Position numbers and translations under genes: made by a program. The notes below the pieces were generated by a model. It was given only the letters and a program-made list of their open reading frames with translations. It searched no databases and was not told the origin of the DNA. Source: a virus. From it: DNA of 53,170 nucleotides. Within the stretch, counting starts at the first letter, position 1. The number at the start of each line of letters is the position of its first letter. Location: positions 1-53,170 of the IMG/VR virus record IMGVR_UViG_3300005441_000001; one strand, given 5' to 3'. Shown piece by piece: positions 1-53,170 of the stretch.

Positions 1-30
1 AAACCCCTTCTATGGGCGAATTTGGTGGAA
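1..30. repeat. Terminal direct repeat (assembly overlap), left copy
   Basis: The first 30 bases are identical to the last 30 (53141-53170). A repeat this short at the two ends of a contig is typical of a circular assembly, so the unique length would be 53,140 bp. It may not be a physical terminal repeat. The repeat lies inside the control element that spans the junction. Confidence 0.9.
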
Positions 31-52
31 CGGGGTTTGCGTGGGTAGAACG

Positions 53-77
53 CGGCTGGCCGCACTGTGCGCAGCCG
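53..77 (-). terminator. Hairpin after the last gene of the left island
   Basis: CGGCTG (53-58) pairs with CAGCCG (72-77), and inner CGCA (61-64) pairs with TGCG (68-71). It lies just downstream of the leftward gene that ends at 126. There is no clear U-tract, so its role as a terminator is inferred from position only. Confidence 0.35.
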
Positions 78-125
78 GACGGCCCAAATGCCATGTCCTG
101 CCCTATCGCGCATGCGCGCGGATTC

Positions 126-863
126 TTAGAAGTCGTTTTCTTCGTCATCGTCATCCCTCTCCCAATCATCGTCAGGGTCGTCATCGAAGTCATCGTTGAG
201 TATACGACGATGATCGTCAAGGTGTCGTTCTAACTCAGGATGATCGTCTAGTGTATCACGTACAACTGTAGTTGTGGAAGTCCGAAGACCACGACGATTT
301 CTGTTGTGTTGCATGGATAGAGGTATTAGACCATGCGCCGTTCCACATATGAACTCGTCAGTACAAAGTTCACAAACCCAGGCGATGCGCTCCAGCTTGT
401 TTGTGCTCGCATTACGCTTCAAGCGCAGTCCTGTATGCGGCGGGCGCGGTGGTACTTGTGCTATATTACCGTTTACCAAAGGCCAAAGTACAGTTGTTAC
501 ATGGCCAATAAACCCACCCCTGCACCCACTACACTGACAATCGCGGAAAGTTTCATACTCGTCACGATCAGTGAAGCAGTAATGCTCGCTCGTGTATGGC
601 AGCTTGCATTGGAAGCATGTGTTACGCGGGCGTGTGTTACGTGGTCGAAAGATTGGCTCCCGACGTAGCTCCCAACGCTCTGGTGGTACGATAGGAGGAG
701 GAGGTGGAGAAGGCATAGTAAAAGTGACGGTATTAGTATTAGTAACAGGCGGGGGTTCTGCCATAAACCTGTTATAAAAACTGACTATACCTTCTTCTGT
801 TGGACGTACGTCTCTAAGAGCAAAATCCCTAAGAGCACGCTCTATCTCTTCTCTCGTCGGCAT
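126..863 (-). CDS. Cys-rich protein with polyproline and acidic C-terminal tail
   Basis: I do not recognise the family. The 245-residue protein starts at the ATG at 863 (MPTREEIERAL), because upstream codons lie in the tRNA-like RNA. A charged N-terminal helix is followed by a polyproline stretch near residues 50-60. A Cys-rich middle has CFQC, CQCSGC and CELC clusters that could bind zinc. The last 45 or so residues are almost all Asp, Glu and Arg and end in Asp-Phe. It is the last gene of the island that carries the amidoligase and amidotransferase. Its acidic tail could be a modification substrate, but that is inference only. Confidence 0.75.
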   Translation of the reverse strand: MPTREEIERALRDFALRDVRPTEEGIVSFYNRFMAEPPPVTNTNTVTFTMPSPPPPPIVPPERWELRREPIFRPRNTRPRNTCFQCKLPYTSEHYCFTDRDEYETFRDCQCSGCRGGFIGHVTTVLWPLVNGNIAQVPPRPPHTGLRLKRNASTNKLERIAWVCELCTDEFICGTAHGLIPLSMQHNRNRRGLRTSTTTVVRDTLDDHPELERHLDDHRRILNDDFDDDPDDDWERDDDDEENDF

Positions 864-871
864 AGTGGGTT

Positions 872-1020
872 GCAAGGGACAGGATTTGAACCTGCATACA
901 CGTCGCCTGGCGCAGTGACACCTCAAGGGGTGTTCGCGCTTACGGTGAAGCTCGTTTTACAGTCAACGTGTGTTTTTGAGTCTGCTGGAAGCTCAGACAG
1001 GCCGGCTAAACTACCCTTGC
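872..1020 (-). ncRNA. 149-nt tRNA-like RNA with extra hairpins
   Basis: On the minus strand a perfect 7-bp acceptor stem joins GCAAGGG (1020-1014) to CCCTTGC (878-872), with discriminator A at 871 and no encoded CCA. A T-arm (GCAGG, loop TTCAAAT, CCTGT; 895-879) lies in the correct place. The interior is about twice the length of a normal tRNA. It can fold a D-like arm (GCTT/AAGC), a hairpin ACACC/GGTGT and a class II-like variable arm. Two further hairpins (GTCTG/CAGAC and CGTT/AACG) sit between the acceptor and the D-like arm. I could not assign an anticodon. It may be a tRNA with an insertion, a tRNA mimic or a degenerate gene. Confidence 0.55.
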
Positions 1021-1031
1021 ATTCTCCTTTC

Positions 1032-1127
1032 TCAGAACCAATTATCGTACAAGATTACAGCCAGATGCGCGAGCGCTAACGTACCCAGCACATACCAGCT
1101 GAAAACCTCGTCTGGTGATAGCTCCAT
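1032..1127 (-). CDS. 31-aa single-pass membrane protein
   Basis: The ATG at 1127 follows GAGG at good spacing (GAGGGTACA-ATG). The peptide starts MELSPDEV and has one hydrophobic helix (about residues 12-26, LGTLALAHLAVILY), ending DNWF. It is too small to assign. Tiny single-TM proteins are common in phage early regions and may act on host membrane proteins. A strong SD (AAAGGAGA) follows it but leads into an ATG with only three codons at the start of the tRNA-like RNA. Confidence 0.5.
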   Translation of the reverse strand: MELSPDEVFSWYVLGTLALAHLAVILYDNWF

Positions 1128-1166
1128 TGTACCCTCATGCGCATAGCAACGCGCATAGAATGAGAA

Positions 1167-1331
1167 TCAGCGTGAGTCGCAGGAGGAGGACGCGCACAAC
1201 CGTGCCCGCTCTTTCCTGCTTTCGCCCGGTCGCCCGTCCAGCACAGTCAGTTGCTCTTGTGGTGAGCGCTTCGCGCGTTCAGCTTGTCGTGTCTCAGCCT
1301 CTTTACGGCGCTCGCTTCGTGGTCGTCGCAT
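1167..1331 (-). CDS. 54-aa charged protein (SPQEQL-type)
   Basis: A textbook SD, GGAGGTAGCA, precedes the ATG at 1331. The product begins MRRPRSERRKEAETRQAERA and contains SPQEQLTVLDGRPGESRKER. This resembles the small charged phage protein family with a PEEQLxxLDxRLGxGxGAxKERxRL pattern, of unknown function. The Arg/Lys-rich N-terminus is probably helical. The resemblance is from memory of the family pattern and was not searched. Confidence 0.6.
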   Translation of the reverse strand: MRRPRSERRKEAETRQAERAKRSPQEQLTVLDGRPGESRKERARLCASSSCDSR

Positions 1332-1344
1332 TGCTACCTCCGTA

Positions 1345-1370
1345 CCTGCCCTCTCTCGCGAAAGGGCAGG
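1345..1370 (-). terminator. Stem-loop between small genes
   Basis: CCTGCCCT (1345-1352) pairs with AGGGCAGG (1363-1370), an 8-bp GC-rich stem just after the stop of the gene at 1386-1556 on the minus strand. No U-tract follows. It lies 14 nt before the start codon at 1331, so it could attenuate transcription or stabilise mRNA. Confidence 0.4.
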
Positions 1371-1385
1371 CGCTGAGGCACCGCT

Positions 1386-1556
1386 TTACGCGGCGGTGTT
1401 GCCGGTGAGCACGAACACCCGGCGCTTATCACGCCGGAAGTCACGGGCCGCCGTTTTGAGCGTGGTAACGCCCGTGCGGCGGTTCTTCACCGCGTACACT
1501 TCGCCCTGACGGGGAAGCGACCGGATCACCTTGTAGTTGGTGTTTGCCTGGACCAT
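1386..1556 (-). CDS. 56-aa basic protein, unknown
   Basis: The ATG at 1556 is preceded by AAAGGAGGAAACC, a very strong SD. The peptide (MVQANTNYKVIRSLPRQGEV...) is rich in Arg and Lys and looks like a small beta-rich nucleic-acid-binding fold, but no family is recognised. It lies directly downstream of the amidotransferase gene in the same leftward operon. Confidence 0.7.
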   Translation of the reverse strand: MVQANTNYKVIRSLPRQGEVYAVKNRRTGVTTLKTAARDFRRDKRRVFVLTGNTAA

Positions 1557-1601
1557 GGTTTCCTCCTTTCTGTGTGTACGTCTACACACGGCTTTGAGAG
1601 C

Positions 1602-2858
1602 CTACCCGATGGGCGAAGCAGTTGCCTCGCCACTTGTGATGTCATCGAGCAGGGTACCGATCTTATCGCAGATGGTACAGCCACAGACCATCTCGTGGCC
1701 GACCGTAGCGCGTGCGAACTTCTCGTACTTACGCCTACGTCTGCGAGTCATGTTGTCGATGTTGTCTGCCATAACATCGAGCGCGTCAGCTGGGATGAAG
1801 AAACGTTCTTCGAGTAGCTCCATGAGCGTCATGTCGGCAAGTAGCTTGTCAGGTACATCACTGCCTCGTTGAGCTTCCTTAATGCCAGCGAGATAGTGCT
1901 CCAGCTTTCCGTTGAACTTGTCGTAATCGTTGGTATAGTCGTCACAGAGGCGCTCGTAGCTACTTTTGGATACCCCCCTTGAATCGTTATTTGCTATGGG
2001 GAATACCTTCTTGCGCTTCTTTTTGTGTACCGAACCAACGATTTCAGGACTACGCACCGCGACGCTATTACTACTAGCGCCAAAAGGAGTGTTGATTGGC
2101 GAAGTTACAGAGGCACCTACTGGAAACGTCTGCTGTGTTGGTGGGTGGTACGTGTGAACGATACGCCCACCTTCAAGCGTGATGTGCCTGTCGATCGCGG
2201 TAATCGTACCGCAATGCGCACGGTACACCTGACCCTCGTCGAGCTGAAACGCACGGCTCTCTTTGTACCACCCAAGAGGTGTCATAGCGCTCGATAGGAT
2301 ATGCGCCGTCGAGCCCCATACAATACCGCCATTCGGCAGTCGCTCAACGACGAGATCACCACTACGCATACGGCAGAGGTATGCCGCGCCAGGGTCGCGC
2401 TTGTCAAACCACGTCACAGCGCCATACCCTGTAAGCTCTTTGCAGTCGAACTCGTTGTCGATATGCGATATCAGTATCTCAGAGTCAACCTCGTACTCGA
2501 TCCCATACTTCTCGCCTATCTCGCGGTGGTTGTAGATACCACCATTGTGGCACCCTACTGTGTTACCGTACACGAATGGGTGCGCATTACGCTCAGTGCG
2601 AGCGCCGACAGTAGCGAAGCGTGTATGCGCAATGACGTTCACAGTCTGTGCAACCTTCGTGACCATCTCCGAACGTGTGAATGCAGTGCTCTCCTTATGA
2701 ATAGACAGTGTATTGTCCATGAGCGCGTATGCGGCAAAACCGCACGCATGCGCGCCACGAGTCTCAGCACGGTCGCCTAGGAGGTAGGCAAGAATCGCAC
2801 GCTCCTCGGGCAACGGTAGCGCCTCAGGATTGAACTGAAAGCCAAATAATCCGCACAC
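1602..2858 (-). CDS. Class II glutamine amidotransferase
   Basis: An Ntn-hydrolase glutaminase that would release ammonia from glutamine for a partner enzyme. A GTG start at 2858 gives MCGLFGFQ, so Cys2 becomes the N-terminal nucleophile after Met removal. GlmS/PurF-type motifs follow: HTRFATVG near 78-85, NAHP near 91-94, CHNGG near 103-107 and DSE near 125-127. The last 150 or so residues are unrelated to the catalytic domain: a basic segment, a long helical region and a CGCTIC motif near the end. It starts right after the TAA of the amidoligase gene, so the two are translationally coupled and probably work together. The substrate is not evident. Confidence 0.9.
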   Translation of the reverse strand: MCGLFGFQFNPEALPLPEERAILAYLLGDRAETRGAHACGFAAYALMDNTLSIHKESTAFTRSEMVTKVAQTVNVIAHTRFATVGARTERNAHPFVYGNTVGCHNGGIYNHREIGEKYGIEYEVDSEILISHIDNEFDCKELTGYGAVTWFDKRDPGAAYLCRMRSGDLVVERLPNGGIVWGSTAHILSSAMTPLGWYKESRAFQLDEGQVYRAHCGTITAIDRHITLEGGRIVHTYHPPTQQTFPVGASVTSPINTPFGASSNSVAVRSPEIVGSVHKKKRKKVFPIANNDSRGVSKSSYERLCDDYTNDYDKFNGKLEHYLAGIKEAQRGSDVPDKLLADMTLMELLEERFFIPADALDVMADNIDNMTRRRRRKYEKFARATVGHEMVCGCTICDKIGTLLDDITSGEATASPIG

Positions 2859-4460
2859 TTACGCAGCCCTCATGATTCGTGTCTGTGCTGCCTGTTTGAG
2901 CCATGCCTTCTGTTTACGCTGGAGTATTGCCATACTGCGTAGCGGATAGCGGCGTATGCCTTCGCGTGCGTCACGCTCCCGGTATGTGCGCTCAACATAA
3001 TCGCGCACAGCATCGGTAGGCGCAATCGCCTTAAGATACTCACGTCCGCCGACCGCTGTGACGAACTTATACAGCTCAGCAGTATCGACTGACTGCTTAA
3101 GCACGTTCTCAACGAACGCGCAGCAGAGCATTGCCCAGCGTGGTACGATAGAACGGTCGAGCGAGCCGTGGTGTAAGCGAAACTCGATAGTGCCGTACTT
3201 AGTAATCGCCTGAGTATTGAAACCAAGGTAGCGTTCGAGGTAGCCAACGGTTGCGTTGTACACATGGTAATAGTTACCTTGGGCGGCATACAACCGAAGG
3301 GCCTCTGTGTACGTAAAGTTACTCATAGCACGCTGACAGTACCTGTTACGAGAGCGCTCATCGGTAACAAGGTCGTAGAACGCGTCTTCTACAGTGCTCC
3401 ACATGTAGATAAGCTTGCCTAGCTCGTTCTTCCATACTGTTGCAGATACATTATTAGCTTTAATATCCTGCAACCCAACATGCACATGCAACCCGCACGT
3501 ATTGTTAACAACGCCATTCGCGCGGTTGATCGCATGCATAACGCTACCAAGCTGATTCAAGAACCTATTACCCGCTGCCGGTGCCGTGCGTATCTCTACG
3601 CCTCGACTACCCTCGGTAGCGCGAATACTCCCATCTGTACCAATAGCCGTACGCCATTTCACGCAGGTATTGTACAGGTCCGCCAACGTACCGGGCGGAG
3701 GGTTGACAAACCCTGCAATTTCAAGCTCAACGCCTATGGTACGTGTGAGAGGGTTGTACTTCGAAGTTGTCAAATCGTTCATGTAACCGTGGTGGATGCC
3801 ACAGTTGTTGAGCGATAGGATACCGGCGCCCATTGAATTGTTACGCCAGCATGCGCAGCATGCGTGTTGCTCGTTATTGACAGGTCGACAACGTGCGCAT
3901 TGTGTACAGCGTATGCGTACTTGGAGCCTCTCGACTGCTAACTGCCTATGAACAGTAAATACTGTTAAGCAGTCTCCACACGGCCCATGCCCTGCGCATG
4001 TATAGCATATCACCCGACCGTCCGCGCCTTGAATAAGACCAGACATCGGCCTAACAGTCCGGCAGTCGAGGCATCTGCCTATATCTGCTATACGATTCTC
4101 ACAATAACTTGCACTACTGCACATACTACAACAGCGTCCGCACCTTCGCATACCCGTGATACCGCGACTGTTAGTCGCGTGAGCGCGCTCTGGTATAATT
4201 GTCACGCATGCGTGCGCTGTGGGCATACGACAGTTATAACACAAGGTTCCAACGTTTCTCCAATCGGCACGTACGAGCGTAATCCACTCACGTTTCGCCT
4301 CACGCGTACACTTACAGTGCGATGCACAGCGACTGTATCGGCATTGCCGACCGTGGTGGTGTGCGGCGAATGTACGGCGGCCGTTGCGCACAGTGTAAGC
4401 GCTCTGTCCACACGTAGCACGCTCGATCGCACACTCCTTACAGTATTCTCTCGCAGGCAT
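2859..4460 (-). CDS. Amidoligase with multi-zinc-ribbon N-terminus
   Basis: An ATP-dependent COOH-NH2 ligase of the putative amidoligase family (PF12224; glutamine-synthetase-like fold). Domain motifs are GVELEI (about 243-248), GTDGS (274-278), GVEIRTAP (287-294), CGLHVHVG (322-329) and EFRLHHGSLD (426-435). The first 230 residues carry about a dozen CxxC-type pairs (CKEC, CYNC, CGRC, CLDC, CGDC, CTQC, CCAC), suggesting several zinc ribbons that could bind a protein or nucleic-acid target. The SD AGGAGAG fits the ATG at 4460. The class II amidotransferase gene follows with no gap. Amidoligase/GAT-II pairs are known in phages such as phiEco32 and are thought to modify peptides or the cell wall. 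The long zinc array is unusual. Confidence 0.85.
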   Translation of the reverse strand: MPAREYCKECAIERATCGQSAYTVRNGRRTFAAHHHGRQCRYSRCASHCKCTREAKREWITLVRADWRNVGTLCYNCRMPTAHACVTIIPERAHATNSRGITGMRRCGRCCSMCSSASYCENRIADIGRCLDCRTVRPMSGLIQGADGRVICYTCAGHGPCGDCLTVFTVHRQLAVERLQVRIRCTQCARCRPVNNEQHACCACWRNNSMGAGILSLNNCGIHHGYMNDLTTSKYNPLTRTIGVELEIAGFVNPPPGTLADLYNTCVKWRTAIGTDGSIRATEGSRGVEIRTAPAAGNRFLNQLGSVMHAINRANGVVNNTCGLHVHVGLQDIKANNVSATVWKNELGKLIYMWSTVEDAFYDLVTDERSRNRYCQRAMSNFTYTEALRLYAAQGNYYHVYNATVGYLERYLGFNTQAITKYGTIEFRLHHGSLDRSIVPRWAMLCCAFVENVLKQSVDTAELYKFVTAVGGREYLKAIAPTDAVRDYVERTYRERDAREGIRRYPLRSMAILQRKQKAWLKQAAQTRIMRAA

Positions 4461-4468
4461 TATCTCTC

Positions 4469-4738
4469 CTAGATAAGATTCAGGATGCTCGCCAACGTAC
4501 CATCGTTATACGTAACCCAGTGGGGAGCGCCAAGCGCTACATTACCCGCTGTATCGTCGCCTGCTAGGGCGCGCTGTGCAATGTCCTTGTGGTAGCCTTT
4601 CGCGCAGTAGATACTGTAGACCATGCGTTTGGTAGAGAGCGTGCGAGCCTGCACTGCTGCAACGTGCTTGTTGAAGCGTGCGATAAGCTCTGAGGTGGGT
4701 AGCTCGTCTAGCTCGACGTGGGGGTTAGCAGTTAGCAT
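4469..4738 (-). CDS. 89-aa hypothetical protein
   Basis: Not recognised. The start at ATG 4738 (MLTANPHVELDELPTSELI) overlaps the end of the preceding gene (stop at 4725), consistent with coupling. The sequence has a predicted helix (ELIARFNKHVAAVQARTLSTK) and ends ASILNLI. The pattern LIARFNK suggests a small nucleic-acid-associated helical protein, but that is only an impression. Confidence 0.65.
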   Translation of the reverse strand: MLTANPHVELDELPTSELIARFNKHVAAVQARTLSTKRMVYSIYCAKGYHKDIAQRALAGDDTAGNVALGAPHWVTYNDGTLASILNLI

Positions 4739-4991
4739 AATCACTCGGCATAGGGTAGGCCCTACTTCCAAAGACAGATTTTACTACTATCAGCGCAAAC
4801 TTACGCGCTCGTGGCGTCTTCTTAACTACTGGTACTTTTACCGTAGTACAAACTTGTTTCTTTACTCGTCTTGCTACCTTAACCTTCTTCGCTTCTGGAT
4901 ATAGTGGAGCGCTACACAACGCACCTTTGAAACCATGCTGTAGAGAAATACGCCCACAGCGTATACATGTTCGCCAGTAGTTATGCCTCAC
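4725..4991 (-). CDS. 88-aa Lys-rich protein with CxxC
   Basis: MRHNYWRTCIRCGRISLQHG starts with one CxxC pair. Residues 35-67 are very basic, rich in Lys, Arg and Val (KKVKVARRVKKQV). No family is recognised; binding to nucleic acid is plausible. The start overlaps the stop of the upstream 44-aa gene by 11 bases. Confidence 0.6.
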   Translation of the reverse strand: MRHNYWRTCIRCGRISLQHGFKGALCSAPLYPEAKKVKVARRVKKQVCTTVKVPVVKKTPRARKFALIVVKSVFGSRAYPMPSDYANC

Positions 4992-5115
4992 CAGTCACTT
5001 CCATCTCGTCGTACATACGCATGATTTGTGCTACAGCTGCACCGAAAACACCTGCTATGTGTATGATGCATGCTTCGCACGGCATGCGTAGTGTACAGGG
5101 CCGTGTTATCATCAT
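4981..5115 (-). CDS. 44-aa small protein
   Basis: The ATG at 5115 overlaps the TGA of the upstream gene (ATGA) and has the SD AAAGGTGAT. The peptide begins MMITRPCTLRMPCEACIIH, has a short hydrophobic segment (IAGVFGAAVAQIM) and ends EMEVTGEA. The overlaps on both sides support it as a real gene. Function unknown. Confidence 0.5.
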   Translation of the reverse strand: MMITRPCTLRMPCEACIIHIAGVFGAAVAQIMRMYDEMEVTGEA

Positions 5116-5528
5116 AGTGGTATCACCTTTACCTCACACGTACATACAGTCAATAGTTCCCAGCATGACGCACAGCATGCCTCTAGCCGTGCTACCGGGA
5201 ACCTATCGAGTAAGCTCGTATGCTGTTTTACGGGTACAGGCTTGTAAATACAGTTGCCATATACACGTAGACAGTCCTGCGTGTGCTGCATAGGCTTACA
5301 TGGTAAGTACGCTCTGAAATATCCAGCATCGTGGTCGGCGGCATCGGCCGGCAGCGGCTTCGCGGCGGTCGCGCCAGCGTCGAGAGCGGCGTCAGGAGCG
5401 CCGAGGTTCGCGTCTGCCGCGTTTTCGGCCGGGGGTTGACACTCGGGTCGGGCGTGCTTAGCGCTCGCGCCCTGAGGCCGATTCCACTCGTTCTCGCACT
5501 GGATCACATGTTGTATAGCATTTGTCAT
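5112..5528 (-). CDS. 138-aa Cys-containing protein with Ala/Pro linker
   Basis: Not recognised. It begins MTNAIQHVIQCENEWNRPQ, runs through an Ala/Pro/Asp-rich low-complexity linker (about residues 25-65) and ends in a Cys-rich C-terminal part (about residues 75-130) with CCASCWELLTVCTC. The arrangement suggests a flexible linker joined to a small metal-binding domain. It is followed by the 44-aa gene with an ATGA overlap. Confidence 0.6.
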   Translation of the reverse strand: MTNAIQHVIQCENEWNRPQGASAKHARPECQPPAENAADANLGAPDAALDAGATAAKPLPADAADHDAGYFRAYLPCKPMQHTQDCLRVYGNCIYKPVPVKQHTSLLDRFPVARLEACCASCWELLTVCTCEVKVIPL

Positions 5529-5546
5529 AGCGTCTCGCGTGTCAAA

Positions 5547-5563
5547 ACCGTTAGTGTAACGGT
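5547..5563 (-). terminator. Inverted repeat ACCGTTA-gtg-TAACGGT
   Basis: A perfect 7-bp inverted repeat with a 3-nt spacer. On the minus strand it is followed by TTTTGACA, so it could be a short intrinsic terminator or attenuator ending transcripts from the gene at 5753-5986. It could also be an operator beside a weak promoter for the gene starting at 5528. The 5564-5752 spacer holds no convincing gene. Confidence 0.4.
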
Positions 5564-5752
5564 CGTGTGATATTCAGGTATACGGCACCGCGTTGTCAGT
5601 ACGCATGAGACTTGGCTCAATAGGCCGTTGCCATACGTAAAGGCGTTCTAAACCGTGTACCTTAATGCAAGCTGTCCGACGCGCGCCAATGTTATCCTAG
5701 CTACCGACACAGCATGGTACCAGGCACACGGCATGCGACTAGCTACGCACTA

Positions 5753-5986
5753 TCACACAACCGCTACACTAACAGCTTTGTCCTCCCTTACAGCACAGCG
5801 CACTAAACATCGCGCGCACTGTGCCTTATCATGTGCCTTGCTGTTACGCGCACATGCATAGAACTTCTGCCATGCGATGTGCTGTACTTGATCCGCAGGC
5901 CATAGAACCTCGCTACCATCTGCGAAGCTCACGACCGCAGAGCCATCGGTGTGCAACCTAACGCGCGGCGGGCACGATGCTTGCAT
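5753..5986 (-). CDS. 77-aa Cys-containing protein
   Basis: The ATG at 5986 has the SD GGTGGG. The N-terminal half (MQASCPPRVRLHTDGSAVVS) looks like a small beta-sheet. The C-terminal half contains CARNSKAHDKAQCARCLVRC, a possible zinc site. It overlaps the end of the lipoprotein gene by 29 bases in another frame. No family is recognised. Confidence 0.6.
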   Translation of the reverse strand: MQASCPPRVRLHTDGSAVVSFADGSEVLWPADQVQHIAWQKFYACARNSKAHDKAQCARCLVRCAVREDKAVSVAVV

Positions 5987-6104
5987 TAACCCACCATGAG
6001 CAACCGTCAGCGGTCGCTTGCATGCACACCGACTGTGCCTTATGCACGCGCGGAGCGCATGCGCTTAGCGCGAGCAAGCTCGCTATCACAATCCAAACTC
6101 TCAT
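5958..6104 (-). CDS. 48-aa predicted lipoprotein
   Basis: Starts MRVWIVIASLLALSACAPRV: a short basic n-region, a hydrophobic core and the lipobox LSAC (Cys16), so it should be lipidated and envelope-anchored. Only about 32 residues follow the Cys. A GAGAGG SD lies 9 nt before the ATG at 6104. Small phage lipoproteins can act in superinfection exclusion or as outer-membrane spanins. Being far from the lysis genes and in the leftward arc favours the former, but this is inference. Confidence 0.65.
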   Translation of the reverse strand: MRVWIVIASLLALSACAPRVHKAQSVCMQATADGCSWWVNASIVPAAR

Positions 6105-6113
6105 GCTATGCTA

Positions 6114-6167
6114 CCTCTCGTAGCTGCCCGCTAGATCGACCAGGAACTAGCGGGCAACAGCTAGAGG
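6114..6167 (-). promoter_or_regulatory. Long hairpin covering the lipoprotein gene SD
   Basis: TGCCCGCTAG (6125-6134) pairs perfectly with CTAGCGGGCA (6147-6156). The stem continues through TAGC (6121-6124)/GCTA (6160-6163) and CCTC (6114-6117)/GAGG (6164-6167). In the leftward transcript the outer stem contains the SD of the lipoprotein gene, so folding would hide it. It may be a translational switch or attenuator. Confidence 0.5.
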
Positions 6168-6259
6168 TGGCGTTAGTGCCACGGTTAGGGCGGCCGGATT
6201 GCCGCTATACGACCTTGACGTGGAGACGGCTATGCACACTCCATGCCATGCAAGCCCGA

Positions 6260-6289
6260 TTCATAGGGTGACAACGCATCGGTTGTCAA
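6260..6289 (-). promoter_or_regulatory. Sigma70-like leftward promoter
   Basis: On the minus strand a perfect -35 TTGACA (6289-6284) and a -10-like TATGAA (6265-6260) are separated by 18 bp. It would drive the lipoprotein gene and the amidoligase island. The -35 sits in the inverted repeat GGTTGTCAACC, a possible operator. Confidence 0.55.
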
Positions 6290-6352
6290 CCGCTCCACAC
6301 AGCTTAGTGCATGGCATCCTGCACGAGCGATGCCATGCGCTCTGCCGTGTAG

Positions 6353-6565
6353 CTACTGCGCGTCGGGCTCGCCCAGCAACGCACCGCTGGGCATACGCGT
6401 CTCACCGGGCGCCGGCTTGCTGCCGATCTTGATGACGTTGCAGCTCACTTGGTAGCGCTCACCGTCGATGACGACCTTACCGCCAGCGTAGAACCCAACG
6501 CTTCCCGTGCTGAACGTCTTGGGCTTTGCCGTAAGGGAGTCATGCTCCCCAAACTTGACTTGCAT
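6353..6565 (-). CDS. 70-aa hypothetical protein
   Basis: A strong SD (AGGAGATAGCG) precedes the ATG at 6565. The peptide (MQVKFGEHDSLTAKPKTFST...) is rich in Gly, Val and Lys and predicted beta-rich (FYAGGKVVIDGERYQVSCNVI). It is the first gene of the leftward arc. Similar short beta-rich proteins occur in many phages without known function. Confidence 0.65.
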   Translation of the reverse strand: MQVKFGEHDSLTAKPKTFSTGSVGFYAGGKVVIDGERYQVSCNVIKIGSKPAPGETRMPSGALLGEPDAQ

Positions 6566-7113
6566 CGCTATCTCCTATCGCCATTGCCCGCTCTCGTGAG
6601 TCGGGGCTTATGCGGCCGGCGCCCGTCGCGGCGCTCGACGGGGGGCCGTTGCGATCGCCGTGCCAGCCGCTAAGTCCGCGAATTCGCTGGAGCCGAGGCG
6701 TCGCACTGCGGCACGATCGCATCGCTCAGAGCGCATAGCATCGTGCGCAAGGGTGCGGAATCGCTGGGGAATTCGCGCAGTCGCAGAAGCGTCGGTGCGG
6801 CAAAAATGCGACAGCGAGCGGCGCGGCAAGAATAGAACGCGCGCGCGTAAGAATAGAACGTAACGCGTAAGCTCGCGATAACGCTACGGCGTGGGGGTGC
6901 GAGCGAAGCGAGCCCAGGGTACGCGTGCGCATGCGTGTAGGCGTAGAGCCCCCCTTGGCGCTACCCCCTACCCTATAGATATACACACAGGCAGATACGT
7001 GATGCATTTTTCGCTTTCATTACGAGCCCTTAGAGCGGCCGGGCTCGGCTTCGCCTCGCCCGCCCTCTGCGTACGCGAGCGTGGCGCCACGGCGCCGGGT
7101 TGTTCTATTCTGT
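6566..7113. other. Noncoding divergent control region with short repeats
   Basis: No gene is supported here. AAGAATAGAACG occurs at 6828-6839 and 6849-6860, and its core reappears inverted at 7102-7111 (GTTCTATTCT). Many short GC palindromes are present. The region separates the leftward arc from the rightward late block and may hold operators or a replication origin; neither can be shown from sequence alone. Confidence 0.5.
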
Positions 7114-7161
7114 CAAACAACGTTCCACCAAAATGGGACATATATAGGTGTTTGGTGGCGG
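7114..7161 (+). promoter_or_regulatory. Paired control element, copy B
   Basis: CAAAC-N2-CGTTCCACCAAA, 18 variable bases including TATATA, then TTTGGTGGCGG. The same architecture with identical spacing occurs at the circular junction, inverted, upstream of the leftward block. The 8-bp arms CCACCAAA/TTTGGTGG form a dyad. It is a likely phage-specific promoter or regulator binding site for the rightward block. Confidence 0.6.
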
Positions 7162-7173
7162 TGGGATCGAGGA

Positions 7174-7240
7174 CTCACTTCCCTTCGGCTCGCGCTTCCA
7201 GCGCGCGAGCACAGCTCGTACAGCCGAGGGGAGTTGTGAG
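7174..7240 (+). ncRNA. Structured leader or small RNA
   Basis: CTCAC (7174-7178) pairs with GTGAG (7236-7240), CTTCGGCT pairs with AGCCGAGG (near 7183-7190/7222-7229), and an inner hairpin GCTCGCGC (7188-7195)/GCGCGAGC (7203-7210) sits inside. It lies between control element B and the tRNA promoter, so it would be transcribed only from element B. Its nature is inferred from folding by eye. Confidence 0.4.
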
Positions 7241-7279
7241 GGCCGGGCGAGCCTCGTGGTAAGAAGTGCGGTGAGAGGG

Positions 7280-7308
7280 TTGACGTTTCGAACGAGAGTT
7301 GCTAGAGT
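7280..7308 (+). promoter_or_regulatory. Sigma70-like promoter of tRNA-Met and late operon
   Basis: -35 TTGACG (7280-7285), 17-bp spacer, -10 TAGAGT (7303-7308). Transcription would start about 5 bases before tRNA-Met and could continue into terminase and the late genes. Confidence 0.65.
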
Positions 7309-7320
7309 AGAACAATCGAC

Positions 7321-7390
7321 GCGGAGTAGCGCAGAGGCAGCGCGCCAGGCTCATACCCTGGAGGTCGTGGGTTCAAATCCCACCTCCGCA
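7321..7390 (+). tRNA. tRNA-Met (CAT)
   Basis: A cloverleaf with acceptor GCGGAG (7321-7326)/CTCCGC (7384-7389), D-stem GCGC/GCGC, anticodon stem CCAGG/CCTGG with loop CTCATAC (anticodon CAT at 7352-7354), T-arm GTGGG/CCCAC with loop TTCAAAT, and discriminator A7390. The acceptor has six pairs rather than seven and CCA is not encoded. CAT could also mean initiator or lysidine-modified Ile; an elongator-type Met is most likely. It is the first element of the rightward transcript. Confidence 0.9.
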
Positions 7391-7415
7391 TCCAAATTCT
7401 AGCAAGGAGCGTGCC

Positions 7416-7634
7416 ATGGCATCAAAAGCTTTCTTCTCTCTGGAACAGTGTGTTGAGGATTACACCAAGGCAGGGACCGATGCGCGACGTGGCGCTGAGG
7501 CGTTCGCGGACGGCGCGGAGTTGGATGTGAACATCTCGTCTGAACGCGCGGAGTTGAAGGGCGTGGTCGCGTTCTTCCGCAAGGCTGCGGATGGTATCGA
7601 GCGGGATGGCGGGTTGAAGCGGCGCCCGGCGTAA
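7416..7634 (+). CDS. 72-aa hypothetical protein
   Basis: The first protein gene of the late block. The SD AGGAG precedes the ATG at 7416. MASKAFFSLEQCVEDYTKAG and the following acidic/basic residues look like a small alpha-helical protein, and the C-terminus is basic (RDGGLKRRPA). It lies just before the terminase small subunit, 3 bases apart. It could be a packaging accessory protein, but no family is recognised. Confidence 0.7.
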   Translation: MASKAFFSLEQCVEDYTKAGTDARRGAEAFADGAELDVNISSERAELKGVVAFFRKAADGIERDGGLKRRPA

Positions 7635-7637
7635 CGC

Positions 7638-8213
7638 ATGGCGGTGAATGGTTCACTCAAGGCCCTTGAGCGCCGGCTCGTTAACAACGACCTGACCGCC
7701 GAGGATGCGGCTGAGCTGAAAACAGTTCGCCAGGTGGTTGCCCTTCGCCGGGAGGGCGCCACCATCCTTGAGTGTGCCAGGAAGGTGGGGCTAACGGAGC
7801 GGGCGCTCGGGCAGCGATTGAAGCGCGGCGTGTGGGCGTTGTACGAGGACTACGCGAGGAAGCTCGAACGCGGGAATGACGAGAAGCAGGTTCAGGATGT
7901 CGTGCGCGGGGCGAAGCAAGCGTTCGCGCAGTTCGCGCCCGACGCGATTGACTTCTACAAAGAGTGCTTCAAGCGGAACCCGATTGAGGAGCAAGACGAG
8001 AAGGGTATCTTCGTGGACCCGGCCCGCGCAGAGTGGGCGACGGAGCGTGTATCGAAGGGCCTCGGGCTGACCGAGCCGGACGTGGCAACGCGCCCGACTA
8101 TCAACATCGGCAGCGCGATCATCGTCGGGGAGTTGAGCATCCTCGCGCAAGACGACGCAAAAGCGGAGCAGGCGATCATTGACATCACCCCCACCGAAAA
8201 GTCGGACGGTTAA
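7638..8213 (+). CDS. terS: Terminase small subunit (putative)
   Basis: A DNA-recognition subunit that would load the packaging motor. The 191-residue protein has a helix-turn-helix near residues 42-60 (TILECARKVGLTERALGQRL), a long helical centre and an acidic C-terminal tail. Its size, the HTH and its location before the large subunit fit the family. The start ATG at 7638 follows the previous stop by three bases. Assignment rests mainly on HTH plus context. Confidence 0.75.
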   Translation: MAVNGSLKALERRLVNNDLTAEDAAELKTVRQVVALRREGATILECARKVGLTERALGQRLKRGVWALYEDYARKLERGNDEKQVQDVVRGAKQAFAQFAPDAIDFYKECFKRNPIEEQDEKGIFVDPARAEWATERVSKGLGLTEPDVATRPTINIGSAIIVGELSILAQDDAKAEQAIIDITPTEKSDG

Positions 8214-8217
8214 GCGC

Positions 8218-8358
8218 GTGAGTACTTCGCGCCCGTCCACACCACTCTCAAGGATGCGCGTGAAGCGCGCCCGTGCCAAAGCCAAGGTGATAGCTGGCGG
8301 TACGGGCATACCTATTAACATCTTCGATCAACTGGCGGATCGTGTCGATCACAAGTGA
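8218..8358 (+). CDS. 46-aa basic protein
   Basis: A GTG start four bases after the terS stop. The Arg/Lys-rich N-terminus (MSTSRPSTPLSRMRVKRARA) is followed by KVIAGGTGIPINIFDQLADR. It overlaps the next gene by 17 bases. Compact spacing and coding-like sequence support it; function unknown. Confidence 0.5.
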   Translation: MSTSRPSTPLSRMRVKRARAKAKVIAGGTGIPINIFDQLADRVDHK

Positions 8359-8533
8359 CTCTCGCCCAGGGTGGCGCTTCGCGGCACGCTGGCGTTTTCG
8401 CTTGTTCCTTTGCTACGGTTGCGGCGCCCGCATGCGCGCCCGGAACGGCCTGCTCACCCTCACCGATAACGGCCTCCTACAATGGGCATGCCTCGCCTGC
8501 TGGCAAAGCGCGGACAGGCGGGCCGCGACGTAA
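8342..8533 (+). CDS. 63-aa zinc-ribbon protein
   Basis: A GTG start at 8342. CYGCGARM and, about 20 residues later, CLACW form a CxxC-CxxC zinc ribbon (about residues 24-55). HNH-like or ribbon proteins are often beside terminase and help packaging, but no HNH residues are visible here. Its TAA overlaps the ATG of the large terminase (TAATG). Confidence 0.6.
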   Translation: MSITSDSRPGWRFAARWRFRLFLCYGCGARMRARNGLLTLTDNGLLQWACLACWQSADRRAAT

Positions 8534-10431
8534 TGTTCACCTTCAACGATCCGCGCGCGGACGAGAAGAACTACTACGTCATGCCGCCCCCGCCGCCGTA
8601 CCGCTTCTGGCTTAAGGGTGAGAAGTTATGCGGCCTACAAGCGCGGATCGACTCGAAGCAAACGCTATCACAGACAGACTACCTAGAGTACAAACGCCTC
8701 CGGGGCAAGACCGACTTCTTCTACTTCGCGAAATACATCGCTGGGTTCACCTGGCTGGAATGGGACTTACATGGACCAATTGCTTACGCCTGGAGCGCAC
8801 CTAACGGCACTCGTCATGGCGGTCGCCGCTACGGGCGCTTTCGTCTTGGCGTTGTACCGCGCGCTCACTTAAAGACCTCGCTTATGACACAGGCGTACTG
8901 CCTGTGGCGCCTCGTGTGCAACCCCGAGGAGCGGGTGCTCATTTACACGAGCACGTTCGACTTCGCTGGCGTGATTATGAACTACATCCGCACGACGTTG
9001 GAAGGAGGCGGGCAGCATGGTGAAATGTTCCTTCAATGCTACGGAGATATCGTACCACGGCCGGGTGACAGGAGTAAGTGGACTACGAATGACATTACGC
9101 TCAATCGCAAGGGCGCTTTCTCCGATCCGTCTATTAAAGCCCGTGGTATTGGTTCGCGTGTCGTTGGTGGACACCACACGCTCCAACTTATTGATGACTT
9201 GGTTGTTGAAGAACTCAACCGAACACAGATGGACAAAGCGATTCGCGAACTCGATGGGTTGGACCCGTTGTATCATAGTGTTGCGCTTGGAGAGCGGCGC
9301 TATGTAGGAACCCCCTGGGCCTTCTACGATCCTATCGTATACATTGCCCGTAACTGGAAAGATGCGCTGGTTGTTAGAATTCCTTGGCGTGACGCTAGCG
9401 GCCGACCCATTTTCTCTTATGAGCAGGCAGATCGCGAGGCGGGTCTCCCAGTCGGCACGTCCCTAAACGAATACACCGCCTACGCCGAGGGGATGAAACA
9501 GCGGAATAGCTGGTTTTTCTCCTGTCAATACGAATGTTACCCTCAATCCGAAGAGGGGCTCGGCTTCCGTAAGCAATGGTTCAAATACTTCAAGCTCGCC
9601 GCGTCGAAAATCATCGAGCTGGACGCCGACGAGCGCCCGAATGGGCGGGAAACCCCCCTTGCTGCCTGCAACGTTTTCATCCTGATCGACCCTAATGTCA
9701 TCGACCCGCCTGGTTCGCGCACAGGAGTGAACACCAACGTCGAAATCCGGCGCAAGGGGGACTTCGCGGCATGGATTGTCCTCGCCGTCAGCCCTGAAAA
9801 CTACTGGTACATCGTCCGGGTCATCCGTTGGAGGTGCAACCTTGACCAGTTTACGGCGAAAACTCATGAATTGGTTGCAGTGTGGCAGCCCAAGTGGGTG
9901 GCAATCGAGCAAATTGCTGCCCAACGGCTGTTCTATCACATATTTCAACGAGAATTTCGCGCTGGTAAGCCAAAATTCCAGATCGTACCATGGCAGGGAG
10001 GCCACGCTTCCAAGCCTATGCGCATCAAAGGGCTCATTCCCTTCTACTCCAACGGATTCGTCTGGCACCGCGTCGGGGATCAGCCCGAAGTAACGAAAGG
10101 TTTCCATGATCTTGAAGGAGAACTCCTTGACGGTGATGGCGCTGAGCACGATGATTCTTCTGATGCTCTCTCCGCCGCTGTTCCTCTTGTTTATCCACCT
10201 GGAAAAGACAAACCTCTGGCGGTTGATGAAGCTATCGCGCTCATTAAGCGCGACGCGAAGTGGGCCACGCTCGATCCTGCCTCTCGTGAAGAGGCGATGG
10301 CGTGGGAGCGAAAGAAACGTAAGGGTATGCTAACAGGCGATCAGCTTCTTACCGGCCTACACATGCACGATTACGACGAAGACGGCGACCCGCTCGACGG
10401 TCTCGTCCATCCCTCGGCAGCGGAGTACTAA
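8533..10431 (+). CDS. terL: Terminase large subunit
   Basis: The packaging motor ATPase and nuclease, 632 residues from the ATG at 8533 (TAATG overlap with the ribbon gene). ATPase motifs: a Walker A-like VVPRAHLKTSLMT near 107-119 and Walker B LQLIDD near 217-222. The RNase H-like nuclease has acidic clusters at ILIDPN (383-388), AIEQ (457-460) and HDDSSDA (539-545). Its order with portal and scaffold downstream is standard. The next gene starts one base after its stop. An earlier in-frame ATG at 8482 lies within the ribbon gene and is less likely. Confidence 0.95.
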   Translation: MFTFNDPRADEKNYYVMPPPPPYRFWLKGEKLCGLQARIDSKQTLSQTDYLEYKRLRGKTDFFYFAKYIAGFTWLEWDLHGPIAYAWSAPNGTRHGGRRYGRFRLGVVPRAHLKTSLMTQAYCLWRLVCNPEERVLIYTSTFDFAGVIMNYIRTTLEGGGQHGEMFLQCYGDIVPRPGDRSKWTTNDITLNRKGAFSDPSIKARGIGSRVVGGHHTLQLIDDLVVEELNRTQMDKAIRELDGLDPLYHSVALGERRYVGTPWAFYDPIVYIARNWKDALVVRIPWRDASGRPIFSYEQADREAGLPVGTSLNEYTAYAEGMKQRNSWFFSCQYECYPQSEEGLGFRKQWFKYFKLAASKIIELDADERPNGRETPLAACNVFILIDPNVIDPPGSRTGVNTNVEIRRKGDFAAWIVLAVSPENYWYIVRVIRWRCNLDQFTAKTHELVAVWQPKWVAIEQIAAQRLFYHIFQREFRAGKPKFQIVPWQGGHASKPMRIKGLIPFYSNGFVWHRVGDQPEVTKGFHDLEGELLDGDGAEHDDSSDALSAAVPLVYPPGKDKPLAVDEAIALIKRDAKWATLDPASREEAMAWERKKRKGMLTGDQLLTGLHMHDYDEDGDPLDGLVHPSAAEY

Positions 10432-10432
10432 A

Positions 10433-10816
10433 ATGAAAGTGGGATACTACAATGGATACGCCAAAGGACTACAGGACGGACGGGCTTACGCCCTTCAAGA
10501 CTTTGAACGAGTTCTTGCAGTACTGCGAGAGGAGTTGGGTGACGCACGCGCCGACGCCGCGAACCAAGCGCACCGCGCTGACGCCGCCGTCGACCTCCTC
10601 CTTGGACACCTTGGGGAACGAGCCATCTCTATCGCTGGTGAAGTACGCGAAACCGAGCGCTCCGAGCGACACATAAAGGCTGTACAGCAACTGAGCACCA
10701 TGCCCGATCCGACTGACGAACTTCCGTACGGGCACCCGCTCGGGCGGTTCACGTCGGAGCGCGAAGCAGCTCTCTCACTTGGGGAAGACGTGGATGGAGT
10801 AGAGGCGAATGGATAA
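10433..10816 (+). CDS. 127-aa coiled-coil protein
   Basis: Not recognised. MKVGYYNGYAKGLQDGRAYA leads into a long amphipathic helix rich in Ala, Arg, Asp and Glu (about 22-85), then a flexible acidic tail. It lies between terminase and portal and overlaps the portal start (ATGGATAA). It may assist portal or packaging, by position only. Confidence 0.7.
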   Translation: MKVGYYNGYAKGLQDGRAYALQDFERVLAVLREELGDARADAANQAHRADAAVDLLLGHLGERAISIAGEVRETERSERHIKAVQQLSTMPDPTDELPYGHPLGRFTSEREAALSLGEDVDGVEANG

Positions 10817-12809
10817 GGGTAAGGTTCAGAAGTTTTACAACGCAGCAGTTGGGAGGCTCGCGCGCGGGCGCGAGGCTGTGCTTCGCGCGGCGTACGAGAA
10901 TAGCCTCTTCTGGGCCGACATCCAGTGGATTCGCTGGTCCGGCGTGGAGCATACCTTCGTGCGCTCGAACACAGCGCGCAACGTCCCGCGTCCGGTCGAG
11001 AACGTGTACCGCCCGAAGTTGATGAAGGCAGTGTCGCGACTCGCGTCGGTCGAACCCTCGCTGACATTCTCCCCTGGTTCTGAGAAGGAGGACGACCGTA
11101 TCACCGCCGACAATGGCCGCCTCGTGCAGAAGTACATCGAGGATATCGTTCGTATTGAGGAGTTACGCCTTCGCCTCGCGTACCAGACAGTCCTGTTCGG
11201 CAACGCCTGGCTTATCAACAACTTCGACCCCGACGCCGGACCTATGGTCGACGTAGGCGGTGGGCGCTTCGAACCTCAGGGCGAGCAATGCGCGGACGTG
11301 GGGAACATCTACGAGATGTTGATGGACTACACGATCCCCGACCAGCGCCGCCAGCCGGTCGTCATCTGGCGGAAGATGCGGACGATCGAGTGGCTGCGTG
11401 AGCACTACCCAGAAGTCGCGCCGCCGGACGGGGACAACTCAAACGCGGCTGGCGACCTCGGCCTGACGATGTTGCAGAACATCGTGCGCCTCCAGCCGAC
11501 GCTCGTGTCCATTGTCGGTTCCGGCGCGCAGTACTCGAACGCGGTGATCGTTGATGAAGTGTTCGCGCTCCCGTGTAAGGAGTTCCCTCGCGGCCTCCTC
11601 GCGCGCGTGATGAACAACGGCGAGCAGGTACTTGAGGCGAAACCTAACCCGTTCCACGACGGCACGCCAGCGAAGCCCGGCCGCGTCTTCATCCCCATCA
11701 CCCACTTCGGTTACGATGAAGTCCCAGGAGCGTTACTATGCACAACCCCGGCGAACTCTCTCAAGGAGCCGCAGCGCCAACGCAATCGGTTGATCTCGCA
11801 CATCCTCCTGTACTTTGCCCGCAATGCCAATGGTGTCTGGGCCATCCCAGAGAATGCGGACGTATCCACGATCGGTGGCACGGAGGGTATCGTCATCCGG
11901 TACATGGCGAATTCCGCCGGGGGTGGTGCCCCGCAGCGCATCGACGGCGCAACGCTCCCGAGCACGTTCGCTGAGCGTCTGAACCAGATTGACAAGACCA
12001 TGGATGATATCGTCACCGTTGGCGATATCGCCGAGTCCTTCCCGCGTATGGACTCCCCGAACATGCTGAACACAATCATCGAGCAGCAGATGCAACAGCT
12101 CGGGCCGGTGTTCAAGCGCTGGGGCGCGTCGTGGGTCGAGGCGGCAAAGCAACAGTTCTTCATCTTCCGTAACTTCGCGCCCGAGGAGTTGTTCTACAAG
12201 ATCAAGGGTGAGGAAGCACGGTGGTCGTTCAAGAAGATCGCGACCGCCGACCTCAGCGGTGGCATTGACATTCGCGTCGAGGCGAACAGCCTCATGCCGA
12301 AGACAATCCTCCAGAAAAAGTCGGCGTACGAGCAGCTCGCGCAGACCCTCCCGCAGTTGATGCTGGACCCGGACGTGCAGTTGAAGTTCGCCCGCGCGTT
12401 CGGGGCGGTTGAGTTGCTAGAGGGCCTCGCCTCCGACGACAACCAGATCGCGCGTGAGCACGACGCGGTGATCGCCTGGGCGCGGCAGTTCTTCAACATG
12501 GAGACCGGGGAGCTGCTCCCGAACGTTGACCCCAACGACCCCGCCCTTACGATGCCGGTCCACGTTGACCCGGACTGGGATAACCACCCTCTTCACCTCC
12601 AGCGCCACCGTGAGTTCTGCCAGAGTGAGGAGTTTCAGGGGCTCCCGCTTAGCGTGCAAGAAGCGTTCCGTACGATGCACTATCGCGTTCACGCGCAGCT
12701 GTACGCCGAGCAGATGCAGGCGCAGAGCGGTGGAGGCGGCGGTGGGGAACCTGACGGCGACGAAAACGGCCCGCCCTCTAAGGGTTCGAAAGGTGAGGAC
12801 AATGGTTGA
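10809..12809 (+). CDS. Portal protein
   Basis: The 666-residue dodecameric vertex protein through which DNA enters and leaves. It lies directly after terminase and before the scaffold/capsid genes. The core resembles large podovirus portals: NVYRPKLMKAVSRLASVEPS near residue 60 and conserved helical RNRLISHILLYFARN in the middle. The C-terminus is Gly- and Asp-rich (GGGGGEPDGDENG), as is common. A length over 600 residues is typical for podoviruses. Assignment is by context and overall pattern. Confidence 0.88.
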   Translation: MDKGKVQKFYNAAVGRLARGREAVLRAAYENSLFWADIQWIRWSGVEHTFVRSNTARNVPRPVENVYRPKLMKAVSRLASVEPSLTFSPGSEKEDDRITADNGRLVQKYIEDIVRIEELRLRLAYQTVLFGNAWLINNFDPDAGPMVDVGGGRFEPQGEQCADVGNIYEMLMDYTIPDQRRQPVVIWRKMRTIEWLREHYPEVAPPDGDNSNAAGDLGLTMLQNIVRLQPTLVSIVGSGAQYSNAVIVDEVFALPCKEFPRGLLARVMNNGEQVLEAKPNPFHDGTPAKPGRVFIPITHFGYDEVPGALLCTTPANSLKEPQRQRNRLISHILLYFARNANGVWAIPENADVSTIGGTEGIVIRYMANSAGGGAPQRIDGATLPSTFAERLNQIDKTMDDIVTVGDIAESFPRMDSPNMLNTIIEQQMQQLGPVFKRWGASWVEAAKQQFFIFRNFAPEELFYKIKGEEARWSFKKIATADLSGGIDIRVEANSLMPKTILQKKSAYEQLAQTLPQLMLDPDVQLKFARAFGAVELLEGLASDDNQIAREHDAVIAWARQFFNMETGELLPNVDPNDPALTMPVHVDPDWDNHPLHLQRHREFCQSEEFQGLPLSVQEAFRTMHYRVHAQLYAEQMQAQSGGGGGGEPDGDENGPPSKGSKGEDNG

Positions 12810-12834
12810 CAAACGGCGTTTTATTGAGTACAGT
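12806..12834 (+). promoter_or_regulatory. Sigma70-like promoter at the portal gene end
   Basis: -35 TTGACA (12806-12811), 17-bp spacer, -10 TACAGT (12829-12834). The match is very good. The predicted transcription start (about 12841) is at the ATG of the next gene (12842), which would give a leaderless or nearly leaderless message. Chance is possible because the -35 covers the portal stop. Confidence 0.45.
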
Positions 12835-12841
12835 GGGTACC

Positions 12842-13186
12842 ATGGCGTTTGATGGGCAGTCTGTTGTAGGGCAGGGCGGTCGTGCCAACGGCGGCGGAAT
12901 GTCCGCGATGGGTACGAATAAGCCTGACCCGATGGTGCAGCCGGCTCTAGCAAACGCTATGCGCCCTGGCTTGAGCCTCGCGCGCATGGCTCCTCCTGGT
13001 ACGCGCGCTGGTGCCGGGCGTGGTGGTGCCGGCCCGGGGGCGGGAGTAGCCCCCGGTGTCCAAGCCCCCGGTACGAAGATGAACTCCACCCAGCGCATTC
13101 GGCAGCAACAGGCTGAGCGTAAGCTCGCCGGATCGCGCCCTGGTCTTATGCAAGGGACCATGGGCGGCCGGACGCTGGGTTACTAA
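12842..13186 (+). CDS. 114-aa Gly/Ala/Pro-rich protein
   Basis: MAFDGQSVVGQGGRANGGGM begins a low-complexity protein rich in Gly, Ala, Pro and Arg, with a more ordered, basic C-terminus (STQRIRQQQAERKL). It is probably disordered. Its position between portal and scaffold suggests a minor virion or assembly protein. An upstream in-frame TTG at 12806 is possible but lies within the portal gene; the ATG at 12842 is preferred. Confidence 0.65.
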   Translation: MAFDGQSVVGQGGRANGGGMSAMGTNKPDPMVQPALANAMRPGLSLARMAPPGTRAGAGRGGAGPGAGVAPGVQAPGTKMNSTQRIRQQQAERKLAGSRPGLMQGTMGGRTLGY

Positions 13187-13187
13187 C

Positions 13188-13349
13188 ATGCCGATAAATA
13201 AGTACTTTCACGGCCACGGCGAGAAAGTCAAGGCCAACATGCAAAAGGAATACGGCGCCGAAAAGGGCGAGCGCGTGTTCTACGCCACCGCGAACAAGCG
13301 CGGTGAGAAACCAGGCGGGCATTTCAAGCGCCTCGCGGAGAAAAAGTAA
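13188..13349 (+). CDS. 53-aa basic protein (YATANKRG type)
   Basis: MPINKYFHGHGEKVKANMQK is followed by GERVFYATANKRGEKPGG. This short pattern (M..EYG...G..VFYATAN) is common in small proteins beside phage head genes; the function is unknown. The start is one base after the previous stop and the stop overlaps the next start (TAATG). Confidence 0.75.
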   Translation: MPINKYFHGHGEKVKANMQKEYGAEKGERVFYATANKRGEKPGGHFKRLAEKK

Positions 13350-13576
13350 TGGCAAATCACGGACTTACGCGCGTTGAGTGCCGAGGTGACAAGGTAGTCG
13401 TTGTCGCCGGGCCTGTCCCGCAGCATATCCAAGAGCAGATGCAGAGCGCAGAAGTAGAGAAATCCCCCATGACGCGCCGGATCGAGAAGAAGATCAACCT
13501 CCCGCCGCGTTTCATTGCACCACCGAAAGCAGACGTAACTAAACCCCAGGCAGACGAGAAGAAGGAGACGAAGTAA
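13349..13576 (+). CDS. 75-aa hypothetical protein
   Basis: MANHGLTRVECRGDKVVVVA: a short beta-rich N-terminal half, then a charged, Pro/Lys-rich tail ending KPQADEKKETK. The TAATG overlap with the previous gene shows coupling. No family is recognised; probably a small head-associated protein. Confidence 0.7.
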   Translation: MANHGLTRVECRGDKVVVVAGPVPQHIQEQMQSAEVEKSPMTRRIEKKINLPPRFIAPPKADVTKPQADEKKETK

Positions 13577-13837
13577 ATGGCGTTCACTATTGTAACGAAT
13601 GATCCAGGCGCGGCGCGGAAGACGGGCGTTGCGCGCCATGAGATGCAAGAGGCACAGGGCGGTGCTGCGACCGACGATTGGATTCTCGATGACGAGTTCG
13701 GCCCGGTCGCGTCGTTCGGGCGTGGCACGGCGGATACGCTTATCACGTACCTCGCGCTCTACCGTAACGGCATTGCTACGTACTTCTACCCGAATGCGAC
13801 GAACGACGGCGTGATCGTGTCCTCGGTGAAGCCATAA
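13577..13837 (+). CDS. 86-aa hypothetical protein
   Basis: MAFTIVTNDPGAARKTGVAR begins a compact, mainly beta protein (ITYLALYRNGIATYFYPNAT). It lies directly after the previous stop and ends in a TAATG junction with the next gene. Position suggests a virion or assembly role; family not recognised. Confidence 0.7.
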   Translation: MAFTIVTNDPGAARKTGVARHEMQEAQGGAATDDWILDDEFGPVASFGRGTADTLITYLALYRNGIATYFYPNATNDGVIVSSVKP

Positions 13838-14205
13838 TGCGGCGCTTTTTGTTCGTAGCGTTCGCCGCGTTGGCTCTCGTGGCGCAAGGCGCGTCGGCGC
13901 AGGTATCGCGTCCGCACGCTACCGCGACTCCACAGCCTGACAAGACTTCCGGGCACTCTGGCCTCCCGCGCTACGCTGTTGGCGCCTCGTGCGGGAACAC
14001 CGACGAGTACTTCTTCGGCGATACTGTCGGGTGTATCTACGCCTGTACAGACGGCCGGATTGTGATTGTCGCTGGCGTGGCGTGCGTGCTCCCGACTGTA
14101 GCGGCGACGATCGCGACGACTCCTACACCTACTGTCACTGTTACACCTACTGTAACGGCGACACCTACTCTCACTCCTACTCCAACACCGACTGCTACGG
14201 CCTAA
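13837..14205 (+). CDS. Secreted 122-aa protein with Pro/Thr-repeat tail
   Basis: MRRFLFVAFAALALVAQGAS followed by AQ is a classic Sec signal peptide with probable cleavage after ASA. A small Cys-containing domain (about 48-88; four Cys) follows, then about 30 residues of Thr-Pro repeats (TPTPTVTVTPTVTATPT). It sits between head genes and is joined to both neighbours by TAATG overlaps. An exported protein here is odd. The same architecture recurs in the two large genes at 26-30 kb. Confidence 0.75.
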   Translation: MRRFLFVAFAALALVAQGASAQVSRPHATATPQPDKTSGHSGLPRYAVGASCGNTDEYFFGDTVGCIYACTDGRIVIVAGVACVLPTVAATIATTPTPTVTVTPTVTATPTLTPTPTPTATA

Positions 14206-14426
14206 TGCAAGCTGGCCCTACATTCGACAACTTGCTCGCCCAGCCTGGACCGAGCGAAGCCCCCGCGCCGCAGTCAGCGGCCGGGGGCGTCGTACTCAAC
14301 GACCATGCGAAGCAGGCGGCGTTGCAAAGCCCGTTCCACCAGGCGCGGGTGCGTACGCTACAGTCGCTTGAGGGTTTGAAGACGCTTGCACAGCAGCTAG
14401 CACAGGAGGCGCGCGGTGGCCTCTAA
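14205..14426 (+). CDS. 73-aa helical protein
   Basis: MQAGPTFDNLLAQPGPSEAP leads to a C-terminal amphipathic helix (RTLQSLEGLKTLAQQLAQEA). TAATG start, overlap with the following gene. Probably a small structural or assembly protein; no family recognised. Confidence 0.65.
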   Translation: MQAGPTFDNLLAQPGPSEAPAPQSAAGGVVLNDHAKQAALQSPFHQARVRTLQSLEGLKTLAQQLAQEARGGL

Positions 14427-14862
14427 CCTTCGCACGCGTCTGACGATAGACGTTGGCGGGCAGCCGTATCAATTCGGCACCCCCTTCGTGCAAACGTTCC
14501 TCGCGCTTGAGCAGGAGCCGGCGCAGTATCAAGTTACGGTTCCTGCTGATAGCGCTGCGACGCTCTGGGACGGCGCCCCGCCGATTAGCACCTACGACTT
14601 CCTCGCGCTCGTGGCGGATCGCAACTGTCAAATCGAATTCACTGTCAACGGTGGCGAAGCGGATGAGTACCACTTCACGCTTCCGCTATTGGCAAACTTC
14701 CCCATTGTAGTCCCAGGCGGCCAGGCATACGCCGGCCAGACTGGAACTGAGGACGCCTTCACTGAAGGCACCCTTCGCGAAGTCACAAAGATTCGAGCGC
14801 TGAACACCGACACGGCAAACGCCGCGTTGGTCTCAGTGTTCGTAGCCCAGGAGGATTCGTAA
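14416..14862 (+). CDS. 148-aa beta-rich protein, possible head protein
   Basis: A GTG start within the previous gene. MASNLRTRLTIDVGGQPYQF and later segments are beta-rich, with little charge clustering. It precedes the scaffold, where head decoration or head-completion proteins often sit. No motif gives a firm assignment. Confidence 0.65.
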   Translation: MASNLRTRLTIDVGGQPYQFGTPFVQTFLALEQEPAQYQVTVPADSAATLWDGAPPISTYDFLALVADRNCQIEFTVNGGEADEYHFTLPLLANFPIVVPGGQAYAGQTGTEDAFTEGTLREVTKIRALNTDTANAALVSVFVAQEDS

Positions 14863-14904
14863 GCCGCAGACTTACGGACCTTCATACCAAAGGAGACGGC
14901 GATC

Positions 14905-15792
14905 ATGGCATTTGGAAAGAATACCTCTGACGAAGACACCGACCTTGAGCGTGATGCTGAGGGTGACGGTGTAGACACCAAGAGCGAAGCAGAGATTGAG
15001 GGCCTTGAAGCAACTGACAAGGACGACACCGACGAACAGCGTGACGCCGACGATACGGGCGACGGTGAGTCTGGAAAGTTGCCGGTAGGCGTCAAGAAGC
15101 GCTTTGCCAAGTTGTCCGCCCAGCGGCGAAAGGTCGAGCAAGAGCGTGACGCTCTCGCCGCCCGTGTAGCTGCATACGAAACGCGGGAACGTGAGAAAGA
15201 GGACAAGCGTAAAGCAGCCGAGCAGGCGACCCCGGAGGGCATGAAAGCTGCCGAGCGGCGCCAAGCAATCCGTGCTGCCATCGACGAGACTTACGGCGAT
15301 GGAACAAGCGACCTTCTGGAAGATCAGCGCTCTGAGCGTCAACTCCAGAAGGAACAGTATGCCCTGAATGCAGTTGGCTACCTCAAGTCTGAGTTGGAAG
15401 ATCACGGGATTGCCGTGACCAATGAAACGCTCGTTCGATGGGAACGTGCGGTGGGGAGCGAAATGCAGGAAGACCCGCAGCTGTTGGCGATGTTCAAGCG
15501 CCCTGCGACCGCGCAGGATGCTATCGTCGAAGCCTTTAACCGCGTGCGAGACGGCCTTGCGAACCCTGCGATTAAGCAGCAGGGCGGTAAGCCTCTTGAG
15601 CGCATTGAACGAAATCGCAGTGCGGTTCTCGGGAGTGGGCGTTCGTCTGCTGGTGCAGACGAGGGTTCCCCGTACCCGGACAACTACACGGCCAAGCCGC
15701 CGAAGAATGCGAGCCCCGCGCAGCTTGAAGAGTTCTGGCAGAACCACAGGGATCAAATGTGGAAGAAGCTGAACTCTGGTGCGGATGCATAA
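14905..15792 (+). CDS. Scaffolding protein (putative)
   Basis: A 295-residue, highly charged, mostly helical protein just before the major capsid gene. The first 65 residues are very acidic (TDLERDAEGDGVDTKSEAEI), then there is a coiled coil near 70-115 (SAQRRKVEQERDALAARVAA), and a basic C-terminus ends near WKKLNSGADA. Charge pattern, length and position are typical of podovirus scaffolds that guide capsid assembly and then leave. The SD AAAGGAG precedes the ATG. Confidence 0.82.
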   Translation: MAFGKNTSDEDTDLERDAEGDGVDTKSEAEIEGLEATDKDDTDEQRDADDTGDGESGKLPVGVKKRFAKLSAQRRKVEQERDALAARVAAYETREREKEDKRKAAEQATPEGMKAAERRQAIRAAIDETYGDGTSDLLEDQRSERQLQKEQYALNAVGYLKSELEDHGIAVTNETLVRWERAVGSEMQEDPQLLAMFKRPATAQDAIVEAFNRVRDGLANPAIKQQGGKPLERIERNRSAVLGSGRSSAGADEGSPYPDNYTAKPPKNASPAQLEEFWQNHRDQMWKKLNSGADA

Positions 15793-15813
15793 TCGGCATA
15801 ACGGAGAGCTGAG

Positions 15814-17103
15814 ATGTCTCAGTCACTTGTAAACTTCGCGAGCATGCTCAAGTTGCACTATCGTCAGATGGTGCTGAACTTGATGAACAATGAGATCGTG
15901 ATGTGGAACCGCTTCAAGAAGGCCCCCTCGGAGGTGTGGGAGGGTCGTGATGTCGTGAAGTGGCCCCTTATCACTGGTCGTACCCAGGCGTTCGGTTCTG
16001 GACGCCCTGGTGGTCCGCTGCCTAACCCGCAGCACACCCCGACTGCCGACATGGAAGTCCCCCTTCGCTTCATCTGGGGTTCCATCGGTATCGATGCGCC
16101 TACGATGAAGGTGGCGCGGTCGGATAAGGGGTCGTTCGCGCGAGCGCTCGACTTCGAGATGGATCGATTCAAGGAGTCGTACTTCGACTACTTGAACGAG
16201 CTGTGCTGGGCCGATGGCCGTGGCGTCCTTGCGTTGGTGAACGTGCCTGGTACCTCGACCACGACGCTGACCGTGGATTCGCCCATGGGCATTCCTGGTT
16301 CCATCAACGGTGCGCGGTTCCTCCAGCCGACCATGCGCATCGCGATCCTCAACGCTGCGGGCACTGCCATCACGGCTGTGCGCCGGATCGAGAGCATCGC
16401 GGCTGACGGTAATAGCGTTACCCTGAACTCGGCGGTTTCGAACACCGAGGCTCTGGATAACGGTCTGATTGTTCGGGCGCCGAGCCTGACGGTCAGCGAC
16501 GTTGCCGACGTTTCGTACCTGACGGACCCGATGGGTCTGATCGGTATGGTCGATGACGGAACGTTCGTCAATGATTACTTCGGGTTCAACCGGACCACGC
16601 AGCCCCTTGCGCGTTCCAGCGTGTTCCCGAACGTTGGTGCTTTGAACATCGACATCATCCAGCAGATGCGGGATGTTGTTGACCAAGTTGGTCGCGGGAA
16701 GATCACCGAGAGCTGGATGCATCACAGCACCCGGCGTTCGTACGCTGCGCTGACCTTCGCGAATCGTCAGTTTATCAGCACTGGCGGCGCGATGGACAAC
16801 GACGCGGGCTACCGTGACAATCTCCAGGGCAAGACCATCGAGTGCGGTGGCGTGCCGTGTATGGTCGATAAGGATGCGCCTTACCGCATTTGGTTCGACA
16901 TGGACTGGAGAGAGGCCGTGAAGTTCCCGAACACTGAGTTCGAGTGGGCATCCGAGAGCGGAGCGATCTTGAAGCAGGTGCCGGGCGTGGACGCGTTCAC
17001 TGCGTACGCGCGTAACTTCTACAACCTGTGCCACGGGAAGCCGTTGGCGTGCGGTCGTCTCGACGACATCAACACTAACGTCGTCGTGGCCCACGTTCGG
17101 TAA
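15814..17103 (+). CDS. Major capsid protein
   Basis: A 429-residue HK97-type capsid candidate directly after the scaffold. It begins MSQSLVNFASMLKLHYRQMV and has the alpha/beta character of N4gp56/P22-like coat proteins, with an N-terminal helix and a later long region rich in beta strands. The strong SD (GGAG) and codon regularity fit high expression. The only nearby hairpin terminator comes right after it, which would set coat protein levels. Assignment is by position, size and pattern. Confidence 0.88.
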   Translation: MSQSLVNFASMLKLHYRQMVLNLMNNEIVMWNRFKKAPSEVWEGRDVVKWPLITGRTQAFGSGRPGGPLPNPQHTPTADMEVPLRFIWGSIGIDAPTMKVARSDKGSFARALDFEMDRFKESYFDYLNELCWADGRGVLALVNVPGTSTTTLTVDSPMGIPGSINGARFLQPTMRIAILNAAGTAITAVRRIESIAADGNSVTLNSAVSNTEALDNGLIVRAPSLTVSDVADVSYLTDPMGLIGMVDDGTFVNDYFGFNRTTQPLARSSVFPNVGALNIDIIQQMRDVVDQVGRGKITESWMHHSTRRSYAALTFANRQFISTGGAMDNDAGYRDNLQGKTIECGGVPCMVDKDAPYRIWFDMDWREAVKFPNTEFEWASESGAILKQVPGVDAFTAYARNFYNLCHGKPLACGRLDDINTNVVVAHVR

Positions 17104-17125
17104 TCGTCGTACACAAAACCAGTGG

Positions 17126-17149
17126 GGGGTGGGCCTACGGGTCCACCCC
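17126..17149 (+). terminator. Hairpin after the capsid gene
   Basis: GGGGTGGGCC (17126-17135), loop TACG, GGTCCACCCC (17140-17149): a 10-bp stem with one G-U pair, followed by TTCCT. A partial terminator or mRNA stabiliser between capsid and the next gene. Confidence 0.6.
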
Positions 17150-17172
17150 TTCCTAAATAGAGGAGAATTACA

Positions 17173-17703
17173 ATGGCACTTCGAACTAAGACTCGTGAGC
17201 AGTTGTATCAGATGCATACGTACCGTGGGGGCCGCGTTGAGGTTCTTGCGCTGCGGGGTTTCTTCCACACCGTCGAGAAGGTCCAGGGGCACGGGGTTCT
17301 CATTCCCGACCTCCAGATCAGTACCTTCGACGCGCAGACTTCCACCGAGGCTGACGTTGACGCGTCTGGCGTTGGTCGGCTCTACTTCGTGTGGGCCGCG
17401 AGTGGTACTGCAAAGGCGATCGACACGACTTCAACCCTCGATACGATCGTGCAGCTCAAGGATAACGATGTTGTGATTGCATCGTTTAAGGTCACGTCGA
17501 ACCATGCGAGTGAGGTGTACTTTTACGACACTATTGATGGTGTCGGCATTCCGTATGCGACTGACTTGGAAGTTCAAGCTGTTGCCGCTGCGGATGGTAC
17601 GTCTAACCCGGCGGCGGGCGACCGTCCCGACATCGTGGTGGTGTGGGGTGATAACGCGATCAACACTGAGGATCAGAACCTCATCAACACTGCCTACGGT
17701 TGA
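17173..17703 (+). CDS. 176-aa probable virion decoration protein
   Basis: SD AGGAG, ATG at 17173. MALRTKTREQLYQMHTYRGG starts a protein that is helical at first and then beta-rich (about 70-165). It is flanked by two strong hairpins, one after the capsid and one after itself, so capsid and this gene form an expression unit. Decoration or head-fibre function is inferred from place and composition. Confidence 0.65.
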   Translation: MALRTKTREQLYQMHTYRGGRVEVLALRGFFHTVEKVQGHGVLIPDLQISTFDAQTSTEADVDASGVGRLYFVWAASGTAKAIDTTSTLDTIVQLKDNDVVIASFKVTSNHASEVYFYDTIDGVGIPYATDLEVQAVAAADGTSNPAAGDRPDIVVVWGDNAINTEDQNLINTAYG

Positions 17704-17731
17704 TCTGGCGAGCGCGTAAGCGCGGACCTGT

Positions 17732-17766
17732 CGTCCTCCCCGGTTTAGCCGTCGCCGGGGAGGACG
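17732..17766 (+). terminator. 12-bp hairpin after the decoration-like gene
   Basis: CGTCCTCCCCGG (17732-17743) pairs perfectly with CCGGGGAGGACG (17755-17766) around an 11-nt loop. No U-tract follows. It is the strongest stem in the late block and probably lowers downstream expression or protects the 3' end. Confidence 0.6.
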
Positions 17767-17817
17767 CTGCCTTACAACGACGGCGTGGCCCGCAGAGCCA
17801 CGGAAAAGGAGACGGTT

Positions 17818-18384
17818 ATGAACAATCGTGAAGAGAACTTTGAGGAACTTGTCAATAGCGTGTCGATCAAGAATCGCGTGTGCGACGGTTCGGTGTTTAT
17901 CACGCGGAACGCGCGCCAGCAAGAGTGGAAGCCCGGCGAGGTGAAAGTGCTCCCGAGGAAGATCGCTGAGTGGTTTCGCGATAAGAGCCGCTTCCGGGTG
18001 AACCCTGGCGAGCCGAACGAGGGGATTCCGAGCACGATTGAGTACAAGCTGGTGATCCTTGGCGATGGTGCGGACGAGACGGATATCACGCGGGAGTATG
18101 TGCTGAGCGTGAAGGAGTTGCTGGATGTGGCAAACATGCCGCAGTTGCAGCGGATCGACCCGAAGACGGGGCTGCCGCTTCGGCGGGTGTACATCGACCC
18201 GCGCTCGACCGGCGGGATGGGACAGAGCGATACAGTACGTCGTACCGAGGAGGCTGTGACGAAGGCGGTGTCGAGCGACATCGTGCGCGCTGCTGCTGAC
18301 GCGATCGCTGACGCTGCGCAGAATGCGAGCCCGGCTGAAATCGAAGCGGCGGTCGCTGACCTTACGGGCCAGGCGGTCGAGTAA
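17818..18384 (+). CDS. 188-aa hypothetical virion/assembly protein
   Basis: SD AAAGGAG before the ATG at 17818, choosing the start MNNREENFEELVNSVSIK. The N-terminal part is beta-rich (VFITRNARQQEWKPGEVKVL), like a small head-tail or fibre-assembly domain. The C-terminal 60 residues are an Ala-rich helix. TAATG overlap with the next gene. Family not recognised. Confidence 0.7.
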   Translation: MNNREENFEELVNSVSIKNRVCDGSVFITRNARQQEWKPGEVKVLPRKIAEWFRDKSRFRVNPGEPNEGIPSTIEYKLVILGDGADETDITREYVLSVKELLDVANMPQLQRIDPKTGLPLRRVYIDPRSTGGMGQSDTVRRTEEAVTKAVSSDIVRAAADAIADAAQNASPAEIEAAVADLTGQAVE

Positions 18385-18863
18385 TGGAAGCCCCCGCGTT
18401 GCCGCGCGGTTACAATAAAACACTCCAGCGCGCGTACCCTGACTGCCGCATCCGGTGGTCGGAGCGCTTTGAGTGCTGGCTGCTTGAGCGCAAGGCGAAC
18501 TACGCCCGCGTTGACATTAACCCCGCGAACTACCCGCGCGAGGCGCTTGATACTTTTATCCAGCGCCGCGATGGGTACTACACCGCCGGGCGGTATCACC
18601 CACAGGGGTTGCCGCCGGTCGACCTCCTTGTGCGCATCCTGCGCGCGAACGACACGGCCTTGATGGACGTGGCTGGGGCGACTCCTGAGGAACAGGCGGC
18701 GAACTTCACACAAGCGCTTGAGGAACGAGAGCGCGAGGAGTTGGAGAAGGTGCGTGTGGATAATTCATTCTACGGCTCGGGCGTGGGCGGGGAGTTGTAC
18801 GACCAGCTCGCATGGGCTGAGGGGCGGCGAGTTTCGGTGCCGCGCGGGCTGCCGAGTACGTAA
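18384..18863 (+). CDS. 159-aa hypothetical protein
   Basis: MEAPALPRGYNKTLQRAYPD with aromatic-rich segments (RIRWSERFECWLLERKANYA) and a helical, acidic stretch (ALEEREREELEKV) near 115-130. Coupled to both neighbours by TAATG. Its place before the adaptor gene suggests a head-tail connector role, but no motif proves it. Confidence 0.7.
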   Translation: MEAPALPRGYNKTLQRAYPDCRIRWSERFECWLLERKANYARVDINPANYPREALDTFIQRRDGYYTAGRYHPQGLPPVDLLVRILRANDTALMDVAGATPEEQAANFTQALEEREREELEKVRVDNSFYGSGVGGELYDQLAWAEGRRVSVPRGLPST

Positions 18864-19642
18864 TGTTCTCGACTGAACCAGTAAAGCTGTTTCTCAAGCG
18901 CTGCCAGTTGCGTCTCGATCAGGAGTTGGACGTTGAGACGAACTTCTGGTCCCTCGCGGAGATGTTGGAGTACACGAACGAGGGGTTGCGGGAGGTGTGG
19001 CAGGCGGTGCGGGAGACACACCAGAACTGGTTTGTCAGGCAGATTACGTCTACGGATGGGAAGTTGAAAATCGGGGGGCGGGATTACGACACTGACCTAC
19101 TCAGGTTGACAAATCGTCGTTCACGCCTCTTCCTGCCCTCCGATTTCAGAGAGTTGCTTTTCATTGAGGGGCTCCCGCCCGAGAACTCGACACAGATCGG
19201 TGATAACTTCTTTCCGGTTGTGCGCTTCGAGTATCGTAATGTGACACAGCGGCGCTTCCGTGAAGACTCGCTGAATACGATTACTACGAACGTGCGCGTG
19301 TATTTGTATGATGTGATCTTTAGCGTGGATGGGCCGTACGTGCTTCTGTCCCCGCCGATGTCACTGAACGAGGACATCCGCTGTCAGATTAAGTACCTCG
19401 CTGCTCCGGCGCCGCTGGTGCTGACGAATACATTCGAAGGTACAGGGTTCACGCTTGAGATGGTCGACGCCCTTCTCGCGTACGTATGCTACGCGGCTTC
19501 ACAGAAGGAAGGGCTCGATATGAACGTGGGGAAACTGTACAACGCTTGGACATTGAAACGTGAGCTGGCTGTTCGCGGCGCCGGCCCTAAACAGACTCGC
19601 GACGAAGAAACCGTCGAGGGCTACCTGGAGGATGAACTGTAA
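18863..19642 (+). CDS. Head-tail adaptor-like protein
   Basis: A 259-residue protein. The helical N-terminus (KLFLKRCQLRLDQELDVETN) is followed by the LFLPSDFRELLFI pattern seen in podovirus adaptor/tail-tubular A proteins, which join portal and nozzle. The C-terminal part is helical again (LLAYVCYAASQKEGLDMNVG). Position between capsid and the nozzle-like gene fits. Moderate confidence: overall pattern only. Confidence 0.6.
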   Translation: MFSTEPVKLFLKRCQLRLDQELDVETNFWSLAEMLEYTNEGLREVWQAVRETHQNWFVRQITSTDGKLKIGGRDYDTDLLRLTNRRSRLFLPSDFRELLFIEGLPPENSTQIGDNFFPVVRFEYRNVTQRRFREDSLNTITTNVRVYLYDVIFSVDGPYVLLSPPMSLNEDIRCQIKYLAAPAPLVLTNTFEGTGFTLEMVDALLAYVCYAASQKEGLDMNVGKLYNAWTLKRELAVRGAGPKQTRDEETVEGYLEDEL

Positions 19643-20028
19643 TGGCTTCTGTATTGATCGGTCCTAAAGGGCGAAACCCTGACTACTTCCGTCTTGAGCA
19701 TCAATACGCAAACATCATTGGTGCGCAAACTGCGGTGATCGTGAGTAAAGGCGGAGGTATGATCCACACCGTTTGGTGTGGCGTCGTCGGAACGCTTGCT
19801 GAGTTCTACGATGTCGCCGAGGGAGGTACAACTGACGCGACGACGCGTATCGGAACGTTCTCGCTCGCTGCACTTACCGACGAGTTGATCCTTGATATCG
19901 CGTTCTCTCAAGGCTTGACGGTTATTGTAACTGGCGGTGCTAGTACAGCTGTTGGTATGTCCTTCCGTGGCGCGCAGACTGTCTCTCCGCGCAACTTTGG
20001 TACGATTGACTGGAATCCTGGCCGGTAA
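19642..20028 (+). CDS. 128-aa beta-rich virion protein
   Basis: MASVLIGPKGRNPDYFRLEH then mainly strands and Gly/Ala/Thr-rich loops. TAATG start; the next gene begins 9 bases after its stop. A small tail or head-completion protein is likely from context; no family recognised. Confidence 0.65.
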   Translation: MASVLIGPKGRNPDYFRLEHQYANIIGAQTAVIVSKGGGMIHTVWCGVVGTLAEFYDVAEGGTTDATTRIGTFSLAALTDELILDIAFSQGLTVIVTGGASTAVGMSFRGAQTVSPRNFGTIDWNPGR

Positions 20029-20037
20029 GAGCCTCGC

Positions 20038-21411
20038 GTGGCTACGACCTATAGCCAAACGTTCGACTCCTACTGGCGCGGAATACTTCAAAGGAAATCG
20101 CCACGAGGGCAGGACGCCGGTTTTCTTGACGAAGCGCTAAACGTTGCGTTTCGTGGCGGCGCGATTCAAAGCCGCCCAGGAATTCGGCCGTTCAACGCAG
20201 CTACGTTTAGCGGGATCGTCCGTGGAATGGGCTGGCATGTAAAGACGGACGGGACGCGGGAGTTGCTGGTTGCAGCGGGAACGGCGCTACAGCGCTGTTC
20301 TATCGCAGGCGATCCTATCGATATCCCGCTAACGAACCTGCCGTTGTACAACCAGACACGCTCGTTTGTCACGAAGGTTCACTTCCTCTCGCTGAGCGGC
20401 GGGACGAACACCACGTTTATCTACGACGGTGTGAATTGTAACGTGAAGTGGGACGGCGAGCTGTTGTCGAAGATGGGGCTGCCGGATGGTACGACGCCCA
20501 CGCAGACAGCTGACAACGCGGGGAATATTGAAAAGGGTACGCGGACGTACGTTATCACGCTGCTCAGTCCGTACCACGAGGGAGATATCTCGCTCGTATC
20601 GTACGAAGTAACGCTGACGACAAACGGTCACGCGCTAACGTTCGCGTCACCCGTGCAGACGCCCGACGCTGTAGGCAGCGCCGCGACGATTCAAGCCGCC
20701 GCCGCGTTGAATCAATATGATGATCCGCAAGTAACGCGCTGGCGCTTATGGCGTACGTTCGCTGCTGACGCGACCCTCTCCTTTATCGGCGAGGCTGATA
20801 TCGGCGTTGATATCATCGATAACGTCTCCGATGAAACGCTGCTTGGCAGTGATGTTGTTGAGCAGTTGGTGAATAGCGGACCTGGCCCGGTGTCAGTCGG
20901 GTCGCCGATCGTGGCGATGGTTGAGCATCGCGGGCAGCTCGTGGCGGTGTTCGCTAACGACTTGAGTTTGCTGCACTTTTCGAACTTCGACCCGGACTAC
21001 ATGGTGCCCGAGGGCTGGCCGCGTAACTTCGTGCAGCCGGTCTCGCACGGTGACGGGGATGTGATTACCGCGCTACGCTCTTTCAACGAATGGTGCGTAG
21101 TCTTTAAGCAGAACTCTAGTCATGCTATCATAGGGGATGCGTTCAAGGATTACAAGATTGTACCAATGCTCGCAGGCGGTACACGCCAGGGTATTGGGTG
21201 CGGGTTTCCAGGCTCGGTGCTCCAGATTGAGAACGCAGTGTTCTTCGCATCTCGTGACGGGATTTACCGTATTGACCGGACAGGTGAGTTGACCGCTGTG
21301 CGTATGACGACGAACATCGACGATCTGTACGCTGCGGCAAACTTCTCGCTTGGAAGCGCTGCGTTCTTCGACCGTAAGAAGCGTATCTTTGTATTCCTGG
21401 GGCATGGATAA
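20038..21411 (+). CDS. Tail nozzle / stabilisation-like beta protein
   Basis: A GTG start, 457 residues. It has repeated four-stranded segments, GGAIQSRPGIRPFNA early on, FVTKVHFLSL, SPIVAMVEHRGQLVAVF and a final FFDRKKRIFVFLGHG. This pattern recalls T7 gp12/P22 gp10-like nozzle proteins with a propeller fold at the tail tip. TAATG overlap with the next gene. The family link is inferred from layout and beta-repeat character. Confidence 0.6.
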   Translation: MATTYSQTFDSYWRGILQRKSPRGQDAGFLDEALNVAFRGGAIQSRPGIRPFNAATFSGIVRGMGWHVKTDGTRELLVAAGTALQRCSIAGDPIDIPLTNLPLYNQTRSFVTKVHFLSLSGGTNTTFIYDGVNCNVKWDGELLSKMGLPDGTTPTQTADNAGNIEKGTRTYVITLLSPYHEGDISLVSYEVTLTTNGHALTFASPVQTPDAVGSAATIQAAAALNQYDDPQVTRWRLWRTFAADATLSFIGEADIGVDIIDNVSDETLLGSDVVEQLVNSGPGPVSVGSPIVAMVEHRGQLVAVFANDLSLLHFSNFDPDYMVPEGWPRNFVQPVSHGDGDVITALRSFNEWCVVFKQNSSHAIIGDAFKDYKIVPMLAGGTRQGIGCGFPGSVLQIENAVFFASRDGIYRIDRTGELTAVRMTTNIDDLYAAANFSLGSAAFFDRKKRIFVFLGHG

Positions 21412-23138
21412 TGCCTCGTATTCGCCGCATTGGGATTGATACAGTTGTTAATTACTCGTTCCTCGAAACGAGTAACTACGACGAGGATAACCCTGCCGCT
21501 ACTACAAGTCCATGGGCGGACTCCGATGCTATGGATCAGACGTTCAAGCAGGCGTCGCCGACAGAGGTAACAGCTGAGGGCGTGCTTATTACCTTCGAGC
21601 GTTTTCCGGACGCGTTCAACGGCTCGATGGTAAAGGTTCATCCTACATACGATACAGAGGCTGGAGAAGTACCAGCGCTGGAGATGTGGATTCACGATAG
21701 CGAGAATCTAGAGTGGATTAAGCGGAATCGTATTGACCTGACGAATCCGTTTGTCGGTGTCGCTTCGGGCGCGCGTAAGGTCTTCGACTTTACCTTCTTC
21801 CCGTTCGAGCGGAATATCGATAAGGTCTGGATTACTATGGACCCCGGCGCGGTCGGTACGCCGTCGATGAACTTCGTCGCGATTAAGTTGTACGGGCAGT
21901 GTGAGGGGTCGTTGAATAAGACGAACCCGAATAACGATGACCCTTGTGCAGACCCGAACGATCCATTCTACACAGGCTTCGATGATGAAGGGCAGCCGTG
22001 CCCTGGCACGACATTCGAGCCCCCGGTGTTTCCTGAGATTCCAGAATTGGACGTGTGCAACCCTGCGTCGATCGCGCAGTACCGCGATGCGGTTTCGCTC
22101 ATCCCAGGTTTTATCGACATCTTCGACGCGTGGTTCGAGGCGAATCAAGGGAACATTGCGTTGTACTGCGCCGGGGTTGTCGATGACCCGCCGGTCGACC
22201 AGCCTATTCCACCTGAGCCCCCGCTTCCGCCGCTTGATCTCTGCGATGAAGTATCGATCGAAGCGTTCCGCGCTGCTATTGGCGGTTCTGCTGAAAACCT
22301 CGCGGCGTTCGAGGCATTCCTTGCAGCACTGGAAGAGGTCGGTTTCTTCGAGCTTGTGTGTCCGCCTGCTGATCCGCCGGAGGAGTACATTGACCCTGAG
22401 AGTATGGAGCCGGCCGAGGAGCCTGACCCGAATACCGACCGGCCGTTTGAACAGGGGCCTGGCGGTGTGCCCGATAAAAAGCCGGCAGTGAGCGGTTCAA
22501 TTCCTGACGCGGGCGGCGGGGATACGCCTGTACCTGCGCCGATCGATTCAGAGTTCAACTTCTTTGCATTCTATGGGAATCAAGGCGATACAGGCGATAT
22601 AGGCGGTACTCGCGCGGCGTTCTCGAACTGCATACTTGCTGGTTGCCCTTCACAGCCAGTAGCAGAAGCATGGCAGAGCTTGACGACGTTGCCTATCTAC
22701 CTCGGCTCGCTTGCAGAGGGGACGATTCTCTTCACTTTTGGGAACGTACCTGTTGGTTCGGTTATTCGCGTTAACGCGAAACTTATCGAGGCCGTGGCAC
22801 TAACGCCACCTTTTGGCGACTGCGGAAGTGAGGGCGTATACAGCGAAAGTCAAAATATCAATGAGTGCTTCAACGGCTCAATTGGTGGCGGTCTTGGTGA
22901 ATCCTTTACCGAAGATAGCCTTGAAGATTTTGCAGTTAGTCTTAATCCAATTCCACCTGGATGTGACACTGCGGGTTATCTGGCTATGACGGTAATTGGT
23001 GAGAGCGGTAATCGGCAGCTTCGGTATCAGAATCCTAACCTTATCTTTACGAGTGATCGCGCGCACTACTTCAACATCCACGTTACCGTCCCCGGAACTG
23101 CCACCTCTCTCCCAACAGTTACTATGATACAGCTTTAA
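21411..23138 (+). CDS. 575-aa tail-associated protein with internal repeat
   Basis: The N-terminal beta domain (to about 185) likely docks on the preceding nozzle protein. A Pro/Cys/acidic region then contains two related units of about 45 residues, starting LDVCNPASIAQYRDAV and LDLCDEVSIEAFRAAI, joined by Pro-rich linkers. Next is a Pro/Asp-rich spacer and a C-terminal beta domain (from about 380) with several Cys. It may be a tail spike or fibre. No catalytic motif seen. Confidence 0.65.
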   Translation: MPRIRRIGIDTVVNYSFLETSNYDEDNPAATTSPWADSDAMDQTFKQASPTEVTAEGVLITFERFPDAFNGSMVKVHPTYDTEAGEVPALEMWIHDSENLEWIKRNRIDLTNPFVGVASGARKVFDFTFFPFERNIDKVWITMDPGAVGTPSMNFVAIKLYGQCEGSLNKTNPNNDDPCADPNDPFYTGFDDEGQPCPGTTFEPPVFPEIPELDVCNPASIAQYRDAVSLIPGFIDIFDAWFEANQGNIALYCAGVVDDPPVDQPIPPEPPLPPLDLCDEVSIEAFRAAIGGSAENLAAFEAFLAALEEVGFFELVCPPADPPEEYIDPESMEPAEEPDPNTDRPFEQGPGGVPDKKPAVSGSIPDAGGGDTPVPAPIDSEFNFFAFYGNQGDTGDIGGTRAAFSNCILAGCPSQPVAEAWQSLTTLPIYLGSLAEGTILFTFGNVPVGSVIRVNAKLIEAVALTPPFGDCGSEGVYSESQNINECFNGSIGGGLGESFTEDSLEDFAVSLNPIPPGCDTAGYLAMTVIGESGNRQLRYQNPNLIFTSDRAHYFNIHVTVPGTATSLPTVTMIQL

Positions 23139-23146
23139 GGAACCCA

Positions 23147-24544
23147 ATGGCCGCGATTCCTTGTATTGATTACGTACGTGAGTCTCCTGGGACGGTGCCC
23201 GCGCGCATCACGCGAACGAACCCAGATTCGATCCGTAACCGTTGGGCGAACTTTGTGTTTTCTATGGACCTCTCGCCGACGCAGCAGGACGAGGCTGGTA
23301 CTGGCATCGGCGCATGGAGCCTATGGGACATCCCTTCGTCACACGCCGCGCAGATTGACGATGACCGCGGCGAAGACCTTATCTGCGTTTCGATCAAGGA
23401 TGAGATTTACTGGCTCGATTGGCGGCGGTTCCTCGATGAATGGAACTACGACGCGTTCGCTCCGATCCGCCGGTTAATTCGCTTCGGGCCGCTGCCGTCG
23501 AACGCAGAGGTTACGGTACCGCCAGGCGGGTATGATCTCTCGGCAGTAAAGCGCTTCCGTGAATTTGAGTGGTCGCTTGCAGACGGGGCGCTTGGGACAC
23601 CCGGCGCAGTGTGGGATGTTTCAGTAGGCGAGTGGGGGCGGGAGGAGCGGACGACGCGCACCGGGCAGCGCCGGACTGTAAACCGTATGCGCTCGAAGAT
23701 TAGTACACATGGGAATGCATTTGTTGTAACATTGCAGCATAGCGCGCCAGAGCCTATTAACATTGAGCATTACCGGGCGGCGTGGGACTTGGTTGGGCGC
23801 CGCATTCGCGAATCGGCGGTTCCACGTAAGAGTGTATCGCGTGTCATTCCAACGCCGGCTGTGCCGCCAACATTGAAAACTGCGTCGTTCTTGTTCTTCT
23901 ATGACGGAACGACGCGAGATAATTTCATAGCAAATATTGATAACCAGCCCTCTGAGGTGCAAGACGCATACTTCGGCATTGGGCAAGACCCGGCGACTGT
24001 TATTACGTATGGTCTTCCGTTAGAGCGGGCGAACCCACAAACAACTAAAATCACGCGCTTCGAGTTTGATTTTACAGGGGCGCCTGAGGGTTCGACTGTG
24101 AGTGCGCGCGGGTTATACTTTAACGGTCTCATTTGCGAAGACCCTGTGATTTTTAACAAAACGTTCCTCGATGCCGACGGATTGTACGATTTTGTTTGGC
24201 AGTTCGATACGTCGCCAGGGACATTCGGTGTTCCGATTGCGCCGTTGAAGCCGATCTTCGATCGTACAGGGTTTGATACAAATATCCTCGCGTTTTCCCC
24301 GGCGCTTATTAGCGGTTTTCTAACAGTTGGTATTGATATTGTTGGCGGCGCTCACCAATACTTCCAACAGGCACAGTACCAAGCGTTCTTCTTCAAGTTC
24401 TTTGTGCAGACGACAGCCGAGACAATGACGGTTACAGCAACGCCTATTGTTGAAGACCCGATTGATCTTATCACTCCGGCAATCGCTGGTGATCCATTCT
24501 GTAACGACTTGTACGTCTGTGAACTGAAAGACGGTATCTGCTAG
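23147..24544 (+). CDS. 465-aa tail protein
   Basis: SD AAGGA, ATG at 23147 (MAAIPCIDYVRESPGTVPAR). The first 230 residues are rich in Arg and Trp and mixed alpha/beta. The second half, from about LKTASFLFFYDGTTRDNF, is a beta domain resembling the C-terminal domain of the preceding gene. It may be a tail fibre or spike component. No known family is certain. Confidence 0.65.
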   Translation: MAAIPCIDYVRESPGTVPARITRTNPDSIRNRWANFVFSMDLSPTQQDEAGTGIGAWSLWDIPSSHAAQIDDDRGEDLICVSIKDEIYWLDWRRFLDEWNYDAFAPIRRLIRFGPLPSNAEVTVPPGGYDLSAVKRFREFEWSLADGALGTPGAVWDVSVGEWGREERTTRTGQRRTVNRMRSKISTHGNAFVVTLQHSAPEPINIEHYRAAWDLVGRRIRESAVPRKSVSRVIPTPAVPPTLKTASFLFFYDGTTRDNFIANIDNQPSEVQDAYFGIGQDPATVITYGLPLERANPQTTKITRFEFDFTGAPEGSTVSARGLYFNGLICEDPVIFNKTFLDADGLYDFVWQFDTSPGTFGVPIAPLKPIFDRTGFDTNILAFSPALISGFLTVGIDIVGGAHQYFQQAQYQAFFFKFFVQTTAETMTVTATPIVEDPIDLITPAIAGDPFCNDLYVCELKDGIC

Positions 24545-24546
24545 CC

Positions 24547-24984
24547 ATGACGCATCGTGACGACGTACGAGCTGCGCGCAGCGAACTGAACCGCCGGGCG
24601 AAAGAGCTTGGTATTGACATGGATTCCGAGCGCTCGAAGACAGGCCAAAACGAGCGCACGCTCGCGTACGAAGCGCAGAAGCTTATCAATACGCAGACGC
24701 CTCGTCGCACGACTATGCAGCAACAAGTGGACAATCCGCCTGACGGAGCATTCAATGGTGCGAATACACAGTTTGCGCTCTCTGCGCCTGTCGTTGGGCA
24801 TAACATCTCAGTGATCTGGCACGATTCGCAGGCGAACGTGCAGTGGGTGCTCACAAAAGGAAACGCTAACCCCCCGGCAACGCACGAGTTTTTCTTCGAC
24901 CCGAACGACCCGGACCAGATTGTCGTGGGTGATCCGCCGGTCGGCGGAGACGGACTGGTCGCTGTGTATAAGGTTGAGCGTTAA
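24547..24984 (+). CDS. 145-aa two-part protein
   Basis: MTHRDDVRAARSELNRRAKE is a charged helical N-terminal half. From MQQQVDNPPDGAFNGANTQF on, it is a beta domain of the kind found in tail fibres (DNPPDGAFNGxNTQF, an insertion-fold-like start). An internal start there could yield a separate 87-residue product. The gene starts 2 bases after the previous stop. Confidence 0.65.
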   Translation: MTHRDDVRAARSELNRRAKELGIDMDSERSKTGQNERTLAYEAQKLINTQTPRRTTMQQQVDNPPDGAFNGANTQFALSAPVVGHNISVIWHDSQANVQWVLTKGNANPPATHEFFFDPNDPDQIVVGDPPVGGDGLVAVYKVER

Positions 24985-25011
24985 CGCGTTTTATGCTAAA
25001 AGGGAGTAGTC

Positions 25012-26034
25012 ATGCTAATCAATAGCGGTGGTAAAAAGTTCGGCGGTGCGGGCGGAACTATTGGTAGTTCCACTGGTATTGGTGGTACTATCTCCTCGGG
25101 GACTACGTTTAAGAGTCTCGTGTCGGGGAAGCCGAATGCACCTATCAAGCCGGCGAAGGTCGGGTTGCCATCACGCGGGGACTTCGGGTCGCCGATCGGA
25201 ACGCCGACTGCGGTTGGCCCGAACCGTGGAGACTATGGTAATCCTGACAACGCTGGGTTGGTAGAAACCGCGCGTGACGCGCGTGAGGCTCGGGCTGGCT
25301 TTGCCGATCCGCGCTCGACCGCTGCGTTTCAAAATCTTATGGGGCTGGCTCACGAGCAGACTGGGCAGCAACTCTCAGAGCGCGCGCGTGGGGCGAAGGA
25401 TGCTGCACAGCGGCGCGGGTACGCAGGCGGTTTCGAAGACTCCGACCGGGAAGCAAACTCGGATAGGATGCATGCGCTTGCGAGCGCGGGGTTTGCCGGG
25501 GCGGCTTCGATTCGACAGCAGGAAGGAGAGCAGTACGGGCGTGCAATCGGCGCGTTCACGCAGCTCCAGACTTCTTACAACGAAGCGAAGCAGGCGGGGG
25601 ATATTGCGTTTGCGAGTGACCTTACGCGCACGCACCTTGCGAATGCTGAGAATACTCTCAAGACTGCGGGCCTTAACATGGAGCAGCAACTCTCATACGC
25701 AGGCGCGTTGAACGACGCAAAGATGCTCCAGGCGAAGTTGGATCAAGACTTCAACAATAGCATGATCGATAACAACCGCTATATCGATGGGCAGCAGCAG
25801 ATTGCTGCGCAGCTTCTCGCTGCTCAAATGGCGCTCGAAGAAAAGAAGCGTGAGTTTGATATTGAGAGCGGGTTCCGTGACAAGAAGTTTGCCGAGGATC
25901 AACGGCAGTTTGACCTCGCGCTCAAGGCCGACCCGAACACGGCGCTCCGTACGTTCTCGGACCCTCGTTACGGTGGACCGACCGGGCGGAAGCAGACGAC
26001 AAATACCGGCGCAGTCTTTACTGGCCTGAGTTAA
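25012..26034 (+). CDS. Internal virion / ejection-like protein
   Basis: 340 residues, SD GGGAG. The Gly/Ser-rich start (MLINSGGKKFGGAGGTIGSS) is followed from about 95 by a long Ala/Gln/Arg-rich helical region (AHEQTGQQLSERARGAKDAA). Such low-complexity, helical proteins are typical podovirus ejection proteins carried inside the capsid and delivered into the cell envelope. Assignment is by composition and place. Confidence 0.6.
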   Translation: MLINSGGKKFGGAGGTIGSSTGIGGTISSGTTFKSLVSGKPNAPIKPAKVGLPSRGDFGSPIGTPTAVGPNRGDYGNPDNAGLVETARDAREARAGFADPRSTAAFQNLMGLAHEQTGQQLSERARGAKDAAQRRGYAGGFEDSDREANSDRMHALASAGFAGAASIRQQEGEQYGRAIGAFTQLQTSYNEAKQAGDIAFASDLTRTHLANAENTLKTAGLNMEQQLSYAGALNDAKMLQAKLDQDFNNSMIDNNRYIDGQQQIAAQLLAAQMALEEKKREFDIESGFRDKKFAEDQRQFDLALKADPNTALRTFSDPRYGGPTGRKQTTNTGAVFTGLS

Positions 26035-26039
26035 GCGCC

Positions 26040-27824
26040 GTGCTGCGCGCGGCAACCAGAAGTCTGCTTGCCGCCTTGCTGCTTACGCTGCTGCCTACCG
26101 TTGCGCTTGCAACGAAGGATGGTGGCCCGAACTTCTTCGCGTCGTCGTCGACGGGTTTTACGGCAACGCACTATTGCGGGCGTGGTGGGTGTAGTACTAC
26201 CCAGGGCGCCGACACGAACTTTTGGACGAACCGGCAGCTTACGCTTACGCAGTGTAACGTACGCGGACGGCTGACAAACTCTCCTGGCTCGGGAACGTGG
26301 GCTGTTCACATTCTGTACCACGAGACAGCGCTTGCGGTTGGAACGAGCTGTCAGGATAACATTGCCGGGCTGGTAGATAGTGGTACTGTCTTTACGTTCA
26401 GCGGGGCAGAGACGTTTGATAGTGGGTCGATCGACCTCACGACGGTGAATGGTGGGATTGGTATTGTCGCTCCTGCCTGCACGCAAATCCAGGTGGTTGC
26501 TGCGAGTAGCCCGAGCAATTCTGGAAGCGAGTTTCTTGAGTTTGACTGTAAGGATACGAACACTGACGGTGTAACGGCGTTTGTCGGGCAGAGCGCAACG
26601 TCGCACTCTGCAACTTTCGGTGCGGGAGCTGATACAAATACAACCCTTACAACGAATCGTACGTACTGGATTGCGCCGTATGACATTAGCGCGTGCGCCG
26701 GGGCGTTTTCTGTCGATACAGCGCCGGGCGCGGGTACGTGGACGTTGACTGGGGAGGTTTCGACTGCCGCGTTGGGCGCGAATCAGGTTTGCTCTGATCT
26801 TACCTACACGACAGTTCCGGCTGTAGGAAACCTCTGTCAAGTTGTAATAACAAATCAGTCCTGTAGCTTCGATTTTAACACTGACATGAACGTGCCCGCT
26901 GGCGGGTGCTTTCGGTATTTGGTTACGGAAACGGTCGCGGCTACTGGGACTGCCGGGCAGACGTACTCTATGCACTGCTCTGCCGACGCCGCCGCGACGT
27001 TTGAAACTGGCGCCGCGACGATACACGGTTCAGATTCATCGCAGAATCTTACAACTCTACGGATGGGATCGGTCGCGGGTGCTTTTAACACGACTGGCTC
27101 ACGGATTATCGGCCCTTACGCGCTCGGAACTTGTAGCGGGACTGTTGCTATAGCGACAAATCCTAACGCCGGGACGTTTGATATCTCACTTGAGAGAAAC
27201 AGCGCCGGGGCTTGTACAGGCTCTACTGGGTATACAAATACTGGAACACTCTGTTCGATTAGTACGACACAAAAGACGTGCTCGTTTACTGGCGCGGCGC
27301 TAAACTCAGCCGCCGGGGACTGTCTCGCTGTTGTTGGTACACGCGCGGGCGGGAATACGGCGACTACTGGTGATATTGAGTGGGATGTGAACTGTGTTGA
27401 GGCGGTTGCTACCCCAACGCCTACCGTCACAGCGACGCCTACACTTACAGCTACACCAACGCCTACAGTTACTGCTACGCTGACGCCCACACCAACCGTT
27501 ACTATTACACCTACGCCGACTATAACAGTAACTCCGACGCCTACGTTTACGCCAGTTGAGACAGAGACGCCTACACCGACCGTGACGACTACACCAACGC
27601 CTACGGCGACACCTACACGGACGCCAACTCCTACGCGTACTGCAACCCCTACAGCAACCCGCACTCCGACGCCGACACCAACGCGAACAGAGACCCCGAC
27701 GCCCACGCCTACGCCTACGGTGACGAAGACACCTACGCCAACGCGCACTTGCCCCTTTCCAACGCCCTGCCTCTTTGGTAATCTGGACTGTGTGGCGACT
27801 CCAATCCCGACCGTGACCCCGTGA
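26040..27824 (+). CDS. Secreted modular protein with Pro/Thr-repeat tail, 594 aa
   Basis: A GTG start gives MLRAATRSLLAALLLTLLPT then VALA, a clear Sec signal peptide. Three beta-sandwich-like units follow (about 30-200, 200-340, 340-450), each with conserved Cys and a GTW or GTF turn. The last 130 residues are Thr-Pro repeats (TPTPTVTATPTLTATPTPT). The GTG of the next gene overlaps its end. It could be an exported surface or exclusion protein, or a receptor-binding protein with a signal-like N-terminus. An exported protein in a virion operon is unusual. Confidence 0.75.
   Translation: MLRAATRSLLAALLLTLLPTVALATKDGGPNFFASSSTGFTATHYCGRGGCSTTQGADTNFWTNRQLTLTQCNVRGRLTNSPGSGTWAVHILYHETALAVGTSCQDNIAGLVDSGTVFTFSGAETFDSGSIDLTTVNGGIGIVAPACTQIQVVAASSPSNSGSEFLEFDCKDTNTDGVTAFVGQSATSHSATFGAGADTNTTLTTNRTYWIAPYDISACAGAFSVDTAPGAGTWTLTGEVSTAALGANQVCSDLTYTTVPAVGNLCQVVITNQSCSFDFNTDMNVPAGGCFRYLVTETVAATGTAGQTYSMHCSADAAATFETGAATIHGSDSSQNLTTLRMGSVAGAFNTTGSRIIGPYALGTCSGTVAIATNPNAGTFDISLERNSAGACTGSTGYTNTGTLCSISTTQKTCSFTGAALNSAAGDCLAVVGTRAGGNTATTGDIEWDVNCVEAVATPTPTVTATPTLTATPTPTVTATLTPTPTVTITPTPTITVTPTPTFTPVETETPTPTVTTTPTPTATPTRTPTPTRTATPTATRTPTPTPTRTETPTPTPTPTVTKTPTPTRTCPFPTPCLFGNLDCVATPIPTVTP
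27411..27756 (+). repeat. ACN-CCN Thr-Pro codon repeat tract
   Basis: About 345 bases of degenerate ACN-CCN-ACN codons encoding Thr-Pro/Thr-Val/Thr-Ala repeats. Codon wobble varies, so the repeat is held at protein level rather than as a recent DNA duplication. Similar tracts occur in the next gene (about 28155-28250, 29005-29195, 29640-30030) and at 14120-14200. Confidence 0.8.
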
Positions 27825-30466
27825 TCCAGCGACTACTCATAGCGTTCGTGCTGTTGCTCGCGACGACTGCGCGGGCAGTTGAGCCGATTAAACCGGCTGA
27901 GCTGTTCGCGCCGCAGGATAGCCCTGACTATGGGGATTGTCCGACGTATGGTGGGAATCGCTTCTTCTGGGCACCGCAGTGCGGTGGGTCGGCGGGGCCG
28001 ACTTCGTGCCATACGCATGTGTGCGTGAATCGACTATGTTTCGATCCGAGGTTGTGCTCGGATGGGTTCGTTGCAAAAGGCGTCGGGCCGAACGGGGATG
28101 CGGTTTGTGTGCCTCTACCGACGCCGGGCGGGGGGCCGACATCGACCGCTGAAACCCCGACACCAACATTGAGTGCTACGCCGACACCTACGCTATCGCC
28201 GACGCCGACTGAGACTGAAACACCCACACCTTCGCCCACGCCGACTGTTGATGTGTGTGAAGAGGGAGCAGAGTGTGGGTTTATCACCTGCGAGCAAGTG
28301 CCGGATTGTGTGGGTGTTACACCGACACCCACACCTACTCCAACCAGTACTGCTGCAACGCCGACGCCAACGTTGACGCCCGGTATCTGCGAGGTTATTG
28401 AGGGCTGCGAGACGCCCACGCCGCAGATGACGCCGGAGAACGCGATCCTCTTCGTCGAGAGTGCGGTCCCGGCGACGAGTCAAAACTTCCGCTTCTTCCC
28501 GAATACGCCCGATGACGGCGGCGAACTCGTGCTACGCGGGGCGCCGGGCGGGACGCTCTTTGACCTTTATCTCGACGCGGACGAAATGGAATGGACGTTA
28601 TACGTTGATGGGTCGAATAATATCCTTGAACAGCAAATGTACGATAATGTTACTGGGAATAGTGTTCGCTATGTACGTACTCGCGGACGCGGTGTTCGCG
28701 CGATCTTGGGGCGCTTGCCGGTACAGGATGGAGATTTTGTTAGTAGCGTAGAAGATCAAGCATATGATCCTGACTTGAGTGCCCAAACTGGACACTTAGA
28801 TACTGTGTATGTTGCCGCAGAGCCCTCGCCATCCTATGTGCCAATGAACCGCAGTTTCAAGATTGGTGGTAGTGAATCAACGCTGCGGTCTGTCTTGGAG
28901 TTCTTTGGGCTCACCTACGATGTGGCGTTGACGCAAATCCCCGATTGCTACCAGCTTGGAACAGAAACAAATGGTGGCGGGACACCCGGCGTGCTGGTGT
29001 GTAAAGTGACGCCAACGCTGACAACGACACCTACTCCAACGGGTACGGTAACACCTACGCCTACGGCGACGGTTACTGCGACCCCCACGGTAACGTTGAC
29101 GCCAACGGCGACCCCTACCGTTACGGCGACACCCACCCCGACAGCAACTCCGACCGCGACTACGACGGCGACGCCCACCGCGACCCCCACGCCCGGTTTC
29201 GAAATCCCGCTCATGTTCGCCGCCGCGCAACCGAGTAACTGGCAAGCGGAAGAGTGGTGCCAGGATGGGCGCACGACGACCACGGCCGCTGGCTCGAACT
29301 CCTGTATCATGTCGCTCCCTGCCGACGTGGCCTACGTGCGCGCGCTCCGATGCGAACTCAACTCTGCGCCGGGTTCGGGCCGCGCCTGGAAGCTGACGCT
29401 ACGGATCAAGCCGCAGGGCGGTGTCGAGCATACGACCGGGCTCACCTGTACGATTTCTGGTTCGGCGACGACGTGTGACGAGTTGACGCTCACGAACCCG
29501 GTAATCAGCACCGATAGCCTCATGATTGGCTCATCGCCGATCGGGCTCCCGACTTCTTTCGCGGCGGACGGCACGGGCATTCGATGCGGCGTGATTCTGG
29601 GGGTGCCGCAGACGGGGACGATTCAGGCGACGACGACCGCGACGCCTGCGAATACGCCGACCGCGCCGGGCGTCACGCAAACGCCGACCGTCACGCCGAC
29701 TGCGTTGGCAACGGCTACGGTTACACCGACTGCTACCGTGACTGGAACACCCATTATTTGTCCGACGAACAGCGATGGTACGGGGCCGGCACAGCAAGGA
29801 GAGGATGGAAGTCGACTCCCAATCTGCGCGCCAACCAAAACGGCGACTCCCACGCCTACCCCAACGGTTACGGAGACGCCGACGCCTACCCTGAGCGCGA
29901 CGCCCACAATCATCCCGACGCCGACGCGAACGGGGACAGCCACCCCAACCGCAACAGTGACAAGTACACCGGCTGCGACGCCGACGAGCGCAACGGCGAC
30001 TCCTACGCCTACGATTACGCCAACGCCGAATACCGTCGTGCCATTGATCTTTGATTTCTACGCGATCCCTTCGGCCGGTGTCAGTTACTTTTGGACGTTT
30101 CTGAAAGACCCGAGTACGACAGCAAACGATACATTGTTTACATTTCCCTCGCAGGGCTTTAAGGCTTTTGCCGGCGCTGGTCTCGGAGCAACGGTTTACA
30201 CTGTTGCGAATTTACAGTGCAGTATAACACCCGCGCCTGGTGTTGGAAGTGGATGGGATATTTGTTTGCGGCGCGGTGGCGCGTGTTCGTCGCTGGGGTT
30301 CTCTATCTATAACACATCAACCCTCGGCAACGATGTCACGCATATCGAACCATATGGCGCGGCGAGTACGATCAATATGCAAATTACGCCAGTCAATGCC
30401 CCGGCCGCTATTGTACGTATCGCTTGCGGCGCAGAAGTTCGCTATCTCCCACTGTTCGCACCCTAA
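27821..30466 (+). CDS. Secreted multidomain protein with Pro/Thr linkers, 881 aa
   Basis: A GTG start overlapping the previous stop. MIQRLLIAFVLLLATTARAV is a signal peptide. Five folded segments are separated by Thr-Pro linkers: a Cys-rich head (to about 105), a short Cys segment, a central beta domain (about 205-385), and two C-terminal beta domains (about 465-600 and 745-880) that share an APGxGxxW pattern with each other. The layout is that of a cell-surface adhesin with stalk-like linkers. Role in host binding or exclusion is inferred; no enzymatic motif is seen. Confidence 0.75.
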   Translation: MIQRLLIAFVLLLATTARAVEPIKPAELFAPQDSPDYGDCPTYGGNRFFWAPQCGGSAGPTSCHTHVCVNRLCFDPRLCSDGFVAKGVGPNGDAVCVPLPTPGGGPTSTAETPTPTLSATPTPTLSPTPTETETPTPSPTPTVDVCEEGAECGFITCEQVPDCVGVTPTPTPTPTSTAATPTPTLTPGICEVIEGCETPTPQMTPENAILFVESAVPATSQNFRFFPNTPDDGGELVLRGAPGGTLFDLYLDADEMEWTLYVDGSNNILEQQMYDNVTGNSVRYVRTRGRGVRAILGRLPVQDGDFVSSVEDQAYDPDLSAQTGHLDTVYVAAEPSPSYVPMNRSFKIGGSESTLRSVLEFFGLTYDVALTQIPDCYQLGTETNGGGTPGVLVCKVTPTLTTTPTPTGTVTPTPTATVTATPTVTLTPTATPTVTATPTPTATPTATTTATPTATPTPGFEIPLMFAAAQPSNWQAEEWCQDGRTTTTAAGSNSCIMSLPADVAYVRALRCELNSAPGSGRAWKLTLRIKPQGGVEHTTGLTCTISGSATTCDELTLTNPVISTDSLMIGSSPIGLPTSFAADGTGIRCGVILGVPQTGTIQATTTATPANTPTAPGVTQTPTVTPTALATATVTPTATVTGTPIICPTNSDGTGPAQQGEDGSRLPICAPTKTATPTPTPTVTETPTPTLSATPTIIPTPTRTGTATPTATVTSTPAATPTSATATPTPTITPTPNTVVPLIFDFYAIPSAGVSYFWTFLKDPSTTANDTLFTFPSQGFKAFAGAGLGATVYTVANLQCSITPAPGVGSGWDICLRRGGACSSLGFSIYNTSTLGNDVTHIEPYGAASTINMQITPVNAPAAIVRIACGAEVRYLPLFAP

Positions 30467-31653
30467 TGCCTACGAATAGGAAACCTACTATGACTCTCAC
30501 CATTGGTGCTACGACCTACACCGTCGATACGTTTCCGCTCCCGATTGTTGTCGACACAAATCCGCTGCCGCTCGATCTTGCGCTTAGCGGCTCGACGCTC
30601 TGGCTCTCCTGCGAGTTTGATCGCCGCATCTACTCTGTACCAGTTTCAGCCGCGCCGGGAACGACGATGACCGGCTATGATGTGCCCGCTGCTGCCGCGC
30701 CAATGTTTCGCGTGCTGCTCCAGGGGCAAGACAACCCAAGCCAGATGACGAGCGCGGAGCGCATTCAGGCGACACCCGATGGGTCGATCTGGCTAACACA
30801 GGGCGGAACGGTCTACTACGGCGGGGCTGGGCAAGAGCACGCGCGCGTGATACGGCGGCGTCCGAACGGCACCTGGCAGGCGTTTCTCATTCCGTGGAAC
30901 ACGCCCGGTGCGATCGGGCTACTCGTGGAAGACAACGGGCGCCGGCTCTGGGTCACGAACGCCAACGACAACGCCGGGAACGCAGTGCTTGAAACGCACC
31001 CGCTGTCGTGGACGCCCGCCGATACTGACCCGACGCGTGACCTCTCCAATCCGCCGCCGCTCGGGACGAGCGCGGTTCGGGGGTGGCGTACGCACGCGAT
31101 TACGACTCGCAATAGCTCGCCCGCGCATATCGTTAAAGGTCTCGATGGACGGTTGTATGTGAGCCTCTACTTCGCCAACGCAATCCTCGCGATCGAGCCG
31201 AACACGGGCGCGCAACAGCTTTACCCGCTCCCGCCACCACCAGTAGGGCTCTTTCAGAACTCGGGCGGCCCGTGGCAGATGGCAGTTGGGCTCTCGGGTA
31301 ACATTTGGATTGCAGAAGATGCGGCGCGGTGGCTTACAAAGCTTAATCCTACAACCGGCGTTGCAACTGTCTATGATATTGCGCCTTATTTGAACCCTGG
31401 AGAGGGCCTCCACTCCGTTTGTATCGACCTTGCTCTTGAGTGCATTTGGTTTACAACGTACTCTGGTACGGGGGCGCCAAATGCGGGGCGTATTGGTCGA
31501 CTCTTTAACCTCACTGGCGTCATCCAAGTGTCGCCACCTCTTACCACTCTCGGGTACAATAACGGCGCGACGGGTATTGTACTCGGCCCTGGCGGGACAT
31601 TGTGGGCCGCGCTCTTTGGCGCCAAAGCTGTCGCGAGGTTGACACCCCAATGA
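30466..31653 (+). CDS. Beta-propeller protein (Vgb/NHL-like)
   Basis: 395 residues. Repeated blade signatures: TPDGSIWLTQGG, LDGRLYVSLYFANAILAIEP, LSGNIWIAEDAARWLTKLNP, GPGGTLWAALFGAKAVARLT. This spacing is typical of virginiamycin-B-lyase-like propellers, but the propeller is probably used for binding here. No signal peptide, unlike its neighbours. The start at 30466 uses TAATG; an ATG at 30490 with SD AGGAAA is an alternative. It may form part of the tail tip or receptor-binding complex. Confidence 0.75.
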   Translation: MPTNRKPTMTLTIGATTYTVDTFPLPIVVDTNPLPLDLALSGSTLWLSCEFDRRIYSVPVSAAPGTTMTGYDVPAAAAPMFRVLLQGQDNPSQMTSAERIQATPDGSIWLTQGGTVYYGGAGQEHARVIRRRPNGTWQAFLIPWNTPGAIGLLVEDNGRRLWVTNANDNAGNAVLETHPLSWTPADTDPTRDLSNPPPLGTSAVRGWRTHAITTRNSSPAHIVKGLDGRLYVSLYFANAILAIEPNTGAQQLYPLPPPPVGLFQNSGGPWQMAVGLSGNIWIAEDAARWLTKLNPTTGVATVYDIAPYLNPGEGLHSVCIDLALECIWFTTYSGTGAPNAGRIGRLFNLTGVIQVSPPLTTLGYNNGATGIVLGPGGTLWAALFGAKAVARLTPQ

Positions 31654-31895
31654 CCCCCAAGAACATCGCCGGTTTCAGCAGCGCTATCGTCGCTCTTACT
31701 ATTGCTATGCTGAGCGCGTATATTTCTCTACGCCAAGAGGTATACGCGCGCCCGACCGATACCGTCGTGCGTCAACTCATTGATGATAAGACTACCGACA
31801 AGTTCTTCGAGGTGTTCCGGCGGTTCGACCGCTTAGACCAACGTTTCGACCGGATTGACGCCGAGCTAACTAGGCGTTCTGAAAGGCGTAATTGA
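31650..31895 (+). CDS. 81-aa single-TM protein, lysis-associated
   Basis: The ATG at 31650 overlaps the previous TGA (ATGA). One hydrophobic helix (about 7-27, GFSSAIVALTIAMLSAYISL) is followed by a charged coiled-coil tail (FFEVFRRFDRLDQRFDRIDA). With a holin-like gene and lysozyme next, it may be a class III-like holin, antiholin or inner spanin. Confidence 0.65.
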   Translation: MTPKNIAGFSSAIVALTIAMLSAYISLRQEVYARPTDTVVRQLIDDKTTDKFFEVFRRFDRLDQRFDRIDAELTRRSERRN

Positions 31896-31921
31896 CCAAT
31901 TAACACAAAGTATGCTAGAGT
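31892..31921 (+). promoter_or_regulatory. Sigma70-like promoter before the lysis genes
   Basis: -35 TTGACC (31892-31897), 18-bp spacer, -10 TAGAGT (31916-31921), the same -10 as the tRNA promoter. It would start transcripts just upstream of the holin-like gene (SD AAGGAGG), giving lysis genes their own promoter. Confidence 0.55.
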
Positions 31922-31945
31922 ACTTACATATAAGGAGGCAGTACA

Positions 31946-32182
31946 ATGGGTAAATTTTTCGCTGATCTTTGGAATGACCCCGCGAAGTTTGTAGCAACGG
32001 TTCGCGCGGGGATGGTGTTTGCGGCTGGTGCGGTTGCGACTGGCCTTATCCCTATGCCTAGCGGAGACTTCGGTGCATGGTTGCAATATGCGCTCCCGTG
32101 GTTGCTGGGCGGCGGTGCGGCGGGCATGCCGGCCGGGCAGCGTAACGCTCCGGTATACCCGCGCTTCGAGGTGAAGAAGTAA
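31946..32182 (+). CDS. Holin-like protein, two TM segments
   Basis: 78 residues, with a strong SD. Two hydrophobic helices (about 20-38, RAGMVFAAGAVATGLIP, and 47-62, LQYALPWLLGGGAAGM) and a basic tail match a class II holin that opens the inner membrane for the endolysin. It is followed by a small charged gene and GH24 lysozyme. Confidence 0.7.
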   Translation: MGKFFADLWNDPAKFVATVRAGMVFAAGAVATGLIPMPSGDFGAWLQYALPWLLGGGAAGMPAGQRNAPVYPRFEVKK

Positions 32183-32439
32183 TGGCTTCCTTCGAGCGCC
32201 TTGCGAAAGCTGAGGATAAGCCCACGCGCGCGAATATGATGAAGCAGATTCGCGACATGGACCTTGAACCCAAGCCCGCGAAGAAGAAAGAGGAGAAGTC
32301 GAATAGCCTTGGGAAAGGCGATACCGACTACGAAAAGGGGCCGAATAAGTACAGCGTTGAACGCAAGCCTGGCGAGTCCCTTGAGGAACACCGCGCCCGC
32401 GTAAAGGCCGCGCGGGCAAAGGCTGGGGTTGACGATTAA
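32182..32439 (+). CDS. 85-aa Lys-rich charged protein
   Basis: TAATG start. MASFERLAKAEDKPTRANMM, then a Lys/Glu/Pro-rich middle and a basic helix (SLEEHRARVKAARAKAG). No TM segment. It lies between holin and endolysin and overlaps the endolysin start. Function unknown; probably disordered. Confidence 0.65.
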   Translation: MASFERLAKAEDKPTRANMMKQIRDMDLEPKPAKKKEEKSNSLGKGDTDYEKGPNKYSVERKPGESLEEHRARVKAARAKAGVDD

Positions 32440-32935
32440 ATGTGCCCTTATTGCCTTAGCGATCCTTGCGACTGCCCAAGAACTCACTGACGTGGAAGTG
32501 AGCGATCGATTTGCTGAGCATATCGAGCGCATTGAGGGGTTCCGTGCGAAGGCGTATCGGGACACAGGTGGGGTGTTGACGATTGGGTACGGGCATAAGG
32601 TGCTACCGTCTGAGACGTATCTTCGAACGGTAGTTATCACGCGGGAGGAGGGGGAGCGGTTGTTGCGTAAGGACGTGAAAAAGGCAGTAGAGGCGGTGAA
32701 CGATAACGTGCGCGTGTTGCTGAAACAGGAGCAATTCGACGCGCTTGTGTCATTTGTGTTCAATGTCGGTGAGACCGCGTTCCGGCGATCGACGCTCCTG
32801 CGGAAGCTGAATGACAACCACTGCTGTGCCGTGCCGGATGAAATGCGGCGGTGGGTACGCGACGATGGGTGGGTGGTGCAGGGGTTGGTGAATCGTAGGA
32901 ATGCTGAGATTGCCGTGTATACAGGAGAAGGCTAA
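32429..32935 (+). CDS. GH24 lysozyme-type endolysin
   Basis: A muramidase that cuts peptidoglycan glycan strands. The T4-lysozyme triad is visible with exact family spacing: Glu36-x8-Asp45-x5-Thr51 in RIEGFRAKAYRDTGGVLTIG. C-terminal helices end in WVVQGLVNRRNAEIAVY. It starts at TTG 32429, giving a hydrophobic N-terminus (CALIALAILATA) that may be a signal-arrest-release or Sec signal, so it could reach the periplasm without full dependence on the holin. TTG is weak evidence for the exact start. Confidence 0.9.
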   Translation: MTIKCALIALAILATAQELTDVEVSDRFAEHIERIEGFRAKAYRDTGGVLTIGYGHKVLPSETYLRTVVITREEGERLLRKDVKKAVEAVNDNVRVLLKQEQFDALVSFVFNVGETAFRRSTLLRKLNDNHCCAVPDEMRRWVRDDGWVVQGLVNRRNAEIAVYTGEG

Positions 32936-34293
32936 TGGCCGGTGAGTCGTTTCAACAGTTGCTGGAAATGGGACAGTCTGGAAAGCGAACGTCCGTTGAG
33001 GGCGTTGGGCTGAACCAGGATATCGAGGAAGCTGAGGCGATTCAGCGGCACCAGCGGGATGTTCAAGTGGTTCGGAACAGGGAGAAGAAGATCACCGCTG
33101 AGGTAAACAAGAACATCGCCGAGCGCCAAAAGAACCGGGAGTTGTTCGGCACGGACGACCCGAAGAAGGTTGCGGCGATTAAGGCGACCGGCGCGTTCGA
33201 CCCTGACTTGGCGCAGAGAATGCAGATTGACCCTGAGGGGACTCGCGCGCAGGTTGATCGTGCGGTGGAGTTGAGCGGTCGCGGTGGCGTGCAGGAGGTT
33301 CCTGACGGTCCCCCGCCCGAGGCGCGGCAGTTTAGCGTTGGTACTGGGCGCGGTGGAGAGCGGTACTTTACGAACCTCTCGCCGGCTGAGCGGAAGCAGG
33401 AGCGTGAGGCGTCAGACGCGATTACCGGGCGGAAGACGAGTGCGCGGGCGTATGGGTTCCAGCCTTTCGAGCCGGGGCGCACGGGCGGCGGCGGTGAGGG
33501 TAGCGAGGGTGCGGTTACTGAGAAGCGGGTTGAGGATATCTTGTTCGAGGGACGGCTGGACCAAGCGCGGCAGATTGCTGAGCGTCCTGAGCGTCAGGAG
33601 AAGCAGGCGAAAGCGGTAACGGAAGTCTTCAACGATGTCTTCGAAAACTCGCCGGATATTCGTACCGCGCGGAAGACGATGGAAGAGATGTTCATGAGTG
33701 GCGAGGCGAAGAAGCGCGGCCTGTCGCTTGCGGATATCAAGTTCATCGACAAGACGCTACTCAAGCGCGGGAAGACTTCGATGGAGTTGACGAAGCCGGG
33801 GATTGATCGGTTGTTCTTCAAGCCGTGGGTGAAAGCGGGCGCGAAACCTGGGCAGGCTGCCGATCAAGCTGAGCCGGCGTCGGTTGTCAACCCTGGTGGC
33901 GGAACGACCGAGACGATGAAGCTCCAGCAGAAGAACATGCTGGCGACGAACGACGCGGCTGGCGGGATTGAAGAGACACTGCCGAAAGAGCAACCGACGA
34001 TGTACAAATACGCGAAGGGTGGCGCTGCGCCGAATCGCGGTGGTCGCGGGAAGCCCGGCATGAAAGGTGCTATTGAGGATGTTGGTGCGTTCCTCCAGGG
34101 AGAAGGTCGTGCAGGTTATGGTGAGTCCGGGCCTGTTGGTTTCGCGAAAGACGTTGCAGCTTTCTACGGCCCTCGGCTTCCTGGTGACATCTTGAGCGCA
34201 GTCGGCGGACTCGGCGCCGGGAAGATCGCCGCTCGTGCCGCGAAACCCCTGACGAAACTTCGGGCAATCGAAAACATGTTCGGTACCTTCTAA
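32935..34293 (+). CDS. 452-aa internal virion-like protein
   Basis: TAATG start. Charged, helical and low in hydrophobics (MAGESFQQLLEMGQSGKRTS), with Gly/Pro-rich stretches near 100-190 and a C-terminal Gly-rich segment with a small hydrophobic helix (LPGDILSAVGGLGAGKIAAR). Composition matches podovirus internal (ejection) proteins. It precedes the 1190-residue virion protein. Confidence 0.65.
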   Translation: MAGESFQQLLEMGQSGKRTSVEGVGLNQDIEEAEAIQRHQRDVQVVRNREKKITAEVNKNIAERQKNRELFGTDDPKKVAAIKATGAFDPDLAQRMQIDPEGTRAQVDRAVELSGRGGVQEVPDGPPPEARQFSVGTGRGGERYFTNLSPAERKQEREASDAITGRKTSARAYGFQPFEPGRTGGGGEGSEGAVTEKRVEDILFEGRLDQARQIAERPERQEKQAKAVTEVFNDVFENSPDIRTARKTMEEMFMSGEAKKRGLSLADIKFIDKTLLKRGKTSMELTKPGIDRLFFKPWVKAGAKPGQAADQAEPASVVNPGGGTTETMKLQQKNMLATNDAAGGIEETLPKEQPTMYKYAKGGAAPNRGGRGKPGMKGAIEDVGAFLQGEGRAGYGESGPVGFAKDVAAFYGPRLPGDILSAVGGLGAGKIAARAAKPLTKLRAIENMFGTF

Positions 34294-34303
34294 GAGGGAA
34301 TGA

Positions 34304-37300
34304 ATGCCTCTCCTATCAGAACTGCTCGACTACGTAGACCCCACCTTCGACGAGGAGCAAGACCCCGAAGCGTATGGTGAGAACCTACGCCAGCCTCTCG
34401 ACGTTGACGAGGAAGTCGGGCGCCGGACGATTCAAGCTGTACAGAACGATGTCGTAGGCCCGAGCGTTAGCGGCTTCTTCCAGAACCTCGGGGAGAACGT
34501 CGGGGAGTTCGCGACGGGTATGTTCGCAGCTGCGAGCTTCCCATTCCGTGAGCCGACGCGCGCGGCGCAAGCGTTGAAGTCGCCCATCGAGAGTGCGAAG
34601 TTCCTCGGCAGCGCGGTGATCCAGGGATACAAGGACTCGTATACCCCGAAGGAGGGAGAGTCCGTCCCAGGGATGATCCTGCGGCGGTTCTACGAGAAGC
34701 CTTTCGACTCGCTCATGGACGCGAGCATGCTCGCCCAGGTCGCTAGCGGCGGGGCCGGGTTGGCGGTACGCGCGGCGACGAGCGGCGTCAGGGGTGCGGC
34801 GCAGGGTGCGGCGGCTGCGGCTGCCCTGACCGAAGCGGCGGGGATGGAAGGGGCATCGGCGATCGCGGCCCGGCGCATCGCAGAGGCGGGCGGGCAGATG
34901 ACGCCCGAGTTGCACCTCGCGCAGCAGGCGGCCAGTGCGAACCGGGCGATCGATTTCTTCGATGCGCTGACGACCCGCGCCCAGCAGATTGACCCTATCA
35001 CGCTCGCGCAGAAGACCGGCACCGCGCTCCTAGAGACAGCCGCGCCCGACGTGATCGCTGCGATGCGCGCGACTTCGCGCATTACCGACTTCATCTCTGA
35101 GCGTACGTCAACGCTTAAGGCAGCGGAGCACCAGGCTGAGATGCTCACGCAGAGCGCGTTCAAGGACTTGAACCCGGCCGAGCGCGCGGTGATTCACCCG
35201 TACATCGCCGGGCGTGTGAACTTCGAACGCCCCGTGGGCGAGCAATTGATGACCCATACCGGCGAGTGGGTTCCAGTAAAGGGAGACGTTGTACGCCCGG
35301 ATGCGCTCGAAGCCGCGCGGCAGGCGTACCTTCCCATCCAAGAACAGCTCGAACAGCTTCGCGGCATGAGCGACGATCAGGTCTCGCGCACGATGGGCCA
35401 GAAGGCCATGAACGACGCGCGGACATTCCTCGGCGCGCAGTTCGACCCGGTTCACCCGCAGGTACAGGAGTACGTTGTTAACTCTGTACAGGAAGCGCTT
35501 ATCAAGAACAATGATGTACGGAAGTACCGCGCGACTGGGGAAATGCGCACGGCACTAGACATCGCCAAAGAGCGCAAGTGGCGTACCGAACTGGAAGATG
35601 CCGTCCGTTCCAATGAGTATGCATCGATCGCGGCAGCGGAGGCGGGCATCCCACGCCCCGTACAGACAACTCCAGAGGAAGCTCTGCAAGCTATGGGGCC
35701 GCAGGGCGGTGTCTATTTCCCGCATAGTGCTGAGACCTTTAACCGTGAACAGTCTACGATCGGGAACATTCTTACGAAGATGGGCGAGGCGTCCACCTAC
35801 AAAGAGAATCAATACGCGCTGTTCCGTAACGGTATCCTCGAACACCAAGACCCCGTAAAGGCCGTCCTCCGAGCGTATGCTACGTTCAACAAAGGACGTA
35901 CGTGGGTTCAGATGGCTACAGATGCTGCTGAGCAAGGGGTCAAGGAGGGTAGTGCGTTTCGTATGTCGCGGGACTGGAATCCCCACGTCGACCCAGATGT
36001 TATCAAGGGCACACATCAACCGTTCGAGCCCGGTCGTATGTTGACGGATCAGCTCGTCGAAGAGGAGGGTCAGCATATGTTGATCCGCCTTATGGAAACG
36101 ATGGAGGATATGCCGCCGACGCCACCGTCAGCCATGACGATCGACGCCGTTACCGCGCCACTCAAGTCAACCGCCGAAGGCCCGCTTGCGAAGGGCGGTC
36201 TTCCTGGCGCGACCCCGATCGCAAACCTTAACTTTACAGACATCATGCGGGGTCTCGCAGAAGGCGCAGATAAAGGCCCCGTCTATCGTTACAAAACGAT
36301 GATCCCTAAGTACAAAGTTCCGACCAGTATGGGCCACGCTTTTAAGGAGCTGCGCGATAGCATGCAGCCGCCCACGAACCCAATCATGCGCTACGTTGAC
36401 GGCGCGACGCAGTGGTGGAACTGGACGAACCTGAACGTGAAGGTCACACGGCTGACGAATAACATTATCGGTAACACTGCATTCGCGGCTATGCAAGGCG
36501 TTCACCCGTTTACGCCACGCGGCCTCCAAAGTCTCATAGCAACTGGTAAGGCACTCGGCGCAAAGGCCGGACTTACTAATAGTGAGAACGCACAGAAGCT
36601 CGCGAAGGTCTTCGATCTTCCCGGCATCCGAAGTGGGGGTCTTCAACTCGGCTTGGAACAAGCTACAGGCACTGTCGGTGATATAGTCCAGAAAGTCGGA
36701 TCGAAACGCGGTGTCTTGGGCAAAACACTTACCGCACCAATTCGTGGAGTAGGTCATTGGGCCTCCTTGATGGCTAAGGCTAACGCGAACATTGAAAGTG
36801 CCTACCGCGCGGCGTCGCTATTCTACGACCTCTCACCAAATGCGATCGAGCGTGCTCGTAAAATGTCCGGGCATATGTCGGACTCTCTTACGCTTGGCGA
36901 TAAGATCAACTCGTTCGCTGAGGCCGGTGGCGAGGTAACGATGAAGCTCCCTGAGTACCGAAACGCGCTTAAGCAAGTGAACCGCTACTTCAATAACTAT
37001 GACCGCACCACCCCATTCGAGCGGATGGTCACGCGGCGTGTCTTCCCGTACTACAAGTTCTTCAAGCATTCCACCGACCTTATCACCCGCTACCCGTTCG
37101 AGCACCCGCTCAAGAGCGCCGTCGCGCGCCAGGTCGGCGCCGCCGCCCTCCGTGACGTGAAGGAAACGGTCGAGCAGTATGGGCTCAAGTGGGAGGATGT
37201 TCCGGCGCAGATGCGCGATTCGCTCCCGATCTTCCGCACTGAGAACCCTGAGACGGGCGAGCCGGTCGTATGGATGTACAACACGAAAGGCCCGAACCCC

Positions 37301-37876
37301 TTCTCGCAGATGAATGGGTACGCTAGCGAGCAGGTCTTGCAGATGCTGAACCCGGTTATCAAAGTTGCCCTGGAGCGGGCGACCGGCGTCAATCTGTTCA
37401 CGCGTGAGCGGTATCGTGGGGCGATCTCGTCGTTCACTGGGCGCGAAGTTGACCCCGATACGGGGGCGATCGTCGACAGTTTCAACCACCCGTCGTATGG
37501 TGAAGCCTTCCTGCGATCCTTCTGGCCCTATCAAACCGTTCGTGAACTCGTCCAGCAAGGACGCGTACCAACGGATACCGCCTCGCTCCTCGCGATGGCG
37601 ACGAACGCGCCCAACGCGTGGCAGTACGACGAACGCGGTTTCCCAGTCCGCAAGCCGACACTCTCGCGCGTCCAGGCACTCGGTCGGTTCGTGGGCGCCG
37701 TGCCTGCACCACTTGAGAAGCCCACTGAGGAGCAGCGCGCGAGCCGGAAGGGCGTTGTGAATACGCAGCTTAATAACCTCTATCAGCGCTATCCTGAGAA
37801 GCGGAGCGCGATCCTAACAGCCCTGGAAGAAACGGCAGAGGATGTGGCTCTGGAGTACGAGCGCAATGGTGAGTAA
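34304..37876 (+). CDS. Large internal virion protein, 1190 aa
   Basis: The longest gene. The acidic N-terminus (MPLLSELLDYVDPTFDEEQD) is followed by Ala-rich helices near 150-250, a long helical core, and a region near 895-935 (RVFPYYKFFKHSTDLITRYP) typical of giant internal virion proteins that are ejected with the DNA. C-terminal YNTKGPNPFSQMNGYASEQV recurs in this kind of protein. No protease or transglycosylase motif was recognised. SD GAGGG, and the stop overlaps the next gene. Confidence 0.75.
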   Translation: MPLLSELLDYVDPTFDEEQDPEAYGENLRQPLDVDEEVGRRTIQAVQNDVVGPSVSGFFQNLGENVGEFATGMFAAASFPFREPTRAAQALKSPIESAKFLGSAVIQGYKDSYTPKEGESVPGMILRRFYEKPFDSLMDASMLAQVASGGAGLAVRAATSGVRGAAQGAAAAAALTEAAGMEGASAIAARRIAEAGGQMTPELHLAQQAASANRAIDFFDALTTRAQQIDPITLAQKTGTALLETAAPDVIAAMRATSRITDFISERTSTLKAAEHQAEMLTQSAFKDLNPAERAVIHPYIAGRVNFERPVGEQLMTHTGEWVPVKGDVVRPDALEAARQAYLPIQEQLEQLRGMSDDQVSRTMGQKAMNDARTFLGAQFDPVHPQVQEYVVNSVQEALIKNNDVRKYRATGEMRTALDIAKERKWRTELEDAVRSNEYASIAAAEAGIPRPVQTTPEEALQAMGPQGGVYFPHSAETFNREQSTIGNILTKMGEASTYKENQYALFRNGILEHQDPVKAVLRAYATFNKGRTWVQMATDAAEQGVKEGSAFRMSRDWNPHVDPDVIKGTHQPFEPGRMLTDQLVEEEGQHMLIRLMETMEDMPPTPPSAMTIDAVTAPLKSTAEGPLAKGGLPGATPIANLNFTDIMRGLAEGADKGPVYRYKTMIPKYKVPTSMGHAFKELRDSMQPPTNPIMRYVDGATQWWNWTNLNVKVTRLTNNIIGNTAFAAMQGVHPFTPRGLQSLIATGKALGAKAGLTNSENAQKLAKVFDLPGIRSGGLQLGLEQATGTVGDIVQKVGSKRGVLGKTLTAPIRGVGHWASLMAKANANIESAYRAASLFYDLSPNAIERARKMSGHMSDSLTLGDKINSFAEAGGEVTMKLPEYRNALKQVNRYFNNYDRTTPFERMVTRRVFPYYKFFKHSTDLITRYPFEHPLKSAVARQVGAAALRDVKETVEQYGLKWEDVPAQMRDSLPIFRTENPETGEPVVWMYNTKGPNPFSQMNGYASEQVLQMLNPVIKVALERATGVNLFTRERYRGAISSFTGREVDPDTGAIVDSFNHPSYGEAFLRSFWPYQTVRELVQQGRVPTDTASLLAMATNAPNAWQYDERGFPVRKPTLSRVQALGRFVGAVPAPLEKPTEEQRASRKGVVNTQLNNLYQRYPEKRSAILTALEETAEDVALEYERNGE

Positions 37877-38072
37877 CTGCCCGACGCACGGCGCCACACT
37901 TCGCGCATTGACGTGTCCTGTAAACGATTGCCCGAAGGGAACGAAGGCGCGTGCTGTTCTCGATCATGGTATGACGTGGACGAAGTGTCTTAGTCGCGAT
38001 GGGCAGTGGAGTTGGAAGGTCGTGCGGACCAAAGGGCGTTGTATCCCGTGCGAAAAGTCGCGCAGACGGTAG
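37866..38072 (+). CDS. 68-aa Cys-rich protein
   Basis: The ATG at 37866 lies within the end of the preceding gene. MVSNCPTHGATLRALTCPVN has paired Cys (CPTHG, CPVNDCP) and later CL and CIPC, likely one or two zinc sites. The end is basic (CEKSRRR). Function unknown. Confidence 0.6.
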   Translation: MVSNCPTHGATLRALTCPVNDCPKGTKARAVLDHGMTWTKCLSRDGQWSWKVVRTKGRCIPCEKSRRR

Positions 38073-38158
38073 GCGGCGTCATCCTTCTCGGGCTGGCTTT
38101 CGCGCAGTGGTTGTTCGCGCTCGCGGAGTTTGAGCGTCAACGTCGCGCTTGTAGATGA
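38048..38158 (+). CDS. 36-aa single-TM peptide
   Basis: A GTG start. MRKVAQTVGGVILLGLAFAQ then WLFALAEFERQRRACR: one TM helix and a basic tail. It is the last rightward gene and overlaps the convergent gene by 80 bases, so it is uncertain. It could be a spanin or holin-related peptide. Confidence 0.4.
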   Translation: MRKVAQTVGGVILLGLAFAQWLFALAEFERQRRACR

Positions 38159-38462
38159 CGGGACCGCGAATAACGCGGATCGCTTCAACCCAACCCCACG
38201 GGATACACATGAAGTTCTCTACCATTGCCTCATCATCTTTAGAAGCTGGCGCATCGTAAAGTGACGCAAGCACCACCTTCGCCTCACGCCCCTCAGTGGC
38301 AACATACACGAGGCGACCGTCGCTCGCTCGTTTGTGCATGAGGGTAGCACGCTTGCCAACCTCAGGTATTGTGCAAGCGAAAGTGTTATCAGAGGCCGCG
38401 TCGGTCCACGTAACTTGGACATAGATTGGTTCCTTCTTCGGGTCGCACGTCCATTCAATCAT
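38079..38462 (-). CDS. 127-aa hypothetical protein
   Basis: MIEWTCDPKKEPIYVQVTWT starts a protein with beta-rich N-terminal half and a basic, disordered tail (TPRARTTTARKPAREG). The ATG at 38462 overlaps the preceding stop region (TGATGATTGA); a GTG at 38465 is possible. It is the last leftward gene, ending convergently with the late block. Confidence 0.65.
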   Translation of the reverse strand: MIEWTCDPKKEPIYVQVTWTDAASDNTFACTIPEVGKRATLMHKRASDGRLVYVATEGREAKVVLASLYDAPASKDDEAMVENFMCIPWGWVEAIRVIRGPVIYKRDVDAQTPRARTTTARKPAREG

Positions 38463-38637
38463 CACACATCCAATCCATGAAGTGGTGGCCGCAGAGTAAG
38501 CAGAACGGCATTAGGTCACGATCCCCTTCCGCATCTTCGCTCTGAACTTCGACGCGCGCATGTGCTTCGCGAGCTTCACGCGATGATCTTCGCATAGTGG
38601 ACATACCCCATTGATGCGCCACCGCCCGGTGGCACAT
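38455..38637 (-). CDS. 60-aa protein with CxxC
   Basis: MCHRAVAHQWGMSTMRRSSR then an acidic segment and CLLCGHHFMDW. The CxxCGHH end suggests a partial zinc site. No SD was seen, so the start is uncertain. Function unknown. Confidence 0.45.
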   Translation of the reverse strand: MCHRAVAHQWGMSTMRRSSREAREAHARVEVQSEDAEGDRDLMPFCLLCGHHFMDWMCDD

Positions 38638-38662
38638 TGGTGCGTATAAGGCTTGAGCGCTA

Positions 38663-38788
38663 TTACTTTACCCACGGAAGTTTACTTCCACGGAGAACGT
38701 CGGCGCATACGCAGATGATACCTAGGATGATAACCCCGATCCCGAAGGCGGCGAAAGCAACAACCCACCAGTGCCACCAGACGCTCAC
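38663..38788 (-). CDS. 41-aa single-TM protein
   Basis: A GTG at 38788 with SD AGGA; an overlapping ATG at 38794 is possible. MSVWWHWWVVAFAAFGIGVI is a Trp-rich membrane helix, then ILGIICVCADVLRGSKLPWV. It overlaps the end of the phosphoesterase gene. A small inner-membrane peptide of unknown role. Confidence 0.55.
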   Translation of the reverse strand: MSVWWHWWVVAFAAFGIGVIILGIICVCADVLRGSKLPWVK

Positions 38789-39540
38789 AACCATTTCCTC
38801 AGAAGGTACTCAAGCGACACTTCCATGAGCGAGTAGTTCCCGCGTTTGACCTCGTGCTTCATGAGCACCCCCCGCCAATACGTCGTTCCCTGCGGCGTCA
38901 TATACTCCTCATCATGCTGGTAAAACGATCCTGCAATAACCCCACGCATGCTGCCAGTACCAATCGGCTGAATGTGGACATCAAGGCCAGGCTTATGTCC
39001 AGCCGTGCAGGAGCGCATCTCCCGCAGTACCTGAGTACGTGCATTGGCAGCTCCGAATTTCGTGTTAACGACACGTCCGTTAGCTCCTTTCACGAAGAGG
39101 TGGCAGTAGGCGATCCCGTCGATGACGACTGGCTGGAGGTAAGGGTGGTAATCCCAACCCATCTTTGTAGCAAAGTCACCCGGCATTTCCACCGCGCCTT
39201 GAAGTGTAGGCTGCATCTCGACGAGTCGGTGCGCTCTCGCTTCATGGTTGCCTTCGGTGAATACGAGCCGGGGCCGGTACTTCTTCACACCCATCCACGG
39301 GCGCATGAGAAGTTCCAGCGCATCGTTGCCTGCTTTGATGTCGCCTGCGTAACGGCGAGTGGTTACGTCAGCAAGGTCACGATCGTAGATACAAAGCGAC
39401 TTCATGTCATACCAGTCACCCGCGATGACGATAACGTCGGGGCGCCAGTGCGCGATGTAGTTCCCGAGTGCGGCGATGTGGTTCGTGCGGACGCCGGGTT
39501 GGATTTGCGTATCAGGGATAAAGAGGTGGCGTTTAGGCAT
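38785..39540 (-). CDS. Calcineurin-like metallophosphoesterase
   Basis: 251 residues. Metal-binding motifs are DTQ near residue 9, GDWYD near 42-46, GNHEAR near 97-102, and a later GH. The family hydrolyses phosphomono- or diesters. Here it could process nucleotides or nucleic-acid ends. It is coupled (TAATG) to the dATP/dGTP diphosphohydrolase-like gene upstream. The second phosphoesterase of this genome (52506-53033) is a different branch. Confidence 0.82.
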   Translation of the reverse strand: MPKRHLFIPDTQIQPGVRTNHIAALGNYIAHWRPDVIVIAGDWYDMKSLCIYDRDLADVTTRRYAGDIKAGNDALELLMRPWMGVKKYRPRLVFTEGNHEARAHRLVEMQPTLQGAVEMPGDFATKMGWDYHPYLQPVVIDGIAYCHLFVKGANGRVVNTKFGAANARTQVLREMRSCTAGHKPGLDVHIQPIGTGSMRGVIAGSFYQHDEEYMTPQGTTYWRGVLMKHEVKRGNYSLMEVSLEYLLRKWL

Positions 39541-39980
39541 TAATCCACCCACCGCGCTCGGTAAGCGATTTGTCTATGAATGTCGGCGGCTCGCTTATCG
39601 AGCTGCTTTGCTACTTCATCTTGCAAATTCGAAACCGCTGGCGGTATCTCTCCTGTCTCCCGTACCTGCTTCTGCGCATCTGCCTCGTCATCTTTCTCAA
39701 GCTGCATGTCATACCACATGAGCGCGAAGGCGCACCAGGCGACGCTCGCGTAGTGGCGCTGGCCGTCCTCAGGGTCGCGCGCTTCGCCAGCGCGTGCCGC
39801 CTCAGCGTGGCGCATGAGCGCAGCCTCGATACGGTGTCGCTCTAGACCATTCTTCCAGTTATCGTCGGCGTACTTGCGCGAGCCGAGGGTGTAAACGTGC
39901 GCGAGTTCCTTCAAACACTCGGGAGGGATCAGGTCATACCGCAACTTCCCTTGATCGTTCTTCTTCGCGTCGCTGCTCAT
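39540..39980 (-). CDS. dATP/dGTP diphosphohydrolase-like protein
   Basis: KKNDQGKLRYDLIPPECLKE and YTLGSRKYADDNWKNG are the signature of the phage dATP/dGTP diphosphohydrolase N-terminal family (PF18909), seen in dNTP-pool enzymes and related proteins of Z-genome phages. A middle helical part carries HRIEAALMRHAEA. No PurZ is present, so no 2-aminoadenine pathway is indicated. SD AAGGAGG. It lies between two nucleoside-transferase-like genes and the phosphoesterase, a nucleotide-metabolism cluster. Confidence 0.8.
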   Translation of the reverse strand: MSSDAKKNDQGKLRYDLIPPECLKELAHVYTLGSRKYADDNWKNGLERHRIEAALMRHAEAARAGEARDPEDGQRHYASVAWCAFALMWYDMQLEKDDEADAQKQVRETGEIPPAVSNLQDEVAKQLDKRAADIHRQIAYRARWVD

Positions 39981-40402
39981 GCTACCTCCTTCACAGTTGG
40001 ACCGTGCATTCGTGGATACTCTTCAACGAGAATCGGATTACGCTCGTCTTTATCAAAGTGAGCGCTGAAAATTCGTAGGCCAGTACGCTCAGCAATATGA
40101 CGCTCGTCACGCGCACCACTTGAATTCTCCCAACCTGGGAGCATAACAATACCATCGCATTCCATAAGGTTATGGAAATCCCAGCGCAGTACATCTGCGA
40201 GATTAAACTCTGGGCAGGCATCGGTATCACCAGTTGCGTATCCAGGCCATGTTGAGATATCTGGATAAGTTGTCGCGTCGTGTTCAGCGGGGTTCACAAC
40301 TACGAAGCCAAGGTTTCGTAGCGCTCTTGCGGCGGTATTAAAAAGCGGGAAATTGAAGTATGGATGCCCTTTCATTGGACCGGCAAGATACACCTTCATC
40401 AT
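39977..40402 (-). CDS. DUF4406 nucleoside-deoxyribosyltransferase-like protein
   Basis: 141 residues. [20 protein letters not shown] matches the DUF4406 start, with a Rossmann-like fold related to nucleoside 2-deoxyribosyltransferase. A DxxCDGIVMLPGW-like segment (MECDGIVMLPGWENSSGARD) forms the likely active-site loop. The start overlaps the stop of the upstream paralog-like gene (ATGA). Probable nucleoside or nucleotide-sugar chemistry; the exact reaction is unknown. Confidence 0.8.
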   Translation of the reverse strand: MMKVYLAGPMKGHPYFNFPLFNTAARALRNLGFVVVNPAEHDATTYPDISTWPGYATGDTDACPEFNLADVLRWDFHNLMECDGIVMLPGWENSSGARDERHIAERTGLRIFSAHFDKDERNPILVEEYPRMHGPTVKEVA

Positions 40403-40824
40403 TTCACTACCTCCTTGTGTAGCGCGACGAGTAGACTACCGAGAGTAGTGAACACGCCGTTTGCAAAGTTGTACATCACGTCGTAGCGCTCTGGGTCTTG
40501 GTCGAAGAGGACGTAACCGCGTTTCCCCTGGCCGAGCGCCCAGCCTAGTTCGAGGTGGCCGGACTTCCCGGCGGGGAGCATGAGTACAGCTGCGTTGCAT
40601 TGCTCTAGGAACTTACGATCGAAGTTGAAGACATGCTGAGCAGCGTGGCCGCGTAGTGCCTCGCCGATGGTGTGACCGCGTGCGTTTTCATACTCCTGCC
40701 AGTGGTCGTCGGCGCGCGGGCCGGCTGCGTACCAGTCGTCGAAGACCTCGAAGCCCTCGGCGCGGAGCGCGGTTGCGAGAATCGGTACCTGCTGGTTACG
40801 AAGAGAACCGATTAGGTATATCAA
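40399..40824 (-). CDS. Nucleoside 2-deoxyribosyltransferase-like protein
   Basis: A TTG start in a TTGA overlap with the preceding gene. [34 protein letters not shown] and [20 protein letters not shown] are motifs of the deoxyribosyltransferase family (substrate loop and catalytic Glu in HLELGW). With DUF4406 next to it, this phage has two such folds in a row. It may salvage bases or alter signalling nucleotides. Confidence 0.8.
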
Positions 40825-41069
40825 ATGTATACATCTCCGTTCTTGTTCATCTTCGAGTCTTCGTACGGGGCCGCGATCCGCCGATAGAGTTCTAGTTTAG
40901 CACATTCGAGGACGCCGATCACTTCGTTTAACGCAGCGTAATCAATTCGAGCAACCCGAAGATACGTGTTAATCATTTTACTTATCGCGTAGTTAAGTTC
41001 TCCAGCTGTTCCTGGGGAATGAAAACCGCTATCAATAACTTCACGCGCTTGTTGAGAAATGTAAGGCAT
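40821..41069 (-). CDS. 82-aa hypothetical helical protein
   Basis: [20 protein letters not shown] is similar to a small phage family (DUF6899-like) with a [15 protein letters not shown] helix and a charged end ([14 protein letters not shown]). SD GGAGG before the ATG at 41069. It couples to both neighbours by TGATG and TTGA overlaps. Confidence 0.7.
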
Positions 41070-42091
41070 CACGCTCCTCCTTCTGGTCGTTGCACAACTG
41101 TATAGACTATGATAGAGCCGACTTCGTAGCGCCTGACTTTCCCCGTGGCGACAGCCGCATCGAGGCGCTGCCGTAGCGTGCGATCATTATGCTGCTCGTC
41201 ATGTAAGTTCCACTTCTCCCGCAGCGCTTCAATCAAGGGTAACTCAGCTAAGTCCTCTGTCAAGCAGGAGATTACATCGTCGGTGTACTCGTTCTCCTGC
41301 GTATAACGCTCGAACCAGAAGGTGTCTTCGTTCAAGCGCACACGGAAGGGTTCCATCTGCTTACCGTAGCGGGCCGTGCAGGAGAACTTCGCAGTTGGCC
41401 CGCTCTTGCGTTTCATTGCTGAAAGCGACCAGATAGAGTCAGGATCAGCGGTAAGGCGATTTGCCCCGCGACTACGTTGGTGCGCAGGGCGACCACTATT
41501 TGCCTCCCCCATCTTCGAGTCATGGTGGACAACGATAACACTACACCCAGGATCGTCCCGCAGTTTGAGCAGTGGAGCCAGGCCCCGCCCAACAGCAACG
41601 TTTGAGTTTTCGTCTTCCGTGAGCATATGGGCAAGTGGATCGACGACCACAATATCCGGTTTAAAGATTCGTATTTTTCGGCGAAGCCACATACGAGAGA
41701 TAGGGTTCGAGAGCGTAACGGCCCTATAACCGTTGATGGCAATTGCCGAAGCCTGCGTCTCACTTAGATCGCCCCGGCGTAGCATCTCTTGGAAGCGTTC
41801 GTAGATCGCGCGCATGTGGACTTCGCATTGTAGGATAAGAGTACGAAAGCCACCAGTCCGCAGTGCGATGCCAAGGAACTCGGCATCCGCTCGGGCACCC
41901 GCGACCGCGAGGTTCAACGTGAACATCGACTTCCCCATCTTCTCGCTCGCGTGAACCATAACGAACGACTTCTCCTGCAACAGCCCGTTGTCCCTCCCGC
42001 CCCATATGAACGGTACCTCCGGTGGTGGACTTTGGCGTAGCTCCTGTAGCGTGATCCACTTGAATGGGTCTTTCGTTGGGTCTATACTCAT
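41069..42091 (-). CDS. RecA-fold ATPase, candidate replicative helicase
   Basis: 340 residues from the ATG at 42091, chosen because it overlaps the TGA of the upstream ribbon gene (ATGA). Walker [10 protein letters not shown] (47-55), Walker B DIVVVD (146-151), and VIVVHHDSK near 185-193, which fits RepA/DnaB-like ATPases of the AAA_25 type. The C-terminal 100 residues look like a winged helix ([20 protein letters not shown]). It lies just after the polymerase genes and no other helicase is seen, so it is the likely replication helicase. No primase is recognised. Confidence 0.78.
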
Positions 42092-42207
42092 TCGTCGTAT
42101 GAATACCAGTATTCCATAAGGAAACCGCAAAAGACACAAGGGCGCGCACTACCTTTACTATGTGCGACAACATTACACCTTCTACATACATAGCTGTGAA
42201 CTTTCAC
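42088..42207 (-). CDS. 39-aa zinc-ribbon peptide
   Basis: A GTG start overlapping the polymerase stop (GTGA) and a TGA overlapping the ATPase start (ATGA). MKVHSYVCRRCNVVAHSKGS then CVFCGF: a compact CxxC-CxxC ribbon. The two overlaps give strong context support. It may assist the polymerase or helicase. Confidence 0.7.
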   Translation of the reverse strand: MKVHSYVCRRCNVVAHSKGSARPCVFCGFLMEYWYSYDE

Positions 42208-43610
42208 GCAGCCTCCTTCCACTCCTGTAGGTGGGACCAGCGCTCGCCTGCCTTCGCTTCGGCAGGGTACACAACGTCGCGGTCCCAGTGTAGTACAGTA
42301 CGCTCCATCTCTCTCTTCACGGCGAGCATCGTCGGGGCGAACTCCTCCTCTGGGGCATGGATGATAAATGAATCGTGGACCTGCATGGCGATATACTGCA
42401 TCACGTCGGGCTGGTAGTAAGCGAGGCGCAGTGCGACGAAGTTCATGATGTCGGCAGCTGTACCACTGATCTCGAACGCGAGTGCTTCCTTAAGAGGCGC
42501 GTATCCGAGAAACACACGCGGCCGTCCGAAAGCATTGTACAGTACACGACGGTGGCCGAGCCATCCTTGAAGGGAGAGGGCGGCGGCGGTCTCGTTGATC
42601 CACGCTTCGATTTCTGGGTACTCCGAGAAGATCGCGAGGCGCCACCCTTGGATTTCGCTGAGTTCGACATACTCTCCCTGCTTTGCTAAGACCTGTTGTA
42701 CAGCACGATTGCCGCCGCCACCGCGTACAGCATAAATAAAATTCTTCGCAAGGGTACGGCGGCGCGTTGTAATCTCGAGTCCAGGGAACATGAGATTGGC
42801 GTGAAGTGTATGAAGATCAACCCCGTTTTCGAGGCGTTCAATGAGTTTTGTACTACTGATTCGATATGCCATGACCCGAAGTTCAAGAGCTGCATAGTCC
42901 CACTCACCCAATCGCCATCCAGGCCAACTTGTGAAAAGGGACTTAATGTGTATGCCGCCCCCCTCGCACCGGCATTTGGCTGGAGCGCTGCCGCAAATCG
43001 AGCAACCACGGCTAATGTTTTGGAGATTAGTTCCGTGGGCTCCCCAGGTTCGACAAACAGGACAGAACCCTGGCTTGTTCTTACGGCCGAAGCCTGAGGA
43101 AGCGTATCGAGCGGTCTTAGTATGACATGCCTTGAGGGCAGTTCTAAGAAGTCCATCGTTGCACACTCCTAACGATTGTATATTCTCACGGGCCTTCGAG
43201 AGCCGCGCGCGTTGTAGTAGCGGTATGAGAAAGGGGAACCTTGGTACTTTCCCGGCCGCCTCGCGCGAGGTATTCCACTCCCAGTTCTTCTTGCCTAGTA
43301 CCTCAGCGTCTACCTTGAATTGTGTACCGCCCTCGGTGCGCTCGGTCAGCGGAACGCCGCGCTCGCGAAGTTGGAAAGCGAGCTTGGCGTTGCTGTTCGC
43401 GTCGAAGATGCCATCGCGCGCAAGCGCAGCGTCGAGGGCGGCAAGCCGGGCGGTAAGGCCCATGAGCATGTCGGACTGGCGGGAGAGGTCGATGGGGAGA
43501 CCACGCAGGCCGATGTCTTGGACGATCGGCAGGAGCGGGAGACCGAGGTAATCGTGGATTTGGCGGCAGTTAAGCGGCAAAGGCAGCTCCCATCTCCATC
43601 TCCAACCCAT
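42204..43610 (-). CDS. Family A DNA polymerase, polymerase domain
   Basis: The 468-residue palm, fingers and thumb of a Pol I-type replicase. Motif A EWDYAALELRV (236-246, Asp238), motif B RRRTLAKNFIYAVRGGGG (283-300), motif C QVHDS (410-414). NLQNI (195-199) is flanked by inserted Cys clusters, CPVC (183-186), CSIC (203-206) and CRC (213-215), suggesting a zinc site not found in normal Pol I. The 3'-5' exonuclease is a separate gene overlapping by 41 bases in another frame (+1), so the polymerase is split. The ATG at 43610 follows GGCGGTGG. Confidence 0.92.
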   Translation of the reverse strand: MGWRWRWELPLPLNCRQIHDYLGLPLLPIVQDIGLRGLPIDLSRQSDMLMGLTARLAALDAALARDGIFDANSNAKLAFQLRERGVPLTERTEGGTQFKVDAEVLGKKNWEWNTSREAAGKVPRFPFLIPLLQRARLSKARENIQSLGVCNDGLLRTALKACHTKTARYASSGFGRKNKPGFCPVCRTWGAHGTNLQNISRGCSICGSAPAKCRCEGGGIHIKSLFTSWPGWRLGEWDYAALELRVMAYRISSTKLIERLENGVDLHTLHANLMFPGLEITTRRRTLAKNFIYAVRGGGGNRAVQQVLAKQGEYVELSEIQGWRLAIFSEYPEIEAWINETAAALSLQGWLGHRRVLYNAFGRPRVFLGYAPLKEALAFEISGTAADIMNFVALRLAYYQPDVMQYIAMQVHDSFIIHAPEEEFAPTMLAVKREMERTVLHWDRDVVYPAEAKAGERWSHLQEWKEAA

Positions 43611-44403
43611 TCCACACCACCGCCTGGCCGAATGCGTCCTTCAAGTTGTACTTTCGCACCCGCTCATCAGGGCGTTCGAGAATGCGAGTCCAATCCTTTT
43701 CGTCGTCGTCGTCTTCGTCCTGGTCGTCATCCCACAACTCCTCCTTGTAAGGCCCCATATCGGTTGCGATAGACGTAAGGAATCCAAGTCCGTGCCGAAG
43801 TTCTGAGAAACATGTGTGGTGAGCCACCATCGTGTCCCCGATAATGCCAGCGACGTCGATTCCCCAGGCTGTTTTGATAAGGGCGCGGGCGTTGAAGGGA
43901 GGATAGCCGGTGTCGTATCCGACTGTGTTCTGTCCGATTTTACCGAGCACGCTACTGGTAAAAAATCCCCGGATGAGGTCCATAACACGCAACTCGTCTC
44001 CAGCCGACCAGTATCGAACACCCCCTTGAGAGAGGAAGGGGATGCAGATTCCACGGTGCAGCGTAGGTTGATGGCAGGACCAGATTCCAAGACAGACGAC
44101 ATCACGGTTGAGCGTGGCCTCGAAGTCGATGCTCCAAGGACCAGGATCAGGATTGGGGCTATCGAGCACACTGCGATCGGTGCCCATCCTGCCAATATAA
44201 GTAGCAACGTCATCATAGGTCGGTCGCCACTGCCATTCTTCGATCGGTTGGTGGACATTGGTTGGTCCCTCCTTTTGAATACGTACGGCCCGCTTCCAGT
44301 CGAGGGAAGCGGTGAACTGCATAGTTTGGTTCTTGAAGAAGGAAGCTGGGTGCATCATGGGGAGGATGTAAGTGCCAGCGGGGCGGGTCATCGAGTCCAC
44401 CAT
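43570..44403 (-). CDS. 3'-5' exonuclease domain with UDG C-terminal end
   Basis: 277 residues from the ATG at 44403 (an ATG at 44391 is possible). Exo I SIDFEA (Asp93, Glu95), exo II GQNTVGYD (Asn159, Asp164), exo III YNLKDA (Tyr252, Asp256) mark a DnaQ-like proofreading domain. An acidic insert (DDDQDEDDDDE) lies near 225-235. Residues 1-45 (LPMMHPASFF then DWKRA) match the C-terminal HPA/S motif and end of uracil-DNA glycosylases, whose N-terminal part is at 45745-46635. This suggests an ancestral UDG-exo-pol polypeptide that has been broken. Confidence 0.85.
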   Translation of the reverse strand: MVDSMTRPAGTYILPMMHPASFFKNQTMQFTASLDWKRAVRIQKEGPTNVHQPIEEWQWRPTYDDVATYIGRMGTDRSVLDSPNPDPGPWSIDFEATLNRDVVCLGIWSCHQPTLHRGICIPFLSQGGVRYWSAGDELRVMDLIRGFFTSSVLGKIGQNTVGYDTGYPPFNARALIKTAWGIDVAGIIGDTMVAHHTCFSELRHGLGFLTSIATDMGPYKEELWDDDQDEDDDDEKDWTRILERPDERVRKYNLKDAFGQAVVWNGLEMEMGAAFAA

Positions 44404-44461
44404 ACGATGAACCAGACGAGGGCTGAGAGTTGGCTCGTGAAGAAGAGAGCGAATTCGAAGC

Positions 44462-44755
44462 TCACATATCCTCCACTTTCCTACCGATAGCCGCCATGTT
44501 CTCAGCGATCTTCGCTGCTTCCTCGGCGCGGTCGCTGATTGCCTGGTGGCATTTCTGGAATGTCGCTGCGAGTACAAGGCCCATGTCTTGGAGGAGGTTC
44601 TTCCAGAGTTGTTCCTTCTCCTCGCAGGCACGGACGCGATACTCCCAGGCGCTACGCTGGCGTTCGAGTTCTCGAATGTGGGCGATTAGTTCGGAGCGGT
44701 CGAGGCGTTCGACCTCTGCTGGGTCGAGGACATCGGGGATGTTAGGCGCCAGCAT
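44462..44755 (-). CDS. 97-aa coiled-coil protein
   Basis: MLAPNIPDVLDPAEVERLDR then an Arg/Glu coiled coil (ELIAHIRELERQRSAWEYRV) and a second helix (DRAEEAAKIAENMAAIGRKV). It lies between the broken UDG parts. It overlaps the preceding gene by 14 bases. Unknown function. Confidence 0.65.
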   Translation of the reverse strand: MLAPNIPDVLDPAEVERLDRSELIAHIRELERQRSAWEYRVRACEEKEQLWKNLLQDMGLVLAATFQKCHQAISDRAEEAAKIAENMAAIGRKVEDM

Positions 44756-45134
44756 CTTCCTCTACCTCAACCGCCTCGACAGCCTCGACTTCATCCATCT
44801 TGAGACCTCGCGCCGAAAGAAGTTTCTTAGCTTCCTTCTTGCCGACTTGAGCACGGAGGCGACGGAACTCTGAGCGTGATGCACTGCGGGTCTCCTTGTA
44901 TTCGAGGGGCTCGACGAGCATCATCCAAACACCGCCTTCGAAACCGACGTGGCGGACGGCGCAGGTCCAGCCTTCGTGAGAGAAGTTGGTACCGGGCTGG
45001 AAGATGCGGAGCCAGTCGGGGAGTGGGGGGCGCTCGGTTTCATGGCGAGTCTCGGTCTGCGTAGCGACGATACCCGCTTCGCGCTCTTCGTCGGTCCAGC
45101 GGCTGGCTTTCTCTGGTACTTTCAATTCGTCCAT
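44742..45134 (-). CDS. 130-aa hypothetical protein
   Basis: SD GAGGTGATAGA and ATG at 45134. MDELKVPEKASRWTDEEREA, a beta-rich middle (FEGGVWMMLVEPLEYKE) and an acidic C-terminus (EVEAVEAVEVEEDAGA). Not recognised. One of several genes inserted between UDG parts. Confidence 0.65.
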   Translation of the reverse strand: MDELKVPEKASRWTDEEREAGIVATQTETRHETERPPLPDWLRIFQPGTNFSHEGWTCAVRHVGFEGGVWMMLVEPLEYKETRSASRSEFRRLRAQVGKKEAKKLLSARGLKMDEVEAVEAVEVEEDAGA

Positions 45135-45170
45135 TCTATCACCTCAGCTTTCTTCACAAACTTCCCGTTC

Positions 45171-45572
45171 TCAAGGGACGACAATCGATACCGAGTTGAT
45201 GATCGGGACCGGCGGAGTATTCGGAAGACGAAAGGACTTCGCGTTAGACGCAGCGCTGACCTCCCCCACAGCATTGGCGTACTTCATGGTGAAGGACTGG
45301 TCGATACCTTTCGCGATGGTGCCGGGGATGGGAATGGTAGTACAACGTTCATTCCCTACGAGAGTACCAGGGAGAAGGTCTTCGACAAATGGAGTACCAT
45401 TGAGGAAGGCTGGGGCTGTTGAGATATCAGGGTTCGGTAGCGCGTTGACGAAGCAGACACGCAGCGATGCAGCACTCGCAGCGCCTGTGAAGAGTGTCAG
45501 GAGGAAGAGGGTACAGACGACCATGAATAGCGCGAGGGACATATCGTAGTAACGTTTTGTATATGCGGTCAT
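45171..45572 (-). CDS. Secreted 133-aa protein with Fn3-like domain
   Basis: SD AAAGGAG, ATG at 45572. A basic start (MTAYTKRYYD), a hydrophobic core (SLALFMVVCTLFLLTLFTGA) and probable cleavage after ASA or AASA mark a signal peptide. The rest is a beta domain with a fibronectin III-like end (KYANAVGEVSAASNAKSFRL) and a Pro-rich tail. An exported protein within the replication region is odd; it may act on the envelope. Confidence 0.65.
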   Translation of the reverse strand: MTAYTKRYYDMSLALFMVVCTLFLLTLFTGAASAASLRVCFVNALPNPDISTAPAFLNGTPFVEDLLPGTLVGNERCTTIPIPGTIAKGIDQSFTMKYANAVGEVSAASNAKSFRLPNTPPVPIINSVSIVVP

Positions 45573-45988
45573 GTATTCTCCTTTAGGGTTATGTTCCAGT
45601 TGGCTTTGAGTTTCTCGGCGAGGGCCTGCCAGTTACGCGAGCCGGCGTTCTTTACGAGGAAGAGGGTGAGGTCTTCGTGGCTTACCTCACGGGGACCGAC
45701 AGCGGCGGCTTTGTCACGCCCGCAGACGGGGCATACTGTCCATTCTATGCCGAACATGTTGTTGTGCCCTCGTCTTTCACACCAGAGTTCGTGGTCGCCT
45801 CGCGCTTTGCAGCACGACCAAGGGAGGCTTTCTGTTTCTTCCAGAGTTTGGTCCACTCTACCAAGGCTGGCACCGAGCCAAGTAGCAAAGCGTCGGACAT
45901 CTTCTTCTGTTGTCGCAACAACGCGCGTTCGACAGAACGGTAGAATTTGATGAATGATTTTATCCAAATCTCGAAGGTCTCCCACCAT
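45569..45988 (-). CDS. 139-aa Cys-containing protein
   Basis: MVGDLRDLDKIIHQILPFCR then a middle with CCKARGDHELWC and CPVCGRDKA (about 83-115), suggesting a zinc ribbon. The C-terminal half is helical. The first 244 bases overlap the UDG gene end in another frame; the SD-like AGGAGG touches the ATG, so a GTG one codon later is a possible start. The Cys pattern favours this frame as real. Confidence 0.6.
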   Translation of the reverse strand: MVGDLRDLDKIIHQILPFCRTRVVATTEEDVRRFATWLGASLGRVDQTLEETESLPWSCCKARGDHELWCERRGHNNMFGIEWTVCPVCGRDKAAAVGPREVSHEDLTLFLVKNAGSRNWQALAEKLKANWNITLKENT

Positions 45989-46635
45989 TCCTCCTGTGGA
46001 TGTTGTCCTCGAAGGACGTACTTGATAATGTCCTCTTCTGCCTCGTACTTAAACGGCTGTCCGTCTGTCATCATAATGCGACCACGATAGGGTTCGATAG
46101 GCGTCTTAGTACCGCGAAGCATCGAAAGCGCCGTACCCCCTGCTGGGTTGAGCATGATGTTCGGGTTCTCGGTGATACGTTCGTTCAAGAACCAGCGTGC
46201 GCCGTTCGCGCAGCAACGCTGTGCTCGCTTCCCGGCGGGAGAGTCGATCTTGTTGTCGGGCGGGCGGCACATGACGACGTTCATTAAGTGTATAGCGAGC
46301 CTACCAATGCGCGGCGAACTAGGTTTACGAGCATTAGGCAACAACTCTTGCAAACCAACAGGTGCCAAGTGACGGACACGCATGAAGTATCCAGTTTTAC
46401 CTTGGAGTGGTCGCCCGTACTTCCTCCCGCGCGTGATCTCGTCGGCTTCTTCGTCCGCACCCGGCGCTTCGAAGATGCCGATGTGTTCGACGTTGATCGG
46501 GCCATCATGTCCTACCTTTCGCTGCCCGTTAAGGGGGCAGATGTGGCACATACTGCGCATGCCCACTGGCGCGTTGATTCGCGCTTCTACCCACGAGGGA
46601 TAGTTGGGCGTACGGTAGAAACTCAAGTAGTACAC
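45745..46635 (-). CDS. Uracil-DNA glycosylase-like protein, N-terminal part plus extension
   Basis: A GTG start at 46635, 296 residues. UDG superfamily (family 4/5-like): Cys30/Cys33 (CHIC), the EAPGADEEADE motif (56-66), GRPLQGKTG (74-82), NVVMCRPPDN (119-128) with further Cys at 141-142, and NPAGGTALSML. These Cys may hold a 4Fe-4S cluster. After GRIMM near 189 the sequence leaves the UDG pattern: the catalytic HPA/S segment is missing and is found in the exonuclease gene. The last 100 residues are helical and of another origin. It may be non-functional alone or act in trans. Confidence 0.82.
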   Translation of the reverse strand: MYYLSFYRTPNYPSWVEARINAPVGMRSMCHICPLNGQRKVGHDGPINVEHIGIFEAPGADEEADEITRGRKYGRPLQGKTGYFMRVRHLAPVGLQELLPNARKPSSPRIGRLAIHLMNVVMCRPPDNKIDSPAGKRAQRCCANGARWFLNERITENPNIMLNPAGGTALSMLRGTKTPIEPYRGRIMMTDGQPFKYEAEEDIIKYVLRGQHPQEEWWETFEIWIKSFIKFYRSVERALLRQQKKMSDALLLGSVPALVEWTKLWKKQKASLGRAAKREATTNSGVKDEGTTTCSA

Positions 46636-46637
46636 CT

Positions 46638-46842
46638 ATGACGCCCCGCCCTGTGGCATTGCAGGGCGGCGTCATCATGCGTGCTACAGTCTGTACTAGC
46701 ACTAACGCTGTGGATTACTGCCCCATCACCGGGGAGGACACAGGCTATCCGTAGCTTGGCTGTGTCTATTGGCGACTTGAACCCCATTCGGGAGGCCAGA
46801 GGCCCGACAAGTCTTAGAGGTGCTACGGACCAATGATGCATC
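46638..46842 (-). ncRNA. Structured 205-nt leader of the UDG gene
   Basis: No gene fits in this spacer. Stems: ATGACG+CCGCCCTG (46638-46653) with CAGGGCGG+CGTCAT (46662-46675); GTGCTA/TAGCAC (46681-46702); GACACAG/CTGTGTC (46737-46766) with inner GCTA/TAGC; GACTTG/CAAGTC (46774-46813); TCGGG/CCCGA (46788-46807). TCCGTAGC (46748-46755) can also pair with GCTACGGA (46822-46829), so alternative or pseudoknotted folds exist. The last hairpin ends two bases from the GTG start, so it may gate translation. Confidence 0.6.
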
Positions 46843-47058
46843 TTACAGCCCCGCGTCCAGGTCTTCGACGACCTTGCCGAGCCAGGTATGGAGGGCGCGG
46901 ACTTCATCGGCTTCGAGGTCGGCAAAAGTGGGGATTGTAACAACGTCGTACTTATTGGTAGTGTTTTTGCTTACCACGTAGTCACGTCCAGTCGGTATCT
47001 TGCCGTTCGCAGTTCGATTGAAATACGGCAGTTTCAGTGGCGCAAGCGGTCTTCGCAT
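46843..47058 (-). CDS. 71-aa hypothetical protein
   Basis: SD GAGGAGG before the ATG at 47058. MRRPLAPLKLPYFNRTANGK, VSKNTTNKYDVVTIPTF and an acidic helical end (LEADEVRALHTWLGKVVEDL). Not recognised. It lies between two structured RNAs. Confidence 0.7.
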   Translation of the reverse strand: MRRPLAPLKLPYFNRTANGKIPTGRDYVVSKNTTNKYDVVTIPTFADLEADEVRALHTWLGKVVEDLDAGL

Positions 47059-47077
47059 GTTACCTCCTCGTAGGTTG

Positions 47078-47157
47078 GACCACCCACCGGGGGCTCGAAC
47101 CCCGTACGCTTTCCTCCGCTGGCGGTAGGCGCGCAATCAGTCAAGATGTGGGTGGTC
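47078..47157 (-). tRNA. tRNA-like element, degenerate or atypical
   Basis: GACCACCCAC (47157-47148) pairs with GTGGGTGGTC (47087-47078), longer than a normal acceptor. A perfect T-arm (CGGGG, loop TTCGAGC, CCCCG) is in place beside it, and CCTAC-CGCCAGC-GGAGG could be an anticodon arm with one mismatch (CCA would read Trp). No good D-stem exists. The length (about 75 nt) is tRNA-like. Could be a decayed tRNA or a mimic. Confidence 0.45.
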
Positions 47158-47169
47158 ATGGTTTAATGT

Positions 47170-47286
47170 TTACAGGAGTACGCTCCGGCCTGACGAGCCG
47201 GTATCGGTCTTTTCCCCTTGTCCGTTTCCGTAAGGCCATGATGCGATGATCTCGCTTTGCTGCCAGGGGGTTTTGTATGCGCTCAT
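47170..47286 (-). CDS. Weak 38-aa reading frame
   Basis: MSAYKTPWQQSEIIASWPYG runs to TAA at 47170. No close SD, though GGGAG lies 14 bases upstream in a hairpin. A second overlapping frame encodes a 27-residue basic peptide (MALRKRTRGKDRYRLVRPER). Either, or neither, could be translated; the spacer lies between SSB and the tRNA-like element. Confidence 0.3.
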   Translation of the reverse strand: MSAYKTPWQQSEIIASWPYGNGQGEKTDTGSSGRSVLL

Positions 47287-47293
47287 ATTAGCT

Positions 47294-47315
47294 AACCCGA
47301 TCTCCCGTATCGGTT
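47294..47315 (-). terminator. Hairpin at the SSB gene end
   Basis: AACCCGAT (47294-47301) pairs with ATCGGTT (47309-47315) around CTCCCGT, touching the stop codon of the SSB-like gene. No U-tract follows; it may reduce read-through. Confidence 0.4.
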
Positions 47316-47940
47316 ACTTCTTCTCAGCCTTTGGGTAGTCGAACTTCCCGAACTCCTGCCGGTCAGGATACTGCCCGCCCTTCGGGTTATCCTGACCCTT
47401 GTTCACGCCGATCCCCTTCGTCTTGAAAGTGGTGCCCTTCAACTTCTCGTTCGCGTTCTGCACGAGCGCGGCATGGAACGCCGGCACGTCGTCGGGATCG
47501 AGGTTCGGGAACTCGGCCAAGACACAATCGATCATCTCGGCCTTACCCTCCTTCGCGGAGACCTGGTTCACCGCCGCGTACATCCACTGGAGCTGGCTCA
47601 CGAGCATATCCCAGCCACTCTTCTGCTTCCCGTCGCCCACGACGGGGTTCAGCGACAGCCGGGCGGTGAAGTTACTCGAACCGTCCGCGTACTCCTCGGG
47701 CTCGTTCACCTCGATCTTCACAGCGATCGCCGGCTTGTTCTTCCCGCCGGGCTTCGGGTTCTGGAGCGTGAAGCCCTGGATGCCGAGCGTACAGGGCGTG
47801 CCCGCAGGGATCAGGCGGTACTCCCGTTGATCCTCCGCGTCCGCCGTGCGCGTGGCCTCGTAACCGCTCAGTGCCGCCTGCGCTTCCTCAGCCGCACTGA
47901 ACTCGTCGTCATCCTCATACACCTCTTGCGTCTCTGCCAT
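47314..47940 (-). CDS. SSB-like protein
   Basis: 208 residues. The acidic N-terminus (MAETQEVYEDDDEFSAAEEA) is followed by a beta-rich OB-like core (YRLIPAGTPCTLGIQGFTLQ, PAIAVKIEVNEP) and a Lys/Gly-rich, DNA-binding-like tail (KGIGVNKGQDNPKGGQYP). It is a likely phage ssDNA-binding protein of the DUF669-like type. Close genes are the PD-(D/E)XK nuclease and the Sak4-type ATPase, a typical recombination set. Confidence 0.7.
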   Translation of the reverse strand: MAETQEVYEDDDEFSAAEEAQAALSGYEATRTADAEDQREYRLIPAGTPCTLGIQGFTLQNPKPGGKNKPAIAVKIEVNEPEEYADGSSNFTARLSLNPVVGDGKQKSGWDMLVSQLQWMYAAVNQVSAKEGKAEMIDCVLAEFPNLDPDDVPAFHAALVQNANEKLKGTTFKTKGIGVNKGQDNPKGGQYPDRQEFGKFDYPKAEKK

Positions 47941-47943
47941 GTG

Positions 47944-48273
47944 TTACTCACTTTCTCCGACCGCCGGGGTCGGGCTATTCGACGCTTGCGCGTCTACCTC
48001 AGGAGCCAACTCTATGACTACGTTCTTAGGGTCTTCGATCAGCTGCTGCCCGATGAAGGGGGCGTTGAGGGGGTTCTGGGTGAGCACGAGCGCCGCCTCG
48101 TTCAAGGACTTCGCGAGCGCGTTCAGCCACTCCGGGTCGGCCGTCTCAAACACGAACACAAACGGGAGCTTATCAGCGAACATCGCGAATGCGCCCAGGG
48201 TGGGTTGCTCCTCGCCTTCCTTCGGATCGAGTACGGCGAACACGAAGCTGGCGGGGAATTCCATTCTCTGCAT
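47944..48273 (-). CDS. 109-aa hypothetical protein
   Basis: SD AAGGAGG, ATG at 48273. MQRMEFPASFVFAVLDPKEG with a hydrophobic core (FAMFADKLPFVFVFETADPE) and an acidic end. It lies between the SSB-like gene and nuclease, and is probably part of the recombination module. No family recognised. Confidence 0.7.
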   Translation of the reverse strand: MQRMEFPASFVFAVLDPKEGEEQPTLGAFAMFADKLPFVFVFETADPEWLNALAKSLNEAALVLTQNPLNAPFIGQQLIEDPKNVVIELAPEVDAQASNSPTPAVGESE

Positions 48274-48293
48274 ACTACCTCCTTTTGCTGCGT

Positions 48294-49253
48294 TTAGTCA
48301 AATACTGACGTGTCAATGATGTTTGAGGCTGAGGGGGCTGCGGCTTTGTCAGCTTCCCATTGTGTACAGAGCCCCGCACGGCCGACGCTGCACCAGAGCA
48401 TACAGCGTTTGTACTCTCCGCCGCGCTGCTCTACGTAGCCGCCTTTGGTCTGGCCGGCTACGAAGTCAGCTTCGGGCTTGTCATCGTAGAGTTTGATAGC
48501 AGTTTTACGACCTTCTTTCATGACTGCCCAGCGTGTGGGGTTACGCCAGCGTTCTTCGTCTGAGCAGAATGGAGGGTTGTGAGAACCTTCACCATTCTCT
48601 AACCGCGCAACCCATGCATCGGCGGCAAGGTGCAGCTGAATTCGATCCCGTACGTACGCCTCAGTCTTCTCAAGCGGCCATACCGTGATCGGTACGACAG
48701 CAATTTCATGCGCCGGGTAATCGCCTGGTACCTCTTTTTGGGCGTCAGCGATGGCAAAAGCCATGTTCCAGTCTTTCATCCTAGCGATGATGTTTAGTGC
48801 CTCTACTTGCTGACCGTGTAAAGCACGAAGCCATCTGTAGATGTTCAGCTGCGCAGTCCATTCAGGTTTACCGTGACGTAGTGCCTGGCGAACAGAGTAT
48901 ACTTTCGTCTCTTTGTAGTCATCGAGCTGGCCTGCGCCTGTGAGAATCGTATGATCCATCGCACCACTGATTTTCACGCCGTCGACTTCGGCATAGAGAC
49001 GTTCTTCAAGGATAGCACCAGTCTTCGGTGCCCCTGAGTACTCAAGCATTTTGTGAAACATCGTGCCCATGAGCGAACCGATGTTGTCAGCGATGTCTTC
49101 GACGATGACATCCTTGTACAAGCGACGTAGAGCACCATAGCGTGGTGGATCGATAAGCTCTGTCACGCTATAACGTGCATCCCCTTTGCTATACTCACGG
49201 GCCTCAGCAGCACGCAAGAAAGGCTCGGGGAGGTTGAGTTGATTACTGTACAC
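48294..49253 (-). CDS. PD-(D/E)XK exonuclease (Cas4/RecB-like)
   Basis: 319 residues, GTG start. Nuclease motifs: MFHKMLE (65-71), Asp100 in SGAMDHTIL, and the core LDDYKETK (Glu115-Thr-Lys117), then QLNIYRWLRAL. Three Cys near the end (CMLWCSVGRAGLC) recall the Fe-S cluster of Cas4/AddB-type enzymes, but the fourth N-terminal Cys is missing. It would resect DNA ends for the Sak4-type recombinase, which lies just upstream and overlaps by 11 bases. Confidence 0.87.
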   Translation of the reverse strand: MYSNQLNLPEPFLRAAEAREYSKGDARYSVTELIDPPRYGALRRLYKDVIVEDIADNIGSLMGTMFHKMLEYSGAPKTGAILEERLYAEVDGVKISGAMDHTILTGAGQLDDYKETKVYSVRQALRHGKPEWTAQLNIYRWLRALHGQQVEALNIIARMKDWNMAFAIADAQKEVPGDYPAHEIAVVPITVWPLEKTEAYVRDRIQLHLAADAWVARLENGEGSHNPPFCSDEERWRNPTRWAVMKEGRKTAIKLYDDKPEADFVAGQTKGGYVEQRGGEYKRCMLWCSVGRAGLCTQWEADKAAAPSASNIIDTSVFD

Positions 49254-50220
49254 TCGCTGCCTCTAGCTCAGCTTCGAAGGCCGCGATAGCTTTATCAGCC
49301 TCATCGACTGTCAGGTCAGCGAGAGTACGCTTCCCTGTCACCTTCTCCACGAGGAGCTTCGCCGCGCCGCGCTTCTGTACCTTCTCCAACGCAGCACCTC
49401 GGTTCCCGAGGAGGATGTACTGCTCCTTCTCGATCCCGTTCGACTGAATCTCCTTCACGCCGTCAGCGGTGTTGATGTAGAACGCTTTCTTGTACACTGG
49501 CGGCGTCCACTCCTCGTCACCGTCGTCGAGCCAACGCCGGATGTTCGCCCCGAGGACGGTCATGTCGTTGATATCAGTGGTAGCGGGGATCAACGTACCA
49601 TTCGGGAGGAAGTCGATAGCGCTGTGCGTCACGCGAATCGTATGATCGAGGTCAATCGTCATGACCGCGTTGAACTCGTACTCGAATTGCTTCCGCTGTA
49701 CGATCTCGGTCCCCACCTTCACAGGGGTTGACTTTCCGTTAACCTGTTCGATCACGTAGTCGTCCTTCATGCGAGCGGTGACGATGATGTGTAGTGGAGC
49801 TGACACGATCGCCCGGATGAAGGCGTTATGCTTCGGCGTCGCAGCCTTCCAGCCGCCGAAGAACTTGTCGGTGTTTCCGTCGACAAGCTCAAGAATCGCC
49901 TGCCACTCCTGCGTGGTAGAGTCGATCAGGAGAAGGTCGTACTTCGCGCGGGCCGCCTCGTCGATCGCTTTGATGTAGGCGTCAGGAGAACAGTTCGTAA
50001 GCTCCTGTACGTCGAACCCCTCAGGTTGTGTCGTGCCGGGGAATCGCTTTGCGTAGAGGCTCAAAGCTCCGTTCTCAGTGTCGACGGCAGCGATACGCCC
50101 TTCCGGGCCAACGATGCCACGGGCGATGCCGAGCGAGGTCAAGGACTTACCTGACTTCGACATCCCTGCGATAGCCAGGCGGGACTTGACGCGCTTACGG
50201 GTTGCGGGTTTGAAGGCCAT
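49243..50220 (-). CDS. Sak4-type RecA-like recombinase ATPase
   Basis: 325 residues. Walker A GMSKSGKS (19-26), AVDTENGALSLYAKRFPG (45-62), Walker B YDLLLID (94-100) and a DEAARAKYD helix are typical of phage AAA_24/Sak4 proteins, which pair with SSB and an exonuclease for single-strand annealing or strand exchange. The C-terminus is helical (ADLTVDEADKAIAAFEAELE). It starts after the previous stop with TAACATG. Confidence 0.9.
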   Translation of the reverse strand: MAFKPATRKRVKSRLAIAGMSKSGKSLTSLGIARGIVGPEGRIAAVDTENGALSLYAKRFPGTTQPEGFDVQELTNCSPDAYIKAIDEAARAKYDLLLIDSTTQEWQAILELVDGNTDKFFGGWKAATPKHNAFIRAIVSAPLHIIVTARMKDDYVIEQVNGKSTPVKVGTEIVQRKQFEYEFNAVMTIDLDHTIRVTHSAIDFLPNGTLIPATTDINDMTVLGANIRRWLDDGDEEWTPPVYKKAFYINTADGVKEIQSNGIEKEQYILLGNRGAALEKVQKRGAAKLLVEKVTGKRTLADLTVDEADKAIAAFEAELEAASVQ

Positions 50221-50221
50221 G

Positions 50222-50467
50222 TTAAAGCTCGAATGTGAAGGGCTTAACAGGCTTGCCTTCGTCGAACTGTTTGATAAATTTCCTTACGCTACTTGGAACT
50301 CTTTCTGTGAGAACAAAGTTGCTGATAGAAAGATAGACTTGACCGACATCTGCATCTTCAAAGGCGTCAAACCCAAAGTACTCTTTCATTGCAAGTGCGA
50401 CAGGACAAGCACACTTACTGTTTTGTACACCATCTTGTATATGCTTCTTCGTCACTCGAATCTTCAT
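50222..50467 (-). CDS. 81-aa hypothetical protein
   Basis: SD AAAGGAG before the ATG at 50467. MKIRVTKKHIQDGVQNSKCA then CPVALAMKEYFGFDAF, a helix-rich small protein; VYLSISNFVLTERVPSSVRK suggests a mixed alpha/beta fold. Similar phage proteins with KHI..G...CP.A.A are known but their role is not. Confidence 0.75.
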   Translation of the reverse strand: MKIRVTKKHIQDGVQNSKCACPVALAMKEYFGFDAFEDADVGQVYLSISNFVLTERVPSSVRKFIKQFDEGKPVKPFTFEL

Positions 50468-50478
50468 CGTACTCTCCT

Positions 50479-50691
50479 TTACGCTTTGAGCGCCATCGCG
50501 CTTCGCACGAGCAGCGCCACTAAAAACCCCGCCCACACTTGCAACTTAAGATCTTTCGTCGCGGTGTCAAGCTCGGACAGCGCGATATAGTCACACTTCG
50601 GGCAGGCTTTCATGAATTTGAAACGCGTGTGCCCGCAGCGGACACAAGTGATGCCGTCTTTGATGCGTGGGCGGGGTTTCTTGAGGGTCAT
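50479..50691 (-). CDS. 70-aa zinc ribbon plus TM helix
   Basis: MTLKKPRPRIKDGITCVRCG and CPKC (residues 16-33) form a CxxC-CxxC ribbon. The C-terminal 20 residues (VWAGFLVALLVRSAMALKA) are hydrophobic, a probable membrane anchor. It would place a small ribbon at the membrane. Function unknown. Confidence 0.65.
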   Translation of the reverse strand: MTLKKPRPRIKDGITCVRCGHTRFKFMKACPKCDYIALSELDTATKDLKLQVWAGFLVALLVRSAMALKA

Positions 50692-50924
50692 CGTCGTACC
50701 ACCTCGACTTTCATCTGCTCCTGCTTACTACTCGGTCGACAGCACACCCACTTCTGGTGGACACCCTTCTGTGTCATCCAGTGGATGATCTCGCCGACCA
50801 TGGTTACACGCCAACCACGCCAGCCGCGATCGCGCCAGTTGGGCTCAGTATACTGCGTAACACGCTGTACTGCTGAGCCGAACACTTCGCGTGCGCGGCG
50901 AGTCGCCTCGTGAATATCTTTCAT
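50688..50924 (-). CDS. 78-aa hypothetical protein
   Basis: MKDIHEATRRAREVFGSAVQ, a helical basic start, then RDRGWRGWRVTMVGEIIHWM and a Cys pair (VCCRP). The start has SD AGGTG within the 10-mer CGTAGCACCT. It is the first gene after the divergent regulatory region, and its stop overlaps the next start (ATGA). Confidence 0.65.
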   Translation of the reverse strand: MKDIHEATRRAREVFGSAVQRVTQYTEPNWRDRGWRGWRVTMVGEIIHWMTQKGVHQKWVCCRPSSKQEQMKVEVVRR

Positions 50925-50934
50925 CGTAGCACCT
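50925..50934. repeat. 10-mer CGTAGCACCT, copy 1 of 4
   Basis: CGTAGCACCT occurs at 50925-50934, 51071-51080 (inside a promoter spacer), 51356-51365 and, inverted, 46828-46837. Four copies in one small genome exceed chance. The set may be operators, though this copy also serves as the SD of the gene at 50688-50924. Confidence 0.45.
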
Positions 50935-51063
50935 TTCGCGGGCGTCCGGCCCGCGCTTTCTTCGCTGCAATTCGCGCGCCAAATTCAAGCCCGCGATTTT
51001 CCTCGCGGCACCTTCGTGCGCCCGCGCACGATTCGCATTTTTGCCCGTGCGGGCGTGCTGCGC

Positions 51064-51092
51064 TTGACTTCGTAGCACCTATCGTCTATACT
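51064..51092 (+). promoter_or_regulatory. Strong sigma70-like promoter of the moron-like gene
   Basis: -35 TTGACT (51064-51069), 17-bp spacer, -10 TATACT (51087-51092). The spacer contains the 10-mer CGTAGCACCT (51071-51080), a possible operator. A hairpin (GGTACGGG/CCCGTGCC, with one G-U) lies in the leader before the gene at 51181. Confidence 0.7.
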
Positions 51093-51180
51093 ACTAAGCA
51101 TGCGCAACTGCACAATAGAGCGAATAATCGCGTGGGTACGGGAGCGCATGCCGCACCCGTGCCGGAAATGGAGGGAATTC

Positions 51181-51345
51181 ATGGCTGCACTTGATAATCT
51201 TCGGGGTGCTATCGACAAGCTCACTGCTTCTGTCGACGCACTTGCTGCAAAGCCTACTGGCGGCGTGCCTGAGGCTGACGTACAGTCCGCAGCGGACGCT
51301 GTGGCCGCGCAGGCGGATCGCATCGACGTGATCGTTGCGGGCTAA
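51181..51345 (+). CDS. 54-aa coiled-coil protein, moron-like
   Basis: The only rightward gene inside the leftward arc. SD GGAGGG, ATG at 51181: MAALDNLRGAIDKLTASVDA then PEADVQSAADAVAAQADRID, a likely coiled coil. It has its own promoter and a terminator at 51388-51408, so it can be expressed independently. Similar short coiled coils are common in phages; the role is unknown. Confidence 0.7.
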   Translation: MAALDNLRGAIDKLTASVDALAAKPTGGVPEADVQSAADAVAAQADRIDVIVAG

Positions 51346-51387
51346 GTAGTTACCTCGTAGCACCTGAGTACGAAAGGGGTCGGCCTC

Positions 51388-51408
51388 GAAAGGGGTCGGC
51401 CCCTTTTC
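51388..51408 (+). terminator. Intrinsic terminator after the moron-like gene
   Basis: AAAGGGG (51389-51395), loop TCGG, CCCCTTTT (51400-51407). The preceding 17 bases repeat the 5' half. On the minus strand the run AAAA would also allow the opposite gene's transcripts to end here, so it may be bidirectional. Confidence 0.7.
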
Positions 51409-51411
51409 ACG

Positions 51412-51753
51412 TTAGGGGAGAGGTTCGACGTGTACGACTACAGGTATACCGTAGGCTTGTTCGCCCCGCGCCTCCTCGGCTGTTACCATGATGACGTAAT
51501 CGCCTGTCATCTCAGGCATGGCGATAGGAACGACGCGATGCCCGAGGCTTGACAGTGCGCGCACCATACGGTGCCGCTCTACCTGCTGACAGTCTGGGCC
51601 TAGGATGACAGTCGAAACACGCCCACGCGGCAACGTAGGGACTTCTACGTTGATGTATGCGCGGCCCCCAGGGTAGGTGATTTGCTCTAGAGGTAGAACC
51701 TGCATCGGGCTGGTGTCGGCGAGGAGGACAAAAAGGCAGAAGGTGGTTAGCAT
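51412..51753 (-). CDS. 113-aa secreted-like protein
   Basis: The start at ATG 51753 overlaps the end of the preceding gene. MLTTFCLFVLLADTSPMQVL is a short hydrophobic signal-like start, followed by a beta-rich region (GGRAYINVEVPTLPRGRVST). One Cys (GPDCQQ) remains. Likely exported or envelope-associated; unknown function. Confidence 0.6.
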   Translation of the reverse strand: MLTTFCLFVLLADTSPMQVLPLEQITYPGGRAYINVEVPTLPRGRVSTVILGPDCQQVERHRMVRALSSLGHRVVPIAMPEMTGDYVIMVTAEEARGEQAYGIPVVVHVEPLP

Positions 51754-52346
51754 TTTTGCTCCGGGAGCGTGGAGAGCAGAGCACGTAGCTCGGCGCAGAA
51801 CCCATCGTGATCCTGCAACGTCTCCTCTGGGCTGCACCTCGTGTGAGCAATGCGCTGCGCTTGGAGTAGAAGTTTCGTGGCGGCTTGGAGCTGGGATTCT
51901 GCGGCTTCCAGATCGCGTATAGCTTCGGCGCACGTCTCACGTTCACAAATAGCCGCGTGCTCTGCTAGCTCCTTGTCACGAATCGCCTCGGCGAGCTGCG
52001 CCTCCACCTCGGCGAGTTTGGCTTTCACCAATCCTGGCGAACAGTCGAAACATCCCGAGCCAGAACACCAGCCGCATGGTTTTCGTAGCTCGGCGAGCTG
52101 TGCCTCCAGAGCTTCTACTTTCTCTTGAAGGCGCGCGGCGGCAGTACGGCTGAATTGTTCTGTGTAGGCGGCGAGCTGCGCCTCGCGATCGTCGAAAAGG
52201 GCGAGCAGTCGGCAGGGGATGCATGCGAGCTTATGCTCGTCGCTACAAGTATCATGAACGGAGCGCCATCCTGCGAGCCAGTGAGCAACCGCCACGTCGT
52301 CTCGCACGAACGCCGCGAGCGCGGCCTCCCGAGGGTCAGTGCTCAA
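51747..52346 (-). CDS. 199-aa coiled-coil protein with zinc motif
   Basis: MSTDPREAALAAFVRDDVAV, a Cys-containing part (CSDEHKLACIPC), then a long coiled coil with CGWCSGSGCFDC in the middle (about 93-104), a DnaJ-like CxxCxGxxC-type zinc turn. Later helices are rich in Glu and Ala. It may bridge protein partners. No family recognised. Confidence 0.65.
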   Translation of the reverse strand: MSTDPREAALAAFVRDDVAVAHWLAGWRSVHDTCSDEHKLACIPCRLLALFDDREAQLAAYTEQFSRTAAARLQEKVEALEAQLAELRKPCGWCSGSGCFDCSPGLVKAKLAEVEAQLAEAIRDKELAEHAAICERETCAEAIRDLEAAESQLQAATKLLLQAQRIAHTRCSPEETLQDHDGFCAELRALLSTLPEQKC

Positions 52347-52525
52347 TGCCCTAACTCCTCAATCTCAAACGCCTCGCGATGCAGCTCATCCTCGTGTAAC
52401 AGCTCCCTATACACAAGCTCTCGCATCACCTCTGCGCTAAGGCGCGGGAACATGTATGCGAGGAGGAAGGGCTTTTCGCGGAATAGGAGACCGCGACGTT
52501 GGGGTTTATCTGTGGGCGCAAGCAT
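52343..52525 (-). CDS. 60-aa hypothetical protein
   Basis: MLAPTDKPQRRGLLFREKPF then a helical, acidic C-terminus (ELLHEDELHREAFEIEELGH). It overlaps the end of the phosphoesterase gene and the start of the coiled-coil gene, as expected in a compact operon. Confidence 0.6.
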   Translation of the reverse strand: MLAPTDKPQRRGLLFREKPFLLAYMFPRLSAEVMRELVYRELLHEDELHREAFEIEELGH

Positions 52526-53033
52526 GGAGAATCTCCTCTAGCGTGACTGGCTTGTGGCTCAGTACCTCGGTGCTCGCGTTGAAGTACCGCGCGCCGAGGT
52601 ACGGTGTGTACGGCGTGTCGCTGCGGTTGTTGTGTAAGTGACCGTGTACATTGACCCAGTTACGTCGTAGTGATTCACCATGTACCGGGATGTGCGTGAG
52701 GAGGAGGTCCGAGATAACGCGGACGCCATAGATTTCCTCAAACCCAGCGTCAATGTATTCGCGGGTTTTGAAGATGTCATGATTACCGCGTACGAGGCGC
52801 TTATGCCCATGGAGCCATCGCGCAATCTGTACCCACTCGCGCTTGATAGCAAAGTCGCCGAGGTGGTAAACGTGGTCCTGCGGACGTACAGTCTCATTCC
52901 ACTTTGTAATCATCGCATCGTGCATCTGCTCCACGTTATCGAATGGGCGCAGGCGCACCCCGTCGTCACGCTCAAACGTAAGAATATTAGCGTGGCCGAA
53001 GTGAGAGTCAGAGATTACGTAGACTGTAGGCAT
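52506..53033 (-). CDS. Calcineurin-like metallophosphoesterase
   Basis: 175 residues with all family motifs: VISDSHFGHANI (near 6-17), HLGDFAI, LVRGNHDIF, LLLTHIPVH and NVHGHLH. This is the small phage-type phosphoesterase family (about 170 aa). It is the first gene of the right part of the leftward arc, directly downstream of the junction control element. SD AAGGAACG before the ATG at 53033. Possible roles: nucleotide or tRNA-end hydrolysis; substrate unknown. Confidence 0.88.
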   Translation of the reverse strand: MPTVYVISDSHFGHANILTFERDDGVRLRPFDNVEQMHDAMITKWNETVRPQDHVYHLGDFAIKREWVQIARWLHGHKRLVRGNHDIFKTREYIDAGFEEIYGVRVISDLLLTHIPVHGESLRRNWVNVHGHLHNNRSDTPYTPYLGARYFNASTEVLSHKPVTLEEILHACAHR

Positions 53034-53084
53034 CGTTCCTTACGCTTGCACCGAGCCATCCTCACCCGTACGTGTACCGTCAGG

Positions 53085-53101
53085 CGCCCCCGTAGGGGGC
53101 G
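53085..53101 (-). terminator. CGCCCCC-GTA-GGGGGCG hairpin
   Basis: A perfect 7-bp GC stem with 3-nt loop just upstream of the phosphoesterase gene, downstream of the junction element on the leftward strand. It may stop read-through from the left island or attenuate the leader. Confidence 0.45.
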
Positions 53102-53131
53102 ACGTAGGGTGGGCGGCTCCCCCGTCCGACT

Positions 53132-53170
53132 CCGCCACCAAAACCCCTTCTATGGGCGAATTTGGTGGAA
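53132..53170 (-). promoter_or_regulatory. Paired control element, copy A (spans the junction)
   Basis: CCGCCACCAAA (53132-53142), 18 variable bases, TTTGGTGGAA (53161-53170), continuing into CG-N2-GTTTG at 31-39 of the circle. It is the inverted match to copy B at 7114-7161. Read leftward it precedes the gene at 53033, in the same orientation as copy B relative to the rightward block. Confidence 0.6.
53141..53170. repeat. Terminal direct repeat (assembly overlap), right copy
   Basis: Identical to bases 1-30; see the left copy. It shows that the contig closes. Confidence 0.9.

What the first reader, a model, noticed from the sequence alone, without database searches (positions are those of the whole stretch)
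43570..46635. UDG-exonuclease-polymerase gene broken into three pieces
The UDG N-terminal part (45745-46635) stops matching the family after GRIMM. The missing HPA segment (LPMMHPASFF...DWKRA) sits at the start of the exonuclease gene near 44355, about 1.7 kb downstream, with four unrelated genes between. The polymerase domain is again separate. SPO1-type polymerases carry UDG, exo and pol in one protein, and the SPO1 gene has a self-splicing intron.
Basis: partly seen in the sequence, partly recalled or inferred. Interest (0 to 1): 0.72.

Follow-up and report, generated by a model that had tools for sequence, protein, structure and literature searches.

The report
Phage polymerase split through its UDG domain
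A DNA-copying enzyme that most related phages make as one protein (uracil-removing domain, proofreading domain, polymerase domain) is encoded here by three separate genes, and one cut runs through the uracil-removing domain itself, so two different proteins would have to come together to complete it.

Summary
A profile of 15 phage UDG-exonuclease(-polymerase) proteins, built without the window, matches the 45745-46635 gene at positions 13-150 and the 43570-44391 gene at 152-370, so the two genes divide one UDG domain almost exactly. Polymerase is a third gene. It is not an assembly accident or a dying gene: contig L008, about 50% (UDG part), 66% (exo) and 68% (pol) identical, has the same split, the same order and homologues of the intervening small genes; L001 has the same truncated UDG gene with the same new tail. 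No intron, intein or homing endonuclease was found. The UDG part has a conserved ~90-residue tail modelled as a helical hairpin, which does not replace the missing strand. The exo gene starts exactly at that strand; in L008 an in-frame stop lies just upstream. Best reading: a three-subunit family A replicase in which UDG is completed in trans by the first ~45 residues of the exonuclease subunit. Assembly itself is inferred. The exo|pol cut is common (22 of 82 loci); the cut inside UDG was seen only here. The window keeps the GEAPG-type, Asn and HPA motifs; L008 has lost all three, so docking, not base excision, may be the kept function.

The parts
45745..46635 (-). UDG-N gene, 296 aa: family 4-like Fe-S UDG core lacking the last strand and HPA loop (residues 1-~190), plus C-terminal tail
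   Evidence: Profile 13-150; AF2 model pLDDT 79; pdb_via to 1vk2 5-154, Z 13.6, 147 residues, rmsd 2.8; homologues in L008 and L001
45748..46071 (-). UDG-N tail (residues 189-296), conserved, modelled as helical hairpin (H200-209, H217-254, H256-284)
   Evidence: 45% and 42% identity to L008 and L001 tails, third codon positions differ most; no UDG match; outside the PDB-aligned range; no convincing match in annotated phages
45569..45757 (-). intervening small gene 1 (62 aa, CPVC motif)
   Evidence: homologue directly after UDG-N in L008, 43% over 54 aa
45171..45572 (-). intervening small gene 2 (133 aa, signal-peptide-like N-terminus)
   Evidence: homologue in L008, 38%
44742..45134 (-). intervening small gene 3 (130 aa)
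   Evidence: homologue in L008, 41%
44462..44755 (-). intervening small gene 4 (97 aa)
   Evidence: homologue in L008, 39%, directly upstream of exo there
44388..44465 (-). 25-codon hydrophobic reading frame whose start overlaps the stop of gene 4 (ATGTGA) and whose stop overlaps the exo start (ATGA); expression not shown
   Evidence: sequence
43570..44391 (-). UDG-C/exonuclease gene, 273 aa; catalytic exo motifs DFE, GQNTVGYD, YNLKD present
   Evidence: profile 152-370, 103 bits; AF2 pLDDT 85; Klenow exo domain Z 20.6; 66% to L008
44260..44391 (-). HPA segment of UDG (about residues 1-44 of the exo protein)
   Evidence: 23.1 bits against at most 1.3 for shuffles; exo profile matches C-terminus of TM0511 UDG
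42204..43610 (-). family A DNA polymerase gene (468 aa), overlaps the exo gene by 41 bases
   Evidence: DNA_pol_A E 1.6e-26, phrog_17, 68% to L008 and L006

Best explanation
This is a split UDG-exonuclease-polymerase replicase of a tailed phage. An ancestral single gene was divided at two places: between exo and pol, as in many relatives, and inside the UDG domain, in the loop before its last strand, where small genes now lie. UDG-N makes the Fe-S UDG core without the last strand; the exonuclease protein begins exactly with that strand, the HPA loop and the following helix. The most likely working is that the exonuclease's N-terminus completes the UDG fold in trans, holding UDG-N and exo together, with pol as third subunit. 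In the window all the usual active-site motifs are present but lie on two proteins, so uracil excision would need assembly. Shown: the split, its exact complementarity, its conservation, the absence of a detectable intron. Inferred: physical assembly, that the strand is the contact, and any activity.
For: Profile from intact relatives matches UDG-N at 13-150 and exo at 152-370 in the window, 13-150 in L001, 78-148 and 152-380 in L008. PDB profile hits divide TM0511 UDG at 161|165. AF2 model of UDG-N has three core strands and then helices, no strand where HPA should be, and aligns to solved Fe-S UDGs only up to their residue ~148-171, before HPA. Same operon in L008 at 50-68% identity. In L008 the exo frame has a stop just before codon 5744, so exo must start at ATG 5747. 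Third codon positions differ most in core, tail and HPA piece, as under protein-level selection. Both halves have the same nearest annotated relative, the intact vir526 protein. No second UDG in the window. Split phage enzymes that reassemble and work are known: NrdA of Aeh1 and gp43A/43B of Aeromonas phage 25 (PMC2988022).
Against: No complex was modelled; assembly is not shown. In L008 the motifs are degenerate (LDTPTRGD, SVTMCHPP, LNPNQFF), so the HPA segment could be a remnant in at least that phage. Only one relative shows both halves; L001 ends before any exo gene and L006 begins inside it. The N-terminal 14 residues of the exo model are coil when folded alone.
Confidence: 0.64

Rival explanations
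1. The gene is split but the parts no longer assemble: UDG-N has taken on a separate role with its new helical tail and the HPA segment at the front of the exonuclease is a remnant.
For: L008 has lost the GEAPG-type, Asn and HPA motifs; UDG-N gained a conserved tail; catalytic motifs are also degenerate in several one-piece relatives.
Against: The HPA segment is conserved between window and L008 (52% over 44 codons, like UDG-N and lower than the rest of exo at 68%) with third positions differing most; UDG-N lacks the strand that would complete its sheet; gene order is kept.
Confidence: 0.26
2. The UDG and exo coding parts are joined at RNA level by a group I, group II or trans-splicing intron, as in SPO1.
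For: SPO1-type polymerase genes often carry group I introns (PMC11878797); the junction is exact.
Against: No intron family at gathering threshold or at E 5; no homing endonuclease; UDG tail and four intervening genes are conserved proteins; exo start overlaps an upstream stop in both phages.
Confidence: 0.04
3. Protein-level joining by a split intein.
For: Split inteins occur in phage replication genes (general knowledge).
Against: In L008 only a few residues precede the UDG strand in the exo protein and a stop codon lies just upstream, leaving no room for a C-intein; the UDG-N tail is modelled as helices, not as the beta-rich Hint fold.
Confidence: 0.01
4. Assembly chimera, frameshift or insertion in one genome only.
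For: Metagenomic contig.
Against: Same arrangement in an independent contig from another sample at 50-68% identity, and the same truncated UDG gene in a third.
Confidence: 0.01

Closest known systems
One-piece phage UDG-exo-pol family A DNA polymerases (phrog_17; vir526 DBA35002.1, SPO1 type, phiLo with solved structure 9qhs, Pseudomonas phage PaBG)
   Same: Same three domains in the same order; both halves of the window's UDG and its exo and pol match them (PaBG from PMC7412058)
   Different: There one gene encodes all; here three, with a cut inside UDG, a new UDG-N tail and four small genes between
UDG-exo | pol two-gene relatives (MW202554 ctLwi270, Caulobacter phage Kuura, 20 of 80 IMG/VR loci)
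   Same: Polymerase domain is a separate gene just downstream
   Different: UDG is complete and fused to exo
Family 4 uracil-DNA glycosylases (TM0511 1vk2, TthUDGA 1ui0)
   Same: Fold of UDG-N, Fe-S cysteine pattern, HPA motif in the second piece
   Different: A single protein of about 200 residues there; divided over two proteins here
Split phage replication genes: nrdA of Aeh1, gene 43A/43B of Aeromonas phages 25 and 44RR (PMC2988022)
   Same: An essential enzyme encoded in two pieces with other sequence between; pieces reassemble
   Different: Family B polymerase or RNR, with a homing endonuclease or an untranslated insert; here small non-endonuclease genes and a cut through an accessory domain
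Vaccinia UDG D4 as processivity factor (PMC10253040)
   Same: A UDG serving as a replication subunit besides, or instead of, repair
   Different: Different UDG family, whole protein, animal virus; analogy only

Membership tests
Family 4 (Fe-S) uracil-DNA glycosylase | UDG fold core | tested here: met
   UDG-N residues 12-194 to 1vk2, Z 13.6, rmsd 2.8, 147 aligned
Family 4 (Fe-S) uracil-DNA glycosylase | Four cysteines for the Fe-S cluster | tested here: met
   C30, C33, C123 and C141/C142 invariant in window, L008, L001; cluster itself not shown
Family 4 (Fe-S) uracil-DNA glycosylase | Motif 1 GEAPG..E and Asn motif | tested here: met
   FEAPGADEE (E, A, P, G kept; the leading G is F here) and LMNVVMCRPP in the window; lost in L008
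Family 4 (Fe-S) uracil-DNA glycosylase | HPA motif on the same polypeptide | tested here: not met
   HPA is on the exo protein; so UDG-N alone is not a complete member
Family 4 (Fe-S) uracil-DNA glycosylase | Uracil excision activity | not testable with these tools
   needs biochemistry
UDG-exo-pol phage replicase | All three domains encoded in order | tested here: met
   UDG-N, UDG-C/exo, pol on one strand in that order
UDG-exo-pol phage replicase | Single polypeptide | tested here: not met
   three reading frames separated by stops, in window and L008
Family A polymerase 3'-5' exonuclease | DxE, Nx3-5D, Yx3D motifs and fold | tested here: met
   DFE, NTVGYD, YNLKD; Klenow exo Z 20.6
Group I/II intron-interrupted gene | Intron RNA structure between coding parts | tested here: not met
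   no intron family even at E 5
Homing-endonuclease split gene | Homing endonuclease gene between the parts | tested here: not met
   no such domain in the four intervening ORFs

The most novel reading that the evidence does not exclude
The glycosylase active site is divided over two replisome subunits, so uracil excision, where the motifs survive, exists only in the assembled replicase; strand complementation serves as the docking joint, and in sister phages such as L008 the joint has been kept after the catalysis was lost.
Probability: 0.4. Interest if true: 0.72.

Novelty: new variant of a known kind. Interest (0 to 1): 0.52.

Why it matters
It would be a natural split-protein joint in a replicase, with a DNA-repair fold as the joint. 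It makes an open question testable: why so many phage family A polymerases carry a UDG domain, often with degenerate catalytic motifs. A split that separates the catalytic residues but keeps the fold allows docking and catalysis to be tested apart. No paper found describes the cut inside UDG, though only open-licence papers could be searched.

Tried and rejected
Intron: Rfam at gathering and at E 5, nothing. UDG-N tail as a replaced HPA segment (YEPDEAIL in L001 resembles YHPSAIL): considered seriously, rejected because the model gives a helix there with no core strand, solved-UDG alignments stop at model residue ~196, and the tail alone does not match the profile. Split intein: no room upstream of the HPA strand. 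Tail relatives in annotated phages: none convincing. Relatives in GTDB genomes: none. More relatives by single proteins, alignments and a DNA pattern in IMG/VR: only L001, L006, L008, L010. L001 contig holds no exo or pol; it ends soon after UDG-N, so this says nothing. Fused-UDG papers: only PaBG and general ones. A two-chain model could not be run here.

Full report
What is there. The window is a 53,170-base IMG/VR virus record of a tailed phage: terminase, portal and virion genes on the + strand, a replication module on the - strand with a Sak4-like/phrog_1366 gene, a phage exonuclease (phrog_2139), the finding, and a DnaB/primase-type helicase. The finding lies between 46635 and 42204.

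Checking the split. Fifteen phage proteins holding UDG plus exo (with or without pol) were aligned and cropped to UDG plus exo; no window sequence was used. The profile matches UDG-N at 13-150 (the alignment then drifts weakly to 183), L001 at 13-150, L008 at 78-148, window exo at 152-370 and L008 exo at 152-380. The first 60 residues of the window exo score 23.1 bits; 300 shuffles reach 1.3. The same segment in L008 scores only 5.7 bits against 5.2 for its best shuffle, so in L008 the identity of the segment rests on its 52% identity to the window segment and on position. Against the PDB the UDG-N profile reaches residue 161 of TM0511 UDG and the exo profile takes up at 165; both of these profiles include intact relatives, so they show where the cut falls rather than give independent proof for the window sequences.

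Conservation. L008 (another sample) has UDG-N, homologues of all four intervening small genes, exo, two extra genes, pol and helicase in the same order and orientation. L001 has UDG-N with the same tail but its contig ends shortly after. In L008 a stop codon lies just before codon 5744, so exo starts at 5747 with MRPSGTLVLPMLNPNQFF; the window's 44391 start (MTRPAGTYILPMMHPASFF) corresponds to it. The UDG tail is a real protein part: 42-45% identity, with third codon positions differing most, though part of it overlaps another open frame and the sequences are too far apart for a dN/dS estimate.

Models. UDG-N was folded with 55 relatives, those from intact proteins cut before the HPA strand so that they could not suggest a fold for the tail. 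The model (pLDDT 79, pTM 0.60) has the UDG core, then a helical hairpin. Solved Fe-S UDGs align within model residues 10-196 and never with the tail. The exo model (pLDDT 85) has residues 1-14 as coil, then two helices, then a Klenow-type exonuclease, Z 20.6, 187 residues, rmsd 2.8; across 264 alignment columns it resembles a viral PolA protein (BFVD A0A6J5MU99, TM 0.73 by query length).

How usual is this. In 82 loci scored together (80 from IMG/VR plus two phages), 59 have UDG, exo and pol in one frame, 22 have a separate pol frame and one shows no pol on the contig. These loci were chosen by matching both UDG and exo, so the count cannot tell how rare the cut inside UDG is; it was seen only in the window and L008, with L001 likely. 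Catalytic motifs are degenerate in many proteins of the annotated-phage set too (e.g. PMBT14 GDNPN, a Desulfofustis phage with NPN for HPA). The IMG/VR set was fetched with a GEAPG-like pattern and cannot be used for this.

Mechanism. Precedents show that phages tolerate split enzymes that reassemble (Aeh1 NrdA, Aeromonas phage 25 gp43A/B; PMC2988022). Here the cut lies in a loop between two strands, and the second piece is just the strand-loop-helix needed to finish the sheet. I therefore think that exo docks on UDG-N by completing its fold. Retention of the arrangement in L008 after loss of all three catalytic motifs suggests that the joint, or another non-catalytic role, is what selection keeps; vaccinia D4 is an analogy for a UDG serving replication (PMC10253040). 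The tail may cover the open sheet edge or bind another subunit; nothing here decides this.

Limits. No complex could be modelled, one relative has both halves, and the literature search covers open-licence papers only. The split and its conservation are near certain (about 0.95); functional reassembly is the inference (0.64).

Noticed in passing
window 42204-43610 (-), pol residues ~182-216: Polymerase has a cysteine-rich, zinc-ribbon-like stretch (CPVC...HGTNLQNI...CSICGSAPAKCRC) around the NLQN motif; kept in L008 and L006, absent from the 19 other polymerases for which the motif was found.
   Followed up: partly
window 39540-39980 (-): dATP/dGTP diphosphohydrolase N-terminal domain (PF18909, E 2.1e-29), a type also found in phages with modified purines; no PurZ search was made.
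   Followed up: no
window 1602-4460 (-): Adjacent glutamine amidotransferase-like and amidoligase-like genes, function in a phage unclear.
   Followed up: no
L008:6489-7559: Two extra genes between exo and pol, the second resembling an RNA ligase by eye; shows that the exo|pol junction also takes insertions.
   Followed up: no
L045 (frame starting at 3612, 1029 aa): The polymerase carries a stretch reading ...DLEVEGTHTFIGNDVALHNS... just before NMQNIP, which looks like the C-terminal end of an intein.
   Followed up: no
window 45171-45572 (-): Intervening gene 2 has a signal-peptide-like start and a secreted-looking body although it sits in a replication operon; homologue in L008.
   Followed up: no
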